Positions 1 through 64,000 of a stretch of DNA of 64,000 nucleotides are shown here, piece after piece. Made by a program: the position numbers and the translations under genes. The stretch's first letter is position 1. Each line of letters starts with the position of its first letter. The notes below the pieces were generated by a model. That model saw only the letters and a program-made list of their open reading frames with translations, did no database searches and was not told the origin of the DNA. Source of the DNA: Longimicrobium sp. (lineage in GTDB: Bacteria; Gemmatimonadota; Gemmatimonadetes; Longimicrobiales; Longimicrobiaceae); the NCBI GenBank assembly GCA_036387335.1, contig DASVTZ010000041.1, positions 1 through 64,000 of the forward strand, in the 5' to 3' direction.

Positions 1-393
1 CACCACCTCGTCATCGCCATCGGGGACATCCGGGAGCGGGATGGCATCCGCGCTTCCCTCGCCGGCACGGAGGACGCGCGCCACCTCGTCGGCGCGCAGC
101 GGCAGCGTCAGCAGCTCCGCGGCGCCCAGCGACGGCGCGGCGAGCGCCATCCGCAGCGAGGGCGCGGCGGCGGCGAGTACGAGGGCGCCCGTCTTCGACT
201 CGCGCGCCACGCGGCGGATCAGCTCGTCGTCGTCCGCGATCAGGTCGAGCGAGAGGATCGTGGCGGTCCACGGCCCTTCCGCCAGCGCCCGCAGCCCGGC
301 CGCCAGCGTCGCTTCGGCGCGCGCCTCACCCGCCAGCCCGCGCACCGCGTCCGGCAGCGCGACCCCGATCGCCAGGAGGCGTATCCCTGCCAT
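1..393 (-). CDS. Receiver-like regulator, N-terminal part only
   Basis: Only the first 131 codons lie in the window; the gene runs off the left edge. Translation starts at an ATG at 391-393 (complement). The visible part has the alternating strand/helix layout of a CheY-type receiver. A strand ends in ATILSLDL with Asp50 at the phospho-acceptor position, a second hydrophobic strand is GALVLAAAAPSL (69-80), and GAAELLTLPLRADEV (90-104) resembles the end of a receiver domain. The usual Lys-Pro of that last motif is replaced (LTLPL), so this looks like a degenerate receiver. Such domains often sit at the front of sigma-54-type activators, but the effector part is not visible, so the function is inferred from weak similarity. 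Confidence 0.55.
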   Translation of the reverse strand, partial: MAGIRLLAIGVALPDAVRGLAGEARAEATLAAGLRALAEGPWTATILSLDLIADDDELIRRVARESKTGALVLAAAAPSLRMALAAPSLGAAELLTLPLRADEVARVLRAGEGSADAIPLPDVPDGDDEVV

Positions 394-589
394 GCCGCCT
401 TTTGCAAAATGTGACGAGCGCCCGATCCAATCTGCTGCAAATTGTAGCGCCGCAGCCTCTCCAAAGAAAGGGCAGAGGGCGAAAACCCAGCATCCATGCG
501 GGTTTTCTCTGCGGCCCCGCCCGTGCCTTACCAGTCCCCGACGCCGACGAGCGGCGGACCACCAGAACGGACAACCGGGGGAGGCTACG

Positions 590-1201
590 ATGAACGGCAA
601 GGGACTCTGGATCGCGGCGGCGGCGCTGATGGTGGGTGCGTGCGACAACCCCACGGGTTCGGGCGACGAGGCGTGGATGGAAGTGGCGGCGGTCGGGGAG
701 GACGGGGCCGCGTCGAGGAGCGTGTCGCCGAGTGAATCCGGGACGCGTTCGCAGCAGTCGAGCGCCTCGGGAACGGTGAGCTTCGACGCCCGCGTGTACG
801 TGCAGACCTCGGCGGGCGCGTGGCTGGAGCTGACGGACGGCGCGGCGGAGTCGGTTTCGGTGGATGCGGCGGGGCAGAGCGAATCCCGCGCGTTCGCGTC
901 GGAGCGGGTCGAGGCCGGCAGCTACAGCCGGGTGCGCGTGGTGTTCGAGGACGTGGACGCGCAGGTGAACGGCTCCATCCAGATCGGCACCGGGCTGCTT
1001 TCCGGGGCGGTGTCGGTGGACCTGCAGGGCGACAACCAGGTGGTGGTGGAGCGCGAGGTGAACGTGACCGCGCGCACGGCGGCCACCACGCGGCTCCTGG
1101 TGAACCTCAACGCGGACGCGTGGCTCAGCCGCGCCAACGCGCAGACGAAGACGGTGAGCGAGGCGGAGTTCGCCTCCGCCGTGGCGGTGACGGCGCGCTG
1201 A
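590..1201 (+). CDS. Putative exported lipoprotein, DUF4382-like
   Basis: A 203-residue protein with a strong ribosome-binding site (GGGGGAGG, 6 nt before the ATG). The N-terminus (MNGKGLWIAAAALMVGACDN) is a lipoprotein signal with the lipobox Cys at residue 18. The mature part begins with a Ser/Gly-rich stretch and continues as beta-rich sequence: VSFDARVYVQ, then a phrase of the type 'EAGSYSRVRVVFEDV', then repeated valine/threonine strands. That phrase recalls DUF4382-type surface lipoproteins, but I cannot confirm the family. It is 32 bp upstream of another exported-protein gene on the same strand and probably co-transcribed with it. Role unknown. Confidence 0.75.
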   Translation: MNGKGLWIAAAALMVGACDNPTGSGDEAWMEVAAVGEDGAASRSVSPSESGTRSQQSSASGTVSFDARVYVQTSAGAWLELTDGAAESVSVDAAGQSESRAFASERVEAGSYSRVRVVFEDVDAQVNGSIQIGTGLLSGAVSVDLQGDNQVVVEREVNVTARTAATTRLLVNLNADAWLSRANAQTKTVSEAEFASAVAVTAR

Positions 1202-1233
1202 AGCGCCTCTCAACCTTTGAAGGAGATCTGACG

Positions 1234-1878
1234 ATGAAGCTCGTGATGACGATGGCCGCCGTGGCGGCCCTGGCGATCCCCGCCGCGCTCGCGGCGCAGG
1301 TGGAAACGAAGGCGACCGTGGGCGCGCGGGTCGGGGTCGATGCGCCCGCCGCACAGACCGGGCTGAGCGCGGACGCGACGGTGCGCGCCACCGCCGACGC
1401 GGGGCTGCCGGACGCGCCGGTCCGCCGGGCCGTGGCGAGGTCGCGCTCCCGCGGCAACTCCGAGGCCGAGACGGCGCGGATCGCGGCGGAGGTGCAGGCG
1501 CGCCTCATCGCCTCCCGCGACGCGCTGAGCAACGGCGGCCGGCGCGTGGCGTCGAACGCCGAGATCACGGCCGGCGCCGACGCGATGGCCAAGGGCGCCA
1601 CGCGCGCCGAGCTGGCCCTCCTTGCCCGCAGCGCCCCGCCCCGCCGCTCGCTGGTGGCGTCGGTGGATGCGCTCGCGCGGCTCGGCACCAGCAGTGGCGA
1701 CTTCGCCCGCTCCGCGACGACCATCGCGGGCCGCCTGCAGGCCGGCGCCAGCGATCCGTCCATCACCCGGCTGGGCGTGGGCGCGCAGGCCGGCGCCGGG
1801 GTCAGCACCGCGACGGGCGGCGTGCTCCGCACCGGCACCTCGGTCACCGGCCGCGTGACGGGCAGCATCCTGCCCTGA
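1234..1878 (+). CDS. Exported alanine/arginine-rich protein of unknown function
   Basis: 214 residues, starting at ATG 1234 after an AAGGAG site (1220-1225). The first 21 residues form a cleavable Sec signal (MKLVMTMAAVAALAIPAALA followed by AQ). The mature protein is Ala/Arg/Gly-rich with a helical middle (EAETARIAAEVQARLIASRD) and a Gly/Thr/Val-rich C-terminus ending in SILP. No catalytic motif or known domain is visible. It follows the lipoprotein gene by 32 bp with no terminator between, so the two are likely one transcription unit and may work together in the envelope. A family-A repeat lies just after the stop codon. Confidence 0.7.
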   Translation: MKLVMTMAAVAALAIPAALAAQVETKATVGARVGVDAPAAQTGLSADATVRATADAGLPDAPVRRAVARSRSRGNSEAETARIAAEVQARLIASRDALSNGGRRVASNAEITAGADAMAKGATRAELALLARSAPPRRSLVASVDALARLGTSSGDFARSATTIAGRLQAGASDPSITRLGVGAQAGAGVSTATGGVLRTGTSVTGRVTGSILP

Positions 1879-1887
1879 ACGGCAGGG

Positions 1888-1980
1888 TCTCACACAGAGA
1901 CACAGAGCCACAGAGAGAACCGCAAAGGTTTTCTCTGTGGCTTTGCTGTTCCCTCTGTGTTCTCTGTGTGAGGCTTTTGC
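1888..1980. repeat. Family-A interspersed palindrome (copy A1)
   Basis: Imperfect long inverted repeat made of CACAGAG units on the left arm and CTCTGTG units on the right. It fills the gap between the exported protein and modA. The outer edge TCTCACACAGAGACACAGAG pairs with the far-end segment TCTCTGTGTGAG. Further copies are at 29968-30060, 37782-37860 and 42717-42834, with half copies elsewhere. Confidence 0.85.
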
Positions 1981-2011
1981 TGTTTGTTGCCCGCGCCCTC
2001 ACATTGTCGCG

Positions 2012-2761
2012 ATGCGCCCCTTCCTCCTGCTCGCCCTTGCACTCTCCGCGTGCGCGCCCGACCGCCGGGACGCGCCGGTCACCGTGTCCGCGGCGGCGTC
2101 GCTGCGGGAGGTGATGACGGAGCTGGAGGCGGAGTACGAAGCCGCGCACCCGGGCGTCGAAGTGAGGACCAACTTCGCGGCATCGGGGGCGCTGCGGCAG
2201 CAGATCGAGCAGGGCGCGCCCGTGGACCTGTTCGTCTCCGCCGCCGCCGCGCCCATGGATGCGCTGGCGAAGTCGGGGCGGGTGGATGCGGCCACGAGGC
2301 GGGTGCTGGCCGGTAACGAGCTGGTGCTGATCGTCCCGGCGCAGGGCTCGAGGGTGCACGCCTTCGCCGATCTCGCGCGGACGGAGGTGCGGCGGGTGGC
2401 GCTGGGGGCACCCGCATCCGTGCCCGCGGGCGAGTACGCGCAGGAGGTGCTGCGCGCGGCGGGAGTGCTGGAGGCGGTCCGAGCGAAGGCCGTGTACGCG
2501 CAGGACGTGCGGCAGGTGCTCGCCTTTGTATCCTCCGGCAATGCGGACGCCGGGATCGTGTACCGCACCGATGCGTCGGTTACGAAGCGCGTGCGCGTTG
2601 CGGCGGTGGCGCCAACGGGGTCGCACCGGGCCATCGAGTACCCCGTCGCGATCGTGAACGGCGGGCCGAACACGGAGGGAGCGCGCGCCTACCTCGCGTT
2701 CCTCCTGGGCCCGGCGGGACGCGCGGCGCTGCGGCGGCGAGGGTTTCGGGTGGAGGGGTGA
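2012..2761 (+). CDS. modA: Molybdate ABC transporter, substrate-binding protein ModA
   Basis: 249 residues with a lipoprotein-type signal (MRPFLLLALALSACAPD, Cys14 at the lipobox). The mature protein begins with VTVSAAASLREVMTELEAEY, the standard ModA opening whose Ser residues ligate the oxyanion. It continues with the periplasmic-binding-protein type II fold: FAASGALRQQIEQGAPVDLFVSA, then 'ELVLIVP', then the DAGIVYRTDA hinge segment near the C-terminus. ModA binds molybdate or tungstate outside the inner membrane and delivers it to ModB. The chosen ATG gives a complete signal peptide. The stop codon overlaps the modB start (GTGA), so translation is coupled. Confidence 0.93.
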   Translation: MRPFLLLALALSACAPDRRDAPVTVSAAASLREVMTELEAEYEAAHPGVEVRTNFAASGALRQQIEQGAPVDLFVSAAAAPMDALAKSGRVDAATRRVLAGNELVLIVPAQGSRVHAFADLARTEVRRVALGAPASVPAGEYAQEVLRAAGVLEAVRAKAVYAQDVRQVLAFVSSGNADAGIVYRTDASVTKRVRVAAVAPTGSHRAIEYPVAIVNGGPNTEGARAYLAFLLGPAGRAALRRRGFRVEG

Positions 2762-3450
2762 GCGTGTTCGACTGGTCGCCGGTCTGGCTCTCGCTGCGGG
2801 TGGCGCTATCCGCGCTGGCCATCGTCTTCGTGCTGGGGACGCTGGCCGCGCGCTGGACCGCGCGCCACGCATTCCCCGGGCGCGACGTGGTGGACGGCCT
2901 CTTCCTGCTCCCCCTCGTCCTCCCGCCCGTGGTGACCGGCTTCGCGCTCCTGGTGCTCCTGGGGCGCAACGGGCCCGTGGGGCGCTTCCTGGAGTCGGCG
3001 TTCGGCGTGCGCGTCGTCTTCACCATCCACGCGGCAGTCCTGGCGGCGGCGGTGGTCGCATTCCCGCTGATGTACCAGAGCGCCAAGGCCGCCTTCCAAT
3101 CCGTCGATCCACGGCTGGAGGACGCCGCGCGCACGCTGGGGGCCGGAGAGGCGCGCGTCTTTCTCGCCGTCACCCTCCCGCTCGCATGGCCCGGTGTCGT
3201 CGCGGGGATGGCGCTCGCGTTCGCCCGCTCCCTCGGCGAGTTCGGCGCGACCGCGATGGTGGCCGGCAACATCCCCGGCGAGACGACGACGGTGCCGCTC
3301 GCCATCTACTTCCTGGCCGACGCGGGGGAGCTGAGGACGGCGGGGCTCTATGCGCTGGGGATCAGCGCCATCAGCATGATCCTGGTGGTGGGGCTCAACG
3401 TGTGGACGCGCCGGCGCACCCCGCGCTGGCAGCGCAGGGCGGGGCGATAG
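2758..3450 (+). CDS. modB: Molybdate ABC transporter, permease ModB
   Basis: 230 residues, starting with GTG in a GTGA overlap with the modA stop. About five to six membrane segments are visible. The cytoplasmic coupling loop carries the EAA motif typical of binding-protein-dependent permeases: EDAARTLGAGEARVFLAVTL, followed by LPLAWPGVVAGMALAFARSLGEFG. The phrase SLGEFGATAMVAGNIPGET is characteristic of ModB/CysT-type permeases. It forms the membrane channel for molybdate, with ModC docking at the EAA loop. The length is normal for ModB. Confidence 0.93.
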   Translation: MSVFDWSPVWLSLRVALSALAIVFVLGTLAARWTARHAFPGRDVVDGLFLLPLVLPPVVTGFALLVLLGRNGPVGRFLESAFGVRVVFTIHAAVLAAAVVAFPLMYQSAKAAFQSVDPRLEDAARTLGAGEARVFLAVTLPLAWPGVVAGMALAFARSLGEFGATAMVAGNIPGETTTVPLAIYFLADAGELRTAGLYALGISAISMILVVGLNVWTRRRTPRWQRRAGR

Positions 3451-3452
3451 CG

Positions 3453-4094
3453 GTGCTCGAAGTACGCGCGGCCAGGCGGCTCCCTGAGTTCACGCTGGAG
3501 GTGGACTTCCAGGTGCGCGACGAAGTGCTCGTCCTCTTCGGCCCATCGGGCGCGGGGAAGACGATGACGCTGCGCCTGGTGGCCGGCCTGGAGCGCCCCG
3601 ACGAGGGAGAGATCCGGCTCGGGGGACGCGTGCTGGTGTCGCGAGAGGCGCGCGTGTGGGTGCCGCCGCGCGAGCGCCGCTGCGGGCTCGTCTTCCAGGA
3701 CTCCGCCCTCTTCCCGCACCTCACCGTGTCCGGCAACGTCCTCTTCGGCGCGCGCACACCCGCTGCACGGGCGCGCCTTCCGCGCCTACTCGAATCCTTC
3801 CATCTCACCCACTTGGCCGCCCGCTACCCATCCGAGCTCTCCGGCGGCGAAACGCAGCGCGTGGCGCTCGCCCGCGCCCTCATGGCCGAGCCCGAAGCAC
3901 TCCTCCTCGACGAGCCCTTTACCTCCCTGGACGAGGACGCGCGCCGCATCGCGCAGGCCGAGGTGCTGGCGGCGCACGCGGAGTGGCGCATCCCCTTCGT
4001 CTTCGTCACCCACGACCGCGCCGAGGCTGAGCGCATGGGCGATCGCATCCTCTTTCTGCGCGACGGGCGGCAGGTGGGGGAGGAAGTGCGTTAG
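3453..4094 (+). CDS. modC: Molybdate ABC transporter, ATPase ModC (short form)
   Basis: 213 residues starting at GTG 3453, 2 nt after the modB stop. All ABC motifs are present: Walker A GPSGAGKT (30-37), Q-loop in VFQDSALFPHL, signature LSGGETQR, Walker B LLLDEP and the switch His in FVTHDRAEAE. It energises molybdate import with ModA and ModB. Typical ModC proteins are about 350 residues with a C-terminal molybdate-binding TOBE/MOP domain; here the protein ends right after the ATPase core (QVGEEVR). The stop codon lies in GTGCGTTAG, the first unit of a family-B repeat, so the regulatory domain may have been cut off by repeat insertion. A naturally short ModC is the alternative. Confidence 0.9.
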   Translation: MLEVRAARRLPEFTLEVDFQVRDEVLVLFGPSGAGKTMTLRLVAGLERPDEGEIRLGGRVLVSREARVWVPPRERRCGLVFQDSALFPHLTVSGNVLFGARTPAARARLPRLLESFHLTHLAARYPSELSGGETQRVALARALMAEPEALLLDEPFTSLDEDARRIAQAEVLAAHAEWRIPFVFVTHDRAEAERMGDRILFLRDGRQVGEEVR

Positions 4095-4351
4095 TGCGTT
4101 AGTGCGTGCCAAGCCAGTGTCATCCTGAGAGAGCCGCCGACCCCATACTCTGCGGCGTACCCCGGCCTCCCCTGCGGCGAACGAAGGATCTAGCCGGCGC
4201 CGGGCCGGGCTTCGCGACTCACCGCCGTCCCCTCGTCACGCGCAGTAGATCCTTCGCTCCGCGCCAGAGATCCGCGAACGGTCGTGGACGGAGCGGCGCG
4301 TCGCTCAGGATGACAGGGGGAGGGGCAACGCACTCACGCACTCTACGCACT
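4086..4351. repeat. Family-B interspersed element (copy B1)
   Basis: A compound inverted repeat. The outer edges are tandem GTGCGTTA units on the left and CGCACTCACGCACT units on the right. Inside are TGTCATCCTGAG and its reverse complement CTCAGGATGACA, and further in GAAGGATCTAGCCGGCGCCG facing AGTAGATCCTTCGC. It starts within the last codons of modC. From 4352 to the next promoter at 4507 I see no gene and no clear structure. Confidence 0.85.
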
Positions 4352-4506
4352 TTTTCATCCGTCCACGCCGCGCATATTCAGCCACCTGCGAGACAAAGTG
4401 GCCGCCCGCCGAAGCCGGTGCGGGGGGCCCACTTAGCGCGTGCGGAGCGGGGGCAAAGTGTCGCAAGTGCGCGCCCCGTGCACTTTTACGAGGTGCGCCA
4501 GGACCC

Positions 4507-4535
4507 TTGATTCGGATTTTCTTCGGTATTATACA
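4507..4535 (+). promoter_or_regulatory. Sigma-70-like promoter of the small HTH gene
   Basis: TTGATT (4507-4512), 17 nt spacer, TATACA (4530-4535) inside an unusually AT-rich patch, about 58 bp upstream of the ATG at 4593. The spacing is ideal and no competing gene is nearby. Confidence 0.6.
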
Positions 4536-4592
4536 TCATTCAGCAGGACACGCCGAATTGAGCACCTGGACCGCAGCATGGAGGGAGCTGAG

Positions 4593-5003
4593 ATGGATTT
4601 CCAGAGGACGCGGGACCCGCACGAAGCCAACATCCAGCACCTCCGCGACACGGCGTCCGCGCGGGTGGAGGGGACGTCGCTGCGGCGCGTGGCGCGGGAG
4701 ATCGGGATGAGCCCCACGGGGCTCAAGAAGTTCCTCCTGGGAACGGCGCCGTACTCGCCCACCCTGCGGAGGCTGCGCAAGTGGTACCTGCAGTACGGTG
4801 GCTCGCACCCGGGCTCGGTGGGCGAGGAGGAGGTGGGCCACGCGCTCGCCCTGCTCACGCAGGACCTGCACCCCGGCGCCCGCCTCCAGACCACGGACCA
4901 GGTGCTGGAGTCGCTGGCCCGCGGCTACGACGCCAGCGGCCGCGAGCGCCCGCGCTGGGTCTCCGAGCTGCGCACCGGCTACCGCGCCCAGCGCTCGGCC
5001 TGA
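4593..5003 (+). CDS. Small helix-turn-helix protein, family with a second copy in the window
   Basis: 136 residues. ATG 4593 is preferred over ATG 4578 because GGAGGG lies 8 nt upstream of it. Residues 28-50 (TSLRRVAREIGMSPTGLKKF) read as a helix-turn-helix: helix, turn at Gly38, recognition helix. A basic tryptophan motif follows (LRRLRKWYLQY, 58-68) and then a helical C-terminus. It shares the pattern TSLR-VA-KKF-G-PY-RKWY with the protein at 57652-58041, so the two are paralogues. A DNA-binding regulator is the simple reading; no neighbouring target is obvious. The protein is monocistronic, between its own promoter and a repeat cluster. Confidence 0.7.
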   Translation: MDFQRTRDPHEANIQHLRDTASARVEGTSLRRVAREIGMSPTGLKKFLLGTAPYSPTLRRLRKWYLQYGGSHPGSVGEEEVGHALALLTQDLHPGARLQTTDQVLESLARGYDASGRERPRWVSELRTGYRAQRSA

Positions 5004-5029
5004 CAGTGGGGGGTGGTGGGGTGGCCCCG

Positions 5030-5563
5030 GGCGAGTGAACTCGCTGCAACAACGGCACAAAGTCCGCCTGCGCGGACTCCCGGGCCAGATCCGTCCCCAG
5101 CCCGGGTTTTCGGTGCCGCCGCCCTGCCCCCCACGCCCGAACGCGGTAGGGGCGGACCTGCGTGTCCGCCCACCCTCGCCCCGACCCGGGTCCCGCTCCG
5201 CGCGCCGAAATCCGTAGGGGCCGCCCCGCGTGGCTGCCCGTGCCGTGCGATGCGCCGAGGCCCGCGTCCCGGGGCGAATGAATTCACCGCTGGAAACACG
5301 CGAAGTCCGCCTTCGCGGACTCCGGGTCTGATGCGCGTTGCTCGAGCCCACTTCAGTGGGCTTCGCGTGGTTCCAGCCGGGGGATTCATCCCCCGGCGAC
5401 CGGGCGCGGACCTCGCACCGGCGACCCACGACCGGGCGCCGCCCCCGCCCCCGAGACCCCGCCGCCGGACCGGCCCTCAACGCCCGCACACCCCCGCTCG
5501 CCCGAAGCCTGCGAAGGCAGGCTTCCCGCCGTTGTTGCAGCGGTTTCAACCGCCGGACACCCT
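5030..5563. repeat. Mosaic of family-D and family-C hairpin repeats
   Basis: This 530-bp gap holds no gene. It is a run of short perfect hairpins. AGTCCGCCTTCGCGGACT (7-bp stem) occurs near 5310, GCCCACTTCAGTGGGC near 5350 and GGGGGATTCATCCCCC near 5380. A GCCTGCGAAGGCAGGC hairpin and GTTGTTGCAGCGGTTTCAAC close the cluster. Family-C segments of the type GTAGGGGC...CTGCGTGTC sit at about 5145-5275. Confidence 0.8.
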
Positions 5564-5573
5564 CAGCCCCCCC

Positions 5574-6731
5574 TCACAACCCCCGCTCGTACACCCGGTA
5601 CGTCTTGTACAGCTCGAATCCCACCTTCTCCAGCGCCTGGCGCATGAGGAAGTTGTCCTCCAGGATCCATGACGCCTCGCCCTGCCTGTACCCGCGCTCG
5701 CCGGCCGCCTGAAAGGTGCGCAGGTACATCGCGGCGCCGATGCCGGACGACTTCTGGTACTCGGGGCGCAGGCCCAGCGTCATGATGCGGGCGGAACCGA
5801 TCTTCCGCTTGTGCCAGAGGAACTTGAGAAAGCCGAACGGGAAGAGCTTGCCGTCGGGGATGTGCCGGATCGCCTCGTTCAGGTTGGGCAGCGAGATGGC
5901 GAAGCCCACGGGGACGCCCTCCTTCTCCGCGACGATGCAGAGCGCCGGGTCCACCACGGACTTCAGGTCCTTGGCCATGTACGCGAACTCCTCCGGCGTC
6001 ATCGGCACGAAGCCCCAGTTGCGCGCCCAGGCGGAGTTGTAGATCTCCTGGATGATGGCCACCTCGTCCTGCAGGCGGCGCAGGTTGATGGAGCGCAGGG
6101 TGACCCCTTCGCGCCGCGTCATCCGCTCCACCCCGCGCACGAGCCGCTCCGGGGGAATGGGGCTGCCGATCCAGTAGGCGAGCAGGTCCTTGGCCTTCAC
6201 CATCCCCACCCCTTCCAGCAGCGCGCCGTAGTAGGGCGGGTTGTGCGACATCGCGAAGGCGGGCGGCGTATCGAACCCGTCCACCAGCACCCCGGGCGAC
6301 GCGATCTCCTCGTTGGTGGAGAGGTTCATGGGGCCGCGCATCGACTCCATCCCGCGCGCCTTGAGCCACCCCGCGGCCGCATCGGTGAGGGCGCGGGCCA
6401 CGCGGGGATCGTCCACCGATTCGAAGAGGCCGAAGAAGCCGACCCGGTCCTCGTGGAACTCGTTGTGGCGGTGGTTGACGATGGCCGCGATGCGCCCCAC
6501 CGTCTCCGCGCCGCGCTCGGCGACGAAGTAGGCGACGTCCGCGTGCTGGTGGAAGGGGTGCTTGGCGCGGTCCAGCGCCGGCTCCACGGCGACACGCAGC
6601 GGCGGCACCCACTTGGGGTCGCCAGCGTTGGCCGTCCAGGCGAAGTCGATGAAGGGGCGAAGCGACTCGCCCCGCGGGACCTCACGGACCCGCAGGGCGG
6701 TGGACGAAGCGGCGGTGACGGGAGCCGGCAT
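5574..6731 (-). CDS. GNAT-type acyltransferase, candidate bacterial ceramide synthase
   Basis: 385 residues, start ATG 6731, 17 nt after the serine palmitoyltransferase stop. The protein has an N-terminal half with conserved aromatic/asparagine phrases (NHRHNEFHEDRVGFFGLFE, GPMNLSTNEEIASPGVLV). The C-terminal half is GNAT-like: an acetyl-CoA-type strand VDPALCIVAEKEGVPVGFAI, then the beta-bulge region ARIMTLGLRPEYQKSSGIGA resembling the Q-x-x-G-x-G/A CoA loop. The size and the neighbours match the GNAT-family bacterial ceramide synthase (bCerS) characterised in Caulobacter, which N-acylates the long-chain base made by SPT. Assignment as bCerS is inference from operon context; a generic GNAT is the alternative. 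Confidence 0.72.
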   Translation of the reverse strand: MPAPVTAASSTALRVREVPRGESLRPFIDFAWTANAGDPKWVPPLRVAVEPALDRAKHPFHQHADVAYFVAERGAETVGRIAAIVNHRHNEFHEDRVGFFGLFESVDDPRVARALTDAAAGWLKARGMESMRGPMNLSTNEEIASPGVLVDGFDTPPAFAMSHNPPYYGALLEGVGMVKAKDLLAYWIGSPIPPERLVRGVERMTRREGVTLRSINLRRLQDEVAIIQEIYNSAWARNWGFVPMTPEEFAYMAKDLKSVVDPALCIVAEKEGVPVGFAISLPNLNEAIRHIPDGKLFPFGFLKFLWHKRKIGSARIMTLGLRPEYQKSSGIGAAMYLRTFQAAGERGYRQGEASWILEDNFLMRQALEKVGFELYKTYRVYERGL

Positions 6732-6748
6732 CGGAGATGGAGAGGGGG

Positions 6749-7963
6749 TTAGCGGAGCCCGAGCTGGCGCCCCACGCGGCCGAAGGCGTCCAGCACGAAG
6801 TCGAGCTGGTCGGTGGTGTGCGTCGCCATCACCGAGGTGCGCAGCCGGCACGAATGCTCGGGCACGGCGGGCGGCAGCACCGGGTTGGTGAAGACTCCCG
6901 CGTCGAACAGCGCGCGCCAGAAGACGAAGGTCTGCTCGATGTTCCCCGAGGCCACGGGGATGATCGGCGTCTCCGAGGTCGCGGTGTCGAAGCCCAGCGA
7001 CTGCAGGCCGCTGCGCAGGTAGTCGGCGTTCTGCCAGAGGCGGGCGCGGCGCTCGGGCTCGAGCGCCATCACGTCCAGGCAGGCCAGCACCGTGGCCACC
7101 GCGGAGGGCGGCATGCTGGCGCTGAAGATGAGCGGGCGCGCGTGGTGGCGCAGGTAGTGGATGACGTTCTCCGGCCCCGACACCGCGCCGCCGATGGATG
7201 CGAACGACTTGGAAAAGGTGACCATGGTGAGGTCCACCCGCTCCTGCATCCCAAAGTGCTCGGCCGTGCCGCCGCCGTTGGGCCCCAGCACGCCCACCGA
7301 GTGCGCGTCGTCCACCATCAGCCGCGCCCCGAACTCCTCCACCACGTCGGCGACGGCGGGGAGGTTGACGATGTTCCCCTCCATCGAGAAGACACCGTCC
7401 GTCACCACCAGCGCCCCGTTGGCCCCCGCGTTGCGCTCCAGCGCGCGGCGCAGCCCCTTGAGGTCGCCGTGCGGATAGCGCACCAGGTCGCCGGCCGCGA
7501 GCTGCGCGCCGTCCACCAGCGAGGCGTGGTTGAGCCGGTCCTGCACCACCACGCTGCCGCGCGTCACCAGCGCGGAGATGACGCCCAGGTTGGTCTGGTA
7601 GCCGGTGCTGAAGACGATCGCCGCCTCGGCGCCCATCAGGGCGGCCAGGCGGTGCTCCAGCTCCTCGTGCAGGTCCAGCGTGCCGTTCAGGAAGCGGCTC
7701 CCCGTGCAGCCGGTGCCGTAGCGGTACAGCGCCTCGCGCGCGCGCTCCAGCACGTACGGCTCGTGGGTGAGCCCCAGGTAGTTGTTGGAGCCCACCATGA
7801 TCTTGCGCTCGCCGCGGATCACCACCTCCGTGTCTTCCGAGGCCTCGATGGCCTGGAAGTACGGATAGAGGCCGCTCCCCATCATCTCGCGCGCCGCGGT
7901 GTAGCGGCTGCACTTGTCGAAGAGGTCGCCCATGCGCCGCGAGGTCGTCGCCACAGTAGCCAT
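6749..7963 (-). CDS. spt: Serine palmitoyltransferase (alpha-oxoamine synthase)
   Basis: 404 residues from ATG 7963, which overlaps the upstream stop codon (TGATG); ATG 7972 is an alternative. This is a fold-type I PLP enzyme of the KBL/AONS/SPT group. It shows SNNYLGLTHEP near the start, GTGCTGSRFLNGTLDLHEEL, the PLP-stacking DRLNHASLVDGAQL, DDAHSVGVLGPNGGG with the PLP-binding Asp/His, and the Schiff-base lysine in TFSKSFAS (about residue 252). It condenses an acyl-CoA with an amino acid. Flanking by a reductase and a GNAT acyltransferase favours serine palmitoyltransferase over biotin or threonine enzymes. The product, a 3-ketosphinganine, would feed ceramide synthesis. Confidence 0.85.
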   Translation of the reverse strand: MATVATTSRRMGDLFDKCSRYTAAREMMGSGLYPYFQAIEASEDTEVVIRGERKIMVGSNNYLGLTHEPYVLERAREALYRYGTGCTGSRFLNGTLDLHEELEHRLAALMGAEAAIVFSTGYQTNLGVISALVTRGSVVVQDRLNHASLVDGAQLAAGDLVRYPHGDLKGLRRALERNAGANGALVVTDGVFSMEGNIVNLPAVADVVEEFGARLMVDDAHSVGVLGPNGGGTAEHFGMQERVDLTMVTFSKSFASIGGAVSGPENVIHYLRHHARPLIFSASMPPSAVATVLACLDVMALEPERRARLWQNADYLRSGLQSLGFDTATSETPIIPVASGNIEQTFVFWRALFDAGVFTNPVLPPAVPEHSCRLRTSVMATHTTDQLDFVLDAFGRVGRQLGLR

Positions 7964-8934
7964 CAAAGCCATCCCTGAGTTCGGTACCACCGGGCCGTCT
8001 CGGCCAGACCCCGGCCCAGCGGCATCGCTTCGTCGGCCGAAAGGAGGGCTTCGGAGCCGGAGAGGTCACACTCCCACGCCTCCGCCAGCACCTCCTCCGC
8101 CTTTTCGCGGTTGAACACCCCCGCCCCTCCCCACCGCCCCGCCAGCGTCCCCGCCGCCCGGAAGAGTGCCGGCGGGATCGGAATGCGCAGCGGAGTCGTC
8201 TCCAGCGCCGCGCCGATCCCGTCCAGCAGCTCGCGGAAGGGGTGGGCGCGGGGCCCCGCGACGGCGTACGTGCCGGGAGCCACGTCGGCGGCGCGGGCGA
8301 AGGCGCGCACCAGGTCCGCGACGTACACAAGCTGGGCACGCCGGGCGGCCCCCGCGGGGAGCGGGGCCAGGCGTCGCTTCACCAGCTTGAAGAGGGGGAG
8401 AAAGGAGGCACGGTCGCCGGGACCGTACACGGCGGGTACTCGCAGCACCACCACCTCAACCCCCTGCCCCTCCGCCGCGCGGACCTCGTCCTCGCCAGCC
8501 AGCTTGCTCCGGCCGTACGCCGAGATGGGCGCGGGCGTTTCGCCGATGCGGCGGGGGCGGCCGTCCACCGCGGGGCCGCAGGCGGCATACGAGCTTGCGT
8601 ACACCAGGCGCCGCGGCTTCGCACCAGCCCGCAATACCCCGGTGACCACATTTCGGGTCCCTTGGGTGTTGGCGCGGCGAAACTCCGCCTCGGAGGGTGC
8701 CGTGGTGGCGCCGGCCAGGTGGAAGACCGTGTCGGCCCCGTCCGCGGCCTGGGCGATGGCGTCCGTGGCGTCCAGGTCGCCGGTGGCGAGCTCGGCTCCC
8801 AGGGCGCGCAGGGCGGACGTGTCGCTGGTGGGGCGGACGAGTGCGCGGACCTTCCACCCCTGCCCCGCGAGGTAGCCGGCCAGGTGCCCGCCCACGAAGC
8901 CCGTGGCCCCGGTGATCAGCGCGGTTCGGCTCAT
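7963..8934 (-). CDS. NAD(P)-dependent epimerase/dehydratase-type reductase, candidate CerR
   Basis: 323 residues. Extended short-chain dehydrogenase: N-terminal TALITGATGFVGGHLAGYL (nucleotide-binding TGxxGxxG), DTVFHLAG, the catalytic Ser in LVYASSYAACG and the YGRSK catalytic Tyr/Lys pair. A C-terminal substrate domain follows. It is the first gene of the operon and its stop overlaps the spt start. In Caulobacter a reductase of this kind (CerR) reduces the 3-keto group during ceramide formation; the same order of reductase, SPT and acyltransferase here supports that role. The enzymatic class is clear; the specific substrate is inferred. Confidence 0.75.
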   Translation of the reverse strand: MSRTALITGATGFVGGHLAGYLAGQGWKVRALVRPTSDTSALRALGAELATGDLDATDAIAQAADGADTVFHLAGATTAPSEAEFRRANTQGTRNVVTGVLRAGAKPRRLVYASSYAACGPAVDGRPRRIGETPAPISAYGRSKLAGEDEVRAAEGQGVEVVVLRVPAVYGPGDRASFLPLFKLVKRRLAPLPAGAARRAQLVYVADLVRAFARAADVAPGTYAVAGPRAHPFRELLDGIGAALETTPLRIPIPPALFRAAGTLAGRWGGAGVFNREKAEEVLAEAWECDLSGSEALLSADEAMPLGRGLAETARWYRTQGWL

Positions 8935-9036
8935 GGATGACCGGTGAAGATGCGCGCGCGCGGGCCGAAACGCAACGATTTCGGCCCTGGGGGGACAAGA
9001 GAGGGCGGGTGTGGGGGAAAGTCAACGGAGGGGGTG

Positions 9037-9343
9037 CGTGAGTGCGTTAGTGCGTTAGTGCGTTAGTGCGGAACTAGCCCCATCGCCCCCGCCCCGCTTG
9101 TCATCCTGAGAGAGCCGCCTGCGCCATACTCCGCGGCGCACACCGAACTCCCTGCGGCGAACGAAGGATCTAGCCGGCGCCGGGCCGGGAATCGCAACTC
9201 ACCACGATCGCCTCGTAACGCACAGTAGATCCTTCGCTCCGCGCCAGAGATCTGCGACGGACAAAGGCCGGAGCAGCGCGTCGCTCAGGATGACAGAAAG
9301 GGGACAACGCACTCACGCACTAACGCACTCACGCACTGCTTTT
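9037..9343. repeat. Family-B interspersed element (copy B2)
   Basis: Second full copy of the element at 4086-4351, about 85% similar by eye in the core. Left edge GAGTGCGTTAGTGCGTTAGT, inner TGTCATCCTGAG and CTCAGGATGACAG, right edge CGCACTCACGCACT. It fills most of the 412-bp gap between the ceramide operon start and the glycosyltransferase stop; nothing else is seen there. Confidence 0.85.
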
Positions 9344-9346
9344 TCC

Positions 9347-10501
9347 TCACACCCGGTTCGCGCGCAGCTCGTCCAGCGGATAGTGCGTGCCGCGCCACTC
9401 GATGCCGCGGTGGATGAGGGCGTAGAGGGTGGCGTTCCAGACGATGACGATGAAGAGGAGGCTGGCGAAGGGGACCGCGATGCCGCCCCAGACCGGCGCA
9501 CGCTGCTCCCGCGCGGCGCCGCCGAACAGGCCCAGGATCATCGCGACCGAGAAGGCGTAGATCCAGCGTGTGGGGCCCACAGTCAGGAAGATGGCGATGA
9601 AGGGGAAGATCATGAATGCGAGCTGCGTCAGCGTGGCGAAGACCACCATCGAGACGCGGTAGTCGAGGCCCGCGAAACCGTTCTTCCGCAGCCCGCGCAC
9701 CGCCTCGGGGATGCTGCGGTACCATTCGACGGAGACGTGGGTCACCGCCACGAGGAAGTCCTGCCGCTGGCCGTTCTTCTTCATCAGCTTCCCCAGCTTC
9801 ATGTCGTCGTCCGGCCGCATGGCGATGGCCCGGTGGGTGCCGATGCTGCGGTACGACGACGCGCGCACCAGGTTGAACGCGCCGATGCCGATGTGGCTGG
9901 CCGATCGGGGGTCGCGCGCCTTCCACGGGCGCGAGAAGAGGAGGAAGCAGATCCCAAAGAGCACGCCGAACGCCTGCAGCAGGAAGCCGGGCATGTCGAT
10001 GCGCGGCGCCATCGTCAGGTGGTCCAGCCGCTCGCGCTCCATGTAGCTCGCGGCCAGGCGCACGGTATCCGGCGCCATCACGATGTCCGCGTCGGTGAAG
10101 AGAATCAGCTCGCCCCGCGCATCCGCGGCGCCGAGGTCGAGGGCGTGGTTCTTCCCCAGCCACCCGGCCGGGAGCTCGCGCACGTGGACCACGCGCAGCC
10201 GCGGATCGGCGACGGCCATGCGGTCCAGGATCTCGCCCGTGCGGTCGGCGGAGCGGTCGTCCACCACCACCAGCTCGATATTGGCGAGGTCCTGCGCCAG
10301 GATGGAGCCCATCGCCTCCTCCACGTTGCGCTCCTCGTCGCGCGCGGCCACCACCACCGAGACCAGCGGCAGCTCGGATTGGGGGAGGGGCTCCACCGCG
10401 GCCAGGTAGCGCAGCTTCCCGCGCCCGCGCAGCAGCTCCACGGCGACCAGGAGAAACGACGCGACCGTGACGACCGCGAGCCAGAAGAGAAAGGTGTTCA
10501 T
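9347..10501 (-). CDS. Membrane glycosyltransferase, GT2 family
   Basis: 384 residues. One N-terminal membrane segment (FWLAVVTVASFLLVAVELL) precedes a GT-A fold. PLVSVVVAARDEERNVEEAM starts the nucleotide-sugar domain, ELVVVDDRSADRT carries the first acidic pair, and FTDADIVMAPDTV is the DxD-like metal site. Further on, RPDDDMKLGKLMKKNG resembles the acceptor/ED-type motif. Several membrane segments close the C-terminus. The layout is that of polyprenyl- or lipid-linked GT2 enzymes, including hopanoid- and carotenoid-associated ones (HpnB/CrtQ-like). Substrate unknown. It lies downstream of no operon partner and ends at a family-B repeat. Confidence 0.85.
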   Translation of the reverse strand: MNTFLFWLAVVTVASFLLVAVELLRGRGKLRYLAAVEPLPQSELPLVSVVVAARDEERNVEEAMGSILAQDLANIELVVVDDRSADRTGEILDRMAVADPRLRVVHVRELPAGWLGKNHALDLGAADARGELILFTDADIVMAPDTVRLAASYMERERLDHLTMAPRIDMPGFLLQAFGVLFGICFLLFSRPWKARDPRSASHIGIGAFNLVRASSYRSIGTHRAIAMRPDDDMKLGKLMKKNGQRQDFLVAVTHVSVEWYRSIPEAVRGLRKNGFAGLDYRVSMVVFATLTQLAFMIFPFIAIFLTVGPTRWIYAFSVAMILGLFGGAAREQRAPVWGGIAVPFASLLFIVIVWNATLYALIHRGIEWRGTHYPLDELRANRV

Positions 10502-11841
10502 CGCGCTCCAAGAGGGTTCACACGCCCGGCGGCGGTGAGTCTAGCGGGAGCGCGGCGGGGCGGCCAGCCGTGGCGGGCGCGGAGCTTGCTACCCGACGGA
10601 CCTACGGAAAGGCGCAAACCAGGGAGGCAGCGTGGCCGATATCGACGTGGAGCGGAACAGGGGGAGCGTGTGGCCGTGGGTGATCGGCGGGCTTGCGGTG
10701 CTGCTGCTCGGGGTCGCGATCTGGAGCCTGCTGAACGGGGGCGGCGGAGAGGTGCGCGTCCGCCAGGCCACGCCGGAGACGGTGCCCGCGGCGGGAAGCT
10801 GATCGGGCCGCTTGTCTGGCGCCCGAGAGACGCTATATTCCCACGAAAACGCGTGCGGGCCCGCCGGGGCCCGGCACGGCCACTGCGTCGGCGCGCGGGG
10901 GGTGCCTCCGCGCGCCGACGCTCGTATCGGGCCCGGCGAACGCATCCACTGGAGGCTGAATGGCGAAGCAGGAAGGGTTCGAGGTCGAAGGCGTGGTGAC
11001 GGAGGTGCTCCCCGACCGCAACTACCGCGTGAAGCTGGAGAACGGGCACCAGGTTCTGGCCTACGCGGCCGGCCGCATGTCCAAGAACAAGATCCGCGTG
11101 CTGGAGGGCGACCGCGTAACGCTCGCCATGTCGCCGTACGACCTCACCCGCGGGCGGATCACGTACCGCCACAAGTAGCCGAGGCTGGCGCCCGCGGGGC
11201 CCTCTCCCCCAGCGTCGCTCCGCGACGCATCCCCCTCCCCCAAAACTGCCTGGGGGAGGGGGTTTATTGCATGTATCCGCGCGGGGCGCGTGCCCGCCCC
11301 GCCACCGCCGCCCACCTCGCCGCACGATATCCGTAGGGGCAGACCTGCGTGTCTGCCCTCCCTCTCCCCCGCGCAGCTTTCGGACCGGTTGTTTGAGGGC
11401 CGGGCGCAATCGGCGAATCTCGTCCGCAAGGCCATTCAGGAGCGCACATACGCTGTCCCGCATCTCGCCTACCTTCGCCTCGGTGACAGTGCGATTCGCG
11501 CCGTACTCCAGATCGCGGCGAACGCCCTGCTCCGTCTGCATTGCCGCTATCGATCCGGTGAGCGCTTCAGGAGCCAGGACGGTGCCCGCGGCAAAGGTGT
11601 GCTCGTGGTGATTCGCCGCCCCCTTTGCGCGGTATCCATGCGCGGCGTTTAGGGCGACAACCCCCTGGCGCGCCGCATCGTAGAGAAGTTTGAACTGTCC
11701 CGTGCGGCTCAGCCGTGGGGTGGCGGCGTCGTCGTACGATTCGATGGCGCGCTGCCAGAACCCCAGAACCTCCGCGTCGTCGGCGTCGAGGCGCTCGACC
11801 CACTGGTTGGCGACCAGTTGCTCGATCGTCTGCCCGGTCAT
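10498..11841 (-). CDS. HEPN toxin-like protein with run-on 3' end
   Basis: The recognisable protein covers 11841 down to about 11380 (155 residues). It is an all-helical HEPN-type nuclease/toxin partner with [16 protein letters not shown], then [20 protein letters not shown] and a C-terminal helix [19 protein letters not shown]. The ATG overlaps the stop of the upstream MNT gene (TGATG). The frame then enters a family-C repeat (peptide [15 protein letters not shown]) and meets no stop until 10498. It would therefore read about 880 nt antisense to infA and the small gene before it. The formal CDS is 447 codons, but the last two thirds looks like non-native sequence acquired when a repeat destroyed the original stop. 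Confidence 0.6.
10632..10802 (+). CDS. Small single-pass membrane protein (56 residues)
   Basis: A short gene starting with GTG 10632 behind GGGAGG (10622-10627). It has a charged N-terminus ([16 protein letters not shown]), one clear membrane helix ([18 protein letters not shown], about residues 17-34) and a short outer tail ([20 protein letters not shown]). The frame is closed by TGA at 10800-10802. The ribosome-binding site, the clean TM profile and the position just before the infA promoter make it a likely real gene. Function unknown. Confidence 0.7.
   Translation: MADIDVERNRGSVWPWVIGGLAVLLLGVAIWSLLNGGGGEVRVRQATPETVPAAGS
10812..10839 (+). promoter_or_regulatory. Sigma-70-like promoter of infA
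   Basis: TTGTCT (10812-10817), 16 nt spacer, TATATT (10834-10839). It lies about 120 bp before the infA start and gives the mRNA a leader that contains a strong hairpin. Confidence 0.6.
10885..10921 (+). promoter_or_regulatory. 14-bp perfect hairpin in the infA leader
   Basis: GCGTCGGCGCGCGG (10885-10898) pairs exactly with CCGCGCGCCGACGC (10908-10921), loop of 9 nt. There is no T-run after it, so it is not a normal terminator; it sits in the 5' leader 39 nt before the infA start codon. Confidence 0.6.
10960..11178 (+). CDS. infA: Translation initiation factor IF-1
   Basis: 72 residues, the usual IF-1 length. It is a single S1/OB-fold domain ([20 protein letters not shown], then [20 protein letters not shown], then [20 protein letters not shown] and the terminal [11 protein letters not shown]), and it differs from the usual 'IEVEGTV' opening only in detail. 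IF-1 occupies the A-site region of the 30S subunit during initiation. A good GGAGG site precedes the ATG. It is not in a ribosomal-protein cluster here: it has its own promoter, a hairpin leader and its own terminator. Confidence 0.97.
11229..11266 (+). terminator. Rho-independent terminator after infA
   Basis: CCCCCTCCCCCA (11229-11240) and TGGGGGAGGGGG (11249-11260) form a perfect 12-bp stem with an 8-nt loop, followed by TTTATT. Confidence 0.85.
11329..11362. repeat. Family-C hairpin repeat
   Basis: GGGCAGACCTGCGTGTCTGCCC forms an 8-bp stem with a 6-nt loop, preceded by CCGTAGG. It lies at the 3' boundary of the HEPN gene and supplies the odd C-terminal peptide of that frame. Confidence 0.75.
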
Positions 11842-12431
11842 CAGGCGAATGCCTCCTCAGGAGTCCCCAGCGCCCACTGAGTCGCGCCGCCGATTGCACG
11901 CTTCAGATAGCTCGTTCCAGGCCGCGCGCGCTCTGCCTGCAACTCCGCGGGGGAATAGCGTTTGAGGTCGATCTCCCGGCCGAGGAGGAGACCGGCTTCG
12001 AGCGCAGCCATCCCAAGCGCACCCGGATCTGTTTCGTCGGCGATCACGAGCAGGTCGACGTCGCTGTCAGCGCGCATCCGCCCGCTTGCGGCCGAGCCGA
12101 AGACGAGGGCGCCCCGCACGCCGGGGAGATCCTGGAACAGGTCGCCGATCACCTCCACGGGCGTCGCAAAGGTACGGATCATCTCGCGGAGGGTGACCCA
12201 CGCTTCCGGATTGGCCGCTTCGTACACGACGCGCCGCCGCTCGGCCGTTCGTGTTACCAACCCGAGCGCTTCCAACGTGTCGAGCGTATTTTTGAGTGAC
12301 TGCCGCGCGAGTCCGAGACGACGCTCCAGTGCGCGGAAGTGGAGCCGCGACGCTGGGCGTGCCGCGAAGTGCACGAGCGCTCGACGCATGGCTGCGGAGC
12401 CGAGCAGTGACTGCAGTGCCATAGTCTGCAC
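11841..12431 (-). CDS. MNT nucleotidyltransferase antitoxin with N-terminal winged helix
   Basis: 196 residues from GTG 12431 (ATG 12422 is a possible later start; neither has a good ribosome site). An N-terminal winged helix-turn-helix spans about residues 15-75 (LHFRALERRLGLARQSLKNT, then LEALGLVTRT). It is followed by a minimal nucleotidyltransferase with the GS-x9-DxD signature in ALVFGSAASGRMRADSDVDL. The stop overlaps the HEPN start, giving the typical MNT/HEPN toxin-antitoxin order. MNT proteins of this class modify (AMPylate) or neutralise their HEPN partner; the added HTH suggests autoregulation at the palindrome just upstream. A lone paralogue is at 42058-42642. Confidence 0.85.
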   Translation of the reverse strand: MQTMALQSLLGSAAMRRALVHFAARPASRLHFRALERRLGLARQSLKNTLDTLEALGLVTRTAERRRVVYEAANPEAWVTLREMIRTFATPVEVIGDLFQDLPGVRGALVFGSAASGRMRADSDVDLLVIADETDPGALGMAALEAGLLLGREIDLKRYSPAELQAERARPGTSYLKRAIGGATQWALGTPEEAFA

Positions 12432-12447
12432 ATGTTCCGGGTGAGCG

Positions 12448-12468
12448 ATGTCCTAATATTTAGGACAT
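12448..12468. promoter_or_regulatory. Palindromic operator upstream of the MNT/HEPN pair
   Basis: ATGTCCTAA (12448-12456), TAT, TTAGGACAT (12460-12468): a perfect 9-bp inverted repeat, AT-rich in a very GC-rich setting. It begins 17 bp upstream of the GTG start. It is likely the site bound by the winged helix of the MNT protein or by the complex. Confidence 0.75.
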
Positions 12469-12509
12469 TTTGAGGGCATGTCAATGGAGATCGCTCAGCA
12501 TGCGGGCCC

Positions 12510-13202
12510 TCACCGGGCTGGCAGCGTGGCGGACACGGTGGAGGGGATGCCGCGCTCGGCGGCGGCGTCGGTGAGCGCGGCGAAGACCTCGTCGCGGTTG
12601 CGGATGGTGCGCAGGCGGAGGGTGTGCGTGCGGCCGTCGCTGAGGTGGATGTGGAGGGCGGTGCCGTCGCGGCGGATGGCGGCGATCTCGGTCCAGGCGG
12701 CGGCGAAGCGGCGGAACTTGCCCGGGCGGATGAACATGCCCTCGGAGTCCAGGCGGAGCACCTGCCGCTCGGCGCGCCGCCGCTTGAGGCGCGGGGTGAA
12801 GAAGGCGAGCACCAGGGTCGCGACGGCGCTCACCGCCGCGGGCCGGGGGACGCGGCCCCTGTCGTGGTAGCTCTGCACGCACTCGGCGATCAGCACCACG
12901 GCGGCGAAGAGGGTGACCCACGAGATTTTTCCCGCATCGTCGTCCACGCCGGCGCGCATCTCACGCAGCTCGCCCACGATGGCCAACAGCAGCGCGATGC
13001 CGGCCACCGCTTCGGCCGCCGCGATGATGGCGCCGGACGCGGTGGTCACCGGGAGTGCGCCCGAAGCCGCGGACAGCACCCCGAAGGCGGCGATCGCGTT
13101 GGTGCCGAGGTCCGACACGTTGGCGGCCATCGCGCGCCGGTCGTCCAGGCGGATGATGCGCGTTCCGGCGGTGGAGGCGGAGCTCGTGGAAGGGAGGTGC
13201 AT
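12510..13202 (-). CDS. Membrane protein with PH-like cytoplasmic tail, unknown
   Basis: About 230 residues from ATG 13202; an upstream in-frame ATG at 13238 exists but lies in a hairpin region. Roughly four membrane helices are visible (NAIAAFGVLSAASGALPV, IIAAAEAVAGIALLLAIV, ISWVTLFAAVVLIAECV, AAVSAVATLVLAFFTP). A C-terminal basic and beta-rich domain follows (RQVLRLDSEGMFIRPG, then WTEIAAIRRDGTALHIHLSD) that reads like a bacterial PH-type domain. No enzyme motif. It follows the B12 operon on the same strand but is separated by a stem-loop, so it is probably independent. Confidence 0.7.
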   Translation of the reverse strand: MHLPSTSSASTAGTRIIRLDDRRAMAANVSDLGTNAIAAFGVLSAASGALPVTTASGAIIAAAEAVAGIALLLAIVGELREMRAGVDDDAGKISWVTLFAAVVLIAECVQSYHDRGRVPRPAAVSAVATLVLAFFTPRLKRRRAERQVLRLDSEGMFIRPGKFRRFAAAWTEIAAIRRDGTALHIHLSDGRTHTLRLRTIRNRDEVFAALTDAAAERGIPSTVSATLPAR

Positions 13203-13212
13203 CCCGAAAGAA

Positions 13213-13243
13213 TGGGGTGGACGCACGCGGGCGTCCACCCCTG
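13213..13243 (-). terminator. Stem-loop at the end of the B12 uptake transcript
   Basis: GGGGTGGACGC (13214-13224) pairs with GCGTCCACCCC (13231-13241), a perfect 11-bp stem with a 6-nt loop; on the minus strand it is followed by ATTCTTT. It sits 10 bp past the stop of the second propeller gene. A weak T-tract makes this a probable, not certain, terminator. Confidence 0.55.
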
Positions 13244-13251
13244 TCGGGCTG

Positions 13252-14307
13252 TCAGCGGGGCAGAAGAGAGGTGAACTCGACGTCGGCGGGGCAGATGCCG
13301 GTGAGGGCGCTGGCGGCGGGGGTGCCGTCCGGGTCGAGCCTCACCAGCGTGCCGGCCCGCTCGCACGCTCCCGGAAGGAGCGCGTAGACGAAGCCGGCCG
13401 GGTCCGACGCCACGCGCACGGCGTCGTCCATCCCCCCCAGCGGCAGCGGCGATCCGGCGCCGCGCAGGAAGATGCCCGTCACCGGGTTGAAGATCACCAG
13501 CCCCTGCTGCCGGACGGGGACGTAGAGGCCTCCGCGCGCATCGAAGGCCATGCTCTCGGGCGACTCGCCGAAGCCCGCGACGGACGACCTCTCGCGCATC
13601 GTCGCGACGTCGACCGCCGAGACCGAGCTGTTGGCCAGCGCCGGCTGGCCCGCCAGGAGCACGTACAGCAGATCGCCCCGCACGACCGCCGCGACCGGGT
13701 TCGTGCCGGAGAGCGGCGCGGAGCCCAGCGGGCGCAGCAGCGTGTCCAGCACGGTGACCATCCCGTTGGTCCGCGCCCCGGCCGCGCCGTTCAGCACGTA
13801 GACGCGGGGGCCGAAGCGCAGGACGTCCGACGGTGCCTCGCCGCCCGCGTTGGTCGGCGCGCCCACCCGCCCGGTCAGCGGGTTGAGCAGGGTGAGGGTG
13901 CCGCGCGCGGGGTTGGTCACCAACACCAGGGTGTCGCTGATGAAGGCGGCGCGGCGCGCATCCAGGCCGGGCGCCATCGCCACCATCCGCTCCACCGTGC
14001 CGGTGCGGAGGTTGACGATGGCCACGCCGCCCGCGCCGCCCATGGGGACCACGGCCAGCTCGCCGCGGACGGCCAGGTCCACGGGAGCCCCCGCGGCGCC
14101 CAGCGGGATCGTTCGAGACGTTTCGCGCGCGGCGAAAGGGATGACGGTGAGCGTCCGGTCGACGCGGTTCACCACCACCGCCACGCGGTCGACGGTGGGA
14201 TTGCGGACGCCGTCGGGCGAGGTCAGGTCACCGGCGCACGCGGCGGCGGCGGTGGCCGCGAAGAGGACGGCGAGGGTGCGGCGCCAGCTGGATCGAAGCA
14301 ATTGCAT
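13252..14307 (-). CDS. Beta-propeller lipoprotein 2, BtuG-like candidate
   Basis: 351 residues. Lipoprotein signal (MQLLRSSWRRTLAVLFAATA, lipobox AAACAG with Cys24), then a repeated beta-propeller. About 40-50-residue blades carry phrases such as DRVAVVVNRVDRTLTVIPF, GGVAIVNLRTGTVERMVAMA, TLVLVTNPARGTLTLLNPLT and NSSVSAVDVATMRERSSVAG. This is the YncE/surface-layer type of propeller. It is a paralogue of the next upstream gene and lies in the cobalamin riboswitch region after a BtuB-like receptor. In Bacteroides, surface propeller lipoproteins (BtuG) bind B12 and sit on BtuB; that role is inferred here from architecture and context. Confidence 0.78.
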   Translation of the reverse strand: MQLLRSSWRRTLAVLFAATAAAACAGDLTSPDGVRNPTVDRVAVVVNRVDRTLTVIPFAARETSRTIPLGAAGAPVDLAVRGELAVVPMGGAGGVAIVNLRTGTVERMVAMAPGLDARRAAFISDTLVLVTNPARGTLTLLNPLTGRVGAPTNAGGEAPSDVLRFGPRVYVLNGAAGARTNGMVTVLDTLLRPLGSAPLSGTNPVAAVVRGDLLYVLLAGQPALANSSVSAVDVATMRERSSVAGFGESPESMAFDARGGLYVPVRQQGLVIFNPVTGIFLRGAGSPLPLGGMDDAVRVASDPAGFVYALLPGACERAGTLVRLDPDGTPAASALTGICPADVEFTSLLPR

Positions 14308-14423
14308 TCCCGGAAGGGTTGGTCACGTCCTCTGCGCGGGGGGACGCACGAGCGCATCCACCCCGCGGGGCACGATCGATGGTCACGTTCCTTCGTGCAT
14401 CCACCCCCTACGGGCCGGCTCCG

Positions 14424-15509
14424 TCAGAAGCTGCGGACCTCGACGGCGCTGGGGCCGTTCACCGACGAGATGCTGTCGGCCAGGGCGAAGTCGCCGGGGC
14501 GGTACACGAATACCCGAGGCGCAAGGTTCTCCGCCGGGCTCCCGAAGAACGCCTGGTAGAGATTTCCTTGCACATCGGTGGTCGCATCGAACGCTCCGCG
14601 GCAGGCGCCGCTCGCCAGCTTCGCGCACACCGGGTTGTTCAGGCCGCGCACGAACGTACGGTTGCGCGTGTTCCAGACCAGCGTCCCGAAGCCGTAGCCG
14701 GAGACGTACGCCAGCCCCGCGGGATCGATGTGGATGCTCTGCGCGCCGGCGCCGAAGCCGCTGACGGTGGCCTCCGCCCGCATCGTCTGGGGGTTGACGA
14801 TGGTGACGCTCGCGTCGGAGACGTAGTTCCCCGTGTTCAGCACGTAGAGGAGCCCGTCGGAGCCCAGCGCGGCGTCGGTGGAATTGGTGCCGCCCATCTG
14901 CACCACGCCCTGGACCTGGAGGGTACGCGGGTCGAGGAAGGTGACCACGCCGTTCCCCGCCGGGACGTAGTTCGCATCCAGGTTGCTGGAGATGATCGCC
15001 GCCCGTCCCGCGGCGATCACGATGGCGGTGGGCGCGGGGGCCACGTTCACCGTCTGGCGGATGCTGTCGCTCGCCTGCCCCAGGGTGGCACGGCCCACGT
15101 AGTCGTCGATGAAGTTGGCGGCCAGCAGCGTGGTGTCGTCCGCGAAGGCGGAGCCGGTGGCGTTGCCCTTGGGGAAGAGGAAGAAGCGCGTGACGCGCAG
15201 CGCCTCCAGGTCCACGAGCGCCACGCTGGCCGCATTCCCCAGCGGCACGGCGGCGCGGCGCCCCTGCACCGAGAGCCCCGTCGGCGTCACCGCCGCGGAC
15301 GCGCCGAACGGGATCTGGCGCACCTGGGCCGCGTCACCGGCGCGGGCGAGGGTCAGCGAGCTGCCGAGCGAGTTGACCACGATAGCCACCGGCTCGTCGC
15401 CGTCCAGGATGAAGGGCTGCTCGTTGCCCGTGGAGTCGCCATCGCACGCGGCGAGGAGTGCGGCGGCGGCGGCGACGCCGAGGCGGCGCAGGATGATGCT
15501 GTGGTTCAT
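14424..15509 (-). CDS. Beta-propeller lipoprotein 1, BtuG-like candidate
   Basis: 361 residues. Lipoprotein signal ending in LLAACDGD (Cys22), then a YncE-type beta-propeller. Blade phrases include EPVAIVVNSLGSSLTLARAG, AASVALVDLEALRVTRFFLF, NGVVTFLDPRTLQVQGVVQM, ASVTIVNPQTMRAEATVSGF and the closing FVYRPGDFALADSISSVNG. The start codon overlaps the stop of the BtuB-like receptor gene (ATGA), so receptor and lipoprotein are translated together. That coupling strongly suggests a physical receptor/lipoprotein pair at the cell surface, as with BtuB-BtuG. The gap to propeller 2 (117 bp) contains a partial copy of the GGACGCACG-type stem. Confidence 0.8.
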   Translation of the reverse strand: MNHSIILRRLGVAAAAALLAACDGDSTGNEQPFILDGDEPVAIVVNSLGSSLTLARAGDAAQVRQIPFGASAAVTPTGLSVQGRRAAVPLGNAASVALVDLEALRVTRFFLFPKGNATGSAFADDTTLLAANFIDDYVGRATLGQASDSIRQTVNVAPAPTAIVIAAGRAAIISSNLDANYVPAGNGVVTFLDPRTLQVQGVVQMGGTNSTDAALGSDGLLYVLNTGNYVSDASVTIVNPQTMRAEATVSGFGAGAQSIHIDPAGLAYVSGYGFGTLVWNTRNRTFVRGLNNPVCAKLASGACRGAFDATTDVQGNLYQAFFGSPAENLAPRVFVYRPGDFALADSISSVNGPSAVEVRSF

Positions 15510-17698
15510 CGGTCTGTCGATCCTGAGGATGATGATGTGTGGGGCGCGCCCCTGCGCAGGCGCACGCCCAGCGTCCAGGCACGGCCCGGATACGGATAGT
15601 CCACCAGCATGGCCGCATGCGTATCGGCCAGGTTCTCGATGGCGAAGGTGCCCTCGCCCGCCCACGCGCCCAGCGCGAAGGGGCGGGCGAGGCGCAGGTC
15701 GGCCATCGCGTAAGGCTCCAGCAGGTTGAGCGTGTCGCCCGCCACGGAGCGGCGCTCGCCCACCCATCGTCCCTGCAGCTCGGCCCGGATGCGGCCGGGG
15801 AGACGCGCCGCGGCCGCCGCGCTCGCCGTGTGGCGCGGGCGGAATGCCACCTGGCCGCTCAGCACCGGCCCCGTGTACTCCACCGCCGCGCGCGACGCGG
15901 TGCCGCGCAGCTCGGCATCCGCCCAGGGGAAGCGCACGCGGGCCTGCACGTCCGCGCCGGCGCGGCGCACGTCGAAGTTGCGCGGGCTCCACTGGAAGCG
16001 GTGGTCGGGGAACCAGAGGACCATGCCGTCCACGTCCGCGCGGTAGGCGGCGAGCTCGGCATCGATACGGAGCGCGCCGACGGCGGCGTCGCGAAGCTCC
16101 AGCGCACCCTCCACTTCGCCGCGCACGCGCTCGGGGCGGAGGTCGGGGTTGGGCTTGACGAGGACGCCCTCGTGGAAGAACTGGTCGGCGAGCGTGGGCG
16201 GCGAGAAGGCGTTGCCGATGGAGAGTCGCGCCGCCAGGGGTCCACGCGTGGCCGACGCGCCCATGCGCGGCGAGAGGGTGGTGCCGCGCACCCGCGTGCT
16301 CCAGTCCGCGCGCGCGGCGGGAAGGAGGTCGAGCGTCCACCCCGCGCCCACCGCGCGTCCCCACCGCCCCTGCAGCCAGACGGCGCCTAGCGACTGTCCG
16401 TCAGGCGCGTCTTCGAGGAGGGAGGTGGTGACGCCCAGCGTGCGCGCCTCCGCCCCGCCGACCACGTCCAGCGATCCCCGCCCCGCGCGCGCGGAGACGG
16501 CGGCGCCTGCGGCCCGGGCGCGAACCTCGTCGTCGTACGCGCCGCCGACGTTGGGCTCCGGATCACGGAAGCGGGCGTGCTGAAGCTGCGCGTCGAGCTC
16601 CATCCGCCACTCCACGCCAGCGGCCGGAAGGCGGGCGGAGAGCGCGGCGCCCGCGCGGTCCTGCTCCTGCCGCGCGCCGAGATCCGGCTGCGCTGTCCCG
16701 CCCGGCATCCCGCGCCGCGTGGCGAAGCCGTCCACCCGCACCCCCACCTCGCCGCCCCCGCGCTCCGCACGACCGCTGGCGAGGATGGAGAGCGATCCGG
16801 CATCCGCGTTGCGCCGCACGGCCGTCCCCCCGCCGCGGAACTCGGGCACGAGGTAGCGGAAGTCGCCCTCCGAGCGCTGCCCCTCCACCGATGCGAAGCC
16901 GGAGAGCGCCGTCGCCCCCGCGCCGCGCCGCCCGCCTGCCGAGACGGCGCCGCGCCGCTCGCCCCAGCTCCCCACCGCCGCGCGCGCGGATAGCTCGGTG
17001 CCGCGCGGGCGCTTCGTCTCCACCGCCACCACGCCGGCGAGCGCCCGCGCCCCGTAGCGCGCCGACTGCGCCCCGCGCAGCACCGTCACGCGCTCCACCG
17101 ACTCCAGAGGGACGGTGGAGAGATCCGCATCGCCAGTCAGGGCGGAGTTGAGCGGGACGCCGTCGAGGAGCACGAGCACCTCGTTCGCGCTGCTCCCGCG
17201 GATGGAGACACGCGTGGGCGACCCCGGTCCGCCCTGCCGCGTGACGACCACCCCCGCCTGGTCGCGCAGGACCTCCCCCAACTCGCGCGCGCCGGACGCG
17301 TCGATGGCCGCGCGGTCCAGCACCGTGGTCCCCGCGGCGTCGCGCGCTGCCCGCACGCGGATCGCCTCCAGCGCGATGGCGGATGGATCGAGGACCACGA
17401 GGAGCGTGACCGTGCGCCCGTTGGCCGCTTCCACGCTGAAGCGCCCCTCCCTGAACCCGAGCGCCGTCACCCTCACCTCGCGCGTCCCCGGCGACACCCC
17501 GCGCAGCAGGAACGCGCCGTCCGGCCCCGCGACGGCTGCGGCGCCCTCGGCCTCCACGCGCGCGCCGGGGACGGCGGTGCCGGTGCCGCGCTCGGTCACG
17601 CGCCCGCGCACCTCCGCCGGGTACTGCGCGGCGGCGGGGGAGGGGGAGGCGAGGAGGATGAGGAGGAGGAGGAGGAGCCAGGCACCCCCGGCGGTTGA
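15506..17698 (-). CDS. TonB-dependent receptor, BtuB-like; 5' end unresolved
   Basis: About 730 residues. A signal peptide (AWLLLLLLILLASPSPAAAQ) is followed by a carboxypeptidase-regulatory-like domain (VRGRVTERGTGTAVPGARVE). Then come the TonB plug (ELGEVLRDQAGVVVTRQGGP, VSIRGSSANEVLVLLDGVPL, RVTVLRGAQSARYGARALAG) and a barrel. The protein lacks the usual terminal Phe and ends in GSTDR. No in-frame ATG, GTG or TTG exists between the hydrophobic core at 17680 and about 17973; that stretch is a family-D repeat cluster. The 5' end given here is therefore approximate. Downstream of btuFCD and a cobalamin riboswitch, cobalamin or cobinamide is the likely ligand. Confidence 0.82.
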   Translation of the reverse strand, partial: STAGGAWLLLLLLILLASPSPAAAQYPAEVRGRVTERGTGTAVPGARVEAEGAAAVAGPDGAFLLRGVSPGTREVRVTALGFREGRFSVEAANGRTVTLLVVLDPSAIALEAIRVRAARDAAGTTVLDRAAIDASGARELGEVLRDQAGVVVTRQGGPGSPTRVSIRGSSANEVLVLLDGVPLNSALTGDADLSTVPLESVERVTVLRGAQSARYGARALAGVVAVETKRPRGTELSARAAVGSWGERRGAVSAGGRRGAGATALSGFASVEGQRSEGDFRYLVPEFRGGGTAVRRNADAGSLSILASGRAERGGGEVGVRVDGFATRRGMPGGTAQPDLGARQEQDRAGAALSARLPAAGVEWRMELDAQLQHARFRDPEPNVGGAYDDEVRARAAGAAVSARAGRGSLDVVGGAEARTLGVTTSLLEDAPDGQSLGAVWLQGRWGRAVGAGWTLDLLPAARADWSTRVRGTTLSPRMGASATRGPLAARLSIGNAFSPPTLADQFFHEGVLVKPNPDLRPERVRGEVEGALELRDAAVGALRIDAELAAYRADVDGMVLWFPDHRFQWSPRNFDVRRAGADVQARVRFPWADAELRGTASRAAVEYTGPVLSGQVAFRPRHTASAAAAARLPGRIRAELQGRWVGERRSVAGDTLNLLEPYAMADLRLARPFALGAWAGEGTFAIENLADTHAAMLVDYPYPGRAWTLGVRLRRGAPHTSSSSGSTDR

Positions 17699-17955
17699 AA
17701 CCGCTGCAACAACCGCGGGAAACCTGCCTTCGCAGGTTGGGCGCGTGGATTGGCGCGCGGTGGCGGGCGTGGCGCGGGGGCGCGCATCATCGCGGGAGCC
17801 CCCGGGGGATGAATCCCCCGGCTGGAACCACGGGAAGACGGCTGAAGCCGTCTCGCGCGCCGCACCGGCATCACGCCGCGCGCGCGGACCTCGCCCGCGA
17901 GTCCGCGAAGGCGGACTTTGTGCTGTTGTTGCCGCGATTTCAATCGCCCGGACCC
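17689..17955. repeat. Family-D hairpin cluster
   Basis: Between btuD and the BtuB-like gene. It contains GTTGAAACCGCTGCAACAAC, AACCTGCCTTCGCAGGTT, CCGGGGGATGAATCCCCCGG, GACGGCTGAAGCCGTC and AGTCCGCGAAGGCGGACT: perfect stems of 6-9 bp with 4-nt loops. It abuts the signal-peptide codons of the receptor. Confidence 0.8.
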
Positions 17956-17978
17956 GGAACCGGGCACCCACCCCCGTT

Positions 17979-18821
17979 CTACGCCGCATGTCCGTCCTCC
18001 GCGCGCACCTGCATGGTGCCGCACGTCTCGCCGGCGAGAGGGACGACCTGGGGGGCACCGGCGTCCGGGCCGGGGCCGGGGTGCGGGACGACGCGCACCG
18101 GCCAGCCGTACACCCGCTCCACCGTATCGCGCGTCAGCACCTGCGCGGGAGTGCCTGCGGCGGCCACGCGTCCGCGGTGGAGGAGGACGAGGTGGTCGGC
18201 GTAGCGGGCGGCGAGGTTCAGGTTGTGGGTCACGACGAGGACCGTCGTCCCCGCGCGCGCCAGGTCGCGGAGAAGCTCCCAGATCGCCATCTCGTGGCTG
18301 ACGTCGAGCGCGGCGGTGGGCTCGTCCAGGGCGAGGGCGCGCGGCTCCTGGGCCAGCGCGCGCGCCACTCGCGTGCGCTGACGTTCGCCGCCGGAGAGGT
18401 TCGCGACCGGGCGCGCGGCGAGGTCGCGCACGTCGCAGCGGCGCATCGCCTCCTCCACGGCGCGGCGGTCGGCGGCGCCCTCGCGGCGCCAGGGGCCCAG
18501 GTGCGGATAGCGGCCCATCGCCACCAGGTCGCGCACCGATATCGGGAAGGCGGCCTCCTCGCCCTGCGGCACCACGCCCACCGCGCGCGCCAGCTCGGGA
18601 CGGCTCCACGCGGCCAGTGGACGGTCGTCGAACCCGGCCGTTCCCGCGCTGGGTGTCAGGGTGCCGAGCAGAACGCGCAGGAGAGTGCTCTTCCCCGATC
18701 CGTTGGGGCCGAGCACGGCGGTGCATCCGCCGGCGGCTGCCTCCATCGACACGCCCTCCAGCGCATTCACATCCGCCTCGGGGTAGCGGAAGGTGACCCC
18801 GTCGCAGCGCCACCCGCTCAC
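17979..18821 (-). CDS. btuD: Cobalamin-type ABC transporter ATPase BtuD
   Basis: 280 residues. FecE/BtuD-type ATPase: Walker A LGPNGSGKST, Q-loop in VVPQGEEAAFP, PISVRDLVAMGRYPHLGPW typical of the iron-siderophore/B12 subgroup, signature LSGGERQR, Walker B LALDEPTAALD and switch His in VVTHNLNLAARY. The start overlaps the btuC stop (ATGA). A 25-30 residue tail after the core (GAPQVVPLAGETCGTMQVRA) has no known role. It powers uptake through BtuC of ligand delivered by BtuF. The riboswitch upstream indicates B12 rather than a siderophore. Confidence 0.9.
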   Translation of the reverse strand: MSGWRCDGVTFRYPEADVNALEGVSMEAAAGGCTAVLGPNGSGKSTLLRVLLGTLTPSAGTAGFDDRPLAAWSRPELARAVGVVPQGEEAAFPISVRDLVAMGRYPHLGPWRREGAADRRAVEEAMRRCDVRDLAARPVANLSGGERQRTRVARALAQEPRALALDEPTAALDVSHEMAIWELLRDLARAGTTVLVVTHNLNLAARYADHLVLLHRGRVAAAGTPAQVLTRDTVERVYGWPVRVVPHPGPGPDAGAPQVVPLAGETCGTMQVRAEDGHAA

Positions 18822-19804
18822 GCCATCCTCCGCCGCAGCAGGTAGACGAAGAAGGGGACGCCCACGAACGCCGTCACCACGCCGATGGGGAGCTCGGTGG
18901 GAGCGGCGGCGGTGCGCGCGAGCGTGTCGGCGAGGACCGCGAAGGTGGCGCCCAGCAGCACGGAGGCGGGAAGGAGGAAGCGGTGGTCGCCGCCCCAGAG
19001 CATGCGCACGACGTGCGGGACCACGAGGCCGACGAAGCCGATCACCCCGCTGACCGCGACCGCCGCCGCCGTCAGCAGCGAGGCCGTGCCGTACGCCAGC
19101 AGCTTCGTGCGCTCCGTACGCACACCGAGGAACGCCGCCGTCTCCTCCCCGACCGCGAAGAGGTTCAGCGGGCGCGCCAGGGCGAAGAGGAGCAGAAGGG
19201 CCGGTACCATCGCGCCAGCCATCGTCCCGATGCCGCGCCAGGTGGCGCCGCTGAAGCTCCCCATCATCCAGAACATGGCGGAGCGGAAGCTCTCCGTGTC
19301 CGCGAAGGTGAGCGCCAGGAGGATGCAGGCGTTGAAGAAGGCGCCCACCACCACGCCCGCCAGCAGCAGGACGCGGGTGTCGAGCGCCTTCCCCACCGAC
19401 GCGGCCACGCGAAAGACGAGGAGGATCGCCAGGATTGCCCCCGCGAACGCGGAGAGCGCCACCATCGCGCCGGACGCCGGGGCGCCGGTGAGGACGATGG
19501 CCCCTACCGCGCCCACGGCGGCCCCGCCCGAGACGCCCAGGATGTACGGCTCCGCCAGCGGGTTGCGGAGGAGCGCCTGGAAGGTGGCCCCGCTCGCCGC
19601 CAGCGAGCCGCCCACCAGCGCGGCCAGCAGCGCGCGCGGCAGCCGCAGCCGCCGCACGATGGCGATCGTCGTGGGGTCGCCATCTCCCCGTATCCCGGCG
19701 ACGACCTCGCGCACGCTCAGCGGCACGGCGCCCATGCGCACGCCCAGCAGGAGCGCGCCGGCGAGGGCCGCCACTAGCAACGCGAGGCGAAGCACGGGCC
19801 TCAC
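18818..19804 (-). CDS. btuC: Cobalamin-type ABC transporter permease BtuC
   Basis: 328 residues from GTG 19804, which overlaps the btuF stop (GTGA). FecCD-family permease with about ten membrane helices. Family phrases include RLPRALLAALVGGSLAASGA, FQALLRNPLAEPYILGVSGG, FWMMGSFSGATW, AVSGVIGFVGLVVPHVVRML and the terminal TELPIGVVTAFVGVPFFVYL. It forms the channel for periplasmic B12. The length is normal. Translation is coupled to both btuF upstream and btuD downstream. Confidence 0.92.
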   Translation of the reverse strand: MRPVLRLALLVAALAGALLLGVRMGAVPLSVREVVAGIRGDGDPTTIAIVRRLRLPRALLAALVGGSLAASGATFQALLRNPLAEPYILGVSGGAAVGAVGAIVLTGAPASGAMVALSAFAGAILAILLVFRVAASVGKALDTRVLLLAGVVVGAFFNACILLALTFADTESFRSAMFWMMGSFSGATWRGIGTMAGAMVPALLLLFALARPLNLFAVGEETAAFLGVRTERTKLLAYGTASLLTAAAVAVSGVIGFVGLVVPHVVRMLWGGDHRFLLPASVLLGATFAVLADTLARTAAAPTELPIGVVTAFVGVPFFVYLLRRRMA

Positions 19805-20712
19805 CGGCGGGCCCGCTCTGGGTGCAGCGCGTCTCGAAGCCGCCGCGCCGTCTCGCCCACGCCTGGCCCGGGAAGGTTCACCAGCTCCGCCGGGATCAGC
19901 ACGGGGCCGCGCATCGCCTTCAGCTCCCGCCAGCCGGGCGAGCGCGCGTCGAAGCGCGGCGTGCGGCTCTCGCCCACTGGGATGACGACGACGTCGGGCT
20001 GGCGGCGAACGATCTCCTCCATCGACACGGTGGGCCACAGCTCCGTCACCTCGGGAAAGACGGGCCTCCCGCCGGCCACGCCGATCAGCTGCATGACGAA
20101 CGTGCCGGGACCCGCCGTCATGGGGGGATCGTTCCACACCACGAAGAGGACGGACGGGCGCGGCAGCCCCTCGACGGAAGCGCGCACCGCATCGATCTCG
20201 CCGCGCAGGCGCGTGGCCAGCGAGTCGGCGGTGGGGGCGCGGCCGGTGAGCCGCCCCAGGTTGCGAATGGTGCGGAAGACGTCGGTGGTGTCCTCCGTCT
20301 TCACGGCGAACACGGGGATGCCCAGCTCGGCCAATCGCTCGCGAAGCTGCGGCTTGTGCGTCTCCCAGCCGATCACGAGGTCCGGGCGGAGGGCGGCGAG
20401 CTTCTCCAGGTTCGGGTCCAGCCCGCCGCCGACGGAGGGGAGCGAGTCCAGCGCCGGGCCCTTGTCGAAGTCGGTGCGCCCCACGAGCTGCCCGGCCGCG
20501 CCGAGCCCCACCAGCGTCGCGTTCGCGCTGGGGACGAGCGACACCACGCGGCGGGCGGGGCGCGGCAGCGTCACCGTGCGCCCCGCGTCGTCGGTCAGGG
20601 TGATGGCGCCCTCGGCCGCGGCGTCCGCGCGCACGTCTGCCCGCCCGCACCCGCCGGCGAGGGCGAGCACGGCCGCGAGGGCGGCGATGCGGAGGCGTGG
20701 CGCGATGGACAA
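19801..20712 (-). CDS. btuF: Cobalamin-binding periplasmic protein BtuF
   Basis: About 303 residues. The start is not an ATG: TTG 20712 (or TTG 20715) directly behind the leader terminator fits, with GAGGAAAGGA some 13 nt upstream. A hydrophobic signal ends in ALAGGCG (lipoprotein). The class III binding fold is clear: RTVTLPRPARRVVSLVPSAN, GAAGQLVGRTDF, then LEKLAALRPDLVIGWETHKP, a long backbone helix, and PDVVVIPVGESRTP. BtuF captures B12 for BtuCD. A longer in-frame start at 20793 would lie inside the riboswitch leader and is less likely. Confidence 0.85.
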   Translation of the reverse strand: MSIAPRLRIAALAAVLALAGGCGRADVRADAAAEGAITLTDDAGRTVTLPRPARRVVSLVPSANATLVGLGAAGQLVGRTDFDKGPALDSLPSVGGGLDPNLEKLAALRPDLVIGWETHKPQLRERLAELGIPVFAVKTEDTTDVFRTIRNLGRLTGRAPTADSLATRLRGEIDAVRASVEGLPRPSVLFVVWNDPPMTAGPGTFVMQLIGVAGGRPVFPEVTELWPTVSMEEIVRRQPDVVVIPVGESRTPRFDARSPGWRELKAMRGPVLIPAELVNLPGPGVGETARRLRDALHPERARR

Positions 20713-20752
20713 CAAAAAAACCCGTCCTTTCCTCGGGCGGAAAGAGACGGGG
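20713..20752 (-). terminator. Intrinsic terminator controlled by the cobalamin riboswitch
   Basis: On the minus strand, CCCCGTCTCTTTCC pairs with GGAAAGGACGGG (one bulge), followed by seven Ts just before the btuF start. It stands between the aptamer and the first codon, so B12 binding can stop transcription of the uptake operon. Confidence 0.85.
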
Positions 20753-20844
20753 TTGCGAGGGGCTGCCTGCATCGCGCGCTCGGGGGAGCGCACCGGCCCG
20801 GTGCGAACCCCGCCCCCCTCCCGCGAGGGGGTGTGCGTGCGGGA

Positions 20845-20985
20845 GCGAAGGGGGCCGGGGTCTGACTCGAGGCAGCCGCGCTCGCCGTTCCGTGGGAACG
20901 GTTGAGCGGGCCGGGCCTCTCACAGTGGCGGGGCCGCGCCGGATTCACACCGGCTTCCGAAAGGCCCCCTCGCGATTTATGTGGG
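20845..20985 (-). promoter_or_regulatory. Cobalamin (AdoCbl-type) riboswitch aptamer
   Basis: Read on the minus strand, the block GGAAGCCGGTGTGAATCCGG is followed by CGCGGCCCCGCCACTGTGAG, the diagnostic core of cobalamin riboswitches (CCGGTGTGAA..CCGG..GCGG.CCCGCCACTG). A B12-box-like AGTCAGACCC segment follows about 70 nt later near 20860. It controls btuF-C-D and probably the receptor and propeller genes. The exact aptamer edges are estimated. Confidence 0.92.
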
Positions 20986-21106
20986 CGCAAAGGTAGCCGC
21001 GGCTCCGGCGCGGGACAAGGGCACCACCACACGATCCCCCGCCGACCTCCCTGCCCCGGGATTTCGGCGCACTATTATCAGCCAGGGTACCGACCCATAC
21101 CAATGA

Positions 21107-21148
21107 TACCCTATTATTTGCAGGTCACCTAATAATAGGGTATTATTA
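21107..21148. promoter_or_regulatory. AT-rich nested palindromes before the AAA ATPase gene
   Basis: TACCCTATTATT (21107-21118) is repeated inverted as AATAATAGGGTA (21131-21142). TAATAATA-GGG-TATTATTA (21130-21148) is a second perfect palindrome sharing the right arm. They lie 44 bp before the ATG at 21192 and look like an operator, or an origin-type binding site. Confidence 0.65.
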
Positions 21149-21191
21149 GCCCAGAGTCTCCATCAGCAAATAATCGCCATTTGACGGTCCA

Positions 21192-22475
21192 ATGACGCCG
21201 CTGCATAACCACTGGCACGCCTACAACCTTTCAGAGAGCCCCTTCTTACAGCGTGATCTGCAGCCCAGCGGCGTGCGGTACCCCATCGATCTGTTCGTAG
21301 GCCGGGAAAAGGAAGCGGAACGGCTGCTGCGCGCGATCGGCGGCGCGGCCAGCTCACGCCAGACGATCGAGGGCCTCCCCGGGATCGGTAAAACGACGCT
21401 CGCCCAGTTCGTGAAGAGCAGGGCAGCCGACGCCGGGTACGCGAGCTACCCGGATCCGGTGAGCGCTGCGCGTGTCGGCACGACCGAAACACTGCTCGTC
21501 CGCCTCCTCAGCTACGTGTACGACGCCCTGACGACGCACCTGGGTGAAGCGGTCCTCGATGAGCCCGCTGTCGAGGCGGCGCGCCGCCTGGTGCTGGACA
21601 CACGCGTACGTGACCTCAAGGTGGCGGCGCAGATCGCGGGCTTCGGCTTCGACCGCGAGACGGCCACGCGCAACGAGCCCGCGGCCTTCCGCGTGGAGCT
21701 GCTCGCAATCCCGCCGATCCTCCGGGAGCTGCCGCGCGTCGCGAACCGGTATGGGCTGTCCGGGATCCTCGTCCACATCAACAACGTCGAGAACCTGGTA
21801 ACCGACGCGGATCGCACGCGCGCAGGCAACGCGCTCCTCGATATCCGCGACCTCTTCCTGATCGACGGGCTCCACTATCTGCTCGTCGGCACCCCGGACG
21901 CCGTGCGCGCTCTGATCGCTCCGCACGCGCAGTTGCGCAGCGTCTTCGGCATCGGACGCCCTCTCGCTCCACTCCCGCGCGACGGGTTCCTGAGCCTCCT
22001 TGCGCGCCGGTACACCCACCTGCGGCTCGACCCGTCGCAGGAGGTGCGGGCACCGGTGAACCACGACGCGGCCGCTGAAGTGTACCGGGTCTACAGGGGC
22101 GATCTCCGGGGTACCTTGCGAGCCCTCGACGAGGCCACGCAGGAGCTCATCGGCTACACCGGACGCCCCGGAGCGCCGATCAGTGCGGACGAGTTGTTCG
22201 GTGTGCTGGTGCCGATGCTCCAGGCGGAGGCGGACAGCACGCTGGGGGAAACTCTGCAGGACCGGTTCTACGCGTTGCGTGACGTCACGGGCGAGGTCAC
22301 CCAGAAGGACCTGATGGATGTCTGGGACGTGACGCAGGGTTACGTGTCAGCTTCCGTGCGCGAGCTGCAGCGCCTTGGCTATGTTCACGAGACCCGCCGT
22401 GAGGGGAGGCGAATCTGGTACGCCCTTACCGGACCGGCGCGCTTGGTGCTGGGGCTCGAGCACCTCCCGGGCTGA
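21192..22475 (+). CDS. AAA ATPase with C-terminal winged helix (Orc/Cdc6-like)
   Basis: 427 residues. Residues 30-60 carry PIDLFVGREKEAERLLRAIG and the Walker A loop (TIEGLPGIGKTTLAQF). A Walker B-like strand is LSGILVHINNVENL, and LHYLLVGTPDAVRAL resembles the sensor-1 region. A C-terminal winged-helix part spans about 345-425 (FYALRDVTGEVTQKDLMDVW, VSASVRELQRLGYVHETRRE, GRRIWYALTGPARLVL). This arrangement resembles Orc1/Cdc6-type or STAND-type ATPases found on mobile and accessory elements. AT-rich palindromes lie upstream and relic IS ends downstream, so the gene is probably acquired. Function unknown; no ribosome site is obvious. Confidence 0.75.
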   Translation: MTPLHNHWHAYNLSESPFLQRDLQPSGVRYPIDLFVGREKEAERLLRAIGGAASSRQTIEGLPGIGKTTLAQFVKSRAADAGYASYPDPVSAARVGTTETLLVRLLSYVYDALTTHLGEAVLDEPAVEAARRLVLDTRVRDLKVAAQIAGFGFDRETATRNEPAAFRVELLAIPPILRELPRVANRYGLSGILVHINNVENLVTDADRTRAGNALLDIRDLFLIDGLHYLLVGTPDAVRALIAPHAQLRSVFGIGRPLAPLPRDGFLSLLARRYTHLRLDPSQEVRAPVNHDAAAEVYRVYRGDLRGTLRALDEATQELIGYTGRPGAPISADELFGVLVPMLQAEADSTLGETLQDRFYALRDVTGEVTQKDLMDVWDVTQGYVSASVRELQRLGYVHETRREGRRIWYALTGPARLVLGLEHLPG

Positions 22476-22732
22476 CCGCATTCCGGTGAAGCTGACTGGG
22501 CGAGCGGGAAATCGATGGTCGCGGAGAGTCGGGCGCTGAGACCAATGGCCTGGTGATGTCGCAAGCCGGACCAGGATCCCTCCAGATTCCCGGCGGCGGA
22601 AACGCTCACTACGATTCAGCTCAGCCTCCATCCCCCGGCTTCCTGGCCTACATCCTAACCACTCTCTAGCCCACATCCTAACTACTTTCCCGCGTACATC
22701 TGAACCACGGGTGTGCATCATTGGCACAGCCG
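22476..22732. mobile_element. Relic of an insertion-sequence end (IS21-like guess)
   Basis: This gap has no gene. Three direct repeats with an exact 23-bp period start at 22649, 22672 and 22695: TACATCCTAACCAC, CACATCCTAACTAC, TACATCTGAACCAC. Multiple spaced terminal repeats of this kind are typical of IS21-family ends. No transposase remains in the window, so this would be a decayed end. Confidence 0.4.
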
Positions 22733-22778
22733 CGAGCATCCTCTTCCGCGTCTCTGCGCCTCCGCGTGAGCCTGCTGT
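22733..22778. repeat. Half copy of a family-A repeat
   Basis: CGTCTCTGCGCCTCCGCGTG followed by AGCCTGCTGTTT, matching the right arm of other family-A elements. It lies directly after the anti-sigma stop codon (minus strand). Confidence 0.6.
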
Positions 22779-23543
22779 TTAGCGGAGCTCGATGCGGCGC
22801 CCGCGCGCGAGCTCGGCGGCGGAGACTGTGATGGAGGGGGCGGTGCCGATGCGGACGCGGACGCGCTGCACGGTGATGGGGACGGCGACGTGGTACTCGG
22901 CCGCGGACGGCGAATTCGCGCGGTTGGCGATGCGCAGGCCGGTGGGGAGCACCAGGAGGTCGCCGAGCGCGCCGACGGGGGCGCGGACCTCCGCCGTGGC
23001 CGTGGAGGATGACGCACGCTCGAGCACCAGCGCGCTCCCCGCCTGCGGATGCGCGATCTCGACCCCCATCTCCTCGCCCTGAGGGGTGAAGCGGATGCGG
23101 GCGCCCGATGAGGGGGATGACGCGTTCGGGGCGGACGCGGGTGGCGGCGCGGGCTGGGTTGCCACGGACGCGCCGCTGCCCGCCCCGCCCAGGATGTCCC
23201 GGAACCATGCGCGCACCGGGCTCGAGAAGAGCCCCGCGCCCACGACCACCAGCGCCGCGACCGCCGCCGCACGGAGCCAGGACCGCGGAGCCGCACGCCG
23301 CGCCTCGCGCCGCGCCGCCAGCTCGTCGGACGGGGCAGCGGGGACGGCGAAGTCGCCGCGGGCGAGGAGGACGCCGAGGTTGACGGAGCGGCGGCGCAGG
23401 GAGCCGAGGCGAGCCGCGCACACCGGACACGCCGCCAGGTGCGCCTCGACGCCGGCGCGCTCGCCGTCCGCGGCCTCGCCGTCGATGAGGCGGACGAGGG
23501 CGCCGTCGTCCAGGTGCTCGTCCGCGGGGGGTGCGTGCATCAT
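22779..23543 (-). CDS. Anti-sigma factor, zinc-finger type
   Basis: 254 residues. The N-terminus carries the zinc-binding anti-sigma motif with His and two Cys (EAHLAACPVCAARLGSL, the H-x3-C-x2-C pattern). One membrane helix follows at about residues 93-108 (AAAVAALVVVGAGLFSS), then a Pro/Ser-rich linker and a beta-rich outer domain (ARIRFTPQGEEMGVEIAHPQ onwards). It should hold the ECF sigma factor encoded upstream until an envelope signal releases it. The start overlaps the sigma stop (ATGA), the usual arrangement. Confidence 0.85.
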   Translation of the reverse strand: MMHAPPADEHLDDGALVRLIDGEAADGERAGVEAHLAACPVCAARLGSLRRRSVNLGVLLARGDFAVPAAPSDELAARREARRAAPRSWLRAAAVAALVVVGAGLFSSPVRAWFRDILGGAGSGASVATQPAPPPASAPNASSPSSGARIRFTPQGEEMGVEIAHPQAGSALVLERASSSTATAEVRAPVGALGDLLVLPTGLRIANRANSPSAAEYHVAVPITVQRVRVRIGTAPSITVSAAELARGRRIELR

Positions 23544-24034
23544 CGTGCTTCCTCGTCCAGTTGGAGCCGGGCCGCCAGCTTGTCCAGCGCCCGCGCGATC
23601 ATCGTCCCCACCGATCCCGTCGTGGTTCCCACGGCCTCCGCGATCTCGCGGTGGCTGAAGCCTTCCTCGCGCATCAGGAGCATCGTGCGGTCGCGCTCCG
23701 AGAGGACCTCCATCGCCTCGCGCACGCGGCGGCGGGTCTCGGCGGCTTCCAGCGCCACGTCGGGGGTGGGCGGGGTGTCGCCGATGGGGGCGCGCTCAGG
23801 GCGGTGCTCCAGCAGGCGGAGGCGGCGGCCGCGTGTGCGCTCAGCCAGGCGCGCCGCGTTGGTGCCCACGCGAAAGAGCCAGGCGCGCGTCTCCCCCGGC
23901 TGCGGAGGCTTCTCCAGGAGCTTCACGAACGCCTCCTGCGCGGCGTCGGCGGCGACGTCCGGATTGCCGGTGAGCCGCGACAGGTAGCGGAAGAGCGATG
24001 CGTGGTGCTCCGCGAAGAGCCGGGCGGCGTCCAT
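23540..24034 (-). CDS. ECF sigma factor
   Basis: 164 residues. Region 2 (LFAEHHASLFRYLSRLTGNP, then AADAAQEAFVKLLEKP with the DxxQE-type motif) and region 4 (EAMEVLSERDRTMLLMREEG, FSHREIAEAVGTTTGSVGTM) are both clear. It directs RNA polymerase to a small regulon, probably including the neighbouring TonB receptor. The stop overlaps the anti-sigma gene. Its start (ATG 24034) lies only 3 bp from the receptor stop at 24038, so the receptor, sigma and anti-sigma genes form one transcription unit on the minus strand. Confidence 0.9.
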   Translation of the reverse strand: MDAARLFAEHHASLFRYLSRLTGNPDVAADAAQEAFVKLLEKPPQPGETRAWLFRVGTNAARLAERTRGRRLRLLEHRPERAPIGDTPPTPDVALEAAETRRRVREAMEVLSERDRTMLLMREEGFSHREIAEAVGTTTGSVGTMIARALDKLAARLQLDEEAR

Positions 24035-24037
24035 CCG

Positions 24038-26482
24038 TCAGAAGCTCAGCCGGAAGCCGATCACCGGGAGCGTCGGGAGCCCCGGATCGAAGTCGTCGAA
24101 GCCGCTGGCCAGCCCCGGCGCGCACCCCACGCCAAACTCGCCGCAGGGCACGCTTCCCTTGTAGCGCCCCCTGTTCTCGTTTCCCAGCGCGTTGCGAAGC
24201 TGGAGGTACGCCCCCAGCCGCGCGCCCCGCAGGTGCCCGCTCCACTCCGCCAGCAGGTCCAGGCTGCGGTAGCCCCGCGCGCGCTGCGCCCCCGGCGCCT
24301 CGGCGATCGGCGGCGTCCCCACCTGGCACTCGGTGGGCGAGGTGCAGAAGTAGGTTCCGCCGAAGCGGCGCGTGTACGGCACGCCGCTCGACGCGGTGTA
24401 CGCCGCGCCAAGCTGCACGCCGCGCCCCGCGCGCAGGTAGGCGGTCGCGTCGAAGGTGTGGCGCTGCTCCTCCGGCGCCGGATAGGTGAGCCCCCGCGCC
24501 GTGATCTCGGAGCGGGCGAAGGCGTACGACGCGGACGCCGTCCAGCGCCCGGCCAGCCGCCGCGCGGAGAGCTCCACGCCGCGAGCGTTCCCCCCGCCGG
24601 ACACGAAGAGCGGGCGGTCGAGCTGCGGGCCGGGGGTTGGGTCCTGCACCGCCATCCCGACGGTGTGGCGCACGTACGCCGTGGCCGAGCCGAGCCAGCC
24701 CCCGCCCAGCCACCGCTCCGCGCCCAGGGTGGCGATGTCCGCCCGGGCGGCGGGGGCGTCGCTGCCGGCGAGGGCGTAGACGTACTCGGAGGGGTGCTCC
24801 CGGTACGCCGGCACGCCCGCGGGAGCCAGCGCCTGCACGTACTGGAAGCTGCGCCCTGCGCCTGCCGAGAGGGAAAACGCCGGATCCACCTGGAAGCGGG
24901 CGGCGACGCGCGGGGCCAGCCGCACCGGGCCGCCGTTGCGCACCGCGGGTCCCGCCTCCACGCGCATCCCCGTCTCGACGGTGAGGCGGCCGATAGGCCT
25001 CCAGCGCCGCTCGCCCCAGAGCGCCGCCCATGCAAGCGCCTCGTCGCGCACCAGCGGCTCGTTGTCCAGGCCGGGGAGGTACTCGCGATTCAGCGCGAAG
25101 CCGCGGAAGCTCACGCGCTCACTCACCAGCGCGTATCCGGCCCTCCATGGCGCGGGGGCAGCGCCGGCCACGCGCGGCGTCACATCGCCCGAGAGCTCCA
25201 GGTGCGTCGCGCGGTTGGACGAGGGCGGCACGCTGGGCGCGCTGTACACATCGGAGGTATCCGCCGGGTTCGACCGCAGGCGCGAGCGGAAGCGGCTGAT
25301 GCCGAGCGTGTGCGCCGCCTCCAGCCCGCGGAACGGGGTGCGCAGGGTGGCGCGCGCCGCCTCGCTCCCCCAGGAGCCGGAGCCCTCGTCCACGATGTCC
25401 GGGATCATCCCGCCGAGGCGGTCGCGCGAGACGAGGGCGCTGGCCTCCAGCGTGCGGCCGGCTCCCAGCCGCCGGTCGTAGCGCGCGGCGACGTCGTGGA
25501 AGGAGTAGGGGACGTGCTCCAGATCCGGCACGCTGCCAGCCACGGCCCGGGTAAGCCAGTCCAGGTAGGTGCGACGCCCCGCCACCATCCAGGCATCCCT
25601 CCCCTCCGCCGTCTCGCCGTCCAGTGCCAGCCGCGCGCTCACCAGCGACAGCTCACCGACGCCCGCCAGCGATCCGCCGCTTCCGCCGCGGCGCGACCTC
25701 ACGTCCAGCGCGCCGGCCGCGGCACCGCCCAGCGATGCGGGCTGCACGCCGGGGTGCAGAAAGGCCGCGCCCACCGCGTCCGCGTTGACGCCGGAGAAGG
25801 TGCCGAGGCCGTGCACGGGGTTGAGGAGGGGGAGGCCGTCGAAGTACACCCGCGTCTGGTCCCAGCGAGCGCCGCGGGTCCACAGCTCCGCGCCGTAGTC
25901 GTCGCCCGCCGCGATGCCGGGAAGGCGCTGCAGGGCGCGGAAGAGGTCCGACTCGCCGAGCGTGATCCCCTCCTCCACGTCCGCGTGGGTAATGGAGCGC
26001 ACGTCGCTGGACGCGTGGAGTCGCTGCCGCTCCCGCTCGGCCGCCAGGCGGTACTCGCCGCGCTGCGTTGGCTCGGCGGTGCGGGCGTAGCGGTCCGCGG
26101 CGGCGGCGGGCGGGGCGGTGGCGTGCAGCGGCGGGAGCGCCACCGGCTGCACCGTGAGCCCCACCGAGACGCTGGGGTCCGCCCCGCCGTGCAGCTCCAC
26201 CTCCACCGATGCCGCCTGGTAGCCGATCCGCCGCACCCGCAGCGTGTAGGCGCCCGGCGCGAGGCCGGCGAAGGTGTAGCGCCCGGCCGCATCCGTGCGC
26301 ACGACGCGCCCCTCCCGGGCCCGCGCCGCGTCGCGCGGCTCCAGCGCGACGGTGGCGTCCGCGAGCGGGAGCGACGTCGATGCGTCGATGATCATCCCCG
26401 AAACGCCGCCCGCCGCCTGCCCCGCCGCCGGAAGCGCGAGGAGGAGGATCAGGAAGAGCGCGAGGCGGAGCGGACGGATCAC
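24038..26482 (-). CDS. TonB-dependent outer-membrane receptor
   Basis: 814 residues from GTG 26482. A signal peptide (IRPLRLALFLILLLALPAAG) is followed by a carboxypeptidase-regulatory-like domain (VSGMIIDASTSLPLADATVA, YTFAGLAPGAYTLRVRRIGY). The plug shows LFRALQRLPGIAAGDDYGAE, LWTRGARWDQTRVYFDGLPL and LNPVHGLGTFSGVNADAVG. A barrel ends in a terminal Phe (VIGFRLSF). It probably imports a polymer fragment or metal chelate; the ligand is unknown. Its 3' end is next to the ECF sigma gene, suggesting self-regulated expression. It is divergent from a second receptor of the same kind. Confidence 0.88.
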   Translation of the reverse strand: MIRPLRLALFLILLLALPAAGQAAGGVSGMIIDASTSLPLADATVALEPRDAARAREGRVVRTDAAGRYTFAGLAPGAYTLRVRRIGYQAASVEVELHGGADPSVSVGLTVQPVALPPLHATAPPAAAADRYARTAEPTQRGEYRLAAERERQRLHASSDVRSITHADVEEGITLGESDLFRALQRLPGIAAGDDYGAELWTRGARWDQTRVYFDGLPLLNPVHGLGTFSGVNADAVGAAFLHPGVQPASLGGAAAGALDVRSRRGGSGGSLAGVGELSLVSARLALDGETAEGRDAWMVAGRRTYLDWLTRAVAGSVPDLEHVPYSFHDVAARYDRRLGAGRTLEASALVSRDRLGGMIPDIVDEGSGSWGSEAARATLRTPFRGLEAAHTLGISRFRSRLRSNPADTSDVYSAPSVPPSSNRATHLELSGDVTPRVAGAAPAPWRAGYALVSERVSFRGFALNREYLPGLDNEPLVRDEALAWAALWGERRWRPIGRLTVETGMRVEAGPAVRNGGPVRLAPRVAARFQVDPAFSLSAGAGRSFQYVQALAPAGVPAYREHPSEYVYALAGSDAPAARADIATLGAERWLGGGWLGSATAYVRHTVGMAVQDPTPGPQLDRPLFVSGGGNARGVELSARRLAGRWTASASYAFARSEITARGLTYPAPEEQRHTFDATAYLRAGRGVQLGAAYTASSGVPYTRRFGGTYFCTSPTECQVGTPPIAEAPGAQRARGYRSLDLLAEWSGHLRGARLGAYLQLRNALGNENRGRYKGSVPCGEFGVGCAPGLASGFDDFDPGLPTLPVIGFRLSF

Positions 26483-26683
26483 GATCGTTCGGCTGGAAGG
26501 AAGTGCCGCGGCGGAGCGCCCGCCGGCCACGAAGCTACAATGCCCCACCCGTGTGCCTTCTGACGGACGCCCGGTTGTCATAAACCCGGACGGTCGCGCA
26601 TTGACGGGGTGCAGGAACAGCGCCGGGGCGGGCTCACACCCGCCCCGCGCTCCTTTTATCGCGACAGCACCCGGATCCTTGAA

Positions 26684-29017
26684 GTGATACTCGCAGCCAT
26701 CATCGCCGCGCTCCTCCCCACGGCCACCGTGCGCGGCACCGTGCACGCCGAGGGGTCGCGCGAGCCCGTCGCATACGCCACCGTGCGGCTGGTGGAGCCA
26801 CGCCGCGCCGCCCGAACCGACGAGCGCGGCCTCTTCGTGGTACCCGATGTTCCGCAGGGAAGCTGGCGCGTGACGGTCACCGCCGCCGGCTATCAGCCAA
26901 AGGACACGGTCCTGGTCGTACCCGCCACCGGCACGCTGGAGGTGACGATCGGCCTGCGCGCGGCGGCCATCGCGCTGCCGGGGATCGAGGCGCGCGGCCG
27001 GCAGGAGAGCCGCGCCGCGTCGACCGCCGGCCCCGGCGCCACCCGCATCGAGGCGCGCGAGATCGACGCCGCGCCGGCGCTGGCCGAGGCGGACGTTCTG
27101 CGCACCGTTCAGCTCCTGCCCTCCGTGGCGGCGGCGAGCGACTTCAGCAGCGCGCTGTACGTGCGCGGCGGCTCGCCAGACCAGACGCTGGTGATGCTGG
27201 ACGGCACGCCCCTCTTCAACCCGTACCACCTGGGCGGCCTCTTCGGCGCCATCGACCCGGACGCGGTGGCGGCGGTGGACGTGCTCCCCGGCGCCTTCCC
27301 CGCGCGCGTGGGCGACCGGCTCTCCGGCATCATCGACATCCAGACGCGCGACGGCGGGCGCGACCGGGTGCGCGGCTTCGGCGGCACCTCGCTGATCTCC
27401 AGCCGCGCGGGCGTGGAAGGGCCGCTCCCCGGCGCGCGCGGCAGCTACCTGGTCTCCGTGCGGCGCACCTACCTGGACCTGTTCACGAAGGCGGCGTACG
27501 GGCTGGGCCTCATCGACGGGACGCTCCCCTACGCCTTCACCGACGGGCACCTCAAGCTGACGCACGACGTGGGGACGCTGGGCCGCCTCTCCGTCGCCGC
27601 GTACGTGGACGAGGAGGGGCTCGGCATGCCGCGCGAGCGCCCGGACCCGGAGGTCACGCCGCGTCCGGGGCCGCGCGACGACATCAACTTCGGATGGGGC
27701 TCGCGGGTGGGCTCGCTCCGCTTCCGGCGTCCGCTGGCGCCCAACGTGGTGGCCGAGCTGCGCGGCGCCGTCAGCACCTTCCACGGCGACTTCAACGTGG
27801 CCGAGGCACGCTACGCGGGCGATGAGCGGCCGGACACGCTCGTGAAGGTCCTGGGCGCGCGCATGCGGATGCGCGACGTGATGGCCGGCGCGGACCTCAC
27901 CTGGCACGCGCGTAGCCACCAGCTTCGCGGCGGCGTGCAGTGGGACGGGTACCGCTTCTTCCACGACGTGGCCGAATACGACGACGGCGCCGGCCCCTTC
28001 TTCACCGGCTCCTTTCGCCGTGAAGACACGCCCGCCACCATCGCGGCGTACGTGGAGGACGAGTGGCAGCCGACGCCGCTGCTGCGGGTGCGGGGCGGCG
28101 TGCGCATGCTGGCCGCGGGGGAACGCGGTACCGAGATCCTCCCCCGCATCGGCGCGCAGTACACGCTCACGCCGTCGCTGACGCTCACCCTGGGCGGCGG
28201 GCGCTCGGCGCAGGTGATCCAGTCGCTGCGCAGCGAGGAGTCGCTGGGCGCATCGGTGATGGCGTACGACTTCCTCGCCGCCGTCCCCACGAGCACCGGC
28301 CTCTCCACCGCCACCGACGTGGTGGGCGGCGCGGAGTGGGTGCGCGGCACGACGTCGGTGCGGCTCGACGCATTCGCCAAGCGCCTCGGCAACGTCCCCC
28401 TCCCGCAGCTCCCCGGCGACATCACGGAGGCGCCGATCATCGTGAACGAGGGCTTCCTGGCGGCGACGGGGACGGCCCGCGGCGTGGAGCTGCTGGCCCG
28501 CCACGCGCGCGGCCGGGCGCTCTATTCGCTCGCCTACGCCCTCAACGGCGTGCGCATGCGGGTGGCGGGCGAGGAGTACACGCCGCGCTTCGAGCGGCGG
28601 CACACGTTGGATGCCGTTGCCCTCCTCCCGTGGGGACGGCGCGGCGAGGTGAGCGGGCGGCTGGCGCTGGCGTCGGGGCAGCCGTACACCCCGCCGGCCG
28701 GCTACGGCTACTCGGTGCGTTACGACCCGTACACCGGGCGCTACGTGCAATCGGGCGCCACGGTGCTGCTGGATGACCACAACAGCGGCCGCCTTCCGGG
28801 CTACTTCCGCGTGGACGTGGGAGTGCGGCGCAGCTACGAGCCGCGCTTCTTCGGCCGCAGGACGACGGTTACGCCGTTCCTGCAGATCGTGAACGTGCTC
28901 AACACGCCCAACGTGCTGGCGGGCCTTCCGGAGCTCTACGGCGAGGCGGGGCCGCAGATCGAGTACGCTCCGCAGCTACCCATCCTCCCGACGATCGGAT
29001 TCGAATGGAAGTTCTGA
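26684..29017 (+). CDS. TonB-dependent receptor with carboxypeptidase-like N-domain
   Basis: 777 residues from GTG 26684; an in-frame ATG at 26609 is less convincing because it would precede the signal peptide (VILAAIIAALLPTATVRGTV). The regulatory-like domain (SREPVAYATVRLVEPRRAAR) precedes the plug: EADVLRTVQLLPSVAAASDF, LYVRGGSPDQTLVMLDGTPL, NPYHLGGLFGAIDPDAVAAV. The barrel includes RRTYLDLFTKAAYGLGL and ends in Phe (PTIGFEWKF). The LDGTPLFNPYHLGG-type plug resembles receptors paired with DUF4249 lipoproteins in Bacteroidota. Its stop overlaps the next gene (TGATG). Ligand unknown. A CGGGGCGGG/CCCGCCCCG stem lies in its leader at about 26619-26655. Confidence 0.88.
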   Translation: MILAAIIAALLPTATVRGTVHAEGSREPVAYATVRLVEPRRAARTDERGLFVVPDVPQGSWRVTVTAAGYQPKDTVLVVPATGTLEVTIGLRAAAIALPGIEARGRQESRAASTAGPGATRIEAREIDAAPALAEADVLRTVQLLPSVAAASDFSSALYVRGGSPDQTLVMLDGTPLFNPYHLGGLFGAIDPDAVAAVDVLPGAFPARVGDRLSGIIDIQTRDGGRDRVRGFGGTSLISSRAGVEGPLPGARGSYLVSVRRTYLDLFTKAAYGLGLIDGTLPYAFTDGHLKLTHDVGTLGRLSVAAYVDEEGLGMPRERPDPEVTPRPGPRDDINFGWGSRVGSLRFRRPLAPNVVAELRGAVSTFHGDFNVAEARYAGDERPDTLVKVLGARMRMRDVMAGADLTWHARSHQLRGGVQWDGYRFFHDVAEYDDGAGPFFTGSFRREDTPATIAAYVEDEWQPTPLLRVRGGVRMLAAGERGTEILPRIGAQYTLTPSLTLTLGGGRSAQVIQSLRSEESLGASVMAYDFLAAVPTSTGLSTATDVVGGAEWVRGTTSVRLDAFAKRLGNVPLPQLPGDITEAPIIVNEGFLAATGTARGVELLARHARGRALYSLAYALNGVRMRVAGEEYTPRFERRHTLDAVALLPWGRRGEVSGRLALASGQPYTPPAGYGYSVRYDPYTGRYVQSGATVLLDDHNSGRLPGYFRVDVGVRRSYEPRFFGRRTTVTPFLQIVNVLNTPNVLAGLPELYGEAGPQIEYAPQLPILPTIGFEWKF

Positions 29018-29952
29018 TGAAGCGAATCGCGGCGGCCGCCCTGGTGCTGGCGGCGGCCGGCTGCTCGTTCCTGCGCGACCCCAGCCCGATCGAAGCGCTG
29101 GGGGAGAACACGGTCGTGCACGCCGTGCTGGTGACGGGCACGGACACGGTGCAGGTGCTGGTGATCCGCGCCGGCCCCGGCACCGACCCCGCGACGGGCG
29201 CGAACGTCACCGTGCGCCCCGTCATCGGCGCGGACGTGCGGCTGGGCGACGTGCGGCTCACCGAGTCCGCGCCCTGCTACGCGGGCTACGACCCCGGCGG
29301 GCCTCCGGGCGAGCAGCCGCGGACCGCGGGGTGCTACACGACGGTCATCCCCGGCGGCGTGCGGCCGGGGACGGTGTACGCGCTCCGGGTGGGGCTGCCG
29401 GGGGGCGGCACCATCGAAGGCCATGCGACCGCGCGCGCCGCCCTTACCATCCACGACCCGCAGCCGGGCGCGCGCATCCAAGTCCGCTCGCCCAACGAGA
29501 GCCCGCAGAGCGTCGCGGTGCGGCTGACCGGTGTGGGTCGGGCGGCGGCGGTCTACGTGGACTTCCTCACGCTCGCGGCGTTCCGGGGCGGGAGCGCGGT
29601 TCCAAATGGCATCTGCTCCGTGGTGTACCCGCGCGATCTCCAGCTGGAGGCGAATGCGGAGGGCGTGGTGCGCACCGATGTGTATGGCGCGCACTGCGTG
29701 GAGCGCACCAACCCCAACGGCACGGGCGACAAGCCCTTCCGCCCGGATTCGGTCCGTGCGCGGCTCCGGGTTATGGCCTTCGACAGCGCGTACGTCCGCT
29801 ACATCAGGCAGACGAGCGAGGATGCGGTATCCGTCCGCGAGGCGCGGGTGGGGCTCACGAGCGGCCTCGGCCTCTTCGCCGCCGCCGCCCGCGCCGACCG
29901 CGACGTCGTGATCATTCCGTGCGCGTCGCAGGCGGCCTGCCCGCAACCCTGA
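29017..29952 (+). CDS. Surface lipoprotein partner of the TonB receptor, DUF4249-like
   Basis: 311 residues, starting in the TGATG overlap with the receptor stop. Signal MKRIAAAALVLAAAGCSF has a lipobox at Cys16. The mature part is beta-rich with Thr/Val strands (VVHAVLVTGTDTVQVLVIRA), two or three spaced Cys residues, and a closing ADRDVVIIPCASQAACPQP. The gene order and fold pattern resemble DUF4249 lipoproteins encoded after SusC-like receptors, which help capture ligand at the surface. That similarity is by layout and needs a profile search. A family-A repeat follows. Confidence 0.7.
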   Translation: MKRIAAAALVLAAAGCSFLRDPSPIEALGENTVVHAVLVTGTDTVQVLVIRAGPGTDPATGANVTVRPVIGADVRLGDVRLTESAPCYAGYDPGGPPGEQPRTAGCYTTVIPGGVRPGTVYALRVGLPGGGTIEGHATARAALTIHDPQPGARIQVRSPNESPQSVAVRLTGVGRAAAVYVDFLTLAAFRGGSAVPNGICSVVYPRDLQLEANAEGVVRTDVYGAHCVERTNPNGTGDKPFRPDSVRARLRVMAFDSAYVRYIRQTSEDAVSVREARVGLTSGLGLFAAAARADRDVVIIPCASQAACPQP

Positions 29953-29967
29953 AAAGCAACAGCGGCC

Positions 29968-30060
29968 TCACACAGAGACACAGAGACACAGAGAGAACCG
30001 CAAGAGGTTTTCTCTGTGGCTTGCAGTCCCTTCTGTGTACTCTATGTGAGGCTTTTTGCT
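29968..30060. repeat. Family-A interspersed palindrome (copy A2)
   Basis: TCACACAGAGACACAGAGAC on the left, CTCTATGTGAGGCTTTTTGC on the right, with AACCGCAAGAGGTTTTCTCT at the turn. It lies between the lipoprotein and the DUF2911 gene. Confidence 0.85.
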
Positions 30061-30139
30061 TGTTGGACTTGTGCGCGAGGCGCGCGGACGGCAAGCTACA
30101 CGCCGCCGTTCGCGTGAACCCCTCAGCACACGAGTCCCG

Positions 30140-31345
30140 ATGACCAGAACGTTCGTTCGCCCGCTCGCCGCAATCGCGCTCGCACTGGCCGCCGGGGCGT
30201 GCGGCGGAGGGGCGGCGATGGAGACCCCGGCCCCCGCGCCCGCCGCCGCGCCGCAGAGCGAGAGCGCGGCGTTCGTCGTCACCATCGGCACCGACACGGT
30301 CTCGGTGGAGCGCTACACCCGCACCGCCACCACCCTCACCGGCGAAGTGGTCACGCGCACGCCGCGCACCACCGCGCGCTCGTATCGGGCGCAGCTCCGG
30401 CCTGACGGCTCCGTGTCGTCGGTGGAGGTGACGACGCGGGTGCTGAACGCGCCGCCCTCCACGCCGCCCACCATCGCCACCGTCACCTTTGGCAGCGACA
30501 CGGCGTCGGTGCGTGTGGCGCGGGGGGACAGCGTGCAGAACCAGCGCATCTCCGCGGGCGCGAACGCGTTCCCGCAGCTCGGCGCCTACGCGCTGTACGA
30601 GCAGGCGATCATGCACACGCGCCGCGCGGGGATGGGGGAGGCGCGGCTCCGCTTCCTGGCTCCGGGCGCTCCGCAGCCGGGCAACGTCGGGATCCGCACG
30701 CTCGGCGCCGACTCGCTGGAGCTGACCACCGGCGCCGGCCCCGCGACGGTCCGCATCGACTCGGCGGGGCGGCTGCTGGCGCTGAGCGGCCTGCAGAGCA
30801 CGCAGAAGTTCATCGTGCGGCGCCTCCCCTCGCTGGACGTGGCGGCGCTGGGCGCATCGTACGCGCAGCGCGAGGCGTCCGGCAGCGGGCTGGGCACCCT
30901 CTCCCCGCGCGACAGCGTGCGCGCGACGATCGGCGGCGCGAACATCGTGATCGACTACGGCCGCCCGCTGAAGCGCGGGCGCCGCGTGCTGGGCGAGGTG
31001 GTGCCGCTGGACCAGGTGTGGCGCACGGGCGCGAACGCCGCCACCGGCCTGCGCACCGACCGGGACCTGGTGATCGGCGGCACGCGCGTCCCGGCGGGCT
31101 CGTACACGCTCTTCTCCCTCCCCTCGCGCGACGGCTGGAAGCTGATCGTCAGCCGCCAGACGGGCCAGTGGGGCACCGAGTATCACCCCGAGCAGGACCT
31201 GGCGCGCATCGACCTCCAGCGCCGCGCCGCCACCCCCGCCGTCGAGCAGTTCACCATCCGCATCGATCCCTCCGGCGCCGGCGCCGGCACCCTGCGCATG
31301 CTGTGGGACGACTTCGAGCTCGCGGCGCCCATCGAGGTACGGTAG
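30140..31345 (+). CDS. DUF2911 lipoprotein
   Basis: 401 residues from ATG 30140. Lipoprotein signal MTRTFVRPLAAIALALAAGA with the lipobox Cys at residue 21. The N-terminal 230 residues are beta-rich and unrecognised. The C-terminal third is the DUF2911 domain: RATIGGANIVIDYGRPLKRG, EVVPLDQVWRTGANAATGLR, then GTRVPAGSYTLFSLPSRDGW and LIVSRQTGQWGTEY. The domain is common in Bacteroidota and Gemmatimonadota envelopes; its biochemical role is not known. It lies alone between repeats, with its own start and a terminator-containing repeat after the stop. Confidence 0.85.
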   Translation: MTRTFVRPLAAIALALAAGACGGGAAMETPAPAPAAAPQSESAAFVVTIGTDTVSVERYTRTATTLTGEVVTRTPRTTARSYRAQLRPDGSVSSVEVTTRVLNAPPSTPPTIATVTFGSDTASVRVARGDSVQNQRISAGANAFPQLGAYALYEQAIMHTRRAGMGEARLRFLAPGAPQPGNVGIRTLGADSLELTTGAGPATVRIDSAGRLLALSGLQSTQKFIVRRLPSLDVAALGASYAQREASGSGLGTLSPRDSVRATIGGANIVIDYGRPLKRGRRVLGEVVPLDQVWRTGANAATGLRTDRDLVIGGTRVPAGSYTLFSLPSRDGWKLIVSRQTGQWGTEYHPEQDLARIDLQRRAATPAVEQFTIRIDPSGAGAGTLRMLWDDFELAAPIEVR

Positions 31346-31346
31346 A

Positions 31347-31484
31347 AGGTGCGTTAGTGCGTTAGTGCGTTAGTGCGTGAGTGCGTAAAAAAGACGGGGC
31401 GGCGCCGGTGTGGCGCCGCCCCGTTCTACGTCCGATCCTTTGGTTTGTAACGCACTAACGCACTCACGCACTCACGCACTTCTG
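31347..31484. repeat. Short family-B repeats flanking a terminator
   Basis: GTGCGTTAGTGCGTTAGTGC (31352 on) and CGCACTCACGCACTCACGCA (31457 on) are inverted copies of the family-B outer edge. They bracket a hairpin terminator instead of the usual TCATCCTGAG core. Confidence 0.75.
31387..31424 (-). terminator. Terminator of the diguanylate cyclase gene
   Basis: ACGGGGCGGCGCC (31394-31406) pairs with GGCGCCGCCCCGT (31412-31424), a 13-bp stem with a 5-nt loop. On the minus strand it is followed by six Ts (31387-31392), so it ends transcription from the cyclase gene. Confidence 0.85.
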
Positions 31485-31487
31485 TTC

Positions 31488-32849
31488 TTACGCCGGCTCC
31501 ACCCGATTCCGCCCGTTCGCCTTGGCCTGGTACAGCGCCCGGTCGGCGGAGCGGATGAGGGCGGCACTGTCCGCGCCGTCCTCGGGGAAGGAGGCCACGC
31601 CGAAGCTGGCGGTCATGGAGCGCGGGACCTCGGCCGTGGGCGGGAGCGACTCCACCAGCTCGCGCAGGCGCTCGGCCATGGTGAGGCCGTCCTCTTTGGA
31701 GGTGGCCGGGAAGACGAGCGCGAACTCCTCGCCGCCGTAGCGGCATGCGCTGTCGCTGGCGCGGAAGGTGTGGCGAACGACGCGCCCGATCCGCTGCAGC
31801 GCCTGGTCGCCGACCTCGTGGCCGTAGTCGTCGTTGATGCGCTTGAAGTGGTCGATGTCCATGAACACCAGCGACAGCGGGTGCTGGTGGCGCAGCGCGC
31901 GCGACAGCTCGTTCGCCAGCACCTCGTCGAAGCCGCGCCGGTTGTGGCACCCCGTGAGCGGGTCGAGCGTGGCCTGCGCGCGCAGCCGGTCGTGCAGCTC
32001 CGCGTTGCGCATGGCGATGGCGGACGAGTCGGCCAGGGCGCGCAGGAGCGCCAGGTCGTGCTCCTCGTACGGCGAGTCGGATAGGCGGCGGCCCAGGATC
32101 AGAACCCCCGCCCCCGCGCTCCCCAGGTCCAGCGGCGCCACCACCCCCACCTCGGCCGGGACGTGGTCGCGGATCGGCGCGTCGTTGGGCGGCACCACCG
32201 GCGCGCCGCCCGAGGGGGCGATTTCCTGCACCACCCTGGCCGGAATCCCGCGCGCCACCAGCGACCCGCGCGGCGAGCGCACGGCGCGGCAGGTGTACTC
32301 GTCGCCCTCGGTCAGGTAGAGCGCGGCCCACCAGGCGAAGAAGACCTCGCCCACCGAGTCCAGCACCATCTTCACCGTCTCGTCCGAGCTGCGCACCACG
32401 GCCAGCGTGCGCGCCACCTGCTGCAGGGCGTTGAGGTGGAAGCGCAGCTGGTCCAGCTCGTCGGCGGTGGCGGCGCGCTCGGCCTGCACGGCCCACACCC
32501 GCGCCAGCTCGCGCTCCACCGCCGCGCGCAGCGGCGCGGGAAGGGCGTGCGCCTCCTCGTCCGCGCAGAGCGTCCCCTCGCCGCCGGGAGCGGCGAAGCG
32601 GGCGAGGACGGCCAGGTCCGCACCCGTGTCGCCCACGGCCAGTGGCACCGGGCGCCGCGGCACGCGCAGGCAGAGCCGCCCGCCGGCCAGCCGCCGCACC
32701 GCGTCCACGCACCCCTGCGCCACCTCGTCCACCGTGCCGGTGAGCGGCACCCGCGCGAACGCGAGCGCCACCTCCGGCGAGAAGGGCGCGACGTGCGCGG
32801 CTTCCGGCCGGTGGGCACCGATCAGGAGGGCGGAGGAGGAGAGGCTCAC
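31488..32849 (-). CDS. Diguanylate cyclase with GAF-like sensor domain
   Basis: 453 residues from GTG 32849. Residues about 140-285 form a GAF-like sensor (FHLNALQQVARTLAVVRSSD to LLRALADSSAIAMRNAELHD). The GGDEF domain follows: LDPLTGCHNRRGFDEVL, FMDIDHFKRINDDYGHEVGD, and the active-site loop YGGEEFALVF with GGEEF at 372-376. An RxxD I-site (RASD, 363-366) sits five residues upstream, so c-di-GMP feedback inhibition is likely. It makes c-di-GMP from two GTP in the cytoplasm; no membrane segment or signal is visible. Monocistronic, ended by a clear terminator. Confidence 0.92.
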   Translation of the reverse strand: MSLSSSALLIGAHRPEAAHVAPFSPEVALAFARVPLTGTVDEVAQGCVDAVRRLAGGRLCLRVPRRPVPLAVGDTGADLAVLARFAAPGGEGTLCADEEAHALPAPLRAAVERELARVWAVQAERAATADELDQLRFHLNALQQVARTLAVVRSSDETVKMVLDSVGEVFFAWWAALYLTEGDEYTCRAVRSPRGSLVARGIPARVVQEIAPSGGAPVVPPNDAPIRDHVPAEVGVVAPLDLGSAGAGVLILGRRLSDSPYEEHDLALLRALADSSAIAMRNAELHDRLRAQATLDPLTGCHNRRGFDEVLANELSRALRHQHPLSLVFMDIDHFKRINDDYGHEVGDQALQRIGRVVRHTFRASDSACRYGGEEFALVFPATSKEDGLTMAERLRELVESLPPTAEVPRSMTASFGVASFPEDGADSAALIRSADRALYQAKANGRNRVEPA

Positions 32850-33064
32850 GGGAGGGACGGGTTACAGGGAAGGATCCAGGCGGGGAGCCGGGGGTGAGGG
32901 GCGAGTAGCCTCATGGCATCACCCGTTCCACATCGGAGCCACGCATCCGCCACCCCGCGCAAATCCACCCGCCGCAACGAAGTACACGCCGCGGAAGCCG
33001 CGCCCGCCGTCCCGCGCCACCCGGCAGCGGCGCGGGAGAACGCGGGACCTCCTGCAAAATGCCG

Positions 33065-34168
33065 TCAGTCGCCGAAGGAGATGCCGAGCTGCCGGGCGGA
33101 CATCACCAGGTCCATGTCCATCGTCACGCGCTTCAGCTCGGAGATGGCATCGGCGAGCGGCACGGAGGTGACGCTCTGGCCCTGGAGCGCCACCATCGTC
33201 CCCAGCCGCCCGTCGCGGATGCAGCGCACCGCCGCCGCCCCGAAGCGCAGCGCCAGGTTGCGGTCGAACGCCGTGGGCGAGCCGCCGCGCTGGATGTGGC
33301 CCAGCGTCAGGGTGCGCGCTTCCTTGCCGGTGAGCTCCTCCAGCTCGGCCGCCAGCCGGTCCGCGATGCCGCCGTAGCGCCCCGTGGAATCCGCGTACGA
33401 GGGCTCTTCGCCGGCGGCCTTCGCGCCCTCGGCGATCACCACGATGCTGAAGCGGCGGCCGTGCCTCTCGCGCTCCAAGATCTTGGCGGCCACCTTCTCG
33501 GCGGAGTACGGCACCTCGGGAAGGAGGATGATGTCCGCCCCGCCGGCCAGCCCGCTCTCCAGCGCGATCCATCCCACGTGCCGCCCCATCACCTGCACCA
33601 CCATGATCCGCTGGTGCGCCTCGGCGGTGGAGTGAAGGCGCCCGATAGCGTCCGTCGCCACCTCCACCGCCGTCTGGAAGCCGAAGGTGAGGTCGGTTGC
33701 GCGCAGGTCGTTGTCGATCGTCTTGGGGACGCCGATCACCGGCAGCCCCTTCTTCTGCAGCTCGTGCGCGATGTTCAGCGACCCGTCGCCGCCGATGGCG
33801 ATCAGCGCGTCGATCTCCATGGAGCGGAAGGCGTCGACGATCTCCTGGGAGCGGTCCACCGTCCCCCAGGTGCCGTCCGGCTTGCGCACCTCCAGGCCGA
33901 AGGGATTCCCGCGCGTGGTCGTCCCCAGGATGGTGCCGCCCAGGTGGTGGATGCCGCGGACGGAGGTGGCGGTCAGGGGGAAGATGCCGGGCTCGCCGTC
34001 CACCTCGCCCTCCAGCAGCCCCATGTAGCCGCGGCGGATGCCGAGCACCTCCCACCCTTCGTGGAGGGCGGCCAGCGTGGCGGCGCGGATGACGGCGTTG
34101 AGCCCCGGGGCGTCGCCGCCCCCCGTGTTGATGGCGATGCGGCGGATGCCGCCCTTTCCTTGACTCAT
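33065..34168 (-). CDS. pfkA: 6-phosphofructokinase
   Basis: 367 residues from ATG 34168. Catalyses phosphorylation of fructose 6-phosphate in glycolysis. Motifs: nucleotide loop INTGGGDAPGLNAVIRAA, IGGDGS at 125-130, PKTIDNDL at 148-155 with the catalytic Asp, MGRHVGWIALESGLAGGAD, and LGHIQRGGSPTAFDRNLALR. Gly in GGDGS predicts ATP use, while Lys in PKTIDND is the residue seen in pyrophosphate-type and group III enzymes. It therefore looks like a group III, ATP-type PFK, though the phosphoryl donor should be tested. The gap upstream is shared with the divergent Fe-S factor gene. Confidence 0.92.
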   Translation of the reverse strand: MSQGKGGIRRIAINTGGGDAPGLNAVIRAATLAALHEGWEVLGIRRGYMGLLEGEVDGEPGIFPLTATSVRGIHHLGGTILGTTTRGNPFGLEVRKPDGTWGTVDRSQEIVDAFRSMEIDALIAIGGDGSLNIAHELQKKGLPVIGVPKTIDNDLRATDLTFGFQTAVEVATDAIGRLHSTAEAHQRIMVVQVMGRHVGWIALESGLAGGADIILLPEVPYSAEKVAAKILERERHGRRFSIVVIAEGAKAAGEEPSYADSTGRYGGIADRLAAELEELTGKEARTLTLGHIQRGGSPTAFDRNLALRFGAAAVRCIRDGRLGTMVALQGQSVTSVPLADAISELKRVTMDMDLVMSARQLGISFGD

Positions 34169-34274
34169 CCGGGCGTTGATCTCACGAAGGCGAAGCGCGG
34201 CCCGCCGGTGCGGTGGGCGCGGAGCCCCAAAGATACGGGGCGCCCCGGCACGTGCAAGCGACGCTCCACCCGGG

Positions 34275-34304
34275 TTGACAGGGGCGCGCCCCCGCCGGTA
34301 TGCT
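34275..34304 (+). promoter_or_regulatory. Sigma-70-like promoter for the DUF59 gene
   Basis: TTGACA (34275-34280), 18-nt spacer, TATGCT (34299-34304), 52 bp before the ATG at 34356. Confidence 0.65.
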
Positions 34305-34355
34305 CCGGCAGAGCGGCCCGCTTCACGGCCGCACCCTCGCCGCAAGGATTTGCAG

Positions 34356-34652
34356 ATGGTCAAGGAAGCTGACGTGCGCAAGGCGCTGCGCAAGGTAAAG
34401 GACCCCGAGATGAACCTGGACCTAGTGGTCCTCGGGCTGATCTACGGCATCGACGTCAAGGGCTCGCACGTGGACGTCACCATGTCGCTGACCTCCCCCG
34501 GCTGCCCGGTGGCGGGCGACCTCCTGAAACAGGCGCAGGAAGCGGTCGAATCCGTGCCCGGCGTGGAGAGCGCCGAGGTCGAGCTGACCTTCACCCCGCC
34601 GTGGACGATGGACCGCATCCCGCCCACGATCCGCGCGGCACTCGGGTTCTGA
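34356..34652 (+). CDS. DUF59/MIP18-type Fe-S cluster assembly factor
   Basis: 98 residues from ATG 34356, with AAGGA upstream. It is a single PaaD/MIP18 (DUF59) domain: VRKALRKVKDPEMNLDLVVL, GLIYGIDVKGSHVDVTMSLT, SPGCPVAGDLLKQAQEAVES, with the conserved Cys in SPGCP. The end is VELTFTPPWTMDRIPPTIRA. These proteins act in Fe-S cluster assembly or transfer, like SufT. No suf genes are in the window. Monocistronic, with a good promoter and a hairpin after the stop. Confidence 0.9.
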   Translation: MVKEADVRKALRKVKDPEMNLDLVVLGLIYGIDVKGSHVDVTMSLTSPGCPVAGDLLKQAQEAVESVPGVESAEVELTFTPPWTMDRIPPTIRAALGF

Positions 34653-34660
34653 GAAGGGCG

Positions 34661-34700
34661 TCACACAGAGAGCACAGAGGGAACCGCAAGGCACAGAAGA
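34661..34700. repeat. Half copy of a family-A repeat
   Basis: TCACACAGAGAGCACAGAGG then GAACCGCAAGGCACAGAAGA: the left arm only. Confidence 0.7.
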
Positions 34701-34701
34701 A

Positions 34702-34740
34702 CGAGGGTGCGCCGGCAGCAGCGCACCCTCGTCGCTTTGT
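34702..34740. terminator. Hairpin terminator between convergent genes
   Basis: CGAGGGTGCGC (34702-34712) pairs with GCGCACCCTCG (34721-34731); 11-bp stem, 8-nt loop, followed by TCGCTTTGT on the plus side and TTCTTCTGTG on the minus side. It could serve both the DUF59 gene and the PIN gene. Confidence 0.65.
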
Positions 34741-34770
34741 CCCCGCACCCGGAGGGACGATGTTCCGTAA

Positions 34771-35376
34771 CTACGAGAGGGACCGTACGAGGAATCCTCT
34801 TCCCGCGCGAAACGACCCGAGGAGCTTGCAATTGCCTCGCGCGAGCTCCGACTTCATGTCAGGGCTGCCGAAGTCTTTCGAGTTGCGGTTCAGGAACACC
34901 TTTGCCGGCAGCGGGTCCTGCTGGAGGTTATGCGCCACAGACGCGTACACGACGGCATCCTGGGGCGAGAGGCTCAACTCGCCTTCCACCGTGGACGCGC
35001 GGTCGAGAATCTCTCCCGTCGTCGGGAGGATGTGCGCGATCCGGTGAACGCGCTCCACCACCTGGTCGAGGCGGCGGCGCTCCTCGTCGCCACTGCCGAG
35101 GAGCGCCGAGGTCACATCGCGGCTCTTTAAGGCAAGGCCGGCGTACGGTTTCGACCTGGCCAGCTCGCGAACCTACTGCTCGAGCCAGTTGTTGAATTCC
35201 ACCCGCCGGCGCGCCTGGCGCAGCACGCTCATCCTTGCCTCGACGACGGCGAAGGCCGGCAGCAGGAGGCGGATGCGGCCGCTCTCGGCCAGCGCCAGGA
35301 TCTCCTCACAGCTTTCATGCTCCTCCTGGAGGTAGGCGAGCTCCAGGAGGAAGTTGGATTCGGCGTAGACGATCAT
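34771..35376 (-). pseudogene. PIN-domain toxin-like gene interrupted by an in-frame amber codon
   Basis: Reading from ATG 35376, codons 1-67 give a PIN N-terminus (MIVYAESNFLLELAYLQEEH, then LLLPAFAVVEARMSVLRQAR). A TAG at 35173-35175 then stops it after NNWLEQ. The same frame continues without a shift: VRELARSKPYAGLALKSRDV, SPQDAVVYASVAHNLQ and FLNRNSKDFGSPD, supplying the second pair of PIN acidic residues. An intact protein would be about 200 residues. The start overlaps the stop of the upstream gene (ATGA). Either a recent nonsense mutation has killed the nuclease, or the codon is read through. Confidence 0.75.
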
Positions 35377-35813
35377 ACGCCGGCGGGCATGACCACTGTA
35401 GCGTTGCGGGCGCACTCGCGGAGCCCGGAATCCGTGAGCCATTCCGACCCGCCGTTCAGAGTGCCGTGCACCAGGTCGTCGAGCCAGAGGCCCACGACCG
35501 CCTCGAATCCGACCTTGCTGAACTCGTGCAGAGGCGTACGGAGATTTTCCAGGTATGGCCGCAGGACTTCTCGGGTCGGCGCCTGGTAGTCGGGCGGAAC
35601 CAGTTGAAGCAGAGGAGGCTGCTTCCAGAGGAAGAAATGATCGCGGAGCGCCAGCAGGAAAAAGGGCGCGTCCGGAAGGAAGCCGCGTACGGCGAGGTCG
35701 TGCCTCATCTCCGCAGCCCACTCCGGTGAGGCGTTGGGGCGGTTCCTGGCCTCGACGGCCAGCACAAGCCCTTCGTTGGGGGCCCGGACTACGAAATCGG
35801 GTGCCGTGCTCAT
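35373..35813 (-). CDS. Small nuclease-like protein coupled to the PIN gene
   Basis: 146 residues from ATG 35813. The start of the protein reads PDFVVRAPNEGLVLAVEARN, like a PD-(D/E)xK nuclease core with an acidic residue, a beta hairpin and an E-x-[RKN] strand. PFFLLALRDHFFLWKQPPLL is similar to phrases seen in uncharacterised Uma2-like and restriction-like proteins. It precedes the PIN gene with ATGA overlap, so the two form a module reminiscent of a toxin-antitoxin operon, with this protein in the antitoxin position. I do not recognise the family; the nuclease suggestion is tentative. Confidence 0.6.
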   Translation of the reverse strand: MSTAPDFVVRAPNEGLVLAVEARNRPNASPEWAAEMRHDLAVRGFLPDAPFFLLALRDHFFLWKQPPLLQLVPPDYQAPTREVLRPYLENLRTPLHEFSKVGFEAVVGLWLDDLVHGTLNGGSEWLTDSGLRECARNATVVMPAGV

Positions 35814-35892
35814 GCAAGCCTCGCTGGTACGGTCGCGTGTGTTCGTGAGGGTGCGTGCAATTGAATACCCCGGATGCGCCCCGCGGTATCCC

Positions 35893-36426
35893 TCACCCCG
35901 CGCGCGCAGACCCCATGCCTCCGCGCGACCCTCCAACAGAACGCAACCGCCGGTACCGCCACAGCGCCGCAACGATCAGCGCCATCTCCAGCGCAAAGGT
36001 CCAGTGCAGGACGAAGTTGAGGACCCACGGATCGTACCGGGCGCGCACTGTTGTGAGAGCAAGCTCCACGTCCGAAAAGGGCCACAGCCACCGGATCCCG
36101 CCCGCGACGGTGTCCAGCACGAGGTGCAGGAGCACGTTGATCCCCAGGATCGCCAGCGCCAGCCACGCCGTCCGCCGCGCGCGGAGGACGCCCAGCACGG
36201 CCGCCGCCATCCCCAGCGCCGCCACCCACGCGAGCGGCAGGTGCGGCAGATAGGCGTGGTGGACGTGCCGCCGCTCGTCCACGAAGTAGAAGTAGAACAG
36301 GTCCAGGTCCGGCAGCACGCTCGCCGCGAGCCCGAGCAGCAGCAGGCGCCGCCGCTCGCGAGGCGCCGATCTCCCCAGCAGCGGAGTGGTAGCGAGGTAC
36401 CCCGCCGGAAGGTGGCCGATGAACAA
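35893..36426 (-). CDS. Membrane-bound metal-dependent hydrolase-like protein (DUF457-like)
   Basis: 177 residues if it starts at TTG 36426, giving the conserved opening FIGHLPAGYLATTPLLG. Upstream in-frame codons lie in a repeat. Features: LPDLDLFYFYFVDERRHVHH with an Asp/His-rich metal site, further His in HHAYLPHLPLAWV, INVLLHLVLDTVAGGIRWLW, and about four membrane helices. This matches the DUF457/YdjM membrane hydrolase family, of which the phospholipid-remodelling LexA-controlled YdjM is the best-known member. Substrate unknown. It is the last readable gene before a family-A half repeat. Confidence 0.75.
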   Translation of the reverse strand: MFIGHLPAGYLATTPLLGRSAPRERRRLLLLGLAASVLPDLDLFYFYFVDERRHVHHAYLPHLPLAWVAALGMAAAVLGVLRARRTAWLALAILGINVLLHLVLDTVAGGIRWLWPFSDVELALTTVRARYDPWVLNFVLHWTFALEMALIVAALWRYRRLRSVGGSRGGMGSARAG

Positions 36427-36507
36427 AGATGCCCGGGATGGCGAAAGGGGATGATACTCCAGCGTCGAAGATACGCCTCCACAACGTCCCCTACCAGCAC
36501 CCACAAC

Positions 36508-36556
36508 CCTCGCAGTTTCCTCTCTCCGCGCCTCTGCGTCTCCGCGTGAGGCCATG
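36508..36556. repeat. Half copy of a family-A repeat
   Basis: TTTCCTCTCTCCGCGCCTCT then GCGTCTCCGCGTGAGGCC, the right arm type. The remaining gap to 36588 shows nothing else. Confidence 0.65.
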
Positions 36557-36587
36557 CAGTAGAAGCTCGCCACGCACCGGCCCCAGC

Positions 36588-36629
36588 AAACGCAGAACGG
36601 CCCGGCGAGGATGCTCCCCCGCCGGGCCG
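36588..36629 (-). terminator. Hairpin after the small TM protein gene
   Basis: CGGCCCGGCG (36598-36607) pairs with CGCCGGGCCG (36620-36629), loop of 12 nt, followed on the minus strand by TTCTGCGTTTG. Weak T-tract. Confidence 0.6.
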
Positions 36630-36645
36630 CCTCACCACCGCGTGC

Positions 36646-36954
36646 TCAGTCGAGGAGGAGCATCGCGAGGATCACGCCGATCGCGACCGCCGCGACCGTG
36701 TACCAGAAGTTCGTGCCGAGCTGCTGCTGCCTGCCCTGGTTCCGCTCCTGCGCCACCGCACGGATCGTCGCGTCGGCCTGCTCCGGGGTCACGCGGAGCG
36801 ACGGCGTGGCGTCCTCCGAAGCCGGCTCCTTCTTCGGCTCGGCGGCCTGCTGGGTCGCCGGAGCGGGGGTGAAAGGCGACTTCTCGATCTGCTGCGCCGC
36901 CGCGGGGGCGGCGCACAGGGCGAGCACTGCGGCGGTCCAGATCACCTTGCGCAT
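36646..36954 (-). CDS. Small exported protein with C-terminal membrane anchor
   Basis: 102 residues. A cleavable signal (MRKVIWTAAVLALCAAPAAA) ends before QQIEKSPF. A Lys/Glu-rich middle (QAAEPKKEPASEDATPSLRV) and the helix EQADATIRAVAQERNQGR follow. A C-terminal membrane helix closes the protein (TVAAVAIGVILAMLLLD). Two hydrophobic ends place it across or along the inner membrane, with the middle in the periplasm. No known domain. It has its own stem-loop terminator. Confidence 0.7.
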   Translation of the reverse strand: MRKVIWTAAVLALCAAPAAAQQIEKSPFTPAPATQQAAEPKKEPASEDATPSLRVTPEQADATIRAVAQERNQGRQQQLGTNFWYTVAAVAIGVILAMLLLD

Positions 36955-37040
36955 GAGTCCTCCGGGTGATGGAAATACGCGATCCGCTCACCGTTCGGGA
37001 GCGGATGCACACTCCCTTGCAATCTCCGTGCGTCGGCCGC

Positions 37041-37757
37041 TCACCTGCCCTCCACCGAGCGCGCCAGATCGAGCACGACGCGCTTCAGCCGCGGATAGTC
37101 GCCGCGAAAGTGGTGCCCGCCGCGCAGCTCCACCACCGTCGCGCCGGAGGTGGCCATCTCGGGACACGCCCCGTTCTCGTCGCCATGGCCGTGGATGCAC
37201 AGCACGCGCAGGCCGCGCAGCTTCTCCATCTCCGGACGCACGGCCCGGGACGGCGCGGAGGAGCGGGTCCACCACTGCCGCACGCGGAACTCGAAGACGG
37301 CGTCGTTCGCCAGCGCCAGCAGCGCGACGCCGTCCACCCGGGCGTGCGTCTCCTTCGGCAGGCGGTTGAGGAGGAAAGGAGCGACATCCGCGCCCATCGA
37401 GTACCCCACCACCAGCACGCGCTCCCGGTGCCACCGCGCGCCGAAGTGGCGGATGACGAGGTCCAGATCGGCGGCCGCCTCGTCGGGGGTGCGCGGGGTC
37501 CAGTAGTACGAGGCGCTGTGCCACACCACGGCGGGGATGCCGGCCGCGCGCAGATCCTTCGCCACGCGGTTTCCCAGCCCGGCGAATGGACCGTCGCCGG
37601 AGAGGATCACGGCCATCGAGCGCCCCCCGTCCTCCACCGGGAGCACCCGCAGCGGCAGCGTGCGCGGACCGTGCGGCGGCGGACTCGGGAGCGTGACCCG
37701 CGCGCATCCCGCCGAGGCGGCCAGCAGGGCAACGGCGGCCCGTGCACGAACCTTCAT
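37041..37757 (-). CDS. AcvB/VirJ-like alpha/beta hydrolase, probable lysyl-PG hydrolase
   Basis: 238 residues with a lipoprotein-like signal (AVALLAASAGCARV). VirJ family alpha/beta hydrolase: MAVILSGDGPFAGLGNRVAK, GIPAVVWHSASYYWTPRTPD, RHFGARWHRERVLVVGYSMG with the nucleophile elbow GYSMGA, and the catalytic His in LRGGHHFRGDYPRL. In Agrobacterium the related AcvB is a periplasmic enzyme that hydrolyses lysyl-phosphatidylglycerol and is encoded with lpiA (mprF). Here an mprF gene lies immediately upstream on the same strand, separated only by a family-A repeat. The role is inferred from that pairing. Confidence 0.82.
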   Translation of the reverse strand: MKVRARAAVALLAASAGCARVTLPSPPPHGPRTLPLRVLPVEDGGRSMAVILSGDGPFAGLGNRVAKDLRAAGIPAVVWHSASYYWTPRTPDEAAADLDLVIRHFGARWHRERVLVVGYSMGADVAPFLLNRLPKETHARVDGVALLALANDAVFEFRVRQWWTRSSAPSRAVRPEMEKLRGLRVLCIHGHGDENGACPEMATSGATVVELRGGHHFRGDYPRLKRVVLDLARSVEGR

Positions 37758-37781
37758 TCAGCGTACAACTCCAAAACCAGG

Positions 37782-37860
37782 GCTCACACAGAGACACAGA
37801 GACACAGAGAGAGACCTTCTCGTCTTTCCTCTGTGTCTCTGTGTCTCTGTGTGAGATTGC
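37782..37860. repeat. Family-A interspersed palindrome (copy A3)
   Basis: GCTCACACAGAGACACAGAG on the left, GTGTCTCTGTGTGAGATTGC on the right, almost a perfect fold-back with TTCTCGTCTTT at the turn. It lies between mprF and the hydrolase gene. Confidence 0.85.
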
Positions 37861-37863
37861 TGT

Positions 37864-40416
37864 TCAATGTTCGCCCCGGCGAAAGATTCCGCGGTACCCG
37901 CCGGCGATCAGGGCGGAGACGTCGGCCATGATGCGGGCAAGGGCGAGGCCGCCGGGGTACGCCAGGTAGCGCGGCTCCCACACCGGGTGGAACTTTTCCT
38001 TGTAGCTGCGCAGCCCCTGGAAGTTGTAGAACGCCTCCCCCTGCTCGAAGAGGAAGTGGCCCACGCGCGTCCACACCGGCGCCACGGCGGAGAGCTCCAG
38101 GCCCGAGAGCGGCGCCATCCCCAGGTTGAAGCGCCGGAAGCCCTCCTCCTTCCCCCACGCCATCAGCTTCAGCAGGAGCACCTCCATCACGCTGCGCGGC
38201 GCGTCGTCGCGAAAGCGCATCAGGTCCACCGAGAGCTCCTGGCGGTCCGCGCCCGGCCACACCGTGGCGAAGGCCATCACGCGCCCCTCCTCCTCGATGA
38301 CGGCCACCGGAAAACGCCGCACGTACTCGGGGGTGAAGAAGCCGAGCGAGAAGCCTTTCTCCGCCGCGCGCTTGCGCACCAGCCACTCGCGCGACACCTC
38401 CTCCAATTGCCCCAGCAGCGCGGGGACCTCGGCGGCGGGGACGACGCGAAAGGTCATCCCGCTGCGCGCGAAGCGGTTGAGAGCCAGGCGGAAGGGCTTG
38501 CGGTCCGCGCCGTCCACGTGGAATCCATCCAGCTCCACGAACGCCTCCTCCCCCAGCTTCACGAAGGTGAGCCCGAAGTCCGCGTACTGGTGCAGGCGCT
38601 CCTTTCGAACCTGGTAGAACACGGGTACACCGCCGAAGTCGTCGGTGCGGCCGAAGAACTGGCGGATCAGCTCCGTCGCCTCCCGGTGCTCGCCCACGGG
38701 GTCGCCCATCGCCACCCACGTGCGCCCCTGCACGCCGTACATCAGGAAGGCGGAGCGGTCCTCGTTGAAGAGGAGCGACTTGTCGCGCAGGTACACCAGG
38801 TACGGCACGGTGGAGGGCTGCCGCGCGATGGCCGCCGTCGCCGCCGCCAGCTCGTCCTCGGTGGGCGGGTGGATCTCCGGCGGAGCGGGGCGCAGGAGGC
38901 GGAAGACGCCGAAGGCCATGATCGCCACCGTCGCGCCAACGGAGGCGCGGAGGGCGCGCGGGGCGTCCTGGTTGGCCGCGAAGCGCCACCACAGAGCGCT
39001 GGAGTACTCCACGTGCGAGAAGGCGAAGAAGGCGAGCCACACCGAGGCGCCCACCACCGCCACCATCGCCAGGATCCACCCCGGGTTGAAGCGTGCGTCA
39101 AAGAACTCGGCCTTGCGGTCGAAGGCCGGGCGGCTGAGGATGAGCCCCACCAGCACGAACGCCAGGAGCGACGCCTCCTCGTAGTCGCCGCCCTTGAGGA
39201 TGGAGGCCGCGATCCCCGCCGCCAGCCCCGCCGCGGCCAGGTAGTACGCCAGGTCCAGCCGCCGCGCCACGCCGTTGGAGACGATCAGCAGCCCCACCCC
39301 CACCACGCTTCCCAGGAAGTAGCTGGCCTCCACCACCGCCAGCGGCAGCACACGGGTGAGGGCGTACACGCGCCCCTCCTCGCCCGGCGTGGCGCCGGAG
39401 AAGAGGAGCACGCCGCCGCCCACGAAGGTGAACGCCGCCAGCACCTTGGGCGCCAGCTGGAGCGACAGCGCTCCAAAGGTGCTCGTCCAGCGAGCGAAGT
39501 AGTGCCGCCGCTGGCGCACCTCGTCCGCCACCAGGATCATCAGCGCCACTCCCAGCGGCCCCACGTAGTACACCAGCCGGTACAGCACCAGCGACGAAAG
39601 GAGCTGCTCCGGCGTCAGGTAGCCGCCCAGAAGCACGGCCATCGTCCCCTCGAACACCCCCGCCCCGCCGGGCACGTGGCTGAGCAGGCCGATCATCTGC
39701 GCCGTCAGGAAGGCGCTCATGAACTCGGCGTACGAGAGCTGCGAGTGCGGGATCAGCACGTAAAAGATCCCCGCCGCCAGCGCCCAGTCGATGGTGGAGA
39801 GGACGAACTGCATCGTCACGATCAGCGGCGGCGGCAGCTCGAACGTCCAGCGCATGAACCGGATCGGGCGGCGCCACACGGCGGAGGCCGTCAGGTACAG
39901 GACCGCCGACGCCAGGAGCGCCCACCCCAGCACCCGCGCCGTGACGTCCCAGGTCGCGTTGAGAGTGGGGTGGGGGTCCAGCGCGAGGCTCCATCCACCC
40001 AGCACCAGCAGCCCCAGCCAGAAGGTGCTGAAGTAGAAGAGGACGATGCGCGAGATCTCGCCCGCCGTGAGGCCCCAGCGCGAATAGAAGCGGTAACGGA
40101 CGGAGGTCCCCGAGATCAGGGCGAACCCCACGCTGTTGGAGATGGCGTAGCCGGTGAACGAAGCGATCGACACCTTCCACCAGGGCACCTTGCGCCCGAT
40201 GTAAAAGAAGCCGAGGAGGTCGAAGCCCGTGAGGATGAAGTAGTTGACCGCGCAGATGAGCACCGACGCCAGGAGCGCGGTGCGCGGAAGCGTGCCGAGC
40301 GTGGCGCGCACCTCCCGGTAGCTGACGCCGCGGAGCTGGTAGTGCAGCACGTACCCGGCGGCGGCGAACAGGAGCAGCCCCAGTACCGCGGGCCCCCACA
40401 ACCGTAGGCGGTTCAT
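37864..40416 (-). CDS. mprF: Lysyl-phosphatidylglycerol synthase/flippase MprF
   Basis: 850 residues from ATG 40416, the usual two-part size. The N-terminal part (about residues 1-500) has some 13-14 membrane helices with flippase-domain phrases (FDLLGFFYIGRKVPWWKV, SFTGYAISNSVGFALISGTS, LSHVPGGAGVFEGTMAVLLG). The C-terminal DUF2156 domain (about 540-830) is the aminoacyl transferase: FLMYGVQGRTWVAMGDPVGE, FSLGFFTPEYVRRFPVAVIE, LSVDLMRFRDDAPRSVMEVL and FQGLRSYKEKFHPVWEPRYL. It adds lysine (or another amino acid) from aminoacyl-tRNA to phosphatidylglycerol and flips the product, lowering surface charge. It is followed on the same strand by the AcvB/VirJ-like gene. Confidence 0.93.
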   Translation of the reverse strand: MNRLRLWGPAVLGLLLFAAAGYVLHYQLRGVSYREVRATLGTLPRTALLASVLICAVNYFILTGFDLLGFFYIGRKVPWWKVSIASFTGYAISNSVGFALISGTSVRYRFYSRWGLTAGEISRIVLFYFSTFWLGLLVLGGWSLALDPHPTLNATWDVTARVLGWALLASAVLYLTASAVWRRPIRFMRWTFELPPPLIVTMQFVLSTIDWALAAGIFYVLIPHSQLSYAEFMSAFLTAQMIGLLSHVPGGAGVFEGTMAVLLGGYLTPEQLLSSLVLYRLVYYVGPLGVALMILVADEVRQRRHYFARWTSTFGALSLQLAPKVLAAFTFVGGGVLLFSGATPGEEGRVYALTRVLPLAVVEASYFLGSVVGVGLLIVSNGVARRLDLAYYLAAAGLAAGIAASILKGGDYEEASLLAFVLVGLILSRPAFDRKAEFFDARFNPGWILAMVAVVGASVWLAFFAFSHVEYSSALWWRFAANQDAPRALRASVGATVAIMAFGVFRLLRPAPPEIHPPTEDELAAATAAIARQPSTVPYLVYLRDKSLLFNEDRSAFLMYGVQGRTWVAMGDPVGEHREATELIRQFFGRTDDFGGVPVFYQVRKERLHQYADFGLTFVKLGEEAFVELDGFHVDGADRKPFRLALNRFARSGMTFRVVPAAEVPALLGQLEEVSREWLVRKRAAEKGFSLGFFTPEYVRRFPVAVIEEEGRVMAFATVWPGADRQELSVDLMRFRDDAPRSVMEVLLLKLMAWGKEEGFRRFNLGMAPLSGLELSAVAPVWTRVGHFLFEQGEAFYNFQGLRSYKEKFHPVWEPRYLAYPGGLALARIMADVSALIAGGYRGIFRRGEH

Positions 40417-40784
40417 GCGCGCGGGGAAGCGACCAGGTGAAGGAAAGGCATCGGTGCGGCTGAGAGGATTCGCGGGTCCGGGGCCAGAATGTACGGCGCC
40501 CGCCGGGCAACGGGAAAGAGCCGCGATGGCTTCCACGCGGGGCCCCGCCGTCCGGGGCCAGCCGTCCGATGGCGCACCATCCCGCTTCAAGTGCACCATT
40601 CTGGTGCAGTCCGCGGATCCAGCCGGACTCCGCCACAACCCGCAATCAATTGCGGCGCATTCACTTGAAGGGGGCGCGGAACGCACCCCGGTGCGGCCCC
40701 CAGCTTGCCGGGATCATAGGCAGCCACACCCGCGCGGGGCCTTCCCTGCCCCCGCATCCCTCGCCCGCCACCCGGAGGACGTAC
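40417..40784. other. Divergent intergenic region between mprF and the protease
   Basis: No gene seen. GCACCATTCTGGTGC near 40597 is a 6-bp inverted repeat, and CTTCAAGTG (about 40587) is repeated inverted as CACTTGAAG (about 40663). These may be operator or promoter elements; no clear -35/-10 pair was found. Confidence 0.5.
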
Positions 40785-41909
40785 ATGCGTCGCAGCACCC
40801 CCATCGCCGCCCTTGCCGCGGCGCTTGCCGTCGTGGGCTGCCAGGACAACCGCCTGAGCGCCCCCGAGACCCCGGTCGCCGCCCGGTCCGAGAACGCGCC
40901 CATCTACCTGGTGACCTTCCGCGACGGCGTGGACGTGGACGCCGCCGCCGCCGACCTGGCGCGCGGCAACGGCTTCGCCATCCGCCACCTGCGCCACTTC
41001 GCGGCCCGCGGCTTCTCGGCGGTGATCCCGGAGTCGCGCATCGCGGCGGTGAGCGGCGATCCGCGCGTGGCGATGGTGGAGCGTGACGGCCCCGTCTCCC
41101 TCATCTTCCCGGTGGAAGGCCAGGCGCGTCCCGGCGGCGGCGGCGGAAGCACCGGCCAGACGACGCCGTGGGGGATCAGCCGCGTGGGCGGCTTCGGCGA
41201 CGGCACGGGGAAGACGGCGTGGATCATCGACAGCGGCATCGACCTGAACCACGCCGACCTGAACACCTCGCGCGCCTGCCACACCTACTTCGCCGGCACC
41301 TCACCCGCGGACGGCAACGGGCACGGCACGCACGTGGCGGGGACCATCGCCGCCAAGAACAACTCGATCGACGTGGTGGGCGTGGCGGCGAACGCCTACG
41401 TCTGCTCGGTGCGCGTGCTGGGCAACAGCGGCAGCGGCTCGTGGGAAGGGGTGGTGAACGGGGTCAACTACGTGGCCGCCAAGGGCGCCAGCGGCGACGT
41501 GGCCAACATGAGCCTGGGCGGCAGCGGCTCCAACGCCACGCTGGAGAAGGCGATCGTGGACGCGGCGGCCAAGGGGATCAAGTTCGTGCTGGCCGCCGGC
41601 AACGAGGGCGTGGACGCGAGCACCACCACGCCGTCGCGCACCAACGGCAACAACGTCTACACCATCTCGGCGACGGACGTGAACGACTGCATGCCCTCGT
41701 GGTCCAACTGGGGCAACCCGCCGGTGGACTACGCGGCGCCGGGCGTGAGCATCCTTTCCACGCGCAAGGGCGGCGGCACCACCACCATGAGCGGCACCTC
41801 GATGGCGGCCCCGCACGCGGCCGGCGTGCTCCTGCTGGGCGGCGCCCGCACCAGCGGCTCCGCCAAGTGCGACCCCGACGGCAACCCGGACCCCATCATC
41901 AGCCGGTAA
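40785..41909 (+). CDS. Secreted subtilisin-family serine protease (S8)
   Basis: 374 residues from ATG 40785 behind GGAGG. Lipoprotein-type signal MRRSTPIAALAAALAVVGCQ (lipobox Cys19). An inhibitor I9-like propeptide lies at about 38-110 (APIYLVTFRDGVDVDAAAAD). The peptidase domain carries all catalytic residues: Asp149 in WIIDSGID, His180 in GNGHGTHVAGT, oxyanion Asn273 in AAGNEG and Ser339 in SGTSMAAPHA. The kexin/proteinase K-like arrangement predicts an extracellular or surface protease that matures by removing the I9 region. The C-terminus is short (DPDGNPDPIISR). A strong terminator follows. Confidence 0.93.
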   Translation: MRRSTPIAALAAALAVVGCQDNRLSAPETPVAARSENAPIYLVTFRDGVDVDAAAADLARGNGFAIRHLRHFAARGFSAVIPESRIAAVSGDPRVAMVERDGPVSLIFPVEGQARPGGGGGSTGQTTPWGISRVGGFGDGTGKTAWIIDSGIDLNHADLNTSRACHTYFAGTSPADGNGHGTHVAGTIAAKNNSIDVVGVAANAYVCSVRVLGNSGSGSWEGVVNGVNYVAAKGASGDVANMSLGGSGSNATLEKAIVDAAAKGIKFVLAAGNEGVDASTTTPSRTNGNNVYTISATDVNDCMPSWSNWGNPPVDYAAPGVSILSTRKGGGTTTMSGTSMAAPHAAGVLLLGGARTSGSAKCDPDGNPDPIISR

Positions 41910-41950
41910 CTGCGGGGAATGGGGAATAGGGAATAGGGAATAGAGAACAC

Positions 41951-41994
41951 CGAGCCCCACCTTCCGCACGGAGGGTGGGGCTCGCCTGTTTTTG
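41951..41994 (+). terminator. Rho-independent terminator after the protease gene
   Basis: GAGCCCCACC (41952-41961) pairs with GGTGGGGCTC (41974-41983), followed by GCCTGTTTTTG. Upstream of it are tandem GGGAATA units (41920-41945). Confidence 0.85.
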
Positions 41995-42057
41995 TGGCGG
42001 GTTGACCGCGGCGCCCCGGCGTACCAACTTTGGGTACACCCGTGAACCCGCGATGAG

Positions 42058-42642
42058 ATGGCGAACCTCCGAGAACTGCTCAGTGGCGGGACGGTGCGGC
42101 TGCTGACCCACTTCCTCGTACACCCCGACCAGCGCCTCCATCTCCGCGCACTCCAGGAGCGCACCGGGATGGGAACGGGCGCCCTGCAGCGCGAGCTCCG
42201 CCGCTTCGAAGCGCTCGGGCTCGTCCGCCGCGCCGAAGAAGGTGGCAGGGTCTACTTCGACCCGGTGCCCGGCCATCCCAGCTGGAACGCGTTCCGCACC
42301 CTGCTCCGCGAGCACGGGGACCCGGTAGAGGTCGTGCGCGAGGTGCTCCGGGACGTCCCCGGGATCCAGGCGGCCTTCGTGTTCGGCTCCACCGTGCGCG
42401 GCGGCGCCCGCCACGGAAGCGACGTGGACGTGCTGATCGTGGAGGAGGGGATGCCCACCGCCGCCATCGGCCGGGCGATGATCGAAGCCGAGTCGCTGCT
42501 GAACCGCCCTCTCGACGTGCAGCGGTTCACCCCCGCCGCCCTCGCGGAGAAGCTGCGCCGTGGCAGCGCATTCCTCCGCGACGTGGTGAGCGGGCCCAAA
42601 GCGTGGCTGATCGGATCGGAAGATGTCCTCCTCGCCCCCTGA
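42058..42642 (+). CDS. Solitary MNT nucleotidyltransferase with N-terminal HTH
   Basis: 194 residues. Same architecture as the MNT protein at 11841-12431: a winged helix-turn-helix (LHLRALQERTGMGTGALQRE, LRRFEALGLVRRAEEGGRVY), then a nucleotidyltransferase core (AAFVFGSTVRGGARHGSDVD, the GS-x9-DxD pattern), and a shared C-terminal pattern (LLNRPLDVQRFTPAALAEKL, GSAFLRDVVSGPKAWLIGSE). No HEPN gene follows: a family-A repeat begins about 75 bp after the stop. It may be an orphan antitoxin, or a stand-alone DNA-binding nucleotidyltransferase with another partner. Confidence 0.82.
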   Translation: MANLRELLSGGTVRLLTHFLVHPDQRLHLRALQERTGMGTGALQRELRRFEALGLVRRAEEGGRVYFDPVPGHPSWNAFRTLLREHGDPVEVVREVLRDVPGIQAAFVFGSTVRGGARHGSDVDVLIVEEGMPTAAIGRAMIEAESLLNRPLDVQRFTPAALAEKLRRGSAFLRDVVSGPKAWLIGSEDVLLAP

Positions 42643-42716
42643 CCCACTGGCGAATCCTATCGCAGCTACATCCAGCCCCCGTCCCCGCCGTCCGTGGGGG
42701 GGAGGGGCTCTTTTTT

Positions 42717-42834
42717 GCCTCACAGAGAGACACAGAGGAAACTAAAAGAACGCGGAGGAACTCCACGGAGTTCTTCTTATCCTTTCTCGTTGTTTCCTCT
42801 GCGTCTCCGCGTGAAATGCTGTTTCCTTTCCGCT
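42717..42834. repeat. Family-A interspersed palindrome (copy A4)
   Basis: CACAGAGAGACACAGAGGAA at the left; CCTCTGCGTCTCCGCGTGAA at the right; an inner hairpin GAGGAACTCCACGGAGTTCT. It lies between the MNT gene and the second sigma gene. Confidence 0.8.
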
Positions 42835-42884
42835 AATCAACGCCTCATACAACCTTTTGCCCCCGCCACGCCACTTATCTGGCG

Positions 42885-43445
42885 ATGACAACCGCGACCG
42901 CTGCTCCGCCCGCCTCTCCGGACCGCGAACTCGCCGACGCACTCCTCCTGCGTTGCGACGAGGCCGCCTTCCGGGCGCTCTACCGGCGCCACACGCCGCG
43001 CCTCTTCCAGGTGGTGCTGCGCGTGCTGGGCGGCGCCGAGCAGGATGCCGAGGACGTGGTGCAGGAGACCTGGATCCGCGCCACCGAGCGGCTGGCGGAG
43101 TTCCGGTGGGAGGCGGCGTTCGCCACGTGGCTCACCGGGATCGGGCTGAACGTGGCGCGCGGGCTCCTGCGCCGCCGCGGCCGGTGGGAGGCGGACCCGG
43201 AGCACGTGCCGGAGCCGTGGCGCGCTCCCCCGCCGCTGGGGGAGCGGATCGACCTGGAGCGGGCGCTCGCGCTGCTCCCCGCCGGCTATCGTGCGGTGCT
43301 GGTGCTGCACGACGTGGAAGGCTTCACGCACGAGGAGATCGCGGAGATGCTGGGCGTGGTGCCCGGCACGTCCAAGAGCCAGCTATCCTGCGCGCGGCGG
43401 GCCATGCGCCAGCTGCTCGACCCCGCGCCCACGAGGACCGTATGA
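42885..43445 (+). CDS. ECF sigma factor
   Basis: 186 residues. Region 2: LLLRCDEAAFRALYRRHTPR, LFQVVLRVLGGAEQDAEDVV, QETWIRATERLAEFRWEAAF. Region 4: ALALLPAGYRAVLVLHDVEG, FTHEEIAEMLGVVPGTSKSQ, with the helix-turn-helix. It is an alternative sigma factor of the extracytoplasmic group. The stop overlaps the start of the next gene (ATGA), a probable anti-sigma partner. No promoter was recognised upstream; a family-A repeat ends 50 bp before the start. Confidence 0.9.
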   Translation: MTTATAAPPASPDRELADALLLRCDEAAFRALYRRHTPRLFQVVLRVLGGAEQDAEDVVQETWIRATERLAEFRWEAAFATWLTGIGLNVARGLLRRRGRWEADPEHVPEPWRAPPPLGERIDLERALALLPAGYRAVLVLHDVEGFTHEEIAEMLGVVPGTSKSQLSCARRAMRQLLDPAPTRTV

Positions 43446-44005
43446 CGATGCAGGACGCAGGACACGACGACGAGCTGACCCCGGCCGAGCGCAGCCTCTT
43501 CGCGGCGCTCCCACGCGAACAGCAGCCGGGGCGCCTCCTGGAAGAGCGCACGGTGCACGCCCTCCGCCAGCGGGGCGCGCTGGAGCCGCGGGGCCGGCGG
43601 CTGCGCTTTCCCGCGGCGTGGGTGGGGAGCGCGGTGGCGGCCTCGCTCGCCCTTTTCGCCAGCGGGGTGGCCGTGGGGCAGTGGGTGGGCGCCCGATCCA
43701 CCGAGGTGGTGGTGGCGCGGGTGCAGGCCGAGAACTCGCGCCAGGCCGCCCTGCTGGTGCAGCAGACGGGCTCCGCGTACGTCCACGCGCTCGGGCAGCT
43801 CGCGCGCATGGCGGACACGGCCCAGCCCGCCCAGGCCGCCCAGGCCCGCGAGGTCGCCGTCCGTGGCCTCCGCTCCGCCGCCGACGAGCTGGTGCGCATC
43901 GCCCCCGACGACCCGGTGGCGAGCGGCATCCTGGCCGGCTACGACCGCGCCCGCGCGCCTGCGCGGCAGGACTCGTCGGCGCAGCGGAAGGTGGTTTGGT
44001 TTTGA
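43442..44005 (+). CDS. Probable membrane-anchored anti-sigma partner
   Basis: 187 residues, starting in the ATGA overlap with the sigma gene. The N-terminal 60 residues are charged (DELTPAERSLFAALPREQQP). One membrane helix spans about residues 58-78 (AAWVGSAVAASLALFASGVA). A helical extracytoplasmic part (VVVARVQAENSRQAALLVQQ to LRSAADELVRIAPDDPVASG) and a basic tail follow. There is no zinc-binding HxxxCxxC, so it is not the classical zinc type. Position, coupling and topology suggest it restrains the sigma factor; that role is inferred. Confidence 0.7.
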   Translation: MTMQDAGHDDELTPAERSLFAALPREQQPGRLLEERTVHALRQRGALEPRGRRLRFPAAWVGSAVAASLALFASGVAVGQWVGARSTEVVVARVQAENSRQAALLVQQTGSAYVHALGQLARMADTAQPAQAAQAREVAVRGLRSAADELVRIAPDDPVASGILAGYDRARAPARQDSSAQRKVVWF

Positions 44006-44008
44006 ACG

Positions 44009-44302
44009 GAAGTGCGTGAGTGCGTGAGTGCGTGAGTGCGTGAGTGCGTGAGTGCGTGAGTGCGTGAGTGCGTGAGTGCGTGGAGTGACCGTGGATCGTC
44101 ATCCTCTGTCATCCTGAGCGACGCGCCTCACCGTCCTCGCCCCGTCCGCGAACTGTGGCGCGGAGCGAAGGATCTACTGCGCGTGCCACGAGGCCTGGCC
44201 GGTGACGTCCCGATCCCGGCCCGGCTCCGGCTGGCTGACAAAGAAGCGCCAGATCCCTCAACGCACTAACGCACTAACGCACTAACGCACTAACGCACCT
44301 AC
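44009..44302. repeat. Family-B element (copy B3, long tandem edge)
   Basis: About nine head-to-tail GTGCGTGA units (44012-44082), then TGTCATCCTGAGCGACGCGC and GGCGCGGAGCGAAGGATCTA, and a right edge of four CGCACTAA units. Compared with B1 and B2 only one half of the inner element is present. Confidence 0.85.
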
Positions 44303-44328
44303 ATCAACGACATAGCGGAGATCCAACC

Positions 44329-45501
44329 ATGAACATCCCAATCATCCGCTGGACCATCGCCCTGGCGGCGATGGCGGCGGCACCCCTGGAGGCGCAGAGC
44401 TGCGCGCGGCGCTACCCCGACCTCGGGCTCCAGGGCTTCGAATGCCGCAACTGCCACATCCAGGTGAACGACGAGAACGGCGTGCGCACTGTTCGCTTCG
44501 GAACGGAGCTGACGCTGGGGCGCATCCGACCCGGCGGGCCCACGGCCGGGGTGCTGCGCGAGGGTGACGTGGTGGTGGCCGTCGACGGTGCGCCGATCAC
44601 GACGGCGGAGGGCGGGCGGCGCTTCAGCGAGCTCGCGCCGGGACGGGCGGCCACCTTCACCATCCGCCGCGACGGGCGCACCCGCGACGTGCGAGTGGTG
44701 CCGGGGGCGCAGTGTAGCTCCTCGCTCTTCGGCCCGCGTCCACCCGCGCCCCCGCGTCCCCCGGCGCCCCCGCATCCGCCGCGGCCCGCTCACGCGCCTG
44801 CGCCGCCTGCACCGCCCGCCCCGCCGCGCCCGGGCGCACGCGGGGGGACTCTCCTTGATGAGGACTTCCCCGCGCCGCCGACACCGCCCCAGCCCCCCGC
44901 TCCACCCCGGGCGCCCAGCGCGGCCAGACCACCGCGGGCCCCCGCGCCCCCGGCTCCGCCCACGCCGCCGACTCCGCCCCTGCCGCCGGTCCCGCCGCCG
45001 CCCCCGGAGTTCCTTCCGGACGGATGGTTCGGGTTCGGGATCGGGTGCCGCCGGTGCGACGTGGTCCGCGAGAACGGCCGCACCACCTTCGCCTTCCGCT
45101 CCACGCCGCTGGTGGAGAACGTGGAGCCCGGCACCCCCGCCGCGCGCGCCGGCATGCAGCGCGGCGACCAGTTGACCCACATCGACGGGATTCCCCTGAC
45201 GACGCCCGCCGCGTGGCGCCGGTTCAGCGCGGTGCAGCCGGGGCAGCGCGTGAGCTGGACCTTCACCCGCAACGGCCGCCAGCAGACGGCCGCCATGTCG
45301 GCCATGCGGCGCCCGGACGCCAGCAACCCGGTCGCCTCGTCGCGGGCGGGGCAGCGGCTGCGGTACTCGGGCGCGGTGGGAGGCGCGGAGGTGGAGGTGC
45401 GCGGCGCCCCCGTCAGCGTCACCCGCGACTCGCGCACCGGCGAAACCGTCATCCGCAGCAGCGACCTCACCGTCCGCATCCGCCCGGACGAGCGGCCGTA
45501 G
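44329..45501 (+). CDS. Exported protein with two PDZ domains and a proline-rich linker
   Basis: 390 residues. Signal peptide WTIALAAMAAAPLEAQ. PDZ 1 (about 50-125): RIRPGGPTAGVLREGDVVVA, VDGAPITTAEGGRRFSELAP. A linker of about 100 residues consists almost wholly of Pro, Ala and Arg (PPAPPRPPAPPHPPRPAHAP and similar). PDZ 2 (about 240-320): STPLVENVEPGTPAARAGMQ, RGDQLTHIDGIPLTTPAAWR. Each PDZ is preceded by a CxxC pair (CRNC and CRRC). It may be a periplasmic adaptor spanning the periplasm with the stiff proline linker. No protease domain is present, unlike DegP. A repeat cluster follows. Confidence 0.85.
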   Translation: MNIPIIRWTIALAAMAAAPLEAQSCARRYPDLGLQGFECRNCHIQVNDENGVRTVRFGTELTLGRIRPGGPTAGVLREGDVVVAVDGAPITTAEGGRRFSELAPGRAATFTIRRDGRTRDVRVVPGAQCSSSLFGPRPPAPPRPPAPPHPPRPAHAPAPPAPPAPPRPGARGGTLLDEDFPAPPTPPQPPAPPRAPSAARPPRAPAPPAPPTPPTPPLPPVPPPPPEFLPDGWFGFGIGCRRCDVVRENGRTTFAFRSTPLVENVEPGTPAARAGMQRGDQLTHIDGIPLTTPAAWRRFSAVQPGQRVSWTFTRNGRQQTAAMSAMRRPDASNPVASSRAGQRLRYSGAVGGAEVEVRGAPVSVTRDSRTGETVIRSSDLTVRIRPDERP

Positions 45502-45547
45502 ACGCGGACGCAGGCGCGGTCGGAGCGCGGGGCGGCACCGGCGGCAG

Positions 45548-45776
45548 CGAGGGGATAAATCCCCCCGCTGAAACCACGGGAAGCCCACTGAAGGGGCTCG
45601 GTGCCGTGTGGTGGCGCCGAGCCCATTTGTGCGGCGGCTTAATCCGACCCTGATGCGGGCTGCGGAGAATAGCGGGGCACGGGCAGCCACGCGGGGCTGC
45701 CCCTACGGGATTGGGGGGCGGGCGCGAGCGTGACGGAAGGGCGAGGGTGGGCGCGATGAATCGCGCCCCTACTATG
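45548..45776. repeat. Family-D then family-C hairpins
   Basis: GGGGGATAAATCCCCCC, ending in GAAACCACGGGAAGCCCACT, then GGGCAGCCACGCGGGGCTGC near 45680 and GGGCGCGATGAATCGCGCCC near 45750. It fills the gap before the convergent small gene. No gene within it. Confidence 0.75.
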
Positions 45777-46152
45777 GGCGGCGCAGGCTTTCCTCGATGC
45801 CGCTGGCGAGCACCTGCGGGACGGCGCGTTCGCCTTCGCGCCCCACCGACACCTCGTAGTAGTAGCCCTGGCCGGTGAGGGCCTCCATCTCCTCCGCCGT
45901 GATTCCCATCTCCCCCGCCCCGCCGAGGACGCGGACCTCGCGGCCCGCCTCGATCTCGCGCGCGGCGAAGAGCTGGGCGAAGTAGAGCGCGCCCGGCGAC
46001 CCCTGCGTGATCATCTGGTGCGACGTCTCTTCGATGAAGATGCTGAGCGGATCCATCACCCCATCGGCACCCACTGGCTGGCCGTTCTGCGTCCGGCACA
46101 GCGTCGCTTTCCGCTCGCCCGCTTCGAGAAACTGGATCACCGCATACGCCAT
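45772..46152 (-). CDS. Small cytoplasmic protein of unknown function, divergent from the amidoligase operon
   Basis: 126 residues from ATG 46152 behind GGGAGA. No signal peptide and no membrane segment. Sequence runs MAYAVIQFLEAGERKATLCR, then FIEETSHQMITQGSPGALYF, then AREIEAGREVRVLGGAGEMG, and ends in GIEESLRRP. I do not recognise it. It lies 172 bp from, and divergent to, the C39-like peptidase and ATP-grasp/GCS2 fusion. In amidoligase systems a small neighbour can be the protein that is modified or a regulator; here that is only a possibility. Confidence 0.65.
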   Translation of the reverse strand: MAYAVIQFLEAGERKATLCRTQNGQPVGADGVMDPLSIFIEETSHQMITQGSPGALYFAQLFAAREIEAGREVRVLGGAGEMGITAEEMEALTGQGYYYEVSVGREGERAVPQVLASGIEESLRRP

Positions 46153-46324
46153 CTGTCGATCTCCCTGGTTGTCTGCCGATCGTGGAGCGCCGCCGTGATG
46201 CGGATTCCGCGCCACCGATGCGCACTCGACCACCGCCGAGGAACGAGCGGGGGTGAGGGCCCTCCCGTGGTACGCCGGTTGCGCAGCACCCGCGTTTTCC
46301 GTTGCCGCCTTTTGCCGAAGCTCG

Positions 46325-47119
46325 ATGGCCACCGCGCTGCCCGAAGTCGTAATCCCCGAAGACCGCCACGTGGAGCACGGGCGCGTGGCGCACGAGCTGC
46401 GCGTGCAGAGGTTCCTGCAGCCGGACGACTCCACCTGCGGGCCCACCTGCCTGCGCAAAGTCTACGACTTCTACGGGGTGGAGGCGGACGAGGCGTCCGT
46501 GCTGGGCGAGATCGACCGCAACGAGGACGGCGGCACGCTGGCCGTCTTCCTGGGGATCGCGGGGATGCGGCGCGGGTTCAACGCGCGCATCTACTCGTAC
46601 GACCTGCAGATCTTCGACCCAACGTGGGCGTCGCTCCCGCGCGAGGCGCTGATGGAAAAGATCCACGCGCGCTTCCCGTACCTGCGCGACTCCAAGCGGC
46701 TGCGCGCGGCGCGGGCGTACCTCGATTTCCTGGCGATGGGCGGCGAGATCGCCATCTTCGAAGAGCTCACGCCGTCGCTCATCAAGGAGATCCTGGACCG
46801 CGAGCACCCCGTGCTGGCCGGCCTCTCGGCCACGTACCTGTACCGCTTCCGCCGCGAGCGCTGGATCCCCGAGACGGACTCGCTGGTGGACGACGACGAG
46901 GCCGGCGATTCGACGGGGCACTTCATCGTCATCGTCGGCTACGAGCACTGGGGGCGGCACTTCTCCATTCGCGACCCATCCGTGCACGTCCCCGCTTCGC
47001 CCGACGGGCGGGTGGTGGTGGATGCGCAGCGGCTGATCAATTCCATCCTCCTGGGCGACGCCACGTACGACGCGGTGCTCCTGGAGCTGTGGCCCAAAGA
47101 CCAGGAGCAAGAACGGTGA
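46325..47119 (+). CDS. C39-like cysteine peptidase of an amidoligase system
   Basis: 264 residues from ATG 46325. Papain-fold cysteine peptidase of the C39-like group: the catalytic Cys38 in DDSTCGPTCLRKVYDF, His199 in TGHFIVIVGYEHW and Asp217 in RDPSV make the Cys-His-Asp triad. No signal peptide, so it acts in the cytoplasm. The stop overlaps the ligase start (GTGA). Peptidases of this sort next to ATP-grasp and GCS2-type ligases are thought to trim or release amide-linked peptides. Substrate unknown. Confidence 0.82.
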   Translation: MATALPEVVIPEDRHVEHGRVAHELRVQRFLQPDDSTCGPTCLRKVYDFYGVEADEASVLGEIDRNEDGGTLAVFLGIAGMRRGFNARIYSYDLQIFDPTWASLPREALMEKIHARFPYLRDSKRLRAARAYLDFLAMGGEIAIFEELTPSLIKEILDREHPVLAGLSATYLYRFRRERWIPETDSLVDDDEAGDSTGHFIVIVGYEHWGRHFSIRDPSVHVPASPDGRVVVDAQRLINSILLGDATYDAVLLELWPKDQEQER

Positions 47120-50034
47120 AGCGCAGGCGCGTGATCGTGGTGGTGTCCGACCCATCGGATGCGGCGGGGCTCCCCGAAGGTCTGGTGACATTGGCCGGGC
47201 GGTACCTGGAAGGCGGAGCGGAGGTGGCGGAGCCCGGCGCGGTGGTGGTGAACCTGTGCCGCTCCTTTCGATACGGATCCACGGGATACTACGTCTCCCT
47301 GCTGGCCGATGCGCGCGGGCAGCAGGTGCTCCCGCGCGTGGAGACGAGCGAGGGGATGGGCGAGCCGTACGGCCTCTTCCGCGCGCTTCAGGAGGCCGGC
47401 GTCCCCACCGTCGATGCGGCGGAGATGAGCGTGCGGCGGCGGATGGCGGACGTGCCGCAGCCGCCCGCGCCGCCACCCGCGGCCGGCGACGACGCCCCGC
47501 GCGCCGCCTTCCATCCGCCGCTCGTACGCTGCCCCGAGACGTCGCTCCGCGCGGCCACGGAGGGCGAGGTGGCGGAGACGCTGGCGGTGCTTGGGCGCAC
47601 CGAGGACCCGCGCTTCCGCGTGGCGGCGCGCACCGTATTCCGCGAGTGGCCGGTGCCGCTGCTGCGCATCCAGCTCGTCTTCGAGGAGGAGGAGTGGAAG
47701 GTGTGCGGCGTCGCGCCCGAGTCGCCGCACCACCTGGACGACGAGGGGCGCCGCCTCCTGGCCGGCGCGCTGACGGACACGCGCCGCGTCTTCCGGCGGG
47801 GGACGGCGGAGCCGCGCGAGACCCGCCGCGCCTCCATCGCCGTGCTGGTGGACCCCGACGACATCTTCTCTCCGTCATCCCCCGAGACGATCGACCGGCT
47901 GGAGCGGGTGGCGGCGCGCATGAACGTGCACGTGCACCGCATCACCCTCGGCGAGATGCGGCGCCTGTCCGAGTACGATGCGCTCTTCATCCGCGTCCTC
48001 ACCGGGGTCAGCGAGCCGGCCTTCCAGTTCGCCCTCCGCGCCGAGGCGCTGGACATGCCGGTGGTGGACGACTCACAGTCCATCATCCGCTGCGGCAACA
48101 AGGTCTTCCTCGAAGAGCTGCTGCGGCGCGAGGGGATCGGCACGCCGCGCTCTCGCATCATCACCCCGCACACGCCGTGGGAGGCGGTGGCGGAGCTGGG
48201 CTTCCCCTTCGTGGTGAAGCTCCCCGACGGCTCGTTTTCGAACGCCGTGCACAAGGTGGTCTCGCGCGAGGACTACGCGGTGCGCAGCGAGGAGATGTTC
48301 CGCCGCTCGCCGCTGATCCTGGCGCAGGAGTGGCTCCCCACCGACTTCGACTGGCGCGTGGCGGTGCTCGATGGGAAGCTCCTTTTCGCCGCGCGCTACT
48401 TCATGGCGCGCGGCCACTGGCAGATCCGGTCCGAGCAGAAGGGGACGGAGCGCTACGGCCGCGTGGAGGCCGTGCCGCGCGCCCAGGCCCCGCGCGACGT
48501 GGTCGATGCCGCCATCCGCGCCGCCGCCCTGATCGGCGACGGTCTGTACGGGGTCGATCTCAAGGAGACGCCGAACGGGCCGGTGGTGATCGAGGTGAAC
48601 GACAACCCCAACCTGGACGTCGGCTACGAGGACGCGGCGGACGGGAACGCCGTCTACGAGGACCTGGTGGAGTTCTTCGTACGGAGGATCGAGGCGGCGG
48701 CCCCGCCCCCGCGCCCCGCGCCCGCCCCCGACGCGCTGGAGCGCCTGCGCGCGCCCATCCGCATCCGCGGGGCGGCGCGGACGGAGCGCGCGTATCGTGC
48801 GTTCGAGGTGGCGGGGATCGAGCTGGAGTACCCCACCGTGGACCGCGACCTCAACGTGGTGCCGCTGGTGGAGGAGGCCTTTCGCGTCCTCGCCGGCCGC
48901 GGGACGAGCGACGTGGACCTGGGCGCCGTCGGGTTCAGCAACGAGATCGCCGATCACGTCTTCGAGGTGAAGACGGGCGCCCCCCTGCGCTCCCTCGCGG
49001 ACGCGGAGGCGGCGCTGGTGGAGGGGATCGGTCGCTTCAGCGCGGTGCTGCGCGACGAGTGGGGCGCGCGCCTCCTTCCCACGGGGATGCACCCCTGGTT
49101 CAACCCGAGCAAGGGGCGGCTCTGGTCGCGCTCCAACGGGCGCATCTACGGCACGTACGCGCGCCTCTTCGACGTGCGCACGCACGGGTGGATGAACGTG
49201 CACGCCACGCACCTGAACCTCCCCCTCGGCGGCGAGGCCGACGCGGTGGCGATGCACACCGCCGCCTCGCTCCTGATCCCCTACCTCCCCGCCCTCGCCG
49301 CATCGTCGCCGATGCACGATGGCGAGCTGCAGGGGTCAGCGGACGCACGCCTGGCGTGGATCCTGGAACACCAGGCCCGCATCCCGGAAAGCTGCGGCGA
49401 GCTGGTGCCGGAGTACGTGGAGAGCTTCGGCGACTACCGGCGCAGCATCCTGCAGCCTATGTACGCCGCGCTCGACCGCCTGCCGGACTCGGCGCCGATC
49501 CGCCACGACTTCTTCAACGCGCGCGGCGCGGTGCTCAAGTTCAGCCGCCGCGCCATGGAGGTGCGGGTGCTGGACACGCAGGAGTGCGTGAAGATGGACA
49601 TCGCGGTCGCCGCCTTCGTCCGCTCGGCGCTCAAGTTCCTGGCGGCGCGCGTGAAGGCGGGGCGCATCGTCCTTCCGCCGCACCCGCTGCTGGTGGAGGA
49701 CTTCCGCGCCTGCATCCGCGACGGGAGCCGCGCGCTCGTCACCGCCCCGCATCTCCCCGGCGACCGCGACACGGAGGGCCGCACCCACGCGCGCGACGTC
49801 CTGCGCACCCTGCTGGACGGCGCGCGCCGCGCCGTCCGCCGCGACGAGGCGGAGTACCTGGACCTCGCCGCGCGCATGATCGAGTCGGGGAGCCTCTCCG
49901 AGCGCATCCGCGCCGAGCTGGCGCCCTACGTGGAGGGCGACGACGAGCAGTTCACCGAAGCCGCGCGCCGCATCTACATCGAGCTGGCGGATTCGCTCGA
50001 CGCGAACGTGCCCTGGCACGGGCGCGGGCTGTAG
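47116..50034 (+). CDS. RLAN/ATP-grasp ligase fused to GCS2-type carboxylate-amine ligase
   Basis: 972 residues from GTG 47116. Domains in order: an RLAN domain (about 1-150; VIVVVSDPSDAAG, VNLCRSFRYGSTGYYVSLLA); a RimK-like ATP-grasp (about 240-525) with DMPVVDDSQSIIRCGNKVFL, VKLPDGSFS (367-375), GVDLKE and the metal-binding VIEVNDNPNLD (491-501); a proline-rich linker (530-540); and a GCS2 domain (about 565-870) with GIELEYP, FSNEIADHVFEVKTGAPLRS, HATHLNLPLGGE and RRAMEVRVLDTQECVKMDIA. Two ligase active sites in one chain suggest stepwise addition of amino acids to a carboxylate. Coupled to the C39 peptidase. Products unknown. Confidence 0.88.
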   Translation: MKRRRVIVVVSDPSDAAGLPEGLVTLAGRYLEGGAEVAEPGAVVVNLCRSFRYGSTGYYVSLLADARGQQVLPRVETSEGMGEPYGLFRALQEAGVPTVDAAEMSVRRRMADVPQPPAPPPAAGDDAPRAAFHPPLVRCPETSLRAATEGEVAETLAVLGRTEDPRFRVAARTVFREWPVPLLRIQLVFEEEEWKVCGVAPESPHHLDDEGRRLLAGALTDTRRVFRRGTAEPRETRRASIAVLVDPDDIFSPSSPETIDRLERVAARMNVHVHRITLGEMRRLSEYDALFIRVLTGVSEPAFQFALRAEALDMPVVDDSQSIIRCGNKVFLEELLRREGIGTPRSRIITPHTPWEAVAELGFPFVVKLPDGSFSNAVHKVVSREDYAVRSEEMFRRSPLILAQEWLPTDFDWRVAVLDGKLLFAARYFMARGHWQIRSEQKGTERYGRVEAVPRAQAPRDVVDAAIRAAALIGDGLYGVDLKETPNGPVVIEVNDNPNLDVGYEDAADGNAVYEDLVEFFVRRIEAAAPPPRPAPAPDALERLRAPIRIRGAARTERAYRAFEVAGIELEYPTVDRDLNVVPLVEEAFRVLAGRGTSDVDLGAVGFSNEIADHVFEVKTGAPLRSLADAEAALVEGIGRFSAVLRDEWGARLLPTGMHPWFNPSKGRLWSRSNGRIYGTYARLFDVRTHGWMNVHATHLNLPLGGEADAVAMHTAASLLIPYLPALAASSPMHDGELQGSADARLAWILEHQARIPESCGELVPEYVESFGDYRRSILQPMYAALDRLPDSAPIRHDFFNARGAVLKFSRRAMEVRVLDTQECVKMDIAVAAFVRSALKFLAARVKAGRIVLPPHPLLVEDFRACIRDGSRALVTAPHLPGDRDTEGRTHARDVLRTLLDGARRAVRRDEAEYLDLAARMIESGSLSERIRAELAPYVEGDDEQFTEAARRIYIELADSLDANVPWHGRGL

Positions 50035-50204
50035 CCGCGGCCGGCCCAACGCTTTGGAAAATCGCGCACCAATGCGTGCGCTCCTCTAGCGGCAGCGCGC
50101 GCCCACAGCGTCCGATTTGTGGCGGTACATCCTTCTGGTGCAGCGGTTTAGCGGGGACTATCCTCTGGGTGTGGTCTGAACCAGCCGCACGCACCCGAGG
50201 GAAG

Positions 50205-50822
50205 ATGGACACGGCGCCCGACCAGCGATTCACCCCACAGGAGTACCTCACCCTGGAGCGTGCCTCTCTGGAGCTGAAGAGCGAGTACGTGGATGGACAT
50301 ATCCTGGCGGTCGCGCGCGTGAACCTCACGCACAATCTGATCGTCACAAATCTCGCACGCGAGCTGGGTACCCGGTTGCGAGGCGGGCCGTGCAGCGCGT
50401 TTCTCAGCCGGATGCGCATCAAGGTTCGAGCGACCGAGATGTACGCCTATCCGGATGTGGTCGTCGTTTGCGGCGAGCCGCGACTGGAGGACGACCACTT
50501 CGACACGCTGCTGAACCCCACCGTCATCATCGAGGTGCTCTCCCCCTCCACGGAACGGTACGACCGCGGGGAAAGGTGGGCGCACTTCCGCCGGTTGGAG
50601 ACTCTCCAGATGTACGTCCTGATCGCGCAGGATCGAATGCGCGTGGAGACGTTCACGCGCCGAGGCGACGAGTGGATTTACGCGGAGTCGAGCGGGGCGG
50701 ACGGGGTGCTGAACCTTCCGGCGGTAGGTTTCGCGGTGCCGCTGGACGCCCTCTACGAGGACGTGCTGACGGGTAGCGCCGCGCCGAAAACCGGCGGCGG
50801 CGCGGGTGAACGGACGGCGTAA
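50205..50822 (+). CDS. Uma2-family putative endonuclease
   Basis: 205 residues from ATG 50205 behind GAGGGAAG. Uma2/DUF820 fold: RFTPQEYLTLERASLELKSE, YVDGHILAVARVNLTHNLIV, the nuclease strand YAYPDVVVVCGEPRLEDDHF and the E-V-L strand NPTVIIEVLSPSTERYDRGE, then RLETLQMYVLIAQDRMRVET. The PD-(D/E)xK pattern is present (PDVVVV...IIEVLS). These proteins are common in Cyanobacteria, Chloroflexota and Gemmatimonadota; their cellular role is unclear. Monocistronic. Confidence 0.87.
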   Translation: MDTAPDQRFTPQEYLTLERASLELKSEYVDGHILAVARVNLTHNLIVTNLARELGTRLRGGPCSAFLSRMRIKVRATEMYAYPDVVVVCGEPRLEDDHFDTLLNPTVIIEVLSPSTERYDRGERWAHFRRLETLQMYVLIAQDRMRVETFTRRGDEWIYAESSGADGVLNLPAVGFAVPLDALYEDVLTGSAAPKTGGGAGERTA

Positions 50823-50905
50823 GCACGGGTGCTACAAGCTGTTACGGGATTGTTCCGGCACGGGTCGTGCGTCCCCGCGCGGTGAACCCTTTATCGTCCA
50901 AGGTG

Positions 50906-51250
50906 ATGCCGCTACGTAATTTCGAAGACTCGCGAGGACAGGCCTGCACGGTGTGGAACGTCACGCCCTTTGCGGTGCAGGGCGCGGAGAGGCGGATGGT
51001 GGAGCGCCGCGTCTCCACGGGCGTGGTGTACAGCGGGCCGGAGCGCCGGACCAGCCGGGACCGCCGTCTGCGCTCGCCCGGGCTGATGATGCCGGGGCTG
51101 GGGTCCGGGTGGCTCTGCTTCGAACGGGGAGAGGAGAAGCGCCGCCTCAGCCCTATCCCGGCCGGCTGGGAGGCCGCGCCGGACGCGGAGTTGGAGGAGC
51201 TCTTCGATCAGGCGCGCCCGGTCCCCCGCCGCTCGCTCGCGCTCTCGTAG
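50906..51250 (+). CDS. Small unknown protein
   Basis: 114 residues from ATG 50906 (an in-frame ATG at 50867 would add 13 residues). Phrases: VWNVTPFAVQGAERRMVERR, SGPERRTSRDRRLRSPGLMM, GSGWLCFERGEEKRRLSPIP, AGWEAAPDAELEELFDQARP. A charged arginine-rich middle and an acidic end without signal or membrane segment. The combination 'GWLCFE...KRRLSPIPAGWE' looks conserved and specific, but I do not know the family. Followed by a hairpin facing the convergent DUF1003 gene. Confidence 0.65.
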   Translation: MPLRNFEDSRGQACTVWNVTPFAVQGAERRMVERRVSTGVVYSGPERRTSRDRRLRSPGLMMPGLGSGWLCFERGEEKRRLSPIPAGWEAAPDAELEELFDQARPVPRRSLALS

Positions 51251-51277
51251 GAAAGCCGCAGGGCATTGGAAATGAAG

Positions 51278-51306
51278 GAGGCGCGGGAAAAAAGCTCCCG
51301 CGCCTC
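51278..51306. terminator. Hairpin between convergent genes
   Basis: GAGGCGCGGGA (51278-51288) pairs with TCCCGCGCCTC (51296-51306), 11-bp perfect stem with an A-rich loop. On the minus side CTTCATTTCC follows. Likely terminator. Confidence 0.6.
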
Positions 51307-51343
51307 GCGTATCCGTGCGCGTACGACGTCCTGATACCCCGGC

Positions 51344-51922
51344 CTAACGTCCCCGGCTGTTCACCTGCCGCTCGTGGTGCTCGATGTGGTCCAGCACCCG
51401 CTCGGGAGCCACGTCCTGCGCCAGCTCGCGCAGCTCGGGGTGCTTGGCCGCGTCCACGTCCATCCGGCGGGCGATCTCGGTCACCAGGGTGATGAGCTGG
51501 GTGATCTCGTGCTCGGACAGGAGGGAGACCTGGAGGTCCAGGTCGGCGCGCTTGTCCGCCTGCGCCTGCATGCGGTTCTGCGAGATGAGGACGAAGGTGG
51601 AGAGGAAGATCGCCTCCACCGACGCGATCATCGCCAGCACCACGAACGACGGATCGAACCGCGGGACCGGCGTCCACCCCAGGTTGACGACGATCCACGA
51701 GCCGAAGATCGTCAGGTGGATGTACACGAAGAGCATACTCCCCGTGAAGCGCGTCACCCGGTCGGCGATGCGGTCCTGCGTGCTCTTGCGTAGCTCGTCC
51801 TCGCGCCGTCGCTCGAGGAGCGCGACGATGTTGCGGTCCACCACGCCGGCCATCTCCGGCGTCTGGTCCCGGTCCGGGATCAGGCGCTGGTGGCCGAGCT
51901 GCGGGTCCTTGGCCGCGTCCAT
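51344..51922 (-). CDS. DUF1003 inner-membrane protein
   Basis: 192 residues from ATG 51922, overlapping the cyanophycinase stop (TAATG). The family core is clear: VTRFTGSMLFVYIHLTIFGS, then FDPSFVVLAMIASVEAIFLS, then TFVLISQNRMQAQADKRADL. Two membrane helices are flanked by charged parts, with a helical C-terminal tail (ITQLITLVTEIARRMDVDAA). DUF1003 proteins are widespread small membrane proteins of unknown role. Translational coupling to cyanophycinase suggests co-expression. Confidence 0.88.
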   Translation of the reverse strand: MDAAKDPQLGHQRLIPDRDQTPEMAGVVDRNIVALLERRREDELRKSTQDRIADRVTRFTGSMLFVYIHLTIFGSWIVVNLGWTPVPRFDPSFVVLAMIASVEAIFLSTFVLISQNRMQAQADKRADLDLQVSLLSEHEITQLITLVTEIARRMDVDAAKHPELRELAQDVAPERVLDHIEHHERQVNSRGR

Positions 51923-52818
51923 TAGGTGCCGGTCCCCACTTCGGCGGTGCGGCTCCCCGCGCTCGTAGGCGTAATCGGAGTGGGCACGCGCTCGCCGTTG
52001 GGGAGGATGGGGCGGTGCGTCGCGAGGTCGAAGCCGTACCCGGTCGGGAGGACGTGGACCAGCGTGTCGGTCAGCGCCAGCACGTCCTCGTCGCTCGCGT
52101 TGGGAGCGCTGGAGTGGGTGACGTGGCCGTCGAAGACCAGCACCGCGTTCTCCCCCAGCACCGTGAAGCTCTCCCCCAGCTCCACCTCCACCGCGGTGTT
52201 CTCGTCGATGCCGATGCCCAGCACCTGCGGATTGTGCGCGAAGACCGTCATCAGGCGGCTTACGCGGCCGCGCTGGCTGAAGTGGGTGTCCACCACGGTG
52301 TCGCGCCACAGCCCCAGCCCCGGGGCAAGCGAGATGTCCGCGCGCCGCACCGAGCCCTCGCTGGTGCCGCCGATCAGCATCACGCTGCTCATGGCGGCGG
52401 CGCCGGCGCTGGTGCCGGCCACCACCAGCCCGTCGTGGAAGAGCCGTTCGCGGATCCCCTCCGCGAAGTGCGTCCCCGCGATCAGCGCCACGAGCTTCAA
52501 CTGGTCGCCCCCGGTGATGAAGAACCCGGTCGCGCGCTTAACCGCGTCCAGCAGCTCGGGAGTGTCCGCCTCGTTGCGCTCTTCGATGGCCGCGGGAATG
52601 ACCTCCGCCACGCCGATCTCCTCGAAGATCTTGCGGTAGGTCTCGAACGCCTCCTCCGCCTCGCCCGACGGCGACGAGCAGACGATGATGCGCGCCTGGT
52701 CGCCCCCCGCCAGCTCCACCACGCGGCGGAGGATCACCATGTCACCGCCCTCTTTCTCCTCGGCGCCGCCGATCACCACCAGCCGCCCGATCTTCCCCGA
52801 CCCGTCCGTCTTCGACAT
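51922..52818 (-). CDS. cphB: Cyanophycinase (peptidase S51 family)
   Basis: 298 residues from ATG 52818 behind GAGGGAGC. Peptidase E/cyanophycinase fold: RLVVIGGAEEKEGGDMVILR at the start, RIIVCSSPSGEAEEAFETYR, FFITGGDQLKLVALIAGTHF, and the nucleophile Ser137 in VVAGTSAGAAAMSSVML. VVDTHFSQRGRVSRLMTVFA and QVLGIGIDENTAVEVELGES follow, as in cyanophycinases. It cleaves cyanophycin (multi-L-arginyl-poly-L-aspartate) to beta-Asp-Arg. An isoaspartyl dipeptidase, which splits that dipeptide, lies 1.9 kb upstream on the same strand. No cyanophycin synthetase is in the window. Confidence 0.9.
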   Translation of the reverse strand: MSKTDGSGKIGRLVVIGGAEEKEGGDMVILRRVVELAGGDQARIIVCSSPSGEAEEAFETYRKIFEEIGVAEVIPAAIEERNEADTPELLDAVKRATGFFITGGDQLKLVALIAGTHFAEGIRERLFHDGLVVAGTSAGAAAMSSVMLIGGTSEGSVRRADISLAPGLGLWRDTVVDTHFSQRGRVSRLMTVFAHNPQVLGIGIDENTAVEVELGESFTVLGENAVLVFDGHVTHSSAPNASDEDVLALTDTLVHVLPTGYGFDLATHRPILPNGERVPTPITPTSAGSRTAEVGTGT

Positions 52819-52886
52819 TCGCTCCCTCTCGGTTCCGTCACCCGTCTTTCGCATCGCGCGGTTCAGAGTCAAGGATCAAGCCACGC

Positions 52887-53759
52887 TCAATACACGAAGG
52901 AGGAGACCGGCTCTCCGGGCACATCCATCTCGAGGCGAAAGAGGTCGCCGGACTCCCACGCGGCCTCGATCTGCTCGTCGCCCAGGCCGATCTGCGCGGT
53001 GGTGACGTACAGCTCGCGCCGCCCCTCCCCGCCGAACGCGCAGCTCGTGGGGATGGGCACGGGGAGCTCGATCCGGCCCGCCCGCCGCCCGTCCGGCGCG
53101 AAGCGGAGGACGCACCCGCCCTCCCACTGCGCCGACCAGAGGCACCCCTCGGCATCGGTGGAGGCGCCATCCGGGAAGCTGTCCTCCTCCGCAAGATCGG
53201 CGAAGAGGTGGCGCTCCCCCAGCGTGCCCGCGTCCGCGTTGAACGGGTAGGCGTAGATACGCTTCGCGGGCGAGTCGGAGAGGTACATCGTGCCCTCGTC
53301 CGGGCTCCACGCGAAACCGTTGGCGATGGTGAGGTCGCCGCCCATGCGCTCTAGGCCGGCGCCGTCGAGCCGCCAGAGGGAGGCCTTGCCGTCCTCTTTC
53401 GCCTGGGTGCCGAACCAGAGGCGGCCGCGAGGGTCGCACTTGCCGTCGTTGATGCGCTCGCGAGGGTCGAGTCCCGGAACCTCGGCGAGCGTCTCCACCT
53501 GGCCTGTCGCCACGTCCAGGCGCACGACGCGCTGGCGCAGCCCCACCACGGCGCCGCCCCGTGCGGGGACGGCGAAGGCGGTGGCCTCGCCCATGTCGAA
53601 GACGCGGTCGTCGCCCGTGCGCGGGTCCCAGCGGTGCACGCGGTAGTCCCACACGTCCACCCACCAGAGCACTCCCTCGGCGGCGTCCCACGAGGGGCCT
53701 TCGCCGAGGCGGGCGCGGGCGCGGTGGACGGCGGTGGCGGTGGGGTGGGGGTCGGGCAT
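52887..53759 (-). CDS. SMP-30/gluconolactonase-family protein
   Basis: 290 residues from ATG 53759. A six-bladed propeller of the SMP-30 family: LGEGPSWDAAEGVLWWVDVW, then NDGKCDPRGRLWFGTQAKED, then IANGFAWSPDEGTMYLSDSP and FPDGASTDAEGCLWSAQWEG. These carry the Glu, Asn and Asp residues that bind the divalent metal. Usual activity is lactone hydrolysis (glucono- or other sugar lactones). It is 68 bp upstream of cyanophycinase on the same strand and may be co-transcribed. Cytoplasmic; no signal peptide. Confidence 0.9.
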   Translation of the reverse strand: MPDPHPTATAVHRARARLGEGPSWDAAEGVLWWVDVWDYRVHRWDPRTGDDRVFDMGEATAFAVPARGGAVVGLRQRVVRLDVATGQVETLAEVPGLDPRERINDGKCDPRGRLWFGTQAKEDGKASLWRLDGAGLERMGGDLTIANGFAWSPDEGTMYLSDSPAKRIYAYPFNADAGTLGERHLFADLAEEDSFPDGASTDAEGCLWSAQWEGGCVLRFAPDGRRAGRIELPVPIPTSCAFGGEGRRELYVTTAQIGLGDEQIEAAWESGDLFRLEMDVPGEPVSSFVY

Positions 53760-53782
53760 GGCTATTTGCGTGGCGGCGGAGG

Positions 53783-53885
53783 CCCTCACCCCCGTCTCGT
53801 TACACTCGACTGCCCCCTCTCCCGATAACAGGAGAGGGCTGCGCCCTCCTGTCATCGAGAGAGGGGGCTTGGATAAGCGACGGGG
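53783..53885. repeat. Family-E G/C-tract hairpin repeat
   Basis: CCCCCTCTCCCGATAACAGG facing CCTGTCATCGAGAGAGGGGG, with AGGAGAGGGCTGCGCCCTCCT as an inner hairpin. Similar C-tract elements are at 57598-57650 and 63898-63955. Confidence 0.65.
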
Positions 53886-53926
53886 GCCGTTGCGGGACCC
53901 CCTCCTGGGTGTGATTCGTTGGGCGG

Positions 53927-54241
53927 TTACGGGGTAGTGCCGGTGGTTCCACCCGTGGTGCCGCCCGTCGTGCCGGCGCCGGCGCCCATGCCGGTCGTGT
54001 CCGCGGTCAGGCCGGTGCCGGTGGTGCCGGTCGCCGTCGTGCCGGCGGCGCCGCCGGCGGCCGCGGGGTCGGTGGTGCCGCTCATGGCGGGGTCCGTGGT
54101 CGTGCCGCCGGTGCCGGCATCCGTCGTGGCCGCGCCGCCGGTGTCGCCCGCGGCGCCGCCCTCTCCATCGTCACCGCCGCCGCCGCACGCCGCGGCGCCG
54201 AACATCGCGGCCAGGGCCAGGGTCGATAGAAGCTTCTTCAT
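53927..54241 (-). CDS. Gly/Thr-rich low-complexity lipoprotein 1
   Basis: 104 residues from ATG 54241. Signal MKKLLSTLALAAMFGAAACG with lipobox Cys19, followed by GGGGDDGEGG and then runs of Gly, Thr, Ala and Asp with no structured domain (GTTGGTTGGTTGTTP at the end). Two similar small lipoproteins, at 54321-54662 and 55968-56279, share the CGGGG start and the Thr/Gly/Pro body. Such proteins are likely disordered surface or periplasmic lipoproteins; function unknown. Confidence 0.75.
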   Translation of the reverse strand: MKKLLSTLALAAMFGAAACGGGGDDGEGGAAGDTGGAATTDAGTGGTTTDPAMSGTTDPAAAGGAAGTTATGTTGTGLTADTTGMGAGAGTTGGTTGGTTGTTP

Positions 54242-54320
54242 TGCGTTCTCCAGTACCTGATACGGTGAATCGCCGCGGCTCCACGGCCGCGACGCGGGAC
54301 GAGCTCGCAACATCCGCGCG

Positions 54321-54662
54321 TCAGGGCCGGGGGGCCGGGGCGGGGGTCTCCGCGGGCGTGGATGCGCCGCTGTTGGTGCCGGCCGGCCCGCCCGCCGTGG
54401 ATGCGTCGAATCCGGGGCTCTGCCCGGCCGTGTCCGCGGTCGCGGCGGTGGTGGCGCCGCCCGTGGTGCCGCCGGTCACGGTGGGATCGGTGGTGCCCGT
54501 GGTGCCGCTGGTCATCGCCGGATCCGCGGTGGTGGTGCCCGCCGCGCCCGCGTCGGTGGTCGCCGCATCGCCCGCCTTCCCGCCCTCGTCGCCGCCGCCG
54601 CACGCGGCCGCGCCCAGCATCGCCGCCAGCGCCAGCGCCGGGATCATCCGCTTCGTCTTCAT
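54321..54662 (-). CDS. Gly/Thr-rich low-complexity lipoprotein 2
   Basis: 113 residues from ATG 54662. Signal MKTKRMIPALALAAMLGAAA with the lipobox Cys at residue 21 (AACGGG), then DEGGKAGDAATTDAGAAGTT and a repetitive Thr/Gly/Ala/Asp body ending in PAETPAPAPRP. It is the closest relative of lipoprotein 1, 80 bp downstream, and lies 24 bp after the isoaspartyl dipeptidase stop on the same strand. Likely a tandem duplicate. No recognised domain. Confidence 0.75.
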   Translation of the reverse strand: MKTKRMIPALALAAMLGAAACGGGDEGGKAGDAATTDAGAAGTTTADPAMTSGTTGTTDPTVTGGTTGGATTAATADTAGQSPGFDASTAGGPAGTNSGASTPAETPAPAPRP

Positions 54663-54685
54663 CGCGCCTCCAATCGGTTGAACGT

Positions 54686-55861
54686 TCACTGCCGCGACCC
54701 TTCGGTGCCACGGTCGGGGCACTTCCCTCCCACCAGGTGGATCGCCCGCATGCTGTCCTCCAGGAACTTCTCTTCCACCACCGTGCTCCCGTCGCGCACC
54801 ATGAAGACGCCCTTGGACAGGACGTGGACGATCTCCAGCGTGCCCTTTTCCAGGAGGAGGATGTCGCCCCACTTCCCCTTCTCCAGCGTCCCCTTCATCT
54901 CCAGCTTCAGGATGCGCGCGGTGTTGCGCGTGACCAGCGAGAGCGCCTGCTCCAGCGGAAAGCCGTGCTTCGTCACGCACGAGCGCACCTGCTCCGACAG
55001 CACGCGCGGGCTGCTGATGGAGGCGTCCGACGACGCGGTGAGGCACGCGGGGTCGCCGCCCGCGTCCAGGTAGAAGCGGAGCCACTTCGCCAGGTCCTCC
55101 GCGATGGTGTCCACGTCCACGTTGCACCCGCGCTTGGTGAGCTCGACGGCCTCGGCCATCAGCTTCTCGTTGCGCTGCACGTGCGTGGGGTAGACGCAGC
55201 GGGGGTCGATGTCGTGTTCGTCCAGGATCAGGCGCAGCGGCTCCAGGCGTCGGTCCATCTCGCCCACGTGGAAGTGCGTCACGCCGGACTTCCTGGCCAG
55301 CATCCCGCCGATGTAGGTGTCGCTGACGACGCGGGCCAGCTCCACCGCGCTGGTGTTCATCGCCCGCCGGTCGGAGATGGCGACCTCGCCGGTGCCGATC
55401 ACCTCCTCCAGGAACATGATGTCGTCGCGCACCGAGTTCATGATGGAGGTGGGCGGGACGTTGTAGCCCCCCGTCCAGAGGTACGCGTTGAGCCCCTGCT
55501 CGTTGAGGCCCTTCACCTTGGCCAGGAGCCCCGCCATCGTCTTCATGGTGGTGTCCACCCCCAGCGCGCCCACCGCGGTGGTGATGCCGTACGGCACGAT
55601 CTCGCCGATGAAGAACTCGGGGGTCTGCGTGGCGAACCCTTCCTCGCCGCTCCCGCCCAGGAGGTGCATGTGGGGGTCGATGAAGCCGGGGACCACGAGG
55701 CACCCCGTGGCGTCGATCACCTCGCACTCCACGCCCACGGACTCGACGGCGCGGCGGTCCACCTCGCCCACTTTGCCGATCTTGCCGTCGGTGAGGAGCA
55801 CCTGCTGCTTCCCCACCGGCGCCGGCGTGTAGACTTCCCCGTTCTCGATCAGCTTGAGCAC
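54686..55861 (-). CDS. iadA: Isoaspartyl dipeptidase-like amidohydrolase
   Basis: 391 residues from GTG 55861 behind GGAGAGGACGG. Amidohydrolase superfamily: PGFIDPHMHLLGGSGEEGFA with the first metal ligands His64 and His66, further metal or substrate residues in SGVTHFHVGEMDRR and RCVYPTHVQRNEKLMAEAVE, and the metal Asp in LTASSDASISS. FIDPHMHLLGG...TPEFFIGEIV resembles IadA, the beta-aspartyl (isoaspartyl) dipeptidase. It would hydrolyse beta-Asp-Arg from cyanophycinase, or isoaspartyl dipeptides from protein turnover. Its location with cphB favours the former. Confidence 0.85.
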   Translation of the reverse strand: MLKLIENGEVYTPAPVGKQQVLLTDGKIGKVGEVDRRAVESVGVECEVIDATGCLVVPGFIDPHMHLLGGSGEEGFATQTPEFFIGEIVPYGITTAVGALGVDTTMKTMAGLLAKVKGLNEQGLNAYLWTGGYNVPPTSIMNSVRDDIMFLEEVIGTGEVAISDRRAMNTSAVELARVVSDTYIGGMLARKSGVTHFHVGEMDRRLEPLRLILDEHDIDPRCVYPTHVQRNEKLMAEAVELTKRGCNVDVDTIAEDLAKWLRFYLDAGGDPACLTASSDASISSPRVLSEQVRSCVTKHGFPLEQALSLVTRNTARILKLEMKGTLEKGKWGDILLLEKGTLEIVHVLSKGVFMVRDGSTVVEEKFLEDSMRAIHLVGGKCPDRGTEGSRQ

Positions 55862-55967
55862 CCGTCCTCTCCTCTGCTCCGATGGTTCACCCGCACGTGG
55901 CGCGGGGGGCGCGGTGTGCGCGCCCCGTTCCCGCCTCGCCTCACGCCTGCCGAGGCGGGGGTGCGTG

Positions 55968-56279
55968 TCACGGCGTGGTGGTCGCGCCGTTGCCCGCGCC
56001 GTTGCCCGCGCCGCTCACCGGGGTGCCCGAGACGCCGGTGGTGTCCGTGGCGCCCGCCGCCGGCATAGCTCCGGTGGCGCTGTCGCCGGGCATCGGAGGC
56101 GGCGTGGTGGTGGCCGCGCCCGTACCCGCGCCGGTTGTGTCCAGCGCCGGCGCAGCGGAGCCGTCCGGTGCGCCGGCCGTGGTGTCCGCCGTGGCGCCGT
56201 TCGATGCGTTGCCGCCGCCGCCGCACGCGGCCAGCAGCGCCGCGATGGCGAGTGTCGGGATGATTCCGCTTCTCCGCAT
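55968..56279 (-). CDS. Gly/Thr-rich low-complexity lipoprotein 3
   Basis: 103 residues from ATG 56279. Signal MRRSGIIPTLAIAALLAACG with lipobox Cys19, GGGGNASNGATADTTAGAPD, then Ala/Gly/Thr/Pro repeats (TTTPPPMPGDSATGAMPAAG) ending in GNGATTTP. Third member of the low-complexity lipoprotein set that flanks the isoaspartyl dipeptidase gene. The composition is close to lipoproteins 1 and 2 but the body is unalignable in detail. Confidence 0.75.
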   Translation of the reverse strand: MRRSGIIPTLAIAALLAACGGGGNASNGATADTTAGAPDGSAAPALDTTGAGTGAATTTPPPMPGDSATGAMPAAGATDTTGVSGTPVSGAGNGAGNGATTTP

Positions 56280-56401
56280 GCGTCCTCCGTGGGGTGTGGG
56301 TGCGTAAATGGGTCGGCGCGCCGTCGCAACGGGCGTGCCGGGCGTGGCTCAGCATGAGTGTTGCGCACGGTGCGCTCAACCGCCGAACGGAGGAGGCCGG
56401 G

Positions 56402-57250
56402 ATGGAGGGTAAGGTGTGCGTGGTGACGGGCGCCACCGGAGGGATCGGCGGGGCGACGGCGCGGGGGCTGGCGGCGCGGGGCGCGACGGTGCTCCTGGTG
56501 GCGCGCGATGCCGTCCGCGGCGAGGCGCTGCGCGTGTCGATCTCGCGGGAGACGGGGAACGAGCGCGTGCGCCTGGTGCGCGCGGACCTGTCGTCGCAGG
56601 CGGAGGTGCGCGCCGCGGCGGCGCAGATCGCGGCGGAGCACCCGCGTGTGGACGTGCTGGTGAACAACGCCGCCGTCTACACGCGGAAGCGCGCCGTGTC
56701 CGTGGATGGGATCGAGCTCCAGTGGGCGGTCAACCATCTCGCGCCCTTTCTGCTGACCGACCTCCTTCTCGACCGCCTGCGTGCGGCGGGCGACGGGCGC
56801 GTGATCACCGTCTCCTCCGGTGCGCACAAGGGGCGGTTCATCCCGTGGGATGACATGGAGATGCGGCGGCGCTACTTCGGCTGGCGGACGTACGGGGTGA
56901 CGAAGCTGGCGAACCTCCTCTTCACCCGCGAGCTCGCGCGCCGCGAGAGCGGGATCGTCGCGCACGCCATGCACCCCGGTGTCGTCGCCACGGAGCTGCT
57001 GATGCGCGGATTTCCGCCGATCCGGCTGTTTCGCCGGTTTCTCAAGACGCCTGAGGAAGGCGCCGCGACAGTGATCTTTTTGGCGACGTCGCCGGAGGCG
57101 GGGAGGTCAAGCGGGAGGTACTGGATCGACGAGCGACCCGCGGAGCCAGACCCCGCGGCGCTGGACGACGAGGCCGCGCGACGGTTGTGGCGGTGGAGCG
57201 AGGAGATGGTTGGGATAACGCCCGAGCGCAGCGAGGTGGGGACGGCCTGA
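56402..57250 (+). CDS. Short-chain dehydrogenase/reductase
   Basis: 282 residues from ATG 56402 behind GGAGG. Classical SDR: VCVVTGATGGIGGATARGLA with TGxxxGxG, then VDVLVNNAAVYTRKRAVS with NNAA, the catalytic Ser in VITVSSGAHKGRF and YGVTKLANLLF with Tyr/Lys. The layout resembles retinol-dehydrogenase-like (WWOX/RDH-type) SDRs. NAD(P)-dependent oxidoreductase; substrate unknown. Monocistronic; a long repeat region follows. Confidence 0.88.
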   Translation: MEGKVCVVTGATGGIGGATARGLAARGATVLLVARDAVRGEALRVSISRETGNERVRLVRADLSSQAEVRAAAAQIAAEHPRVDVLVNNAAVYTRKRAVSVDGIELQWAVNHLAPFLLTDLLLDRLRAAGDGRVITVSSGAHKGRFIPWDDMEMRRRYFGWRTYGVTKLANLLFTRELARRESGIVAHAMHPGVVATELLMRGFPPIRLFRRFLKTPEEGAATVIFLATSPEAGRSSGRYWIDERPAEPDPAALDDEAARRLWRWSEEMVGITPERSEVGTA

Positions 57251-57265
57251 TGGGCGGAGGACGGT

Positions 57266-57560
57266 GCGCGGGATGGCACGGGCAGCCACGTGGGGCGGCC
57301 CCTACGGGATTGGTGTGCGTCAGGCGGGGATTGGGGCGGCGGCGGGGGTGGGCAGACACATAGGTCTGCCCCTACCGAGATCGGGGCCGCAGGTTGGGGG
57401 CGGGGCGGGGGCGGGCACGGGCGCGATGAATCGCGCCCCTACGAGATCTGTGCGTCAGGCGGGGATTGGGGCGGGGGTTGGGGTGGGCAGACACGCAGGT
57501 CTGCCCCTACCGAGATCGGTGGCGAGGGGTGGGGGCGGAGCGGGGGCAGGGGTGGGCGCG
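57266..57560. repeat. Family-C hairpin array (at least five units)
   Basis: GGGCAGCCACGTGGGGCGGC (imperfect), two units with GGGCAGACACATAGGTCTGC or GGGCAGACACGCAGGTCTGC, and GGGCGCGATGAATCGCGCCC plus a degenerate copy. They are joined by GGGATTGGGGCGG spacers. Nothing coding in this 400-bp gap. Confidence 0.8.
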
Positions 57561-57597
57561 ATGAGTCGCGCCGCGACGAGATGCCGACCCGGGGAGG

Positions 57598-57650
57598 AGT
57601 GCACCCTTTCCCCCGCTTGCGGGGGAGAGGGCCGGGGAGAGGGGGAGCCC
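57598..57650. repeat. Family-E G/C-tract repeat
   Basis: CCCTTTCCCCCGCTTGCGGG then GGAGAGGGCCGGGGAGAGGG, a C-tract to G-tract fold-back. It borders the small HTH gene stop. Confidence 0.6.
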
Positions 57651-57651
57651 G

Positions 57652-58041
57652 CTACGACTCCAGGTCGGAGGTCCACTGGGGGGCGTTGTGGCCCAGGGAC
57701 TGGAAGAGGCCGCGCAGGAGGGCGGCGGCGCGGGGGATGGCGGCTTCGCGGTCTTCCTCGGGGATGCCGAGGAGGAGAAGCTCGAGGGCGATCCGCGCGT
57801 CTTCGGCGGCCAGGGCGTCGTCAGCGGCGCCGGCGAGGCCCTCGCGCAGCTCGCGGGCGTACCACTTCCTCCACAGGCGCGCGTTGCGCTCGTACGGCTC
57901 GGATCCGTCCACGAACTTCTTGGTGGCGCCCACTTTGACTCCGGCGCGCACGGCGACTTTGCGCAGCGACGTCCGCGCGACCTGCTCGCGGGCGTGCGCG
58001 CGGATGCGCTCCATGGACGCGTCGCGGTCGCGGTCAGCCAT
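57652..58041 (-). CDS. Small helix-turn-helix protein (paralogue of 4593-5003)
   Basis: 129 residues from ATG 58041 behind GAGGGGC. The region 19-50 (EQVARTSLRKVAVRAGVKVG, ATKKFVDGSEPY) is a helix-turn-helix, followed by RLWRKWYARELREGL and a helical C-terminus with acidic residues (EDREAAIPRAAALLRGLFQS). The shared pattern with the protein at 4593-5003 is TSLR-VA-KKF-G-PY-RKWY. A small DNA-binding protein family of this organism is the likely reading. The AT-rich gap upstream, 58085-58135, could hold its operator. Confidence 0.7.
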   Translation of the reverse strand: MADRDRDASMERIRAHAREQVARTSLRKVAVRAGVKVGATKKFVDGSEPYERNARLWRKWYARELREGLAGAADDALAAEDARIALELLLLGIPEEDREAAIPRAAALLRGLFQSLGHNAPQWTSDLES

Positions 58042-58325
58042 GTGCCCCTCCGTGGAGGGGTGGCCGAACGGTGCGCGTCAGAGCGCGCTGTGCACTGTGT
58101 TTACTTGAATTTAGGTTACACTCTTACATTACAGGCACCTTTCCGAACCGGCAAGAACCGGCCCCAAACTTCTGCACCGTGGACACTCCCGCGAGGCGGT
58201 TGAAATGCCATGCGCGCAGCTTGGGCCAGATCTGCGTGGGGACGCACGCAGGCGGTTGCGTGTGCGCCCCCGCCCGCTACGTTTCGTCCGCACGAAGGCC
58301 CACTCGCCCCCAGACCGTACCCGTG

Positions 58326-59942
58326 ATGCCCGCATCCATCCGCCGGACCGCGCTGGCCGCGCTCATCGTGGCCGCGCCCCTCGCCGCCCAGACGGAGCCG
58401 CGCACCCGTCCCGAGCGCACCGGCTTCCGCGAGACGTCGCGCTACGACGAGGTGGTCGCGTTCATGGAGGCGGTCGACGCCCGCTCGCCGCGCATCCACC
58501 TCACCACCTTTGGCTACACGCTGGAGGGCCGCCCCCTTCCGCTCGCCGTGGTGGGGAACGTGCGCGACGCATCGCCCGAAGCGGTGCGCGCGTCGGGGAA
58601 GACGGTGGTCTACCTCCAGGGCAACATCCACGCGGGTGAGGTGGAGGGGAAGGAGGCGCTCCAGGTGCTTCTGCGCCAGCTCGCGAGCGGGGAGCACGCG
58701 GCGTGGGCCGACTCGCTCGTCCTCCTCATCGCGCCCATCTACAACGCCGATGGGAACGAGCGGGTGAACCTCACGAACCGGCCGCACCAGTTGGGGCCGA
58801 TCGGAGGGATGGGGCAGCGGCCAAACGCGCAGGGGCTGGACCTGAACCGCGACCACACCAAGCTGGACTCGCCCGAGGCGCGCTCGCTGCTGGAGATGGC
58901 GCGCGCGTACGACCCGCACGTGTGGGTGGACCTGCACACGACCAACGGCACCTTCCACGCGTACCACCTGACCTACGCGACCCCGCTGCACCCAAACACC
59001 GATGCGCTGGTGGCGGGGCCGCTGAACGGCGAGTGGCTCCCCGCGGTCATGCGGGCGATGAAGCGGAAGCACGGGCGCGAGCTGCACGACTACGGCAACG
59101 TCCCCAACCCGGAGAGCACGTGGGCGGCGGCGCGCGGTGCGGAGCGCGGGTGGTACACGTTCGACCACCGCCCGCGCTTCAGCAACAATTACGCGGGGCT
59201 GCGCAACCGCTTCGGCATCCTGAGCGAGGCGTTCGCGTATCTACCCTTCGAAGACCGCATCGCGGTGACGGGCGAGTTCGTGGAGGAGGTGCTGGGGTGG
59301 GCGCACGCGAACGCCACCCGCATCCGCCGCGCGACCGAGGCCGCGGACCGCCGCACGCTGGCGGGCGAGCGGCTGGCTGTCACCGCGCGGCTGCACCGCG
59401 GCGCGCAGCCCATCGAGATCCTGATGGGCGCCGTCGACACCCTGCGCCACCCCTACACCGGCGAGCTCATGATGCGCCGGCGCGACGTGGTGCGCCCGGA
59501 GCGGATGGCGGACTTCTCCACCTTTGAGGCTGACGAGACGGAGGTGGTGCCCGCCGCCTGGCTCGTTCCCGCGGAGCTGGCGGAGGTGGCCGACCGGCTG
59601 GCCGCGCACGGCGTCCGCTCGGAATGCCTCGCCGCTCCGCAGCGGATGATGGTGGAGGAGTTCCGCATCGACTCCACGCGCACCGCGGAGCAGCCCTTCC
59701 AGAACCACCGCGAGCGCCGCGTGTGGGGCCGCTACGTCCGCACGGAGCGCGTCGTGCCGGCCGGGACGCTGCGCATCACCTCTTCGCAGCCGCTCGGCCG
59801 CCTGGCGTTCACCCTGCTGGAGCCGCGCTCGGACGATGGCTTCCTCAACTGGAACCTGATGGACGCCGCGCTTGAGAAGACGCCGGGGGTGTATCCGGTG
59901 GTGCGGGTGATGGCCGCGGGCGCCGCGGGCGCCGGGCGGTGA
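58326..59942 (+). CDS. M14-family zinc carboxypeptidase
   Basis: 538 residues from ATG 58326. Signal MPASIRRTALAALIVAAPLA then AQ. M14 peptidase: zinc ligands His102 and Glu105 in QGNIHAGEVEGKEA (HxxE), the third His in WVDLHTTNGTFHAYHLTYA, and a later Glu in GLRNRFGILSEAFAYL. The 190-residue C-terminal part is beta-rich. It probably acts in the periplasm or outside the cell, removing C-terminal amino acids from peptides. Monocistronic, in an unusual AT-rich promoter gap of about 280 bp. Confidence 0.88.
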   Translation: MPASIRRTALAALIVAAPLAAQTEPRTRPERTGFRETSRYDEVVAFMEAVDARSPRIHLTTFGYTLEGRPLPLAVVGNVRDASPEAVRASGKTVVYLQGNIHAGEVEGKEALQVLLRQLASGEHAAWADSLVLLIAPIYNADGNERVNLTNRPHQLGPIGGMGQRPNAQGLDLNRDHTKLDSPEARSLLEMARAYDPHVWVDLHTTNGTFHAYHLTYATPLHPNTDALVAGPLNGEWLPAVMRAMKRKHGRELHDYGNVPNPESTWAAARGAERGWYTFDHRPRFSNNYAGLRNRFGILSEAFAYLPFEDRIAVTGEFVEEVLGWAHANATRIRRATEAADRRTLAGERLAVTARLHRGAQPIEILMGAVDTLRHPYTGELMMRRRDVVRPERMADFSTFEADETEVVPAAWLVPAELAEVADRLAAHGVRSECLAAPQRMMVEEFRIDSTRTAEQPFQNHRERRVWGRYVRTERVVPAGTLRITSSQPLGRLAFTLLEPRSDDGFLNWNLMDAALEKTPGVYPVVRVMAAGAAGAGR

Positions 59943-59954
59943 ACGCACCCGGGC

Positions 59955-60090
59955 ATCCGGCCGCCGGGGGCTGAAGCCCCCGGCTGGAACGACGGGAAGA
60001 AGGCTGAAGCCGTCTCGCGCGGGGCGGGTCGGCGTCGTATGCAGAATTGCAGCGCACTCACGCACTCACGCACTCACGCACTCACGCACT
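59955..60090. repeat. Family-D hairpins with family-B edge repeats
   Basis: GGGGGCTGAAGCCCCC, then GAAGGCTGAAGCCGTCTC, then about five CGCACTCA units (60054-60088). It lies between the peptidase and the transporter. Confidence 0.8.
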
Positions 60091-60159
60091 TTCCTTCGCC
60101 GGTTCGCGCGGGTACGTTGTGCGCCGTAGCCCGCCCCCATCCCCATCCAAGGAGCGCGT

Positions 60160-61416
60160 CTGGGCAAGCTGGCCGTCCTGATGATCACGGCGTTCGTGGA
60201 CATGGTGGGTCTCCTCATGGTGATCCCCCTGCTCCCGTTCTATGCCAAGAACCTCGGCGGCGGCGGGCTGATGGTGGGCGTGCTGGTGTCCGCCTTCTCG
60301 GCGGCGCAGCTCCTCTCGGCGCCGCTGTGGGGGCGCGTCTCGGACCGCTACGGGCGCCGGCCGGCGCTCCTGGTGGGGCTCTTTGCGTCCGCCATCGCGT
60401 ACGTGGTGTTCGCCTACGCGCAGTCGCTCACGGTTCTCTTCCTCTCCCGTCTGGTGCAGGGCGCGGGCGGGGGGACGGTGGGCGTGGTGCAGGCGTACGT
60501 CGCCGATGCTACGGAGCCCCAGAACCGCGCGCGCAGCCTGGGATGGCTCTCCGCCGCGACCAACGTGGGGGTGACGATCGGGCCGCTGCTGGGGTCGGCG
60601 TCGCTGGGGTGGGGCGGCCGCTCCGCGCCGGGGCTGATGGCGGCCGGGCTGTGCCTGGCGAACATGCTCTTCGCCTGGAGGTTCCTGCCGGAATCGCGCG
60701 TGGTGTCGCGCGACGAGATGGGCGCGCCGCCGCCCCGCCGCCCGCGCGAGGCCGTGATGCGCGTCATCACCAACCCCGGCGAGGCGGCGCCGCGCCTCAT
60801 CTGGATCTACGCCATCGGGATGGGGGCGTTCTCGGGGTTCACGGCGGTGCTGGCGCTCTTTCTGGCGGCGCGCTTCGGCTTCACCGAGCACAACATCGGC
60901 TACGTCTTCGCGTGGAACGGCGCCATCTCGGTGCTGATGCGCGCGCTGGTGCTGGGGCCGGTGGTGGACCGCTTCGGCGAGGCGCGGCTGTCGCGCTACG
61001 GTCAGGGGCTGCTGGGGATCGGGCTCCTGGCGCTTCCCCTCACCTGGCGCGTTCCGGGGATGCTGAGCGTCGGGGGGATGCAGATCGAGTGGCGCTGGGT
61101 CTTCCTGGGGCTCGCCATCTCGCTCGTGCCCGTGGGGACGGCGTTCACCTTCCCCTGCGTGACCTCGCTCCTGTCGCAGGTGATCCTGCCGCGCGAGCGG
61201 GGAGTGATGATGGGAGTCCAGCAGACCTTCGGCGGCGCGACGCGTGTGCTGGGGCCGCTCTGGGCCGGGTGGTCGTTCGATCACCTGGGGACGCAGTACC
61301 CCTTCATCACCAGCGCCATCCTGGTGCTGGGGACGATCTTCCTGGGGCTGGGGATCGAGGGCCGCGCCCGCCCCGGCCCCGATGCCGCGCCCGCCGCCGC
61401 ACCCTCGCGCGCTTGA
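60160..61416 (+). CDS. MFS drug/metabolite exporter
   Basis: About 418 residues. The best ribosome site (AAGGAG, 60149-60154) points to CTG 60160 as start, giving a full first helix; ATG 60181 is the first standard codon. Major facilitator: motif A WGRVSDRYGRRPALL between helices 2 and 3, FLSRLVQGAGGGTVGVVQAY, QNRARSLGWLSAATNVGVTI, GPLLGSASLGWGGRSAPGLM, and in the second half RERGVMMGVQQTFGGATRVL. Twelve membrane helices. The TetA/Bmr-type drug-proton antiporter layout suggests efflux; the substrate cannot be read from sequence. Confidence 0.87.
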   Translation: MGKLAVLMITAFVDMVGLLMVIPLLPFYAKNLGGGGLMVGVLVSAFSAAQLLSAPLWGRVSDRYGRRPALLVGLFASAIAYVVFAYAQSLTVLFLSRLVQGAGGGTVGVVQAYVADATEPQNRARSLGWLSAATNVGVTIGPLLGSASLGWGGRSAPGLMAAGLCLANMLFAWRFLPESRVVSRDEMGAPPPRRPREAVMRVITNPGEAAPRLIWIYAIGMGAFSGFTAVLALFLAARFGFTEHNIGYVFAWNGAISVLMRALVLGPVVDRFGEARLSRYGQGLLGIGLLALPLTWRVPGMLSVGGMQIEWRWVFLGLAISLVPVGTAFTFPCVTSLLSQVILPRERGVMMGVQQTFGGATRVLGPLWAGWSFDHLGTQYPFITSAILVLGTIFLGLGIEGRARPGPDAAPAAAPSRA

Positions 61417-61486
61417 CGGCGCGCCGCTCCGCGCGGACATTGCGGCCAGCCACATCCCCGTCCTCCCTCAACCCACCGGCCCCGCC

Positions 61487-62230
61487 ATGCCCGACCGTCT
61501 GATCCGCGCCCTAGTCTCCGAGGCCATCGGCACCTTTGCGCTCTGCTTCGCCGGCATCCTGGCGATCAGCGCCGGCAACCTGAGCGGCAACGAGGGCGCG
61601 ACGTCGCTCACCACCGTCGCCTTCGCGCACGGGCTGGCCATCTTCGTGATGGTGGCGGCGCTGGGCGCCAACTCGGGCGGGCACTTCAACCCCGCGGTCA
61701 CGGCGGGCTTCGTGGCCACCGGCCGCATGGATCTGCGCCGCGGCGCCATGTACGTGGGCGCGCAGCTCGCGGGCGCGCTGCTGGCTTCGGCGCTGCTCGC
61801 GGGCGCCTTCGGGGCGGAGGTGGCGGCGGACGGCACCCCCGGCGTGGCGGACGGGATCACCGTGTGGGGCGCGCTCGTGCTGGAGGCGATCGCGACCTTC
61901 TTCCTGGTGCTCGTCGTCTTCGGAACGGCGGTGGACGAGCGGGCGCCGCGAACGGTGTTCCCCCTCGCCATCGGCCTCACCGTGGCGCTGGACATCATGG
62001 CGATCGGGCCGATGACGGGCGCGGCGATGAACCCGGCGCGCGCCTTTGGACCCGCGCTGGTGAGCGGCGTTTGGGATGCGCACTGGGTGTACTGGCTCGC
62101 CCCCCTGCTGGGCGGCGTCGCGGGCGCGTACGTGCAGCACGCCTTCCTGATGGAGCGCGGCGCCCCCACCGCCAGGACCGCCGAGCGCGGCGGCCCCGCT
62201 CCCGTGGAGCAGCGCTTCGACAACGTCTGA
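61487..62230 (+). CDS. Aquaporin (MIP family)
   Basis: 247 residues from ATG 61487. Six membrane helices and the two NPA boxes: HFNPAVTAG (NPA 68-70) and AMNPARAFGP. The Arg after the second box is the selectivity-filter residue; the helix before it (LDIMAIGPMTG) has Ile and Ala, a wider filter than AqpZ. Passive transport of water and perhaps small neutral solutes across the inner membrane. A short charged C-terminal tail (APTARTAERGGPAPVEQRFD). It is 70 bp after the MFS stop on the same strand. Confidence 0.92.
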   Translation: MPDRLIRALVSEAIGTFALCFAGILAISAGNLSGNEGATSLTTVAFAHGLAIFVMVAALGANSGGHFNPAVTAGFVATGRMDLRRGAMYVGAQLAGALLASALLAGAFGAEVAADGTPGVADGITVWGALVLEAIATFFLVLVVFGTAVDERAPRTVFPLAIGLTVALDIMAIGPMTGAAMNPARAFGPALVSGVWDAHWVYWLAPLLGGVAGAYVQHAFLMERGAPTARTAERGGPAPVEQRFDNV

Positions 62231-62252
62231 TTCAATCCGACATCTGAAAACC

Positions 62253-62298
62253 ACGTGGAGGCGCGGAGGAAGTTCTCTCCGCGCCTCCGCGTGCGATG
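62253..62298. repeat. Half or small family-A repeat
   Basis: CGTGGAGGCGCGGAGGAAGT, then TCTCCGCGCCTCCGCGTGCG, a compact fold-back. Confidence 0.7.
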
Positions 62299-62321
62299 GA
62301 TATCGTCCGGCGCGGTGGCGC

Positions 62322-62350
62322 TTGACTCGCGCCATTCAGCCTGGCATACT
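62322..62350 (+). promoter_or_regulatory. Sigma-70-like promoter of the barrel gene
   Basis: TTGACT (62322-62327), 17-nt spacer, CATACT (62345-62350), 48 bp before the ATG at 62398. Confidence 0.6.
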
Positions 62351-62397
62351 CTTGCGCTCCAGATGTTCCCCCGGAAGTTCCCCGCGCCCCCTATCCC

Positions 62398-63684
62398 ATG
62401 CTCCGCATCATCGCGCTCGTCGCCGCCCTGGTGGCGGTGGCGCCGGCTGCCGCCCAGCAGACCGCCCCGGCCGCGCAGCCCGAGGCCGTGCGGGTGTTCC
62501 TGGACTGCAACGGCTTCCACTGCGACCAGGATTTCTATCGCACCGAGATCAACTGGGTGGGCTACGTCCGCGACCGGCAGGACGCGGACGTGCACGTGCT
62601 CATCACCCGCCAGCAGACCGGGAGCGGCGGCGGGGAGCACACCCTGGAGTTCATCGGCCTCAGGCGCTTCCAGGGGGTGAGCCAGACTCTCCGCTTCACC
62701 TCCGGGCCGAGCCAGACGGAGGACGAGGTGCGGCGCGGGCTGGCGGAGATCATCAAGCTGGGGCTGGTGCGTTACGCCGCCGACTCGCCCGCCGGCGCCC
62801 GTCTGCGCGTGACGATCCCCGGCGCCGCGGAGAGCGCCCCCAAGGCCGCCGAGGGGCGCGATCCGTGGGACCACTGGACGTTTCGCGCGGGCGTGCGCGG
62901 GTATTTCAACGGGGAGAGCAGCTACACCTCGCGCGACCTGAACGGCTCGCTTTCGGCGAACCGCGTGACGGCCGGCTGGAAGACGCGCCTCTCGCTGAAC
63001 GCCAACAGCAGCCGCAGCGAGTACGAGCTGACCGACACCAGCACCTTCGTCAGCTCGCAGGAGACGTACAGCAGCTCCGCGCTGGTGGTGCGCAGCCTGG
63101 GGGCGCACTGGTCCGCCGGCGCGAAGGCGTCCGCGCTCCGCTCCACGTATTCCAACTACGACCGGCTCGTGCGCGCCGGCCCGGCGGTGGAGTACAACGT
63201 CTTTCCGTACTCCGAATCCACCCGGCGGCAGCTCACGTTGCAGTACGCCGTATCCGGCATCAGCGCGGCGTACGACGAGCGCACCCGCTTCGGCAAGCTC
63301 GACGAGACGCGGGTGGAGCACTCGCTCACCACCTCGCTCGACCTGAAGCAGCCCTGGGGTTCCATCGGCGTCTCGGCCGAGGCCGCGCACCTGCTGGACG
63401 ACGCGGCGCGCAACCGGCTGGTGCTCTTTGGGAACGCGGACGTGCGCCTCTTCAAGGGCCTCTCGCTCAACTTCTTTGCGAGCGGCTCCCGCGTGCGCGA
63501 CCAGTTGAACATCCGCGACCGCACGGGCACCCCCGAAGAGATCCTCACCCGCGAGATCGAGCAGCTCACCGCCTTTCGCTACTTCGCCTCGGTGGGGCTC
63601 AGCTACACCTTTGGCTCCATCTACAACAGCGTGGTGAACCCGCGCTTCGGCGGGTCCAGCGGCGGCGTGGTGTTCATCAACTGA
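62398..63684 (+). CDS. Outer-membrane beta-barrel protein with N-terminal periplasmic domain
   Basis: 428 residues. Signal MLRIIALVAALVAVAPAAAQ. An N-terminal domain (about 30-150; AVRVFLDCNGFHCDQDFYRT, EINWVGYVRDRQDADVHVLI) is followed by a long alternation of aromatic and charged residues typical of an 8-16-strand barrel (YFNGESSYTSRDLNGSLSAN, AGAKASALRSTYSNYDRLVR). It ends in SLGLSYTFGSI-type strands and a short tail (FGGSSGGVVFIN). Two Cys in the N-domain. It is probably an outer-membrane protein; the substrate or role is unknown. Confidence 0.8.
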   Translation: MLRIIALVAALVAVAPAAAQQTAPAAQPEAVRVFLDCNGFHCDQDFYRTEINWVGYVRDRQDADVHVLITRQQTGSGGGEHTLEFIGLRRFQGVSQTLRFTSGPSQTEDEVRRGLAEIIKLGLVRYAADSPAGARLRVTIPGAAESAPKAAEGRDPWDHWTFRAGVRGYFNGESSYTSRDLNGSLSANRVTAGWKTRLSLNANSSRSEYELTDTSTFVSSQETYSSSALVVRSLGAHWSAGAKASALRSTYSNYDRLVRAGPAVEYNVFPYSESTRRQLTLQYAVSGISAAYDERTRFGKLDETRVEHSLTTSLDLKQPWGSIGVSAEAAHLLDDAARNRLVLFGNADVRLFKGLSLNFFASGSRVRDQLNIRDRTGTPEEILTREIEQLTAFRYFASVGLSYTFGSIYNSVVNPRFGGSSGGVVFIN

Positions 63685-63696
63685 CGCAGCGTTCGG

Positions 63697-63955
63697 GGCT
63701 ACGGCAGGCACGGGCAGACACGTGGGTCTGCCCCTACCGGCATCGGTTCGTTGCGCGGGCCGTGGAGCAGCGCTGGGCACGGGCGGGCAGACACGTGGGC
63801 CCGCAGCCACGGGTATCGAGGCGGCGGGCCGCGGAGCCGCGCGGGGCACGGGCGCGATGAATCGCGCCCCTACAGGGCATCTGCGAAGCGCGCGCGGAGT
63901 TCTCCCCCTCACCCGCCCTGCGCCCCCGCAGGCGGGGGAGGGGGGGAGGGGGCCC
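63697..63955. repeat. Family-C and family-E repeats at the right edge
   Basis: GGGCAGACACGTGGGTCTGC twice, GGGCGCGATGAATCGCGCCC, then a C/G-tract element CCCCCTCACCCGCCCTGCGC facing GGGGGAGGGGGGGAGGGGGC. No gene from 63685 to the window end. Confidence 0.75.
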
Positions 63956-64000
63956 ACTGGACGCCCCGCACCCGCTCCGGTTAACATGACGGACGCACCC

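Follow-up and report, generated by a model that had tools for sequence, protein, structure and literature searches.

BtuG1, BtuG2 and BtuG3 of Bacteroides thetaiotaomicron (PF16819/DUF5074; PDB 8PTD, 8BMX, 8OKV and 3DSM) are the closest known counterparts of the two beta-propeller lipoproteins, P1 and P2, that are analysed here. The pocket residues of BtuG2 are Trp194, Trp272 and Tyr316. By a negatively charged face this protein draws B12, whose lower ligand it leaves uncovered, and it accepts a broad range of corrinoids (PMC10404256). A 2018 paper called BtuG exclusive to Bacteroidetes (PMC6143338), and none of the papers searched names both BtuG and Gemmatimonadota. Relatives of BtuG were observed in the non-Bacteroides Bacteroidota Chitinophaga, Chryseobacterium and Empedobacter (L093-L118), which shows that BtuG also occurs outside gut Bacteroides. 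E. coli YncE is also a beta-propeller encoded beside a TonB receptor, as P1 and P2 are, but it is far less similar to them than BtuG in fold and profile; its gene adjoins the PQQ receptor gene pqqU (L119, 464-3869), a possible parallel of propeller and TonB receptor for another cofactor.

Cultures of Gemmatimonadota need B12, and no genes for its de novo synthesis were detected in the genomes analysed (PMC10581226). The phylum is widespread; B12 receptors with a lid would account for the way in which its members compete for B12, and would suggest that such lids are no adaptation to the gut. In this study, a window of 64,000 nucleotides from Longimicrobium sp. (contig DASVTZ010000041.1) was analysed. 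Like BtuG, P1 and P2 have a predicted propeller of BtuG shape, a lipobox, a gene near a BtuB-type receptor and a type of locus that in relatives is clearly preceded by a cobalamin riboswitch. Unlike BtuG, they have neither a DUF5074 match nor the Bacteroidota export signal in its usual form, are only distantly similar in structural alignment (11-17% identity), come from another phylum and, in this genus, form a pair downstream of a single receptor.

Organization of the locus

All operon genes, and the other features placed between 12510 and 20958 of the window, lie on the minus strand, in the order aptamer, terminator, btuF, btuC, btuD, TonB receptor, P1, P2 and terminator. Gene content, order and coordinates agreed with a sequence-only reading of the same DNA, and since this arrangement is found repeatedly in the phylum, it is not due to chance. 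The intrinsic terminator before btuF, the expression platform, is a strong hairpin with a stem and a U-run (20726..20745). The btuF-like gene for a periplasmic binding lipoprotein (19801..20793; Peripla_BP_2) has its listed ORF start upstream of this terminator, and the true start is probably near 20715 (TTG). It is followed by genes for a btuC-like FecCD permease (18818..19870; PF01032, 1.6e-91; top NCBIfam match BtuC) and a btuD-like ATPase (17979..18821; ABC_tran). The btuD/receptor junction contains a dispersed repeat (17815..17975) with at least 65 matches in the window genome; in G285, too, copies of this intergenic repeat lie beyond the 3' end of the propeller gene (L059, 3566-4195).

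The next gene encodes a BtuB-like TonB receptor (15506..17806; PF07715, PF00593 and PF13620), BtuB-like by its PDB matches and of class A by the tree. P1, the receptor-paired propeller (14424..15509), has 361 aa with lipobox LLAAC and Cys22, and its start codon shares 4 nt (ATGA) with the end of the receptor gene, confirming the overlap noticed before. P2, the second and divergent propeller (13252..14307), has 351 aa with lipobox AAAC and Cys24. Both were classified as BtuG-like by AF2 and Foldseek; they are 34% identical and are the sole two family members found in the window genome. In the 116-nt spacer between them (14308..14423) no promoter and no terminator was called and folding was no better than in shuffles, so a promoter or terminator of its own between P1 and P2 was rejected. 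The operon ends at a terminator with an 11-bp stem (13214..13241). The gene behind it (12510..13238), encoding a 242 aa membrane protein with no family, lies behind the propeller also in same-family relatives and served to mark vertically inherited gene order. Further downstream (window 10498-12431), a nucleotidyltransferase with an N-terminal helix-turn-helix adjoins a HEPN-like ORF, which by eye resembles an MNT/HEPN-type toxin-antitoxin pair.

Relation of P1 and P2 to BtuG

The AF2 models of P1 and P2, obtained with an alignment of relatives as input, were beta-propellers with mean pLDDT of 92.1 and 89.7, respectively. When the models were compared by Foldseek with the whole PDB (350,542 chains), ranks 1-11 for P1 and 1-16 for P2 were all Bacteroides BtuG, and the first non-BtuG match was an archaeal S-layer propeller. 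Cytochrome cd1 reached rank 23 at best; E. coli YncE ranked 40th for P2 and did not enter the top 50 for P1. The propellers are thus closer in fold to BtuG than to YncE, cytochrome or S-layer propellers, as had been proposed, with a moderate structural similarity (TM about 0.7).

Profile-profile comparison using 25 Bacteroidota BtuG sequences gave a 98.7% probability between the P2-family and BtuG profiles, collinear over 292 columns. Rotation of the P2-family profile around the ring lowered the BtuG score and the native blade register scored highest, which argues that the blades of the P2 family and BtuG correspond one to one; circular permutation relative to BtuG was therefore rejected for P2. 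The P1-family profile was weaker (94.4%), had no register preference and was uninformative on permutation. In a single-sequence control against the P2-family profile, BtuG reached 79-97% and E. coli YncE 7.6%. Neither P1 nor P2 matched DUF5074 (the BtuG Pfam family), the YNCE model PF21783 or any other Pfam family; DUF5074 was matched weakly by 7 of the 57 relatives in alignment A1 (best 1.4e-5), against 5e-10 to 9e-16 for Bacteroidota BtuG sequences. Many relatives gave weak matches to the NCBIfam PQQ-associated propeller and YVTN repeats, and a PQQ-binding or generic identity for P1 and P2 was rejected because these weak matches stood alone. From sequence profiles and models, P1 and P2 probably share ancestry with BtuG and are predicted to work in a BtuG-like manner, though they are outside DUF5074 by the Pfam threshold.

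A lipoprotein signal with a conserved Cys was present in P1, P2 and nearly all relatives. From the Cys on, the residues are CDGDS in P1 and CAGDL in P2, with no K-D/E Bacteroidota export motif. An acid at +3 after the Cys was found in 65% of the family versus 26% in a small, rough background of lipoproteins from the loci examined, an enrichment that does not decide the matter. Because the known form of the signal for surface export in Bacteroidota was not seen here, surface exposure in Gemmatimonadota is an assumption. The P1-type propellers of L041-L051 (f3 and f7) carry an extra Ig/PKD-like domain of ~100 residues between lipid anchor and propeller, perhaps a spacer.

The receptor and its coupling to the propeller in Gemmatimonadota

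The receptor has a signal peptide, plug, barrel and N-terminal CarboxypepD_reg extension (Pfam, NCBIfam). Its closest known counterparts are BtuB1-3 of Bacteroides and BtuB of E. coli; the top PDB matches (E. coli BtuB, 6e-23) cover both plug and barrel, and the first other receptor followed at 7e-13, in line with the BtuB-like nature first suggested. The receptor differs from BtuB in the CarboxypepD_reg domain and in its score with TIGR01779 (BtuB), which is its best NCBIfam match but reaches 120.6 bits against the equivalog cut-off of 599.7.

Among 298 sampled Gemmatimonadota genomes, relatives were found in 78 by P1 and in 92 by P2 (about 30%), and cobalamin riboswitches in 271. A scan of named genomes with P1 gave no match, the pattern peptides being probably too divergent. 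In the 60 relative loci examined with their surroundings, the propeller follows the receptor or btuD. It stands almost always after the receptor in f1-f3, f5 and f7-f9, the exceptions being G197 (a fragment) and G158 (a partly masked record), while in f4 genomes it stands after the receptor in some and directly after btuD in others. Three f4 loci with the latter order (L073, L084 and L092) have an operon without a receptor, and the large gene that comes next in them is selB (selenocysteine elongation factor). The spacing between receptor and propeller, taken from the 43 loci with a recognised receptor, ranged from -4 to +132 nt. In nearly all loci whose contig reached far enough, a cobalamin riboswitch (mostly 54-85 bits) was located upstream of the receptor-propeller pair or of a btuFCD-receptor-propeller operon; L037 (G019) has the full series of riboswitch, btuFCD, receptor and propeller. 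In f3 and f7 the receptor-P1 pair has its own riboswitch, in many cases divergent from a second riboswitch before btuFCD, which makes this pair a self-contained unit.

The distances between the parts were compared in the 25 loci that had all of them. Propeller distance correlated with receptor distance when BtuCD was controlled (partial r 0.80, permutation p 0.0005), and the correlation with BtuCD distance was negative when the receptor was controlled. Co-divergence of the propeller with the receptor, and not with the ABC transporter, is the prediction of a physical receptor-lid pair. These data indicate that a BtuB-BtuG-like pair, as predicted from sequences and models, exists in Gemmatimonadota. 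The proposed extension of this pair to another phylum was thus supported, since the propeller-receptor pair is widespread there and linked to cobalamin riboswitches.

Two receptor classes and a probable receptor swap

The trees of receptor and propeller contained matching clades, receptor A with P1-type and receptor B with P2-type propellers. Among the 298 genomes, both propellers behind one receptor were found only in the window genome and its close relative G251, and two propellers as a common design was rejected on this ground. The btuC-btuD of these two genomes group with their own family (SH-aLRT 97), and their receptor and P1 fall in the A clade, unlike the receptor of the nearest relatives. 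A constraint placing the family's receptors in one clade was rejected (p-AU 1e-43), and one placing P2 with the family's propellers was not (p 0.34); the placement of P2 is unsure because its stem branch is long. DNA identity to G285 (75%) spans 17979-21002 and breaks off at the stop codon of btuD. In G285 and G243, a homologue of the gene that follows P2 likewise follows the propeller. The btuFCD genes, P2 and the next gene retain the family gene order.

Since trees, gene order and conservation all point to a receptor swap, the likeliest reading is that a cassette of receptor A and P1 replaced receptor B and left P2, its old lid, behind. The pattern could also be the result of an ancestral duplication with differential loss. 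The nearest receptors to that of the window are only about 46% identical, too distant to point to a donor of the swap. Such a swap would serve as a natural experiment on how far a lid depends on its own receptor.

State of P2 and proposed working of the pair

It is probable, in our judgement, that P1 is the lid of the class A receptor and P2 the former lid of a replaced class B receptor. For P1 this is suggested by homology, gene coupling and co-evolution with the receptor. P1 would be lipid-anchored beside the barrel, would cover as a lid at the cell surface the BtuB-like receptor whose gene precedes its own, would catch the corrinoid on the face closing over the receptor, and would hand it down for TonB-driven import and then to BtuF and BtuCD. 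This scheme is the BtuB-BtuG arrangement of Bacteroides; we infer that P1 lies at the surface, binds B12, docks and moves as a lid. P2 would originally have served receptor B until the receptor-A and P1 cassette took the place of that receptor in this genus. P2 is presumably expressed from the same operon and is still selected; it would now most likely either bind corrinoids while undocked or only weakly docked, or be heading for loss.

Between the window genome and G251, P1 and P2 had similar dS and dN/dS values of 0.17 and 0.33, respectively, which indicates that P2 is fast-evolving yet under purifying selection. The idea of P2 as a pseudogene was not supported, given this dN/dS and an intact gene in both genomes. 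P2 keeps 45 of the 57 pan-family conserved sites, compared with 51-57 of 57-60 in receptor-paired relatives, and 7 of the 17 sites specific to its clade, compared with 13-17 of 17-20. Its pI is 6.6, while its clade ranges over 4.05-5.1 (median near 4.2), P1 has 4.7 and the G251 copy of P2 has 5.2. As BtuG2 draws B12 with a negative face, the loss of acidity, which was judged from whole-protein charge rather than a mapped surface, may point to weaker capture or to a new ligand.

That P2 is a receptor-free accessory corrinoid catcher is a possible reading, though a minority one in our estimate. It is favoured by the selection on a propeller without a receptor partner and by the retention of pan-family rather than clade-specific sites, and it has a possible functional parallel in BtuH (DUF4465), a second lipoprotein of B12 loci that is not tied to the receptor and binds without a stable BtuB complex (PMC8941943); BtuH is not a propeller, however, and P2 is one. 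The loss of acidity could equally reflect lost corrinoid attraction, and the G251 copy is less extreme. The more general proposal that lid receptors cross phyla, with receptor and lid moving as a cassette, and that an old lid turned into a free surface corrinoid binder, the propeller counterpart of BtuH, is speculative and in our view rather doubtful.

The sequence-only reading had suggested that there may be one propeller per corrinoid class; in the model that follows from it, both are working lids that alternate on one receptor. P1 and P2 are indeed both full-length, BtuG-resembling lipoproteins of one operon under purifying selection, and both genes are kept in both genomes that carry the pair. 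But a pair confined to 2 of the 298 genomes, P1-type and P2-type propellers that elsewhere each pair with their own receptor class, and a P2 that has lost many sites of receptor-B partners together with its acidic character make alternation quite unlikely; moreover, the exposed lower ligand and broad binding of BtuG2 mean that class specificity is not required of a lid. The trees, the gene order and the pattern of conservation point instead to the swap, and the claim was not supported. We consider it very unlikely that P1 and P2 are generic YncE/S-layer-type propellers, or propellers for another cofactor (PQQ, haem or a metal complex), that are in a B12 operon incidentally. The missing match to a curated family, the weak PQQ-associated and YVTN matches of many relatives and the position of E. 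coli yncE beside pqqU would fit this, but the link to cobalamin riboswitches and btuFCD that recurs throughout the phylum, the BtuB-like neighbouring receptor and the ranking of BtuG above YncE and S-layer folds argue against it.

Regulation and B12 need

The window operon is headed by a cobalamin aptamer remnant (20858..20958, minus strand; RF00174, 34.7 bits), the sole hit in the genome, whereas the G251 aptamer scored 67.9 bits. The remnant is short: the CCACUGG...GGGAAGG segment is missing and the AGCCAGGAGACC box is shortened, both of which are largely kept in G251, G285 and G032. We take these two to be core elements of the cobalamin aptamer class. The terminator downstream of the degraded aptamer is intact. 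The operon is accordingly riboswitch-headed by position, as had been claimed, but its B12 response is doubtful because the conserved core segments are absent, and loss or change of B12 regulation is possible from the aptamer sequence. Besides MetH, several B12-binding domains were found in the window genome, and no CbiC, which is consistent with a B12 salvager.

Follow-up and report, generated by a model that had tools for sequence, protein, structure and literature searches.

The locus lies in a window of 64,000 nucleotides, the whole stretch of DNA that was analysed, within the draft genome of a soil-type Gemmatimonadota bacterium (5.8 Mb, 265 contigs, 95.65% complete), and consists of two overlapping genes on the forward strand (Table 1). 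The first encodes a C39-like cysteine peptidase and the second a single polypeptide in which an RLAN domain, a RimK/LysX-type ATP-grasp ligase domain and a GCS2-type carboxylate-amine ligase domain follow one another. The ligase ORF runs for 972 codons from a GTG start to a TGA stop, with a codon-position GC content of 0.75/0.48/0.95 that is coding-like for the host genome. The peptidase stop codon, TGA at 47117-47119, overlaps the ligase GTG by four bases, and the -4 NTGA overlap is kept in 18 of 18 fused Gemmatimonadota loci. The more likely start of the peptidase is the ATG at 46325 rather than an alternative GTG at 46253, since the conserved part of the sequence starts a little past that ATG. 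The initial annotation, made from this stretch of DNA without database searches, had described a 972-residue RLAN, ATP-grasp and GCS2 chain coupled through GTGA to a triad-bearing cysteine peptidase, a description that is borne out by the ORF and Pfam matches, by the recurrence of the overlap, and by the active-site residues of the peptidase.

Table 1. The peptidase-ligase operon, its domains and its neighbours, in window coordinates.
Feature	Position	Strand	Evidence or location
C39-like (papain-fold) cysteine peptidase, 264 aa from ATG	46325..47119	+	PF13529/PF03412 above cut-off; active-site Q32/C38/H199/D217; AF2 model
GTGA start/stop overlap, translational coupling of peptidase to ligase	47116..47119	+	Sequence; recurs in relatives
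RLAN-ATP-grasp-GCS2 fused amidoligase, 972 aa	47116..50034	+	ORF, Pfam, AlphaFold2 model; fused in 20 relatives
RLAN domain, residues 29-216	47200..47763	+	PF14401, 93.1 bits vs cut-off 25
RimK/LysX-type ATP-grasp ligase domain, residues ~239-529	47830..48702	+	LysX 3vpd Z 28.0, LysX alignment, conservation
GCS2-type carboxylate-amine ligase domain, residues ~558-962	48787..50001	+	PF04107, 1tt4 Z 39.8, 2gwc Z 34.2, YbdK alignment
Uma2-like gene	50205-50822		Downstream of ligase
DUF1003 gene			Downstream of ligase, in window
Cyanophycinase	51922-52872	-	Downstream of ligase
SMP-30-like protein gene			Downstream of ligase, in window
Isoaspartyl dipeptidase	54686-55861	-	Downstream of ligase
PDZ protein, ECF sigma factor and HTH-nucleotidyltransferase genes			Upstream, in window

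The RLAN domain scores above its gathering cut-off and lies N-terminal to a RimK-like ATP-grasp domain, as expected of its family, and the two ligase heads are also recognised by Pfam (RimK at residues 328-501, 30.4 bits against a cut-off of 21; GCS2 at residues 567-843, 80.8 bits against 21). An AlphaFold2 model of the chain, whose alignment was rebuilt after one row from a plasmid record had been left out, has a mean pLDDT of 89.8 but a pTM of 0.54, so that the domains are well defined and their mutual placement is uncertain. Matches of the whole model in the PDB are to the ATP-grasp and GCS2 domains, which fill the comparison.

For the ATP-grasp head, the structural matches after LysX are ArgX (Z 27.0) and RimK (Z 26.4), and the graspetide ligase PsnB (7drm) is also among them. 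Alignment with LysX places K329, K368, the QE pair at 404-405, D412/R414, D481 and E493-x-N495 on known catalytic positions, giving the head the catalytic Lys, the D-R pair and the D/E/N Mg site of the RimK/LysX fold; the catalytic residues listed as conserved, a set that does not include E405, are at least 97% conserved over 40 sequences, and in an alignment of 61 relatives the catalytic residues of this head are invariant or nearly so. Scores against the curated NCBIfam models fall short of their cut-offs (78.3 against 143.4 for TIGR00768, and 79.0 against 275.6 for TIGR02144). The GCS2 head carries E569/E571, H659, H699, E815 and R817, and on alignment with YbdK the E569/E571 pair falls on the ExE motif, H659 on the HPF motif and E815/R817 on the EVRVMD motif; E569, E571, H659, E815 and R817 are invariant in 26 sequences. 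Fold, Pfam score and the ExE/His/ExR residues all place this head in the GCS2 family, with a second YbdK-family match at Z 39.2 and a match to the GCS part of bifunctional GshF (3ln7) at Z 24.5, and it scores 43 bits against the NCBIfam YbdK cut-off of 176. Both ligases had been called intact at the outset, and none of the active-site residues of either is missing on alignment; both heads thus look catalytically competent.

The peptidase has the C39 fold with the Gln/Cys/His/Asp set of C39-type peptidases, and Q32, C38, H199 and D217 (numbered from the ATG) are invariant in 33 sequences. Unlike the C39 domains of bacteriocin exporters, it is a stand-alone protein with no fusion to an ABC exporter. 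Its model (pLDDT 89.7) is best matched in VIA-align by the Alr0975-glutathione acyl-enzyme (2bu3; Z 16.5 over 165 residues at 2.5 A), which is tied with the C39 peptidase 6mpz (Z 16.3), whereas Foldseek ranks C39 leader peptidases above phytochelatin synthase. Sequence matches are to C39-type families only (C39_2 and C39), and the phytochelatin synthase family PF05023 gave no match at E 0.01 in any of the 33 members. The 18-residue spacing between His and Asp equals that of phytochelatin synthases (His162/Asp180; PMC9265389), as against 16 in DUF3335. The likeness to phytochelatin synthase is one of fold, not of membership.

When one genome was scanned per species, at least 583 relatives emerged, the closest named relative among the matches listed being an 89%-identical protein from an uncultured Gemmatimonadetes MAG, which points to Gemmatimonadota as the phylum of the host. 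The loci that were fetched fall into two architectures. Class A has, on one strand and usually with genes that overlap or sit a few bases apart, a C39-like peptidase, RLAN-ATP-grasp, GCS2 and often an N-formylglutamate amidohydrolase (FGase). This class occurs in at least eight phyla, its hosts being Gemmatimonadota, Planctomycetota, Bacteroidota, MAGs labelled Thermodesulfobacteriota or Myxococcota, Acidobacteriota, Verrucomicrobiota, Nitrospirota, Tectimicrobiota and Pseudomonadota; Roseivirga and Blastopirellula marina are examples of cultured bacteria with the split operon. Among the 52 loci with RLAN and GCS2, the peptidase is directly upstream in 46 and FGase is downstream in 21; two of the six exceptions to the peptidase rule begin at a contig edge, and an upstream C39-like gene was not detected at L004, L011, L044 and L048. 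The pairing of peptidase and ligase as neighbours, which the initial annotation had proposed to look for in other genomes, is therefore conserved across phyla. Class B, a sister branch found in Pseudomonadota and also in one Gemmatimonadota family (f3), has RLAN-ATP-grasp without GCS2, adjoining GNAT-DUF3335 and sometimes DUF2817. DUF3335 is itself another C39-like peptidase, homologous to that of class A (hhalign probability 97.1, E 6e-11), and thus RLAN-ATP-grasp and a C39-like peptidase form the core that the two classes have in common, with GCS2/FGase or GNAT/DUF2817 as alternative additions.

The one-chain form is present in the host family and in a second Gemmatimonadota family (f2), where all 18 fused relatives have the peptidase directly upstream, as well as in one Planctomycetota MAG and one MAG labelled Deltaproteobacteria. 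RLAN is found in 17 of 21 genomes of the host family, counting the host itself, and is fused in all of those fetched; over the phylum Gemmatimonadota it is found in 23 of 298 sampled genomes. The three-domain chain derives from the fusion of cistrons that are usually separate and adjacent. In the tree a single change, with support of 70, accounts for the 20 fused rows, and two split Gemmatimonadota loci lie beside them, a pattern compatible with a single origin of the fusion rather than firm proof of one.

With so strict a gene order over at least eight phyla, the operon most probably yields one particular compound or modification; the literature searched describes none. Our tentative preference is for synthesis of a small amide or isopeptide metabolite by the operon, followed by its processing. 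The GCS2 head would activate a carboxylate as an acyl phosphate and join it to an amine; precedent in its family points to the gamma-carboxylate of glutamate or of something closely analogous. The ATP-grasp head, which has RLAN as a partner on its N-terminal side, would likewise activate a carboxylate and carry out the second ligation, to another amino acid or amine. The peptidase translated along with the ligase would then form an acyl-enzyme on the product and either hydrolyse or transfer it, a step modelled on phytochelatin-synthase-like enzymes acting on glutathione. The overall logic would resemble that of GshF combined with a phytochelatin-synthase-like peptidase, with membership in neither family, and the candidate product is a small gamma-glutamyl-like amide or tripeptide.

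This preference for a small molecule follows from several observations. Free amino acids are the substrates of the known GCS2 enzymes (GCL, YbdK), and FGase belongs to a small-substrate hydrolase family named after an enzyme that works on small N-acyl amino acids. The fold of the peptidase includes a glutathione-specific relative. The surroundings of the operon in 54 GCS2-bearing loci showed no conserved small ORF that might encode a precursor or carrier peptide, and the LysW carrier model TIGR01206 had no match in the 95.65% complete host genome, with a positive control in Thermus. Also counted in its favour are the retained catalytic residues of both heads, the match to the GCS part of GshF, the His-Asp spacing of the peptidase, and a host genome in which no glutathione synthetase was found beyond weak matches inside two CphA proteins. 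The preference is a modest one, because RimK and LysX/ArgX act on protein C-termini or on a carrier protein and C39 enzymes cut peptides. Counted against it are the Foldseek ranking and the exclusively C39-type sequence matches, the absence of FGase from the host genome (95.65% complete) and from all fused loci, and the missing GCS2 of the sister branch, which shows that not every RLAN enzyme follows the two-ligase logic.

The same affinities could instead reflect protein tagging, in which the ATP-grasp head would attach amino acids to a protein in the manner of RimK on ribosomal protein S6, GCS2 would extend or branch the tag, and the C39-like peptidase would remove it. The nearest folds do act on proteins and the peptidase does match peptide-cleaving enzymes, and in five genomes of the host family (L118, L120, L122, L123 and L125; the ClpS neighbour was tested in L118) ClpA and/or ClpS, parts of a protein-degradation machine, lie divergently beside the peptidase. 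However, only one family shows this Clp neighbourhood, which has the look of inherited synteny, no candidate target protein turned up, and both the free amino acid substrates of known GCS2 enzymes and the FGase of the split operons point to small compounds. Tagging is, in our estimation, unlikely.

The downstream genes raise another explanation, a cyanophycin or arginine side pathway in which the system would build or remodel an arginine-containing isopeptide related to cyanophycin. Cyanophycinase and isoaspartyl dipeptidase genes lie 2-6 kb downstream of the ligase in the window, cyanophycinase or CphA-N-domain genes are near the ligase in seven of 17 RLAN-positive family genomes (G000, G005, G006, G014, G015, G003 and G010), and in family f2 an arginine-deiminase/DDAH-like gene overlaps the 3' end of the ligase gene, at the place where class A has FGase. 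Five of the seven linkages are one arrangement, also present in the deep-branching member L123 and apparently ancestral in the family, and ClpSA is kept equally often; we read most of the cyanophycin and Clp neighbourhood as probable inherited synteny. Two complete CphA genes lie elsewhere in the host genome, a search around the operon outside the host family turned up no cyanophycin genes, and the link is an improbable one, retained as a minor rival only. Least probable is a RiPP-like maturation in which the ATP-grasp head would cross-link or extend a ribosomal precursor and the peptidase remove its leader: the pairing of an ATP-grasp ligase with a C39-type peptidase is known from ribosomal peptide systems and PsnB is among the fold matches, but the 54 GCS2-bearing loci yielded no conserved small ORF, the neighbours examined included no ABC transporter, and GCS2 and FGase are not usual RiPP parts. 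PADLOC defence models gave no match.

A small amide or isopeptide metabolite thus remains the preferred product, and a more far-reaching version of it, which we regard as speculative and rather doubtful, is that a system spread over many phyla makes a novel gamma-glutamyl tri- or oligopeptide (or a polyamide) that resembles glutathione, that a phytochelatin-synthase-like peptidase or transpeptidase is dedicated to it, and that the Gemmatimonadota fusion is a one-enzyme synthase for it. The fused form offers a practical handle on these possibilities, because both ligation heads are on one protein and can be inactivated one at a time (K368; E569/E571), and the product should be caught by a C38A peptidase, making the identity of the amide directly testable.

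Comparison with characterised enzymes places the operon beside several families. Like GshF, the fused ligase combines an ATP-grasp ligase with a domain of the gamma-glutamate-cysteine-ligase fold on a single polypeptide, but the order is RLAN, ATP-grasp, GCS2 rather than GCS N-terminal to ATP-grasp, and it differs in having GCS2 instead of the GshA type, a RimK/LysX-type ATP-grasp, RLAN and a peptidase partner. The GCS2 head shares with YbdK and plant glutamate-cysteine ligase the fold (Z 39 and 34), the ExE motif, HPW/HPF and the ExR-D motif, yet it lies below the YbdK cut-off and has a distinct invariant NE...H..E.K segment. With LysX, ArgX and RimK the ATP-grasp head shares fold (Z 26-28) and catalytic residues, and it differs in its sub-cut-off scores, in its N-terminal RLAN and in a genome where no LysW was found. 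The peptidase shares with the phytochelatin synthase-like Alr0975 (2bu3, 6tho) its fold, Cys-His-Asp and the His-Asp spacing, whereas it has no Pfam phytochelatin-synthase match, is closer in sequence to C39_2/C39 and, relative to plant PCS, has about 55 extra residues between Cys and His.

The nearest likeness is to the predicted RLAN/ATP-grasp/GNAT-DUF3335 amidoligase systems. Iyer et al. 2009 (Mol BioSyst 5:1636) reportedly predicted components of this kind as amidoligase systems, and are said also to treat RLAN and GCS2 neighbourhoods. RLAN is a named Pfam family, and in a 2023 papain-like enzyme classification (PMC10318531) Iyer et al. 2009 is the source given for the idea that GNAT domains fused to DUF3335 may act as peptide ligases or acetylases. 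Neither RLAN nor the C39-RLAN-GCS2 operon is the subject of any paper in the literature searched, so the initial suggestion of an undescribed product stands as far as that search extends, whereas the general kind of system is not unheard of. What is new here is therefore the one-chain form, and the kind of system is one already predicted but uncharacterised. The predicted systems share with this locus RLAN on a RimK-like ATP-grasp and a papain-fold, C39-like peptidase as neighbour, and with the split form also the GCS2 and FGase neighbours; in the fused form, by contrast, the FGase gene is absent and RLAN, ATP-grasp and GCS2 are one polypeptide.

Cyanophycin-related genes occur both near the fused ligase, where a cyanophycinase (TIGR02069, above the cut-off) and an isoaspartyl-dipeptidase-like amidohydrolase are encoded, and elsewhere in the host genome, which carries two full CphA genes, both away from the window's contig. 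The product of a further, stand-alone gene consists of the CphA N-terminal domain (PF18921) and some 170 extra residues; in four fetched loci (L131, L133, L134 and L136) such a gene has a cyanophycin synthetase on one side and on the other a second cyanophycinase, and in L112/L119 it is found close to the ligase.

Features in the window and in fetched loci (L-numbers, local coordinates)
Feature	Location	Strand
MarR-like HTH-minimal nucleotidyltransferase, one fused gene	window 42058-42642	+
Cyanophycinase	window 51922-52872	-
Short Thr/Gly-rich, lipoprotein-like ORF	window 53927-54313	-
Short Thr/Gly-rich, lipoprotein-like ORF	window 54321-54600	-
Isoaspartyl-dipeptidase-like amidohydrolase	window 54686-55861	-
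Short Thr/Gly-rich, lipoprotein-like ORF	window 55968-56279	-
Zinc carboxypeptidase (Peptidase_M14), ~8 kb downstream of ligase	window 57942-59939	+
Stand-alone CphA N-terminal-domain gene	L131:6557-7819 (host genome, G000:C181)	
Arginine-deiminase/DDAH-like gene, family f2	L128:4458-5321	-
Arginine-deiminase/DDAH-like gene, family f2	L127:4412-5290	-
Arginine-deiminase/DDAH-like gene, family f2	L005:6591-7469	+

The three Thr/Gly-rich ORFs are similar to one another in sequence and share a neighbourhood, and the HTH-nucleotidyltransferase bears a weak resemblance to the MntA antitoxin, with a score far below the cut-off.

Divergent ClpA and/or ClpS genes adjoin the peptidase-ligase operon in five host-family genomes (L118, L120, L122, L123 and L125; confirmed with Pfam for L118). 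In f2, the second Gemmatimonadota family with a fused ligase, the arginine-deiminase/DDAH-like gene overlaps the ligase's 3' end and occupies the position held by the N-formylglutamate amidohydrolase in the split operons.
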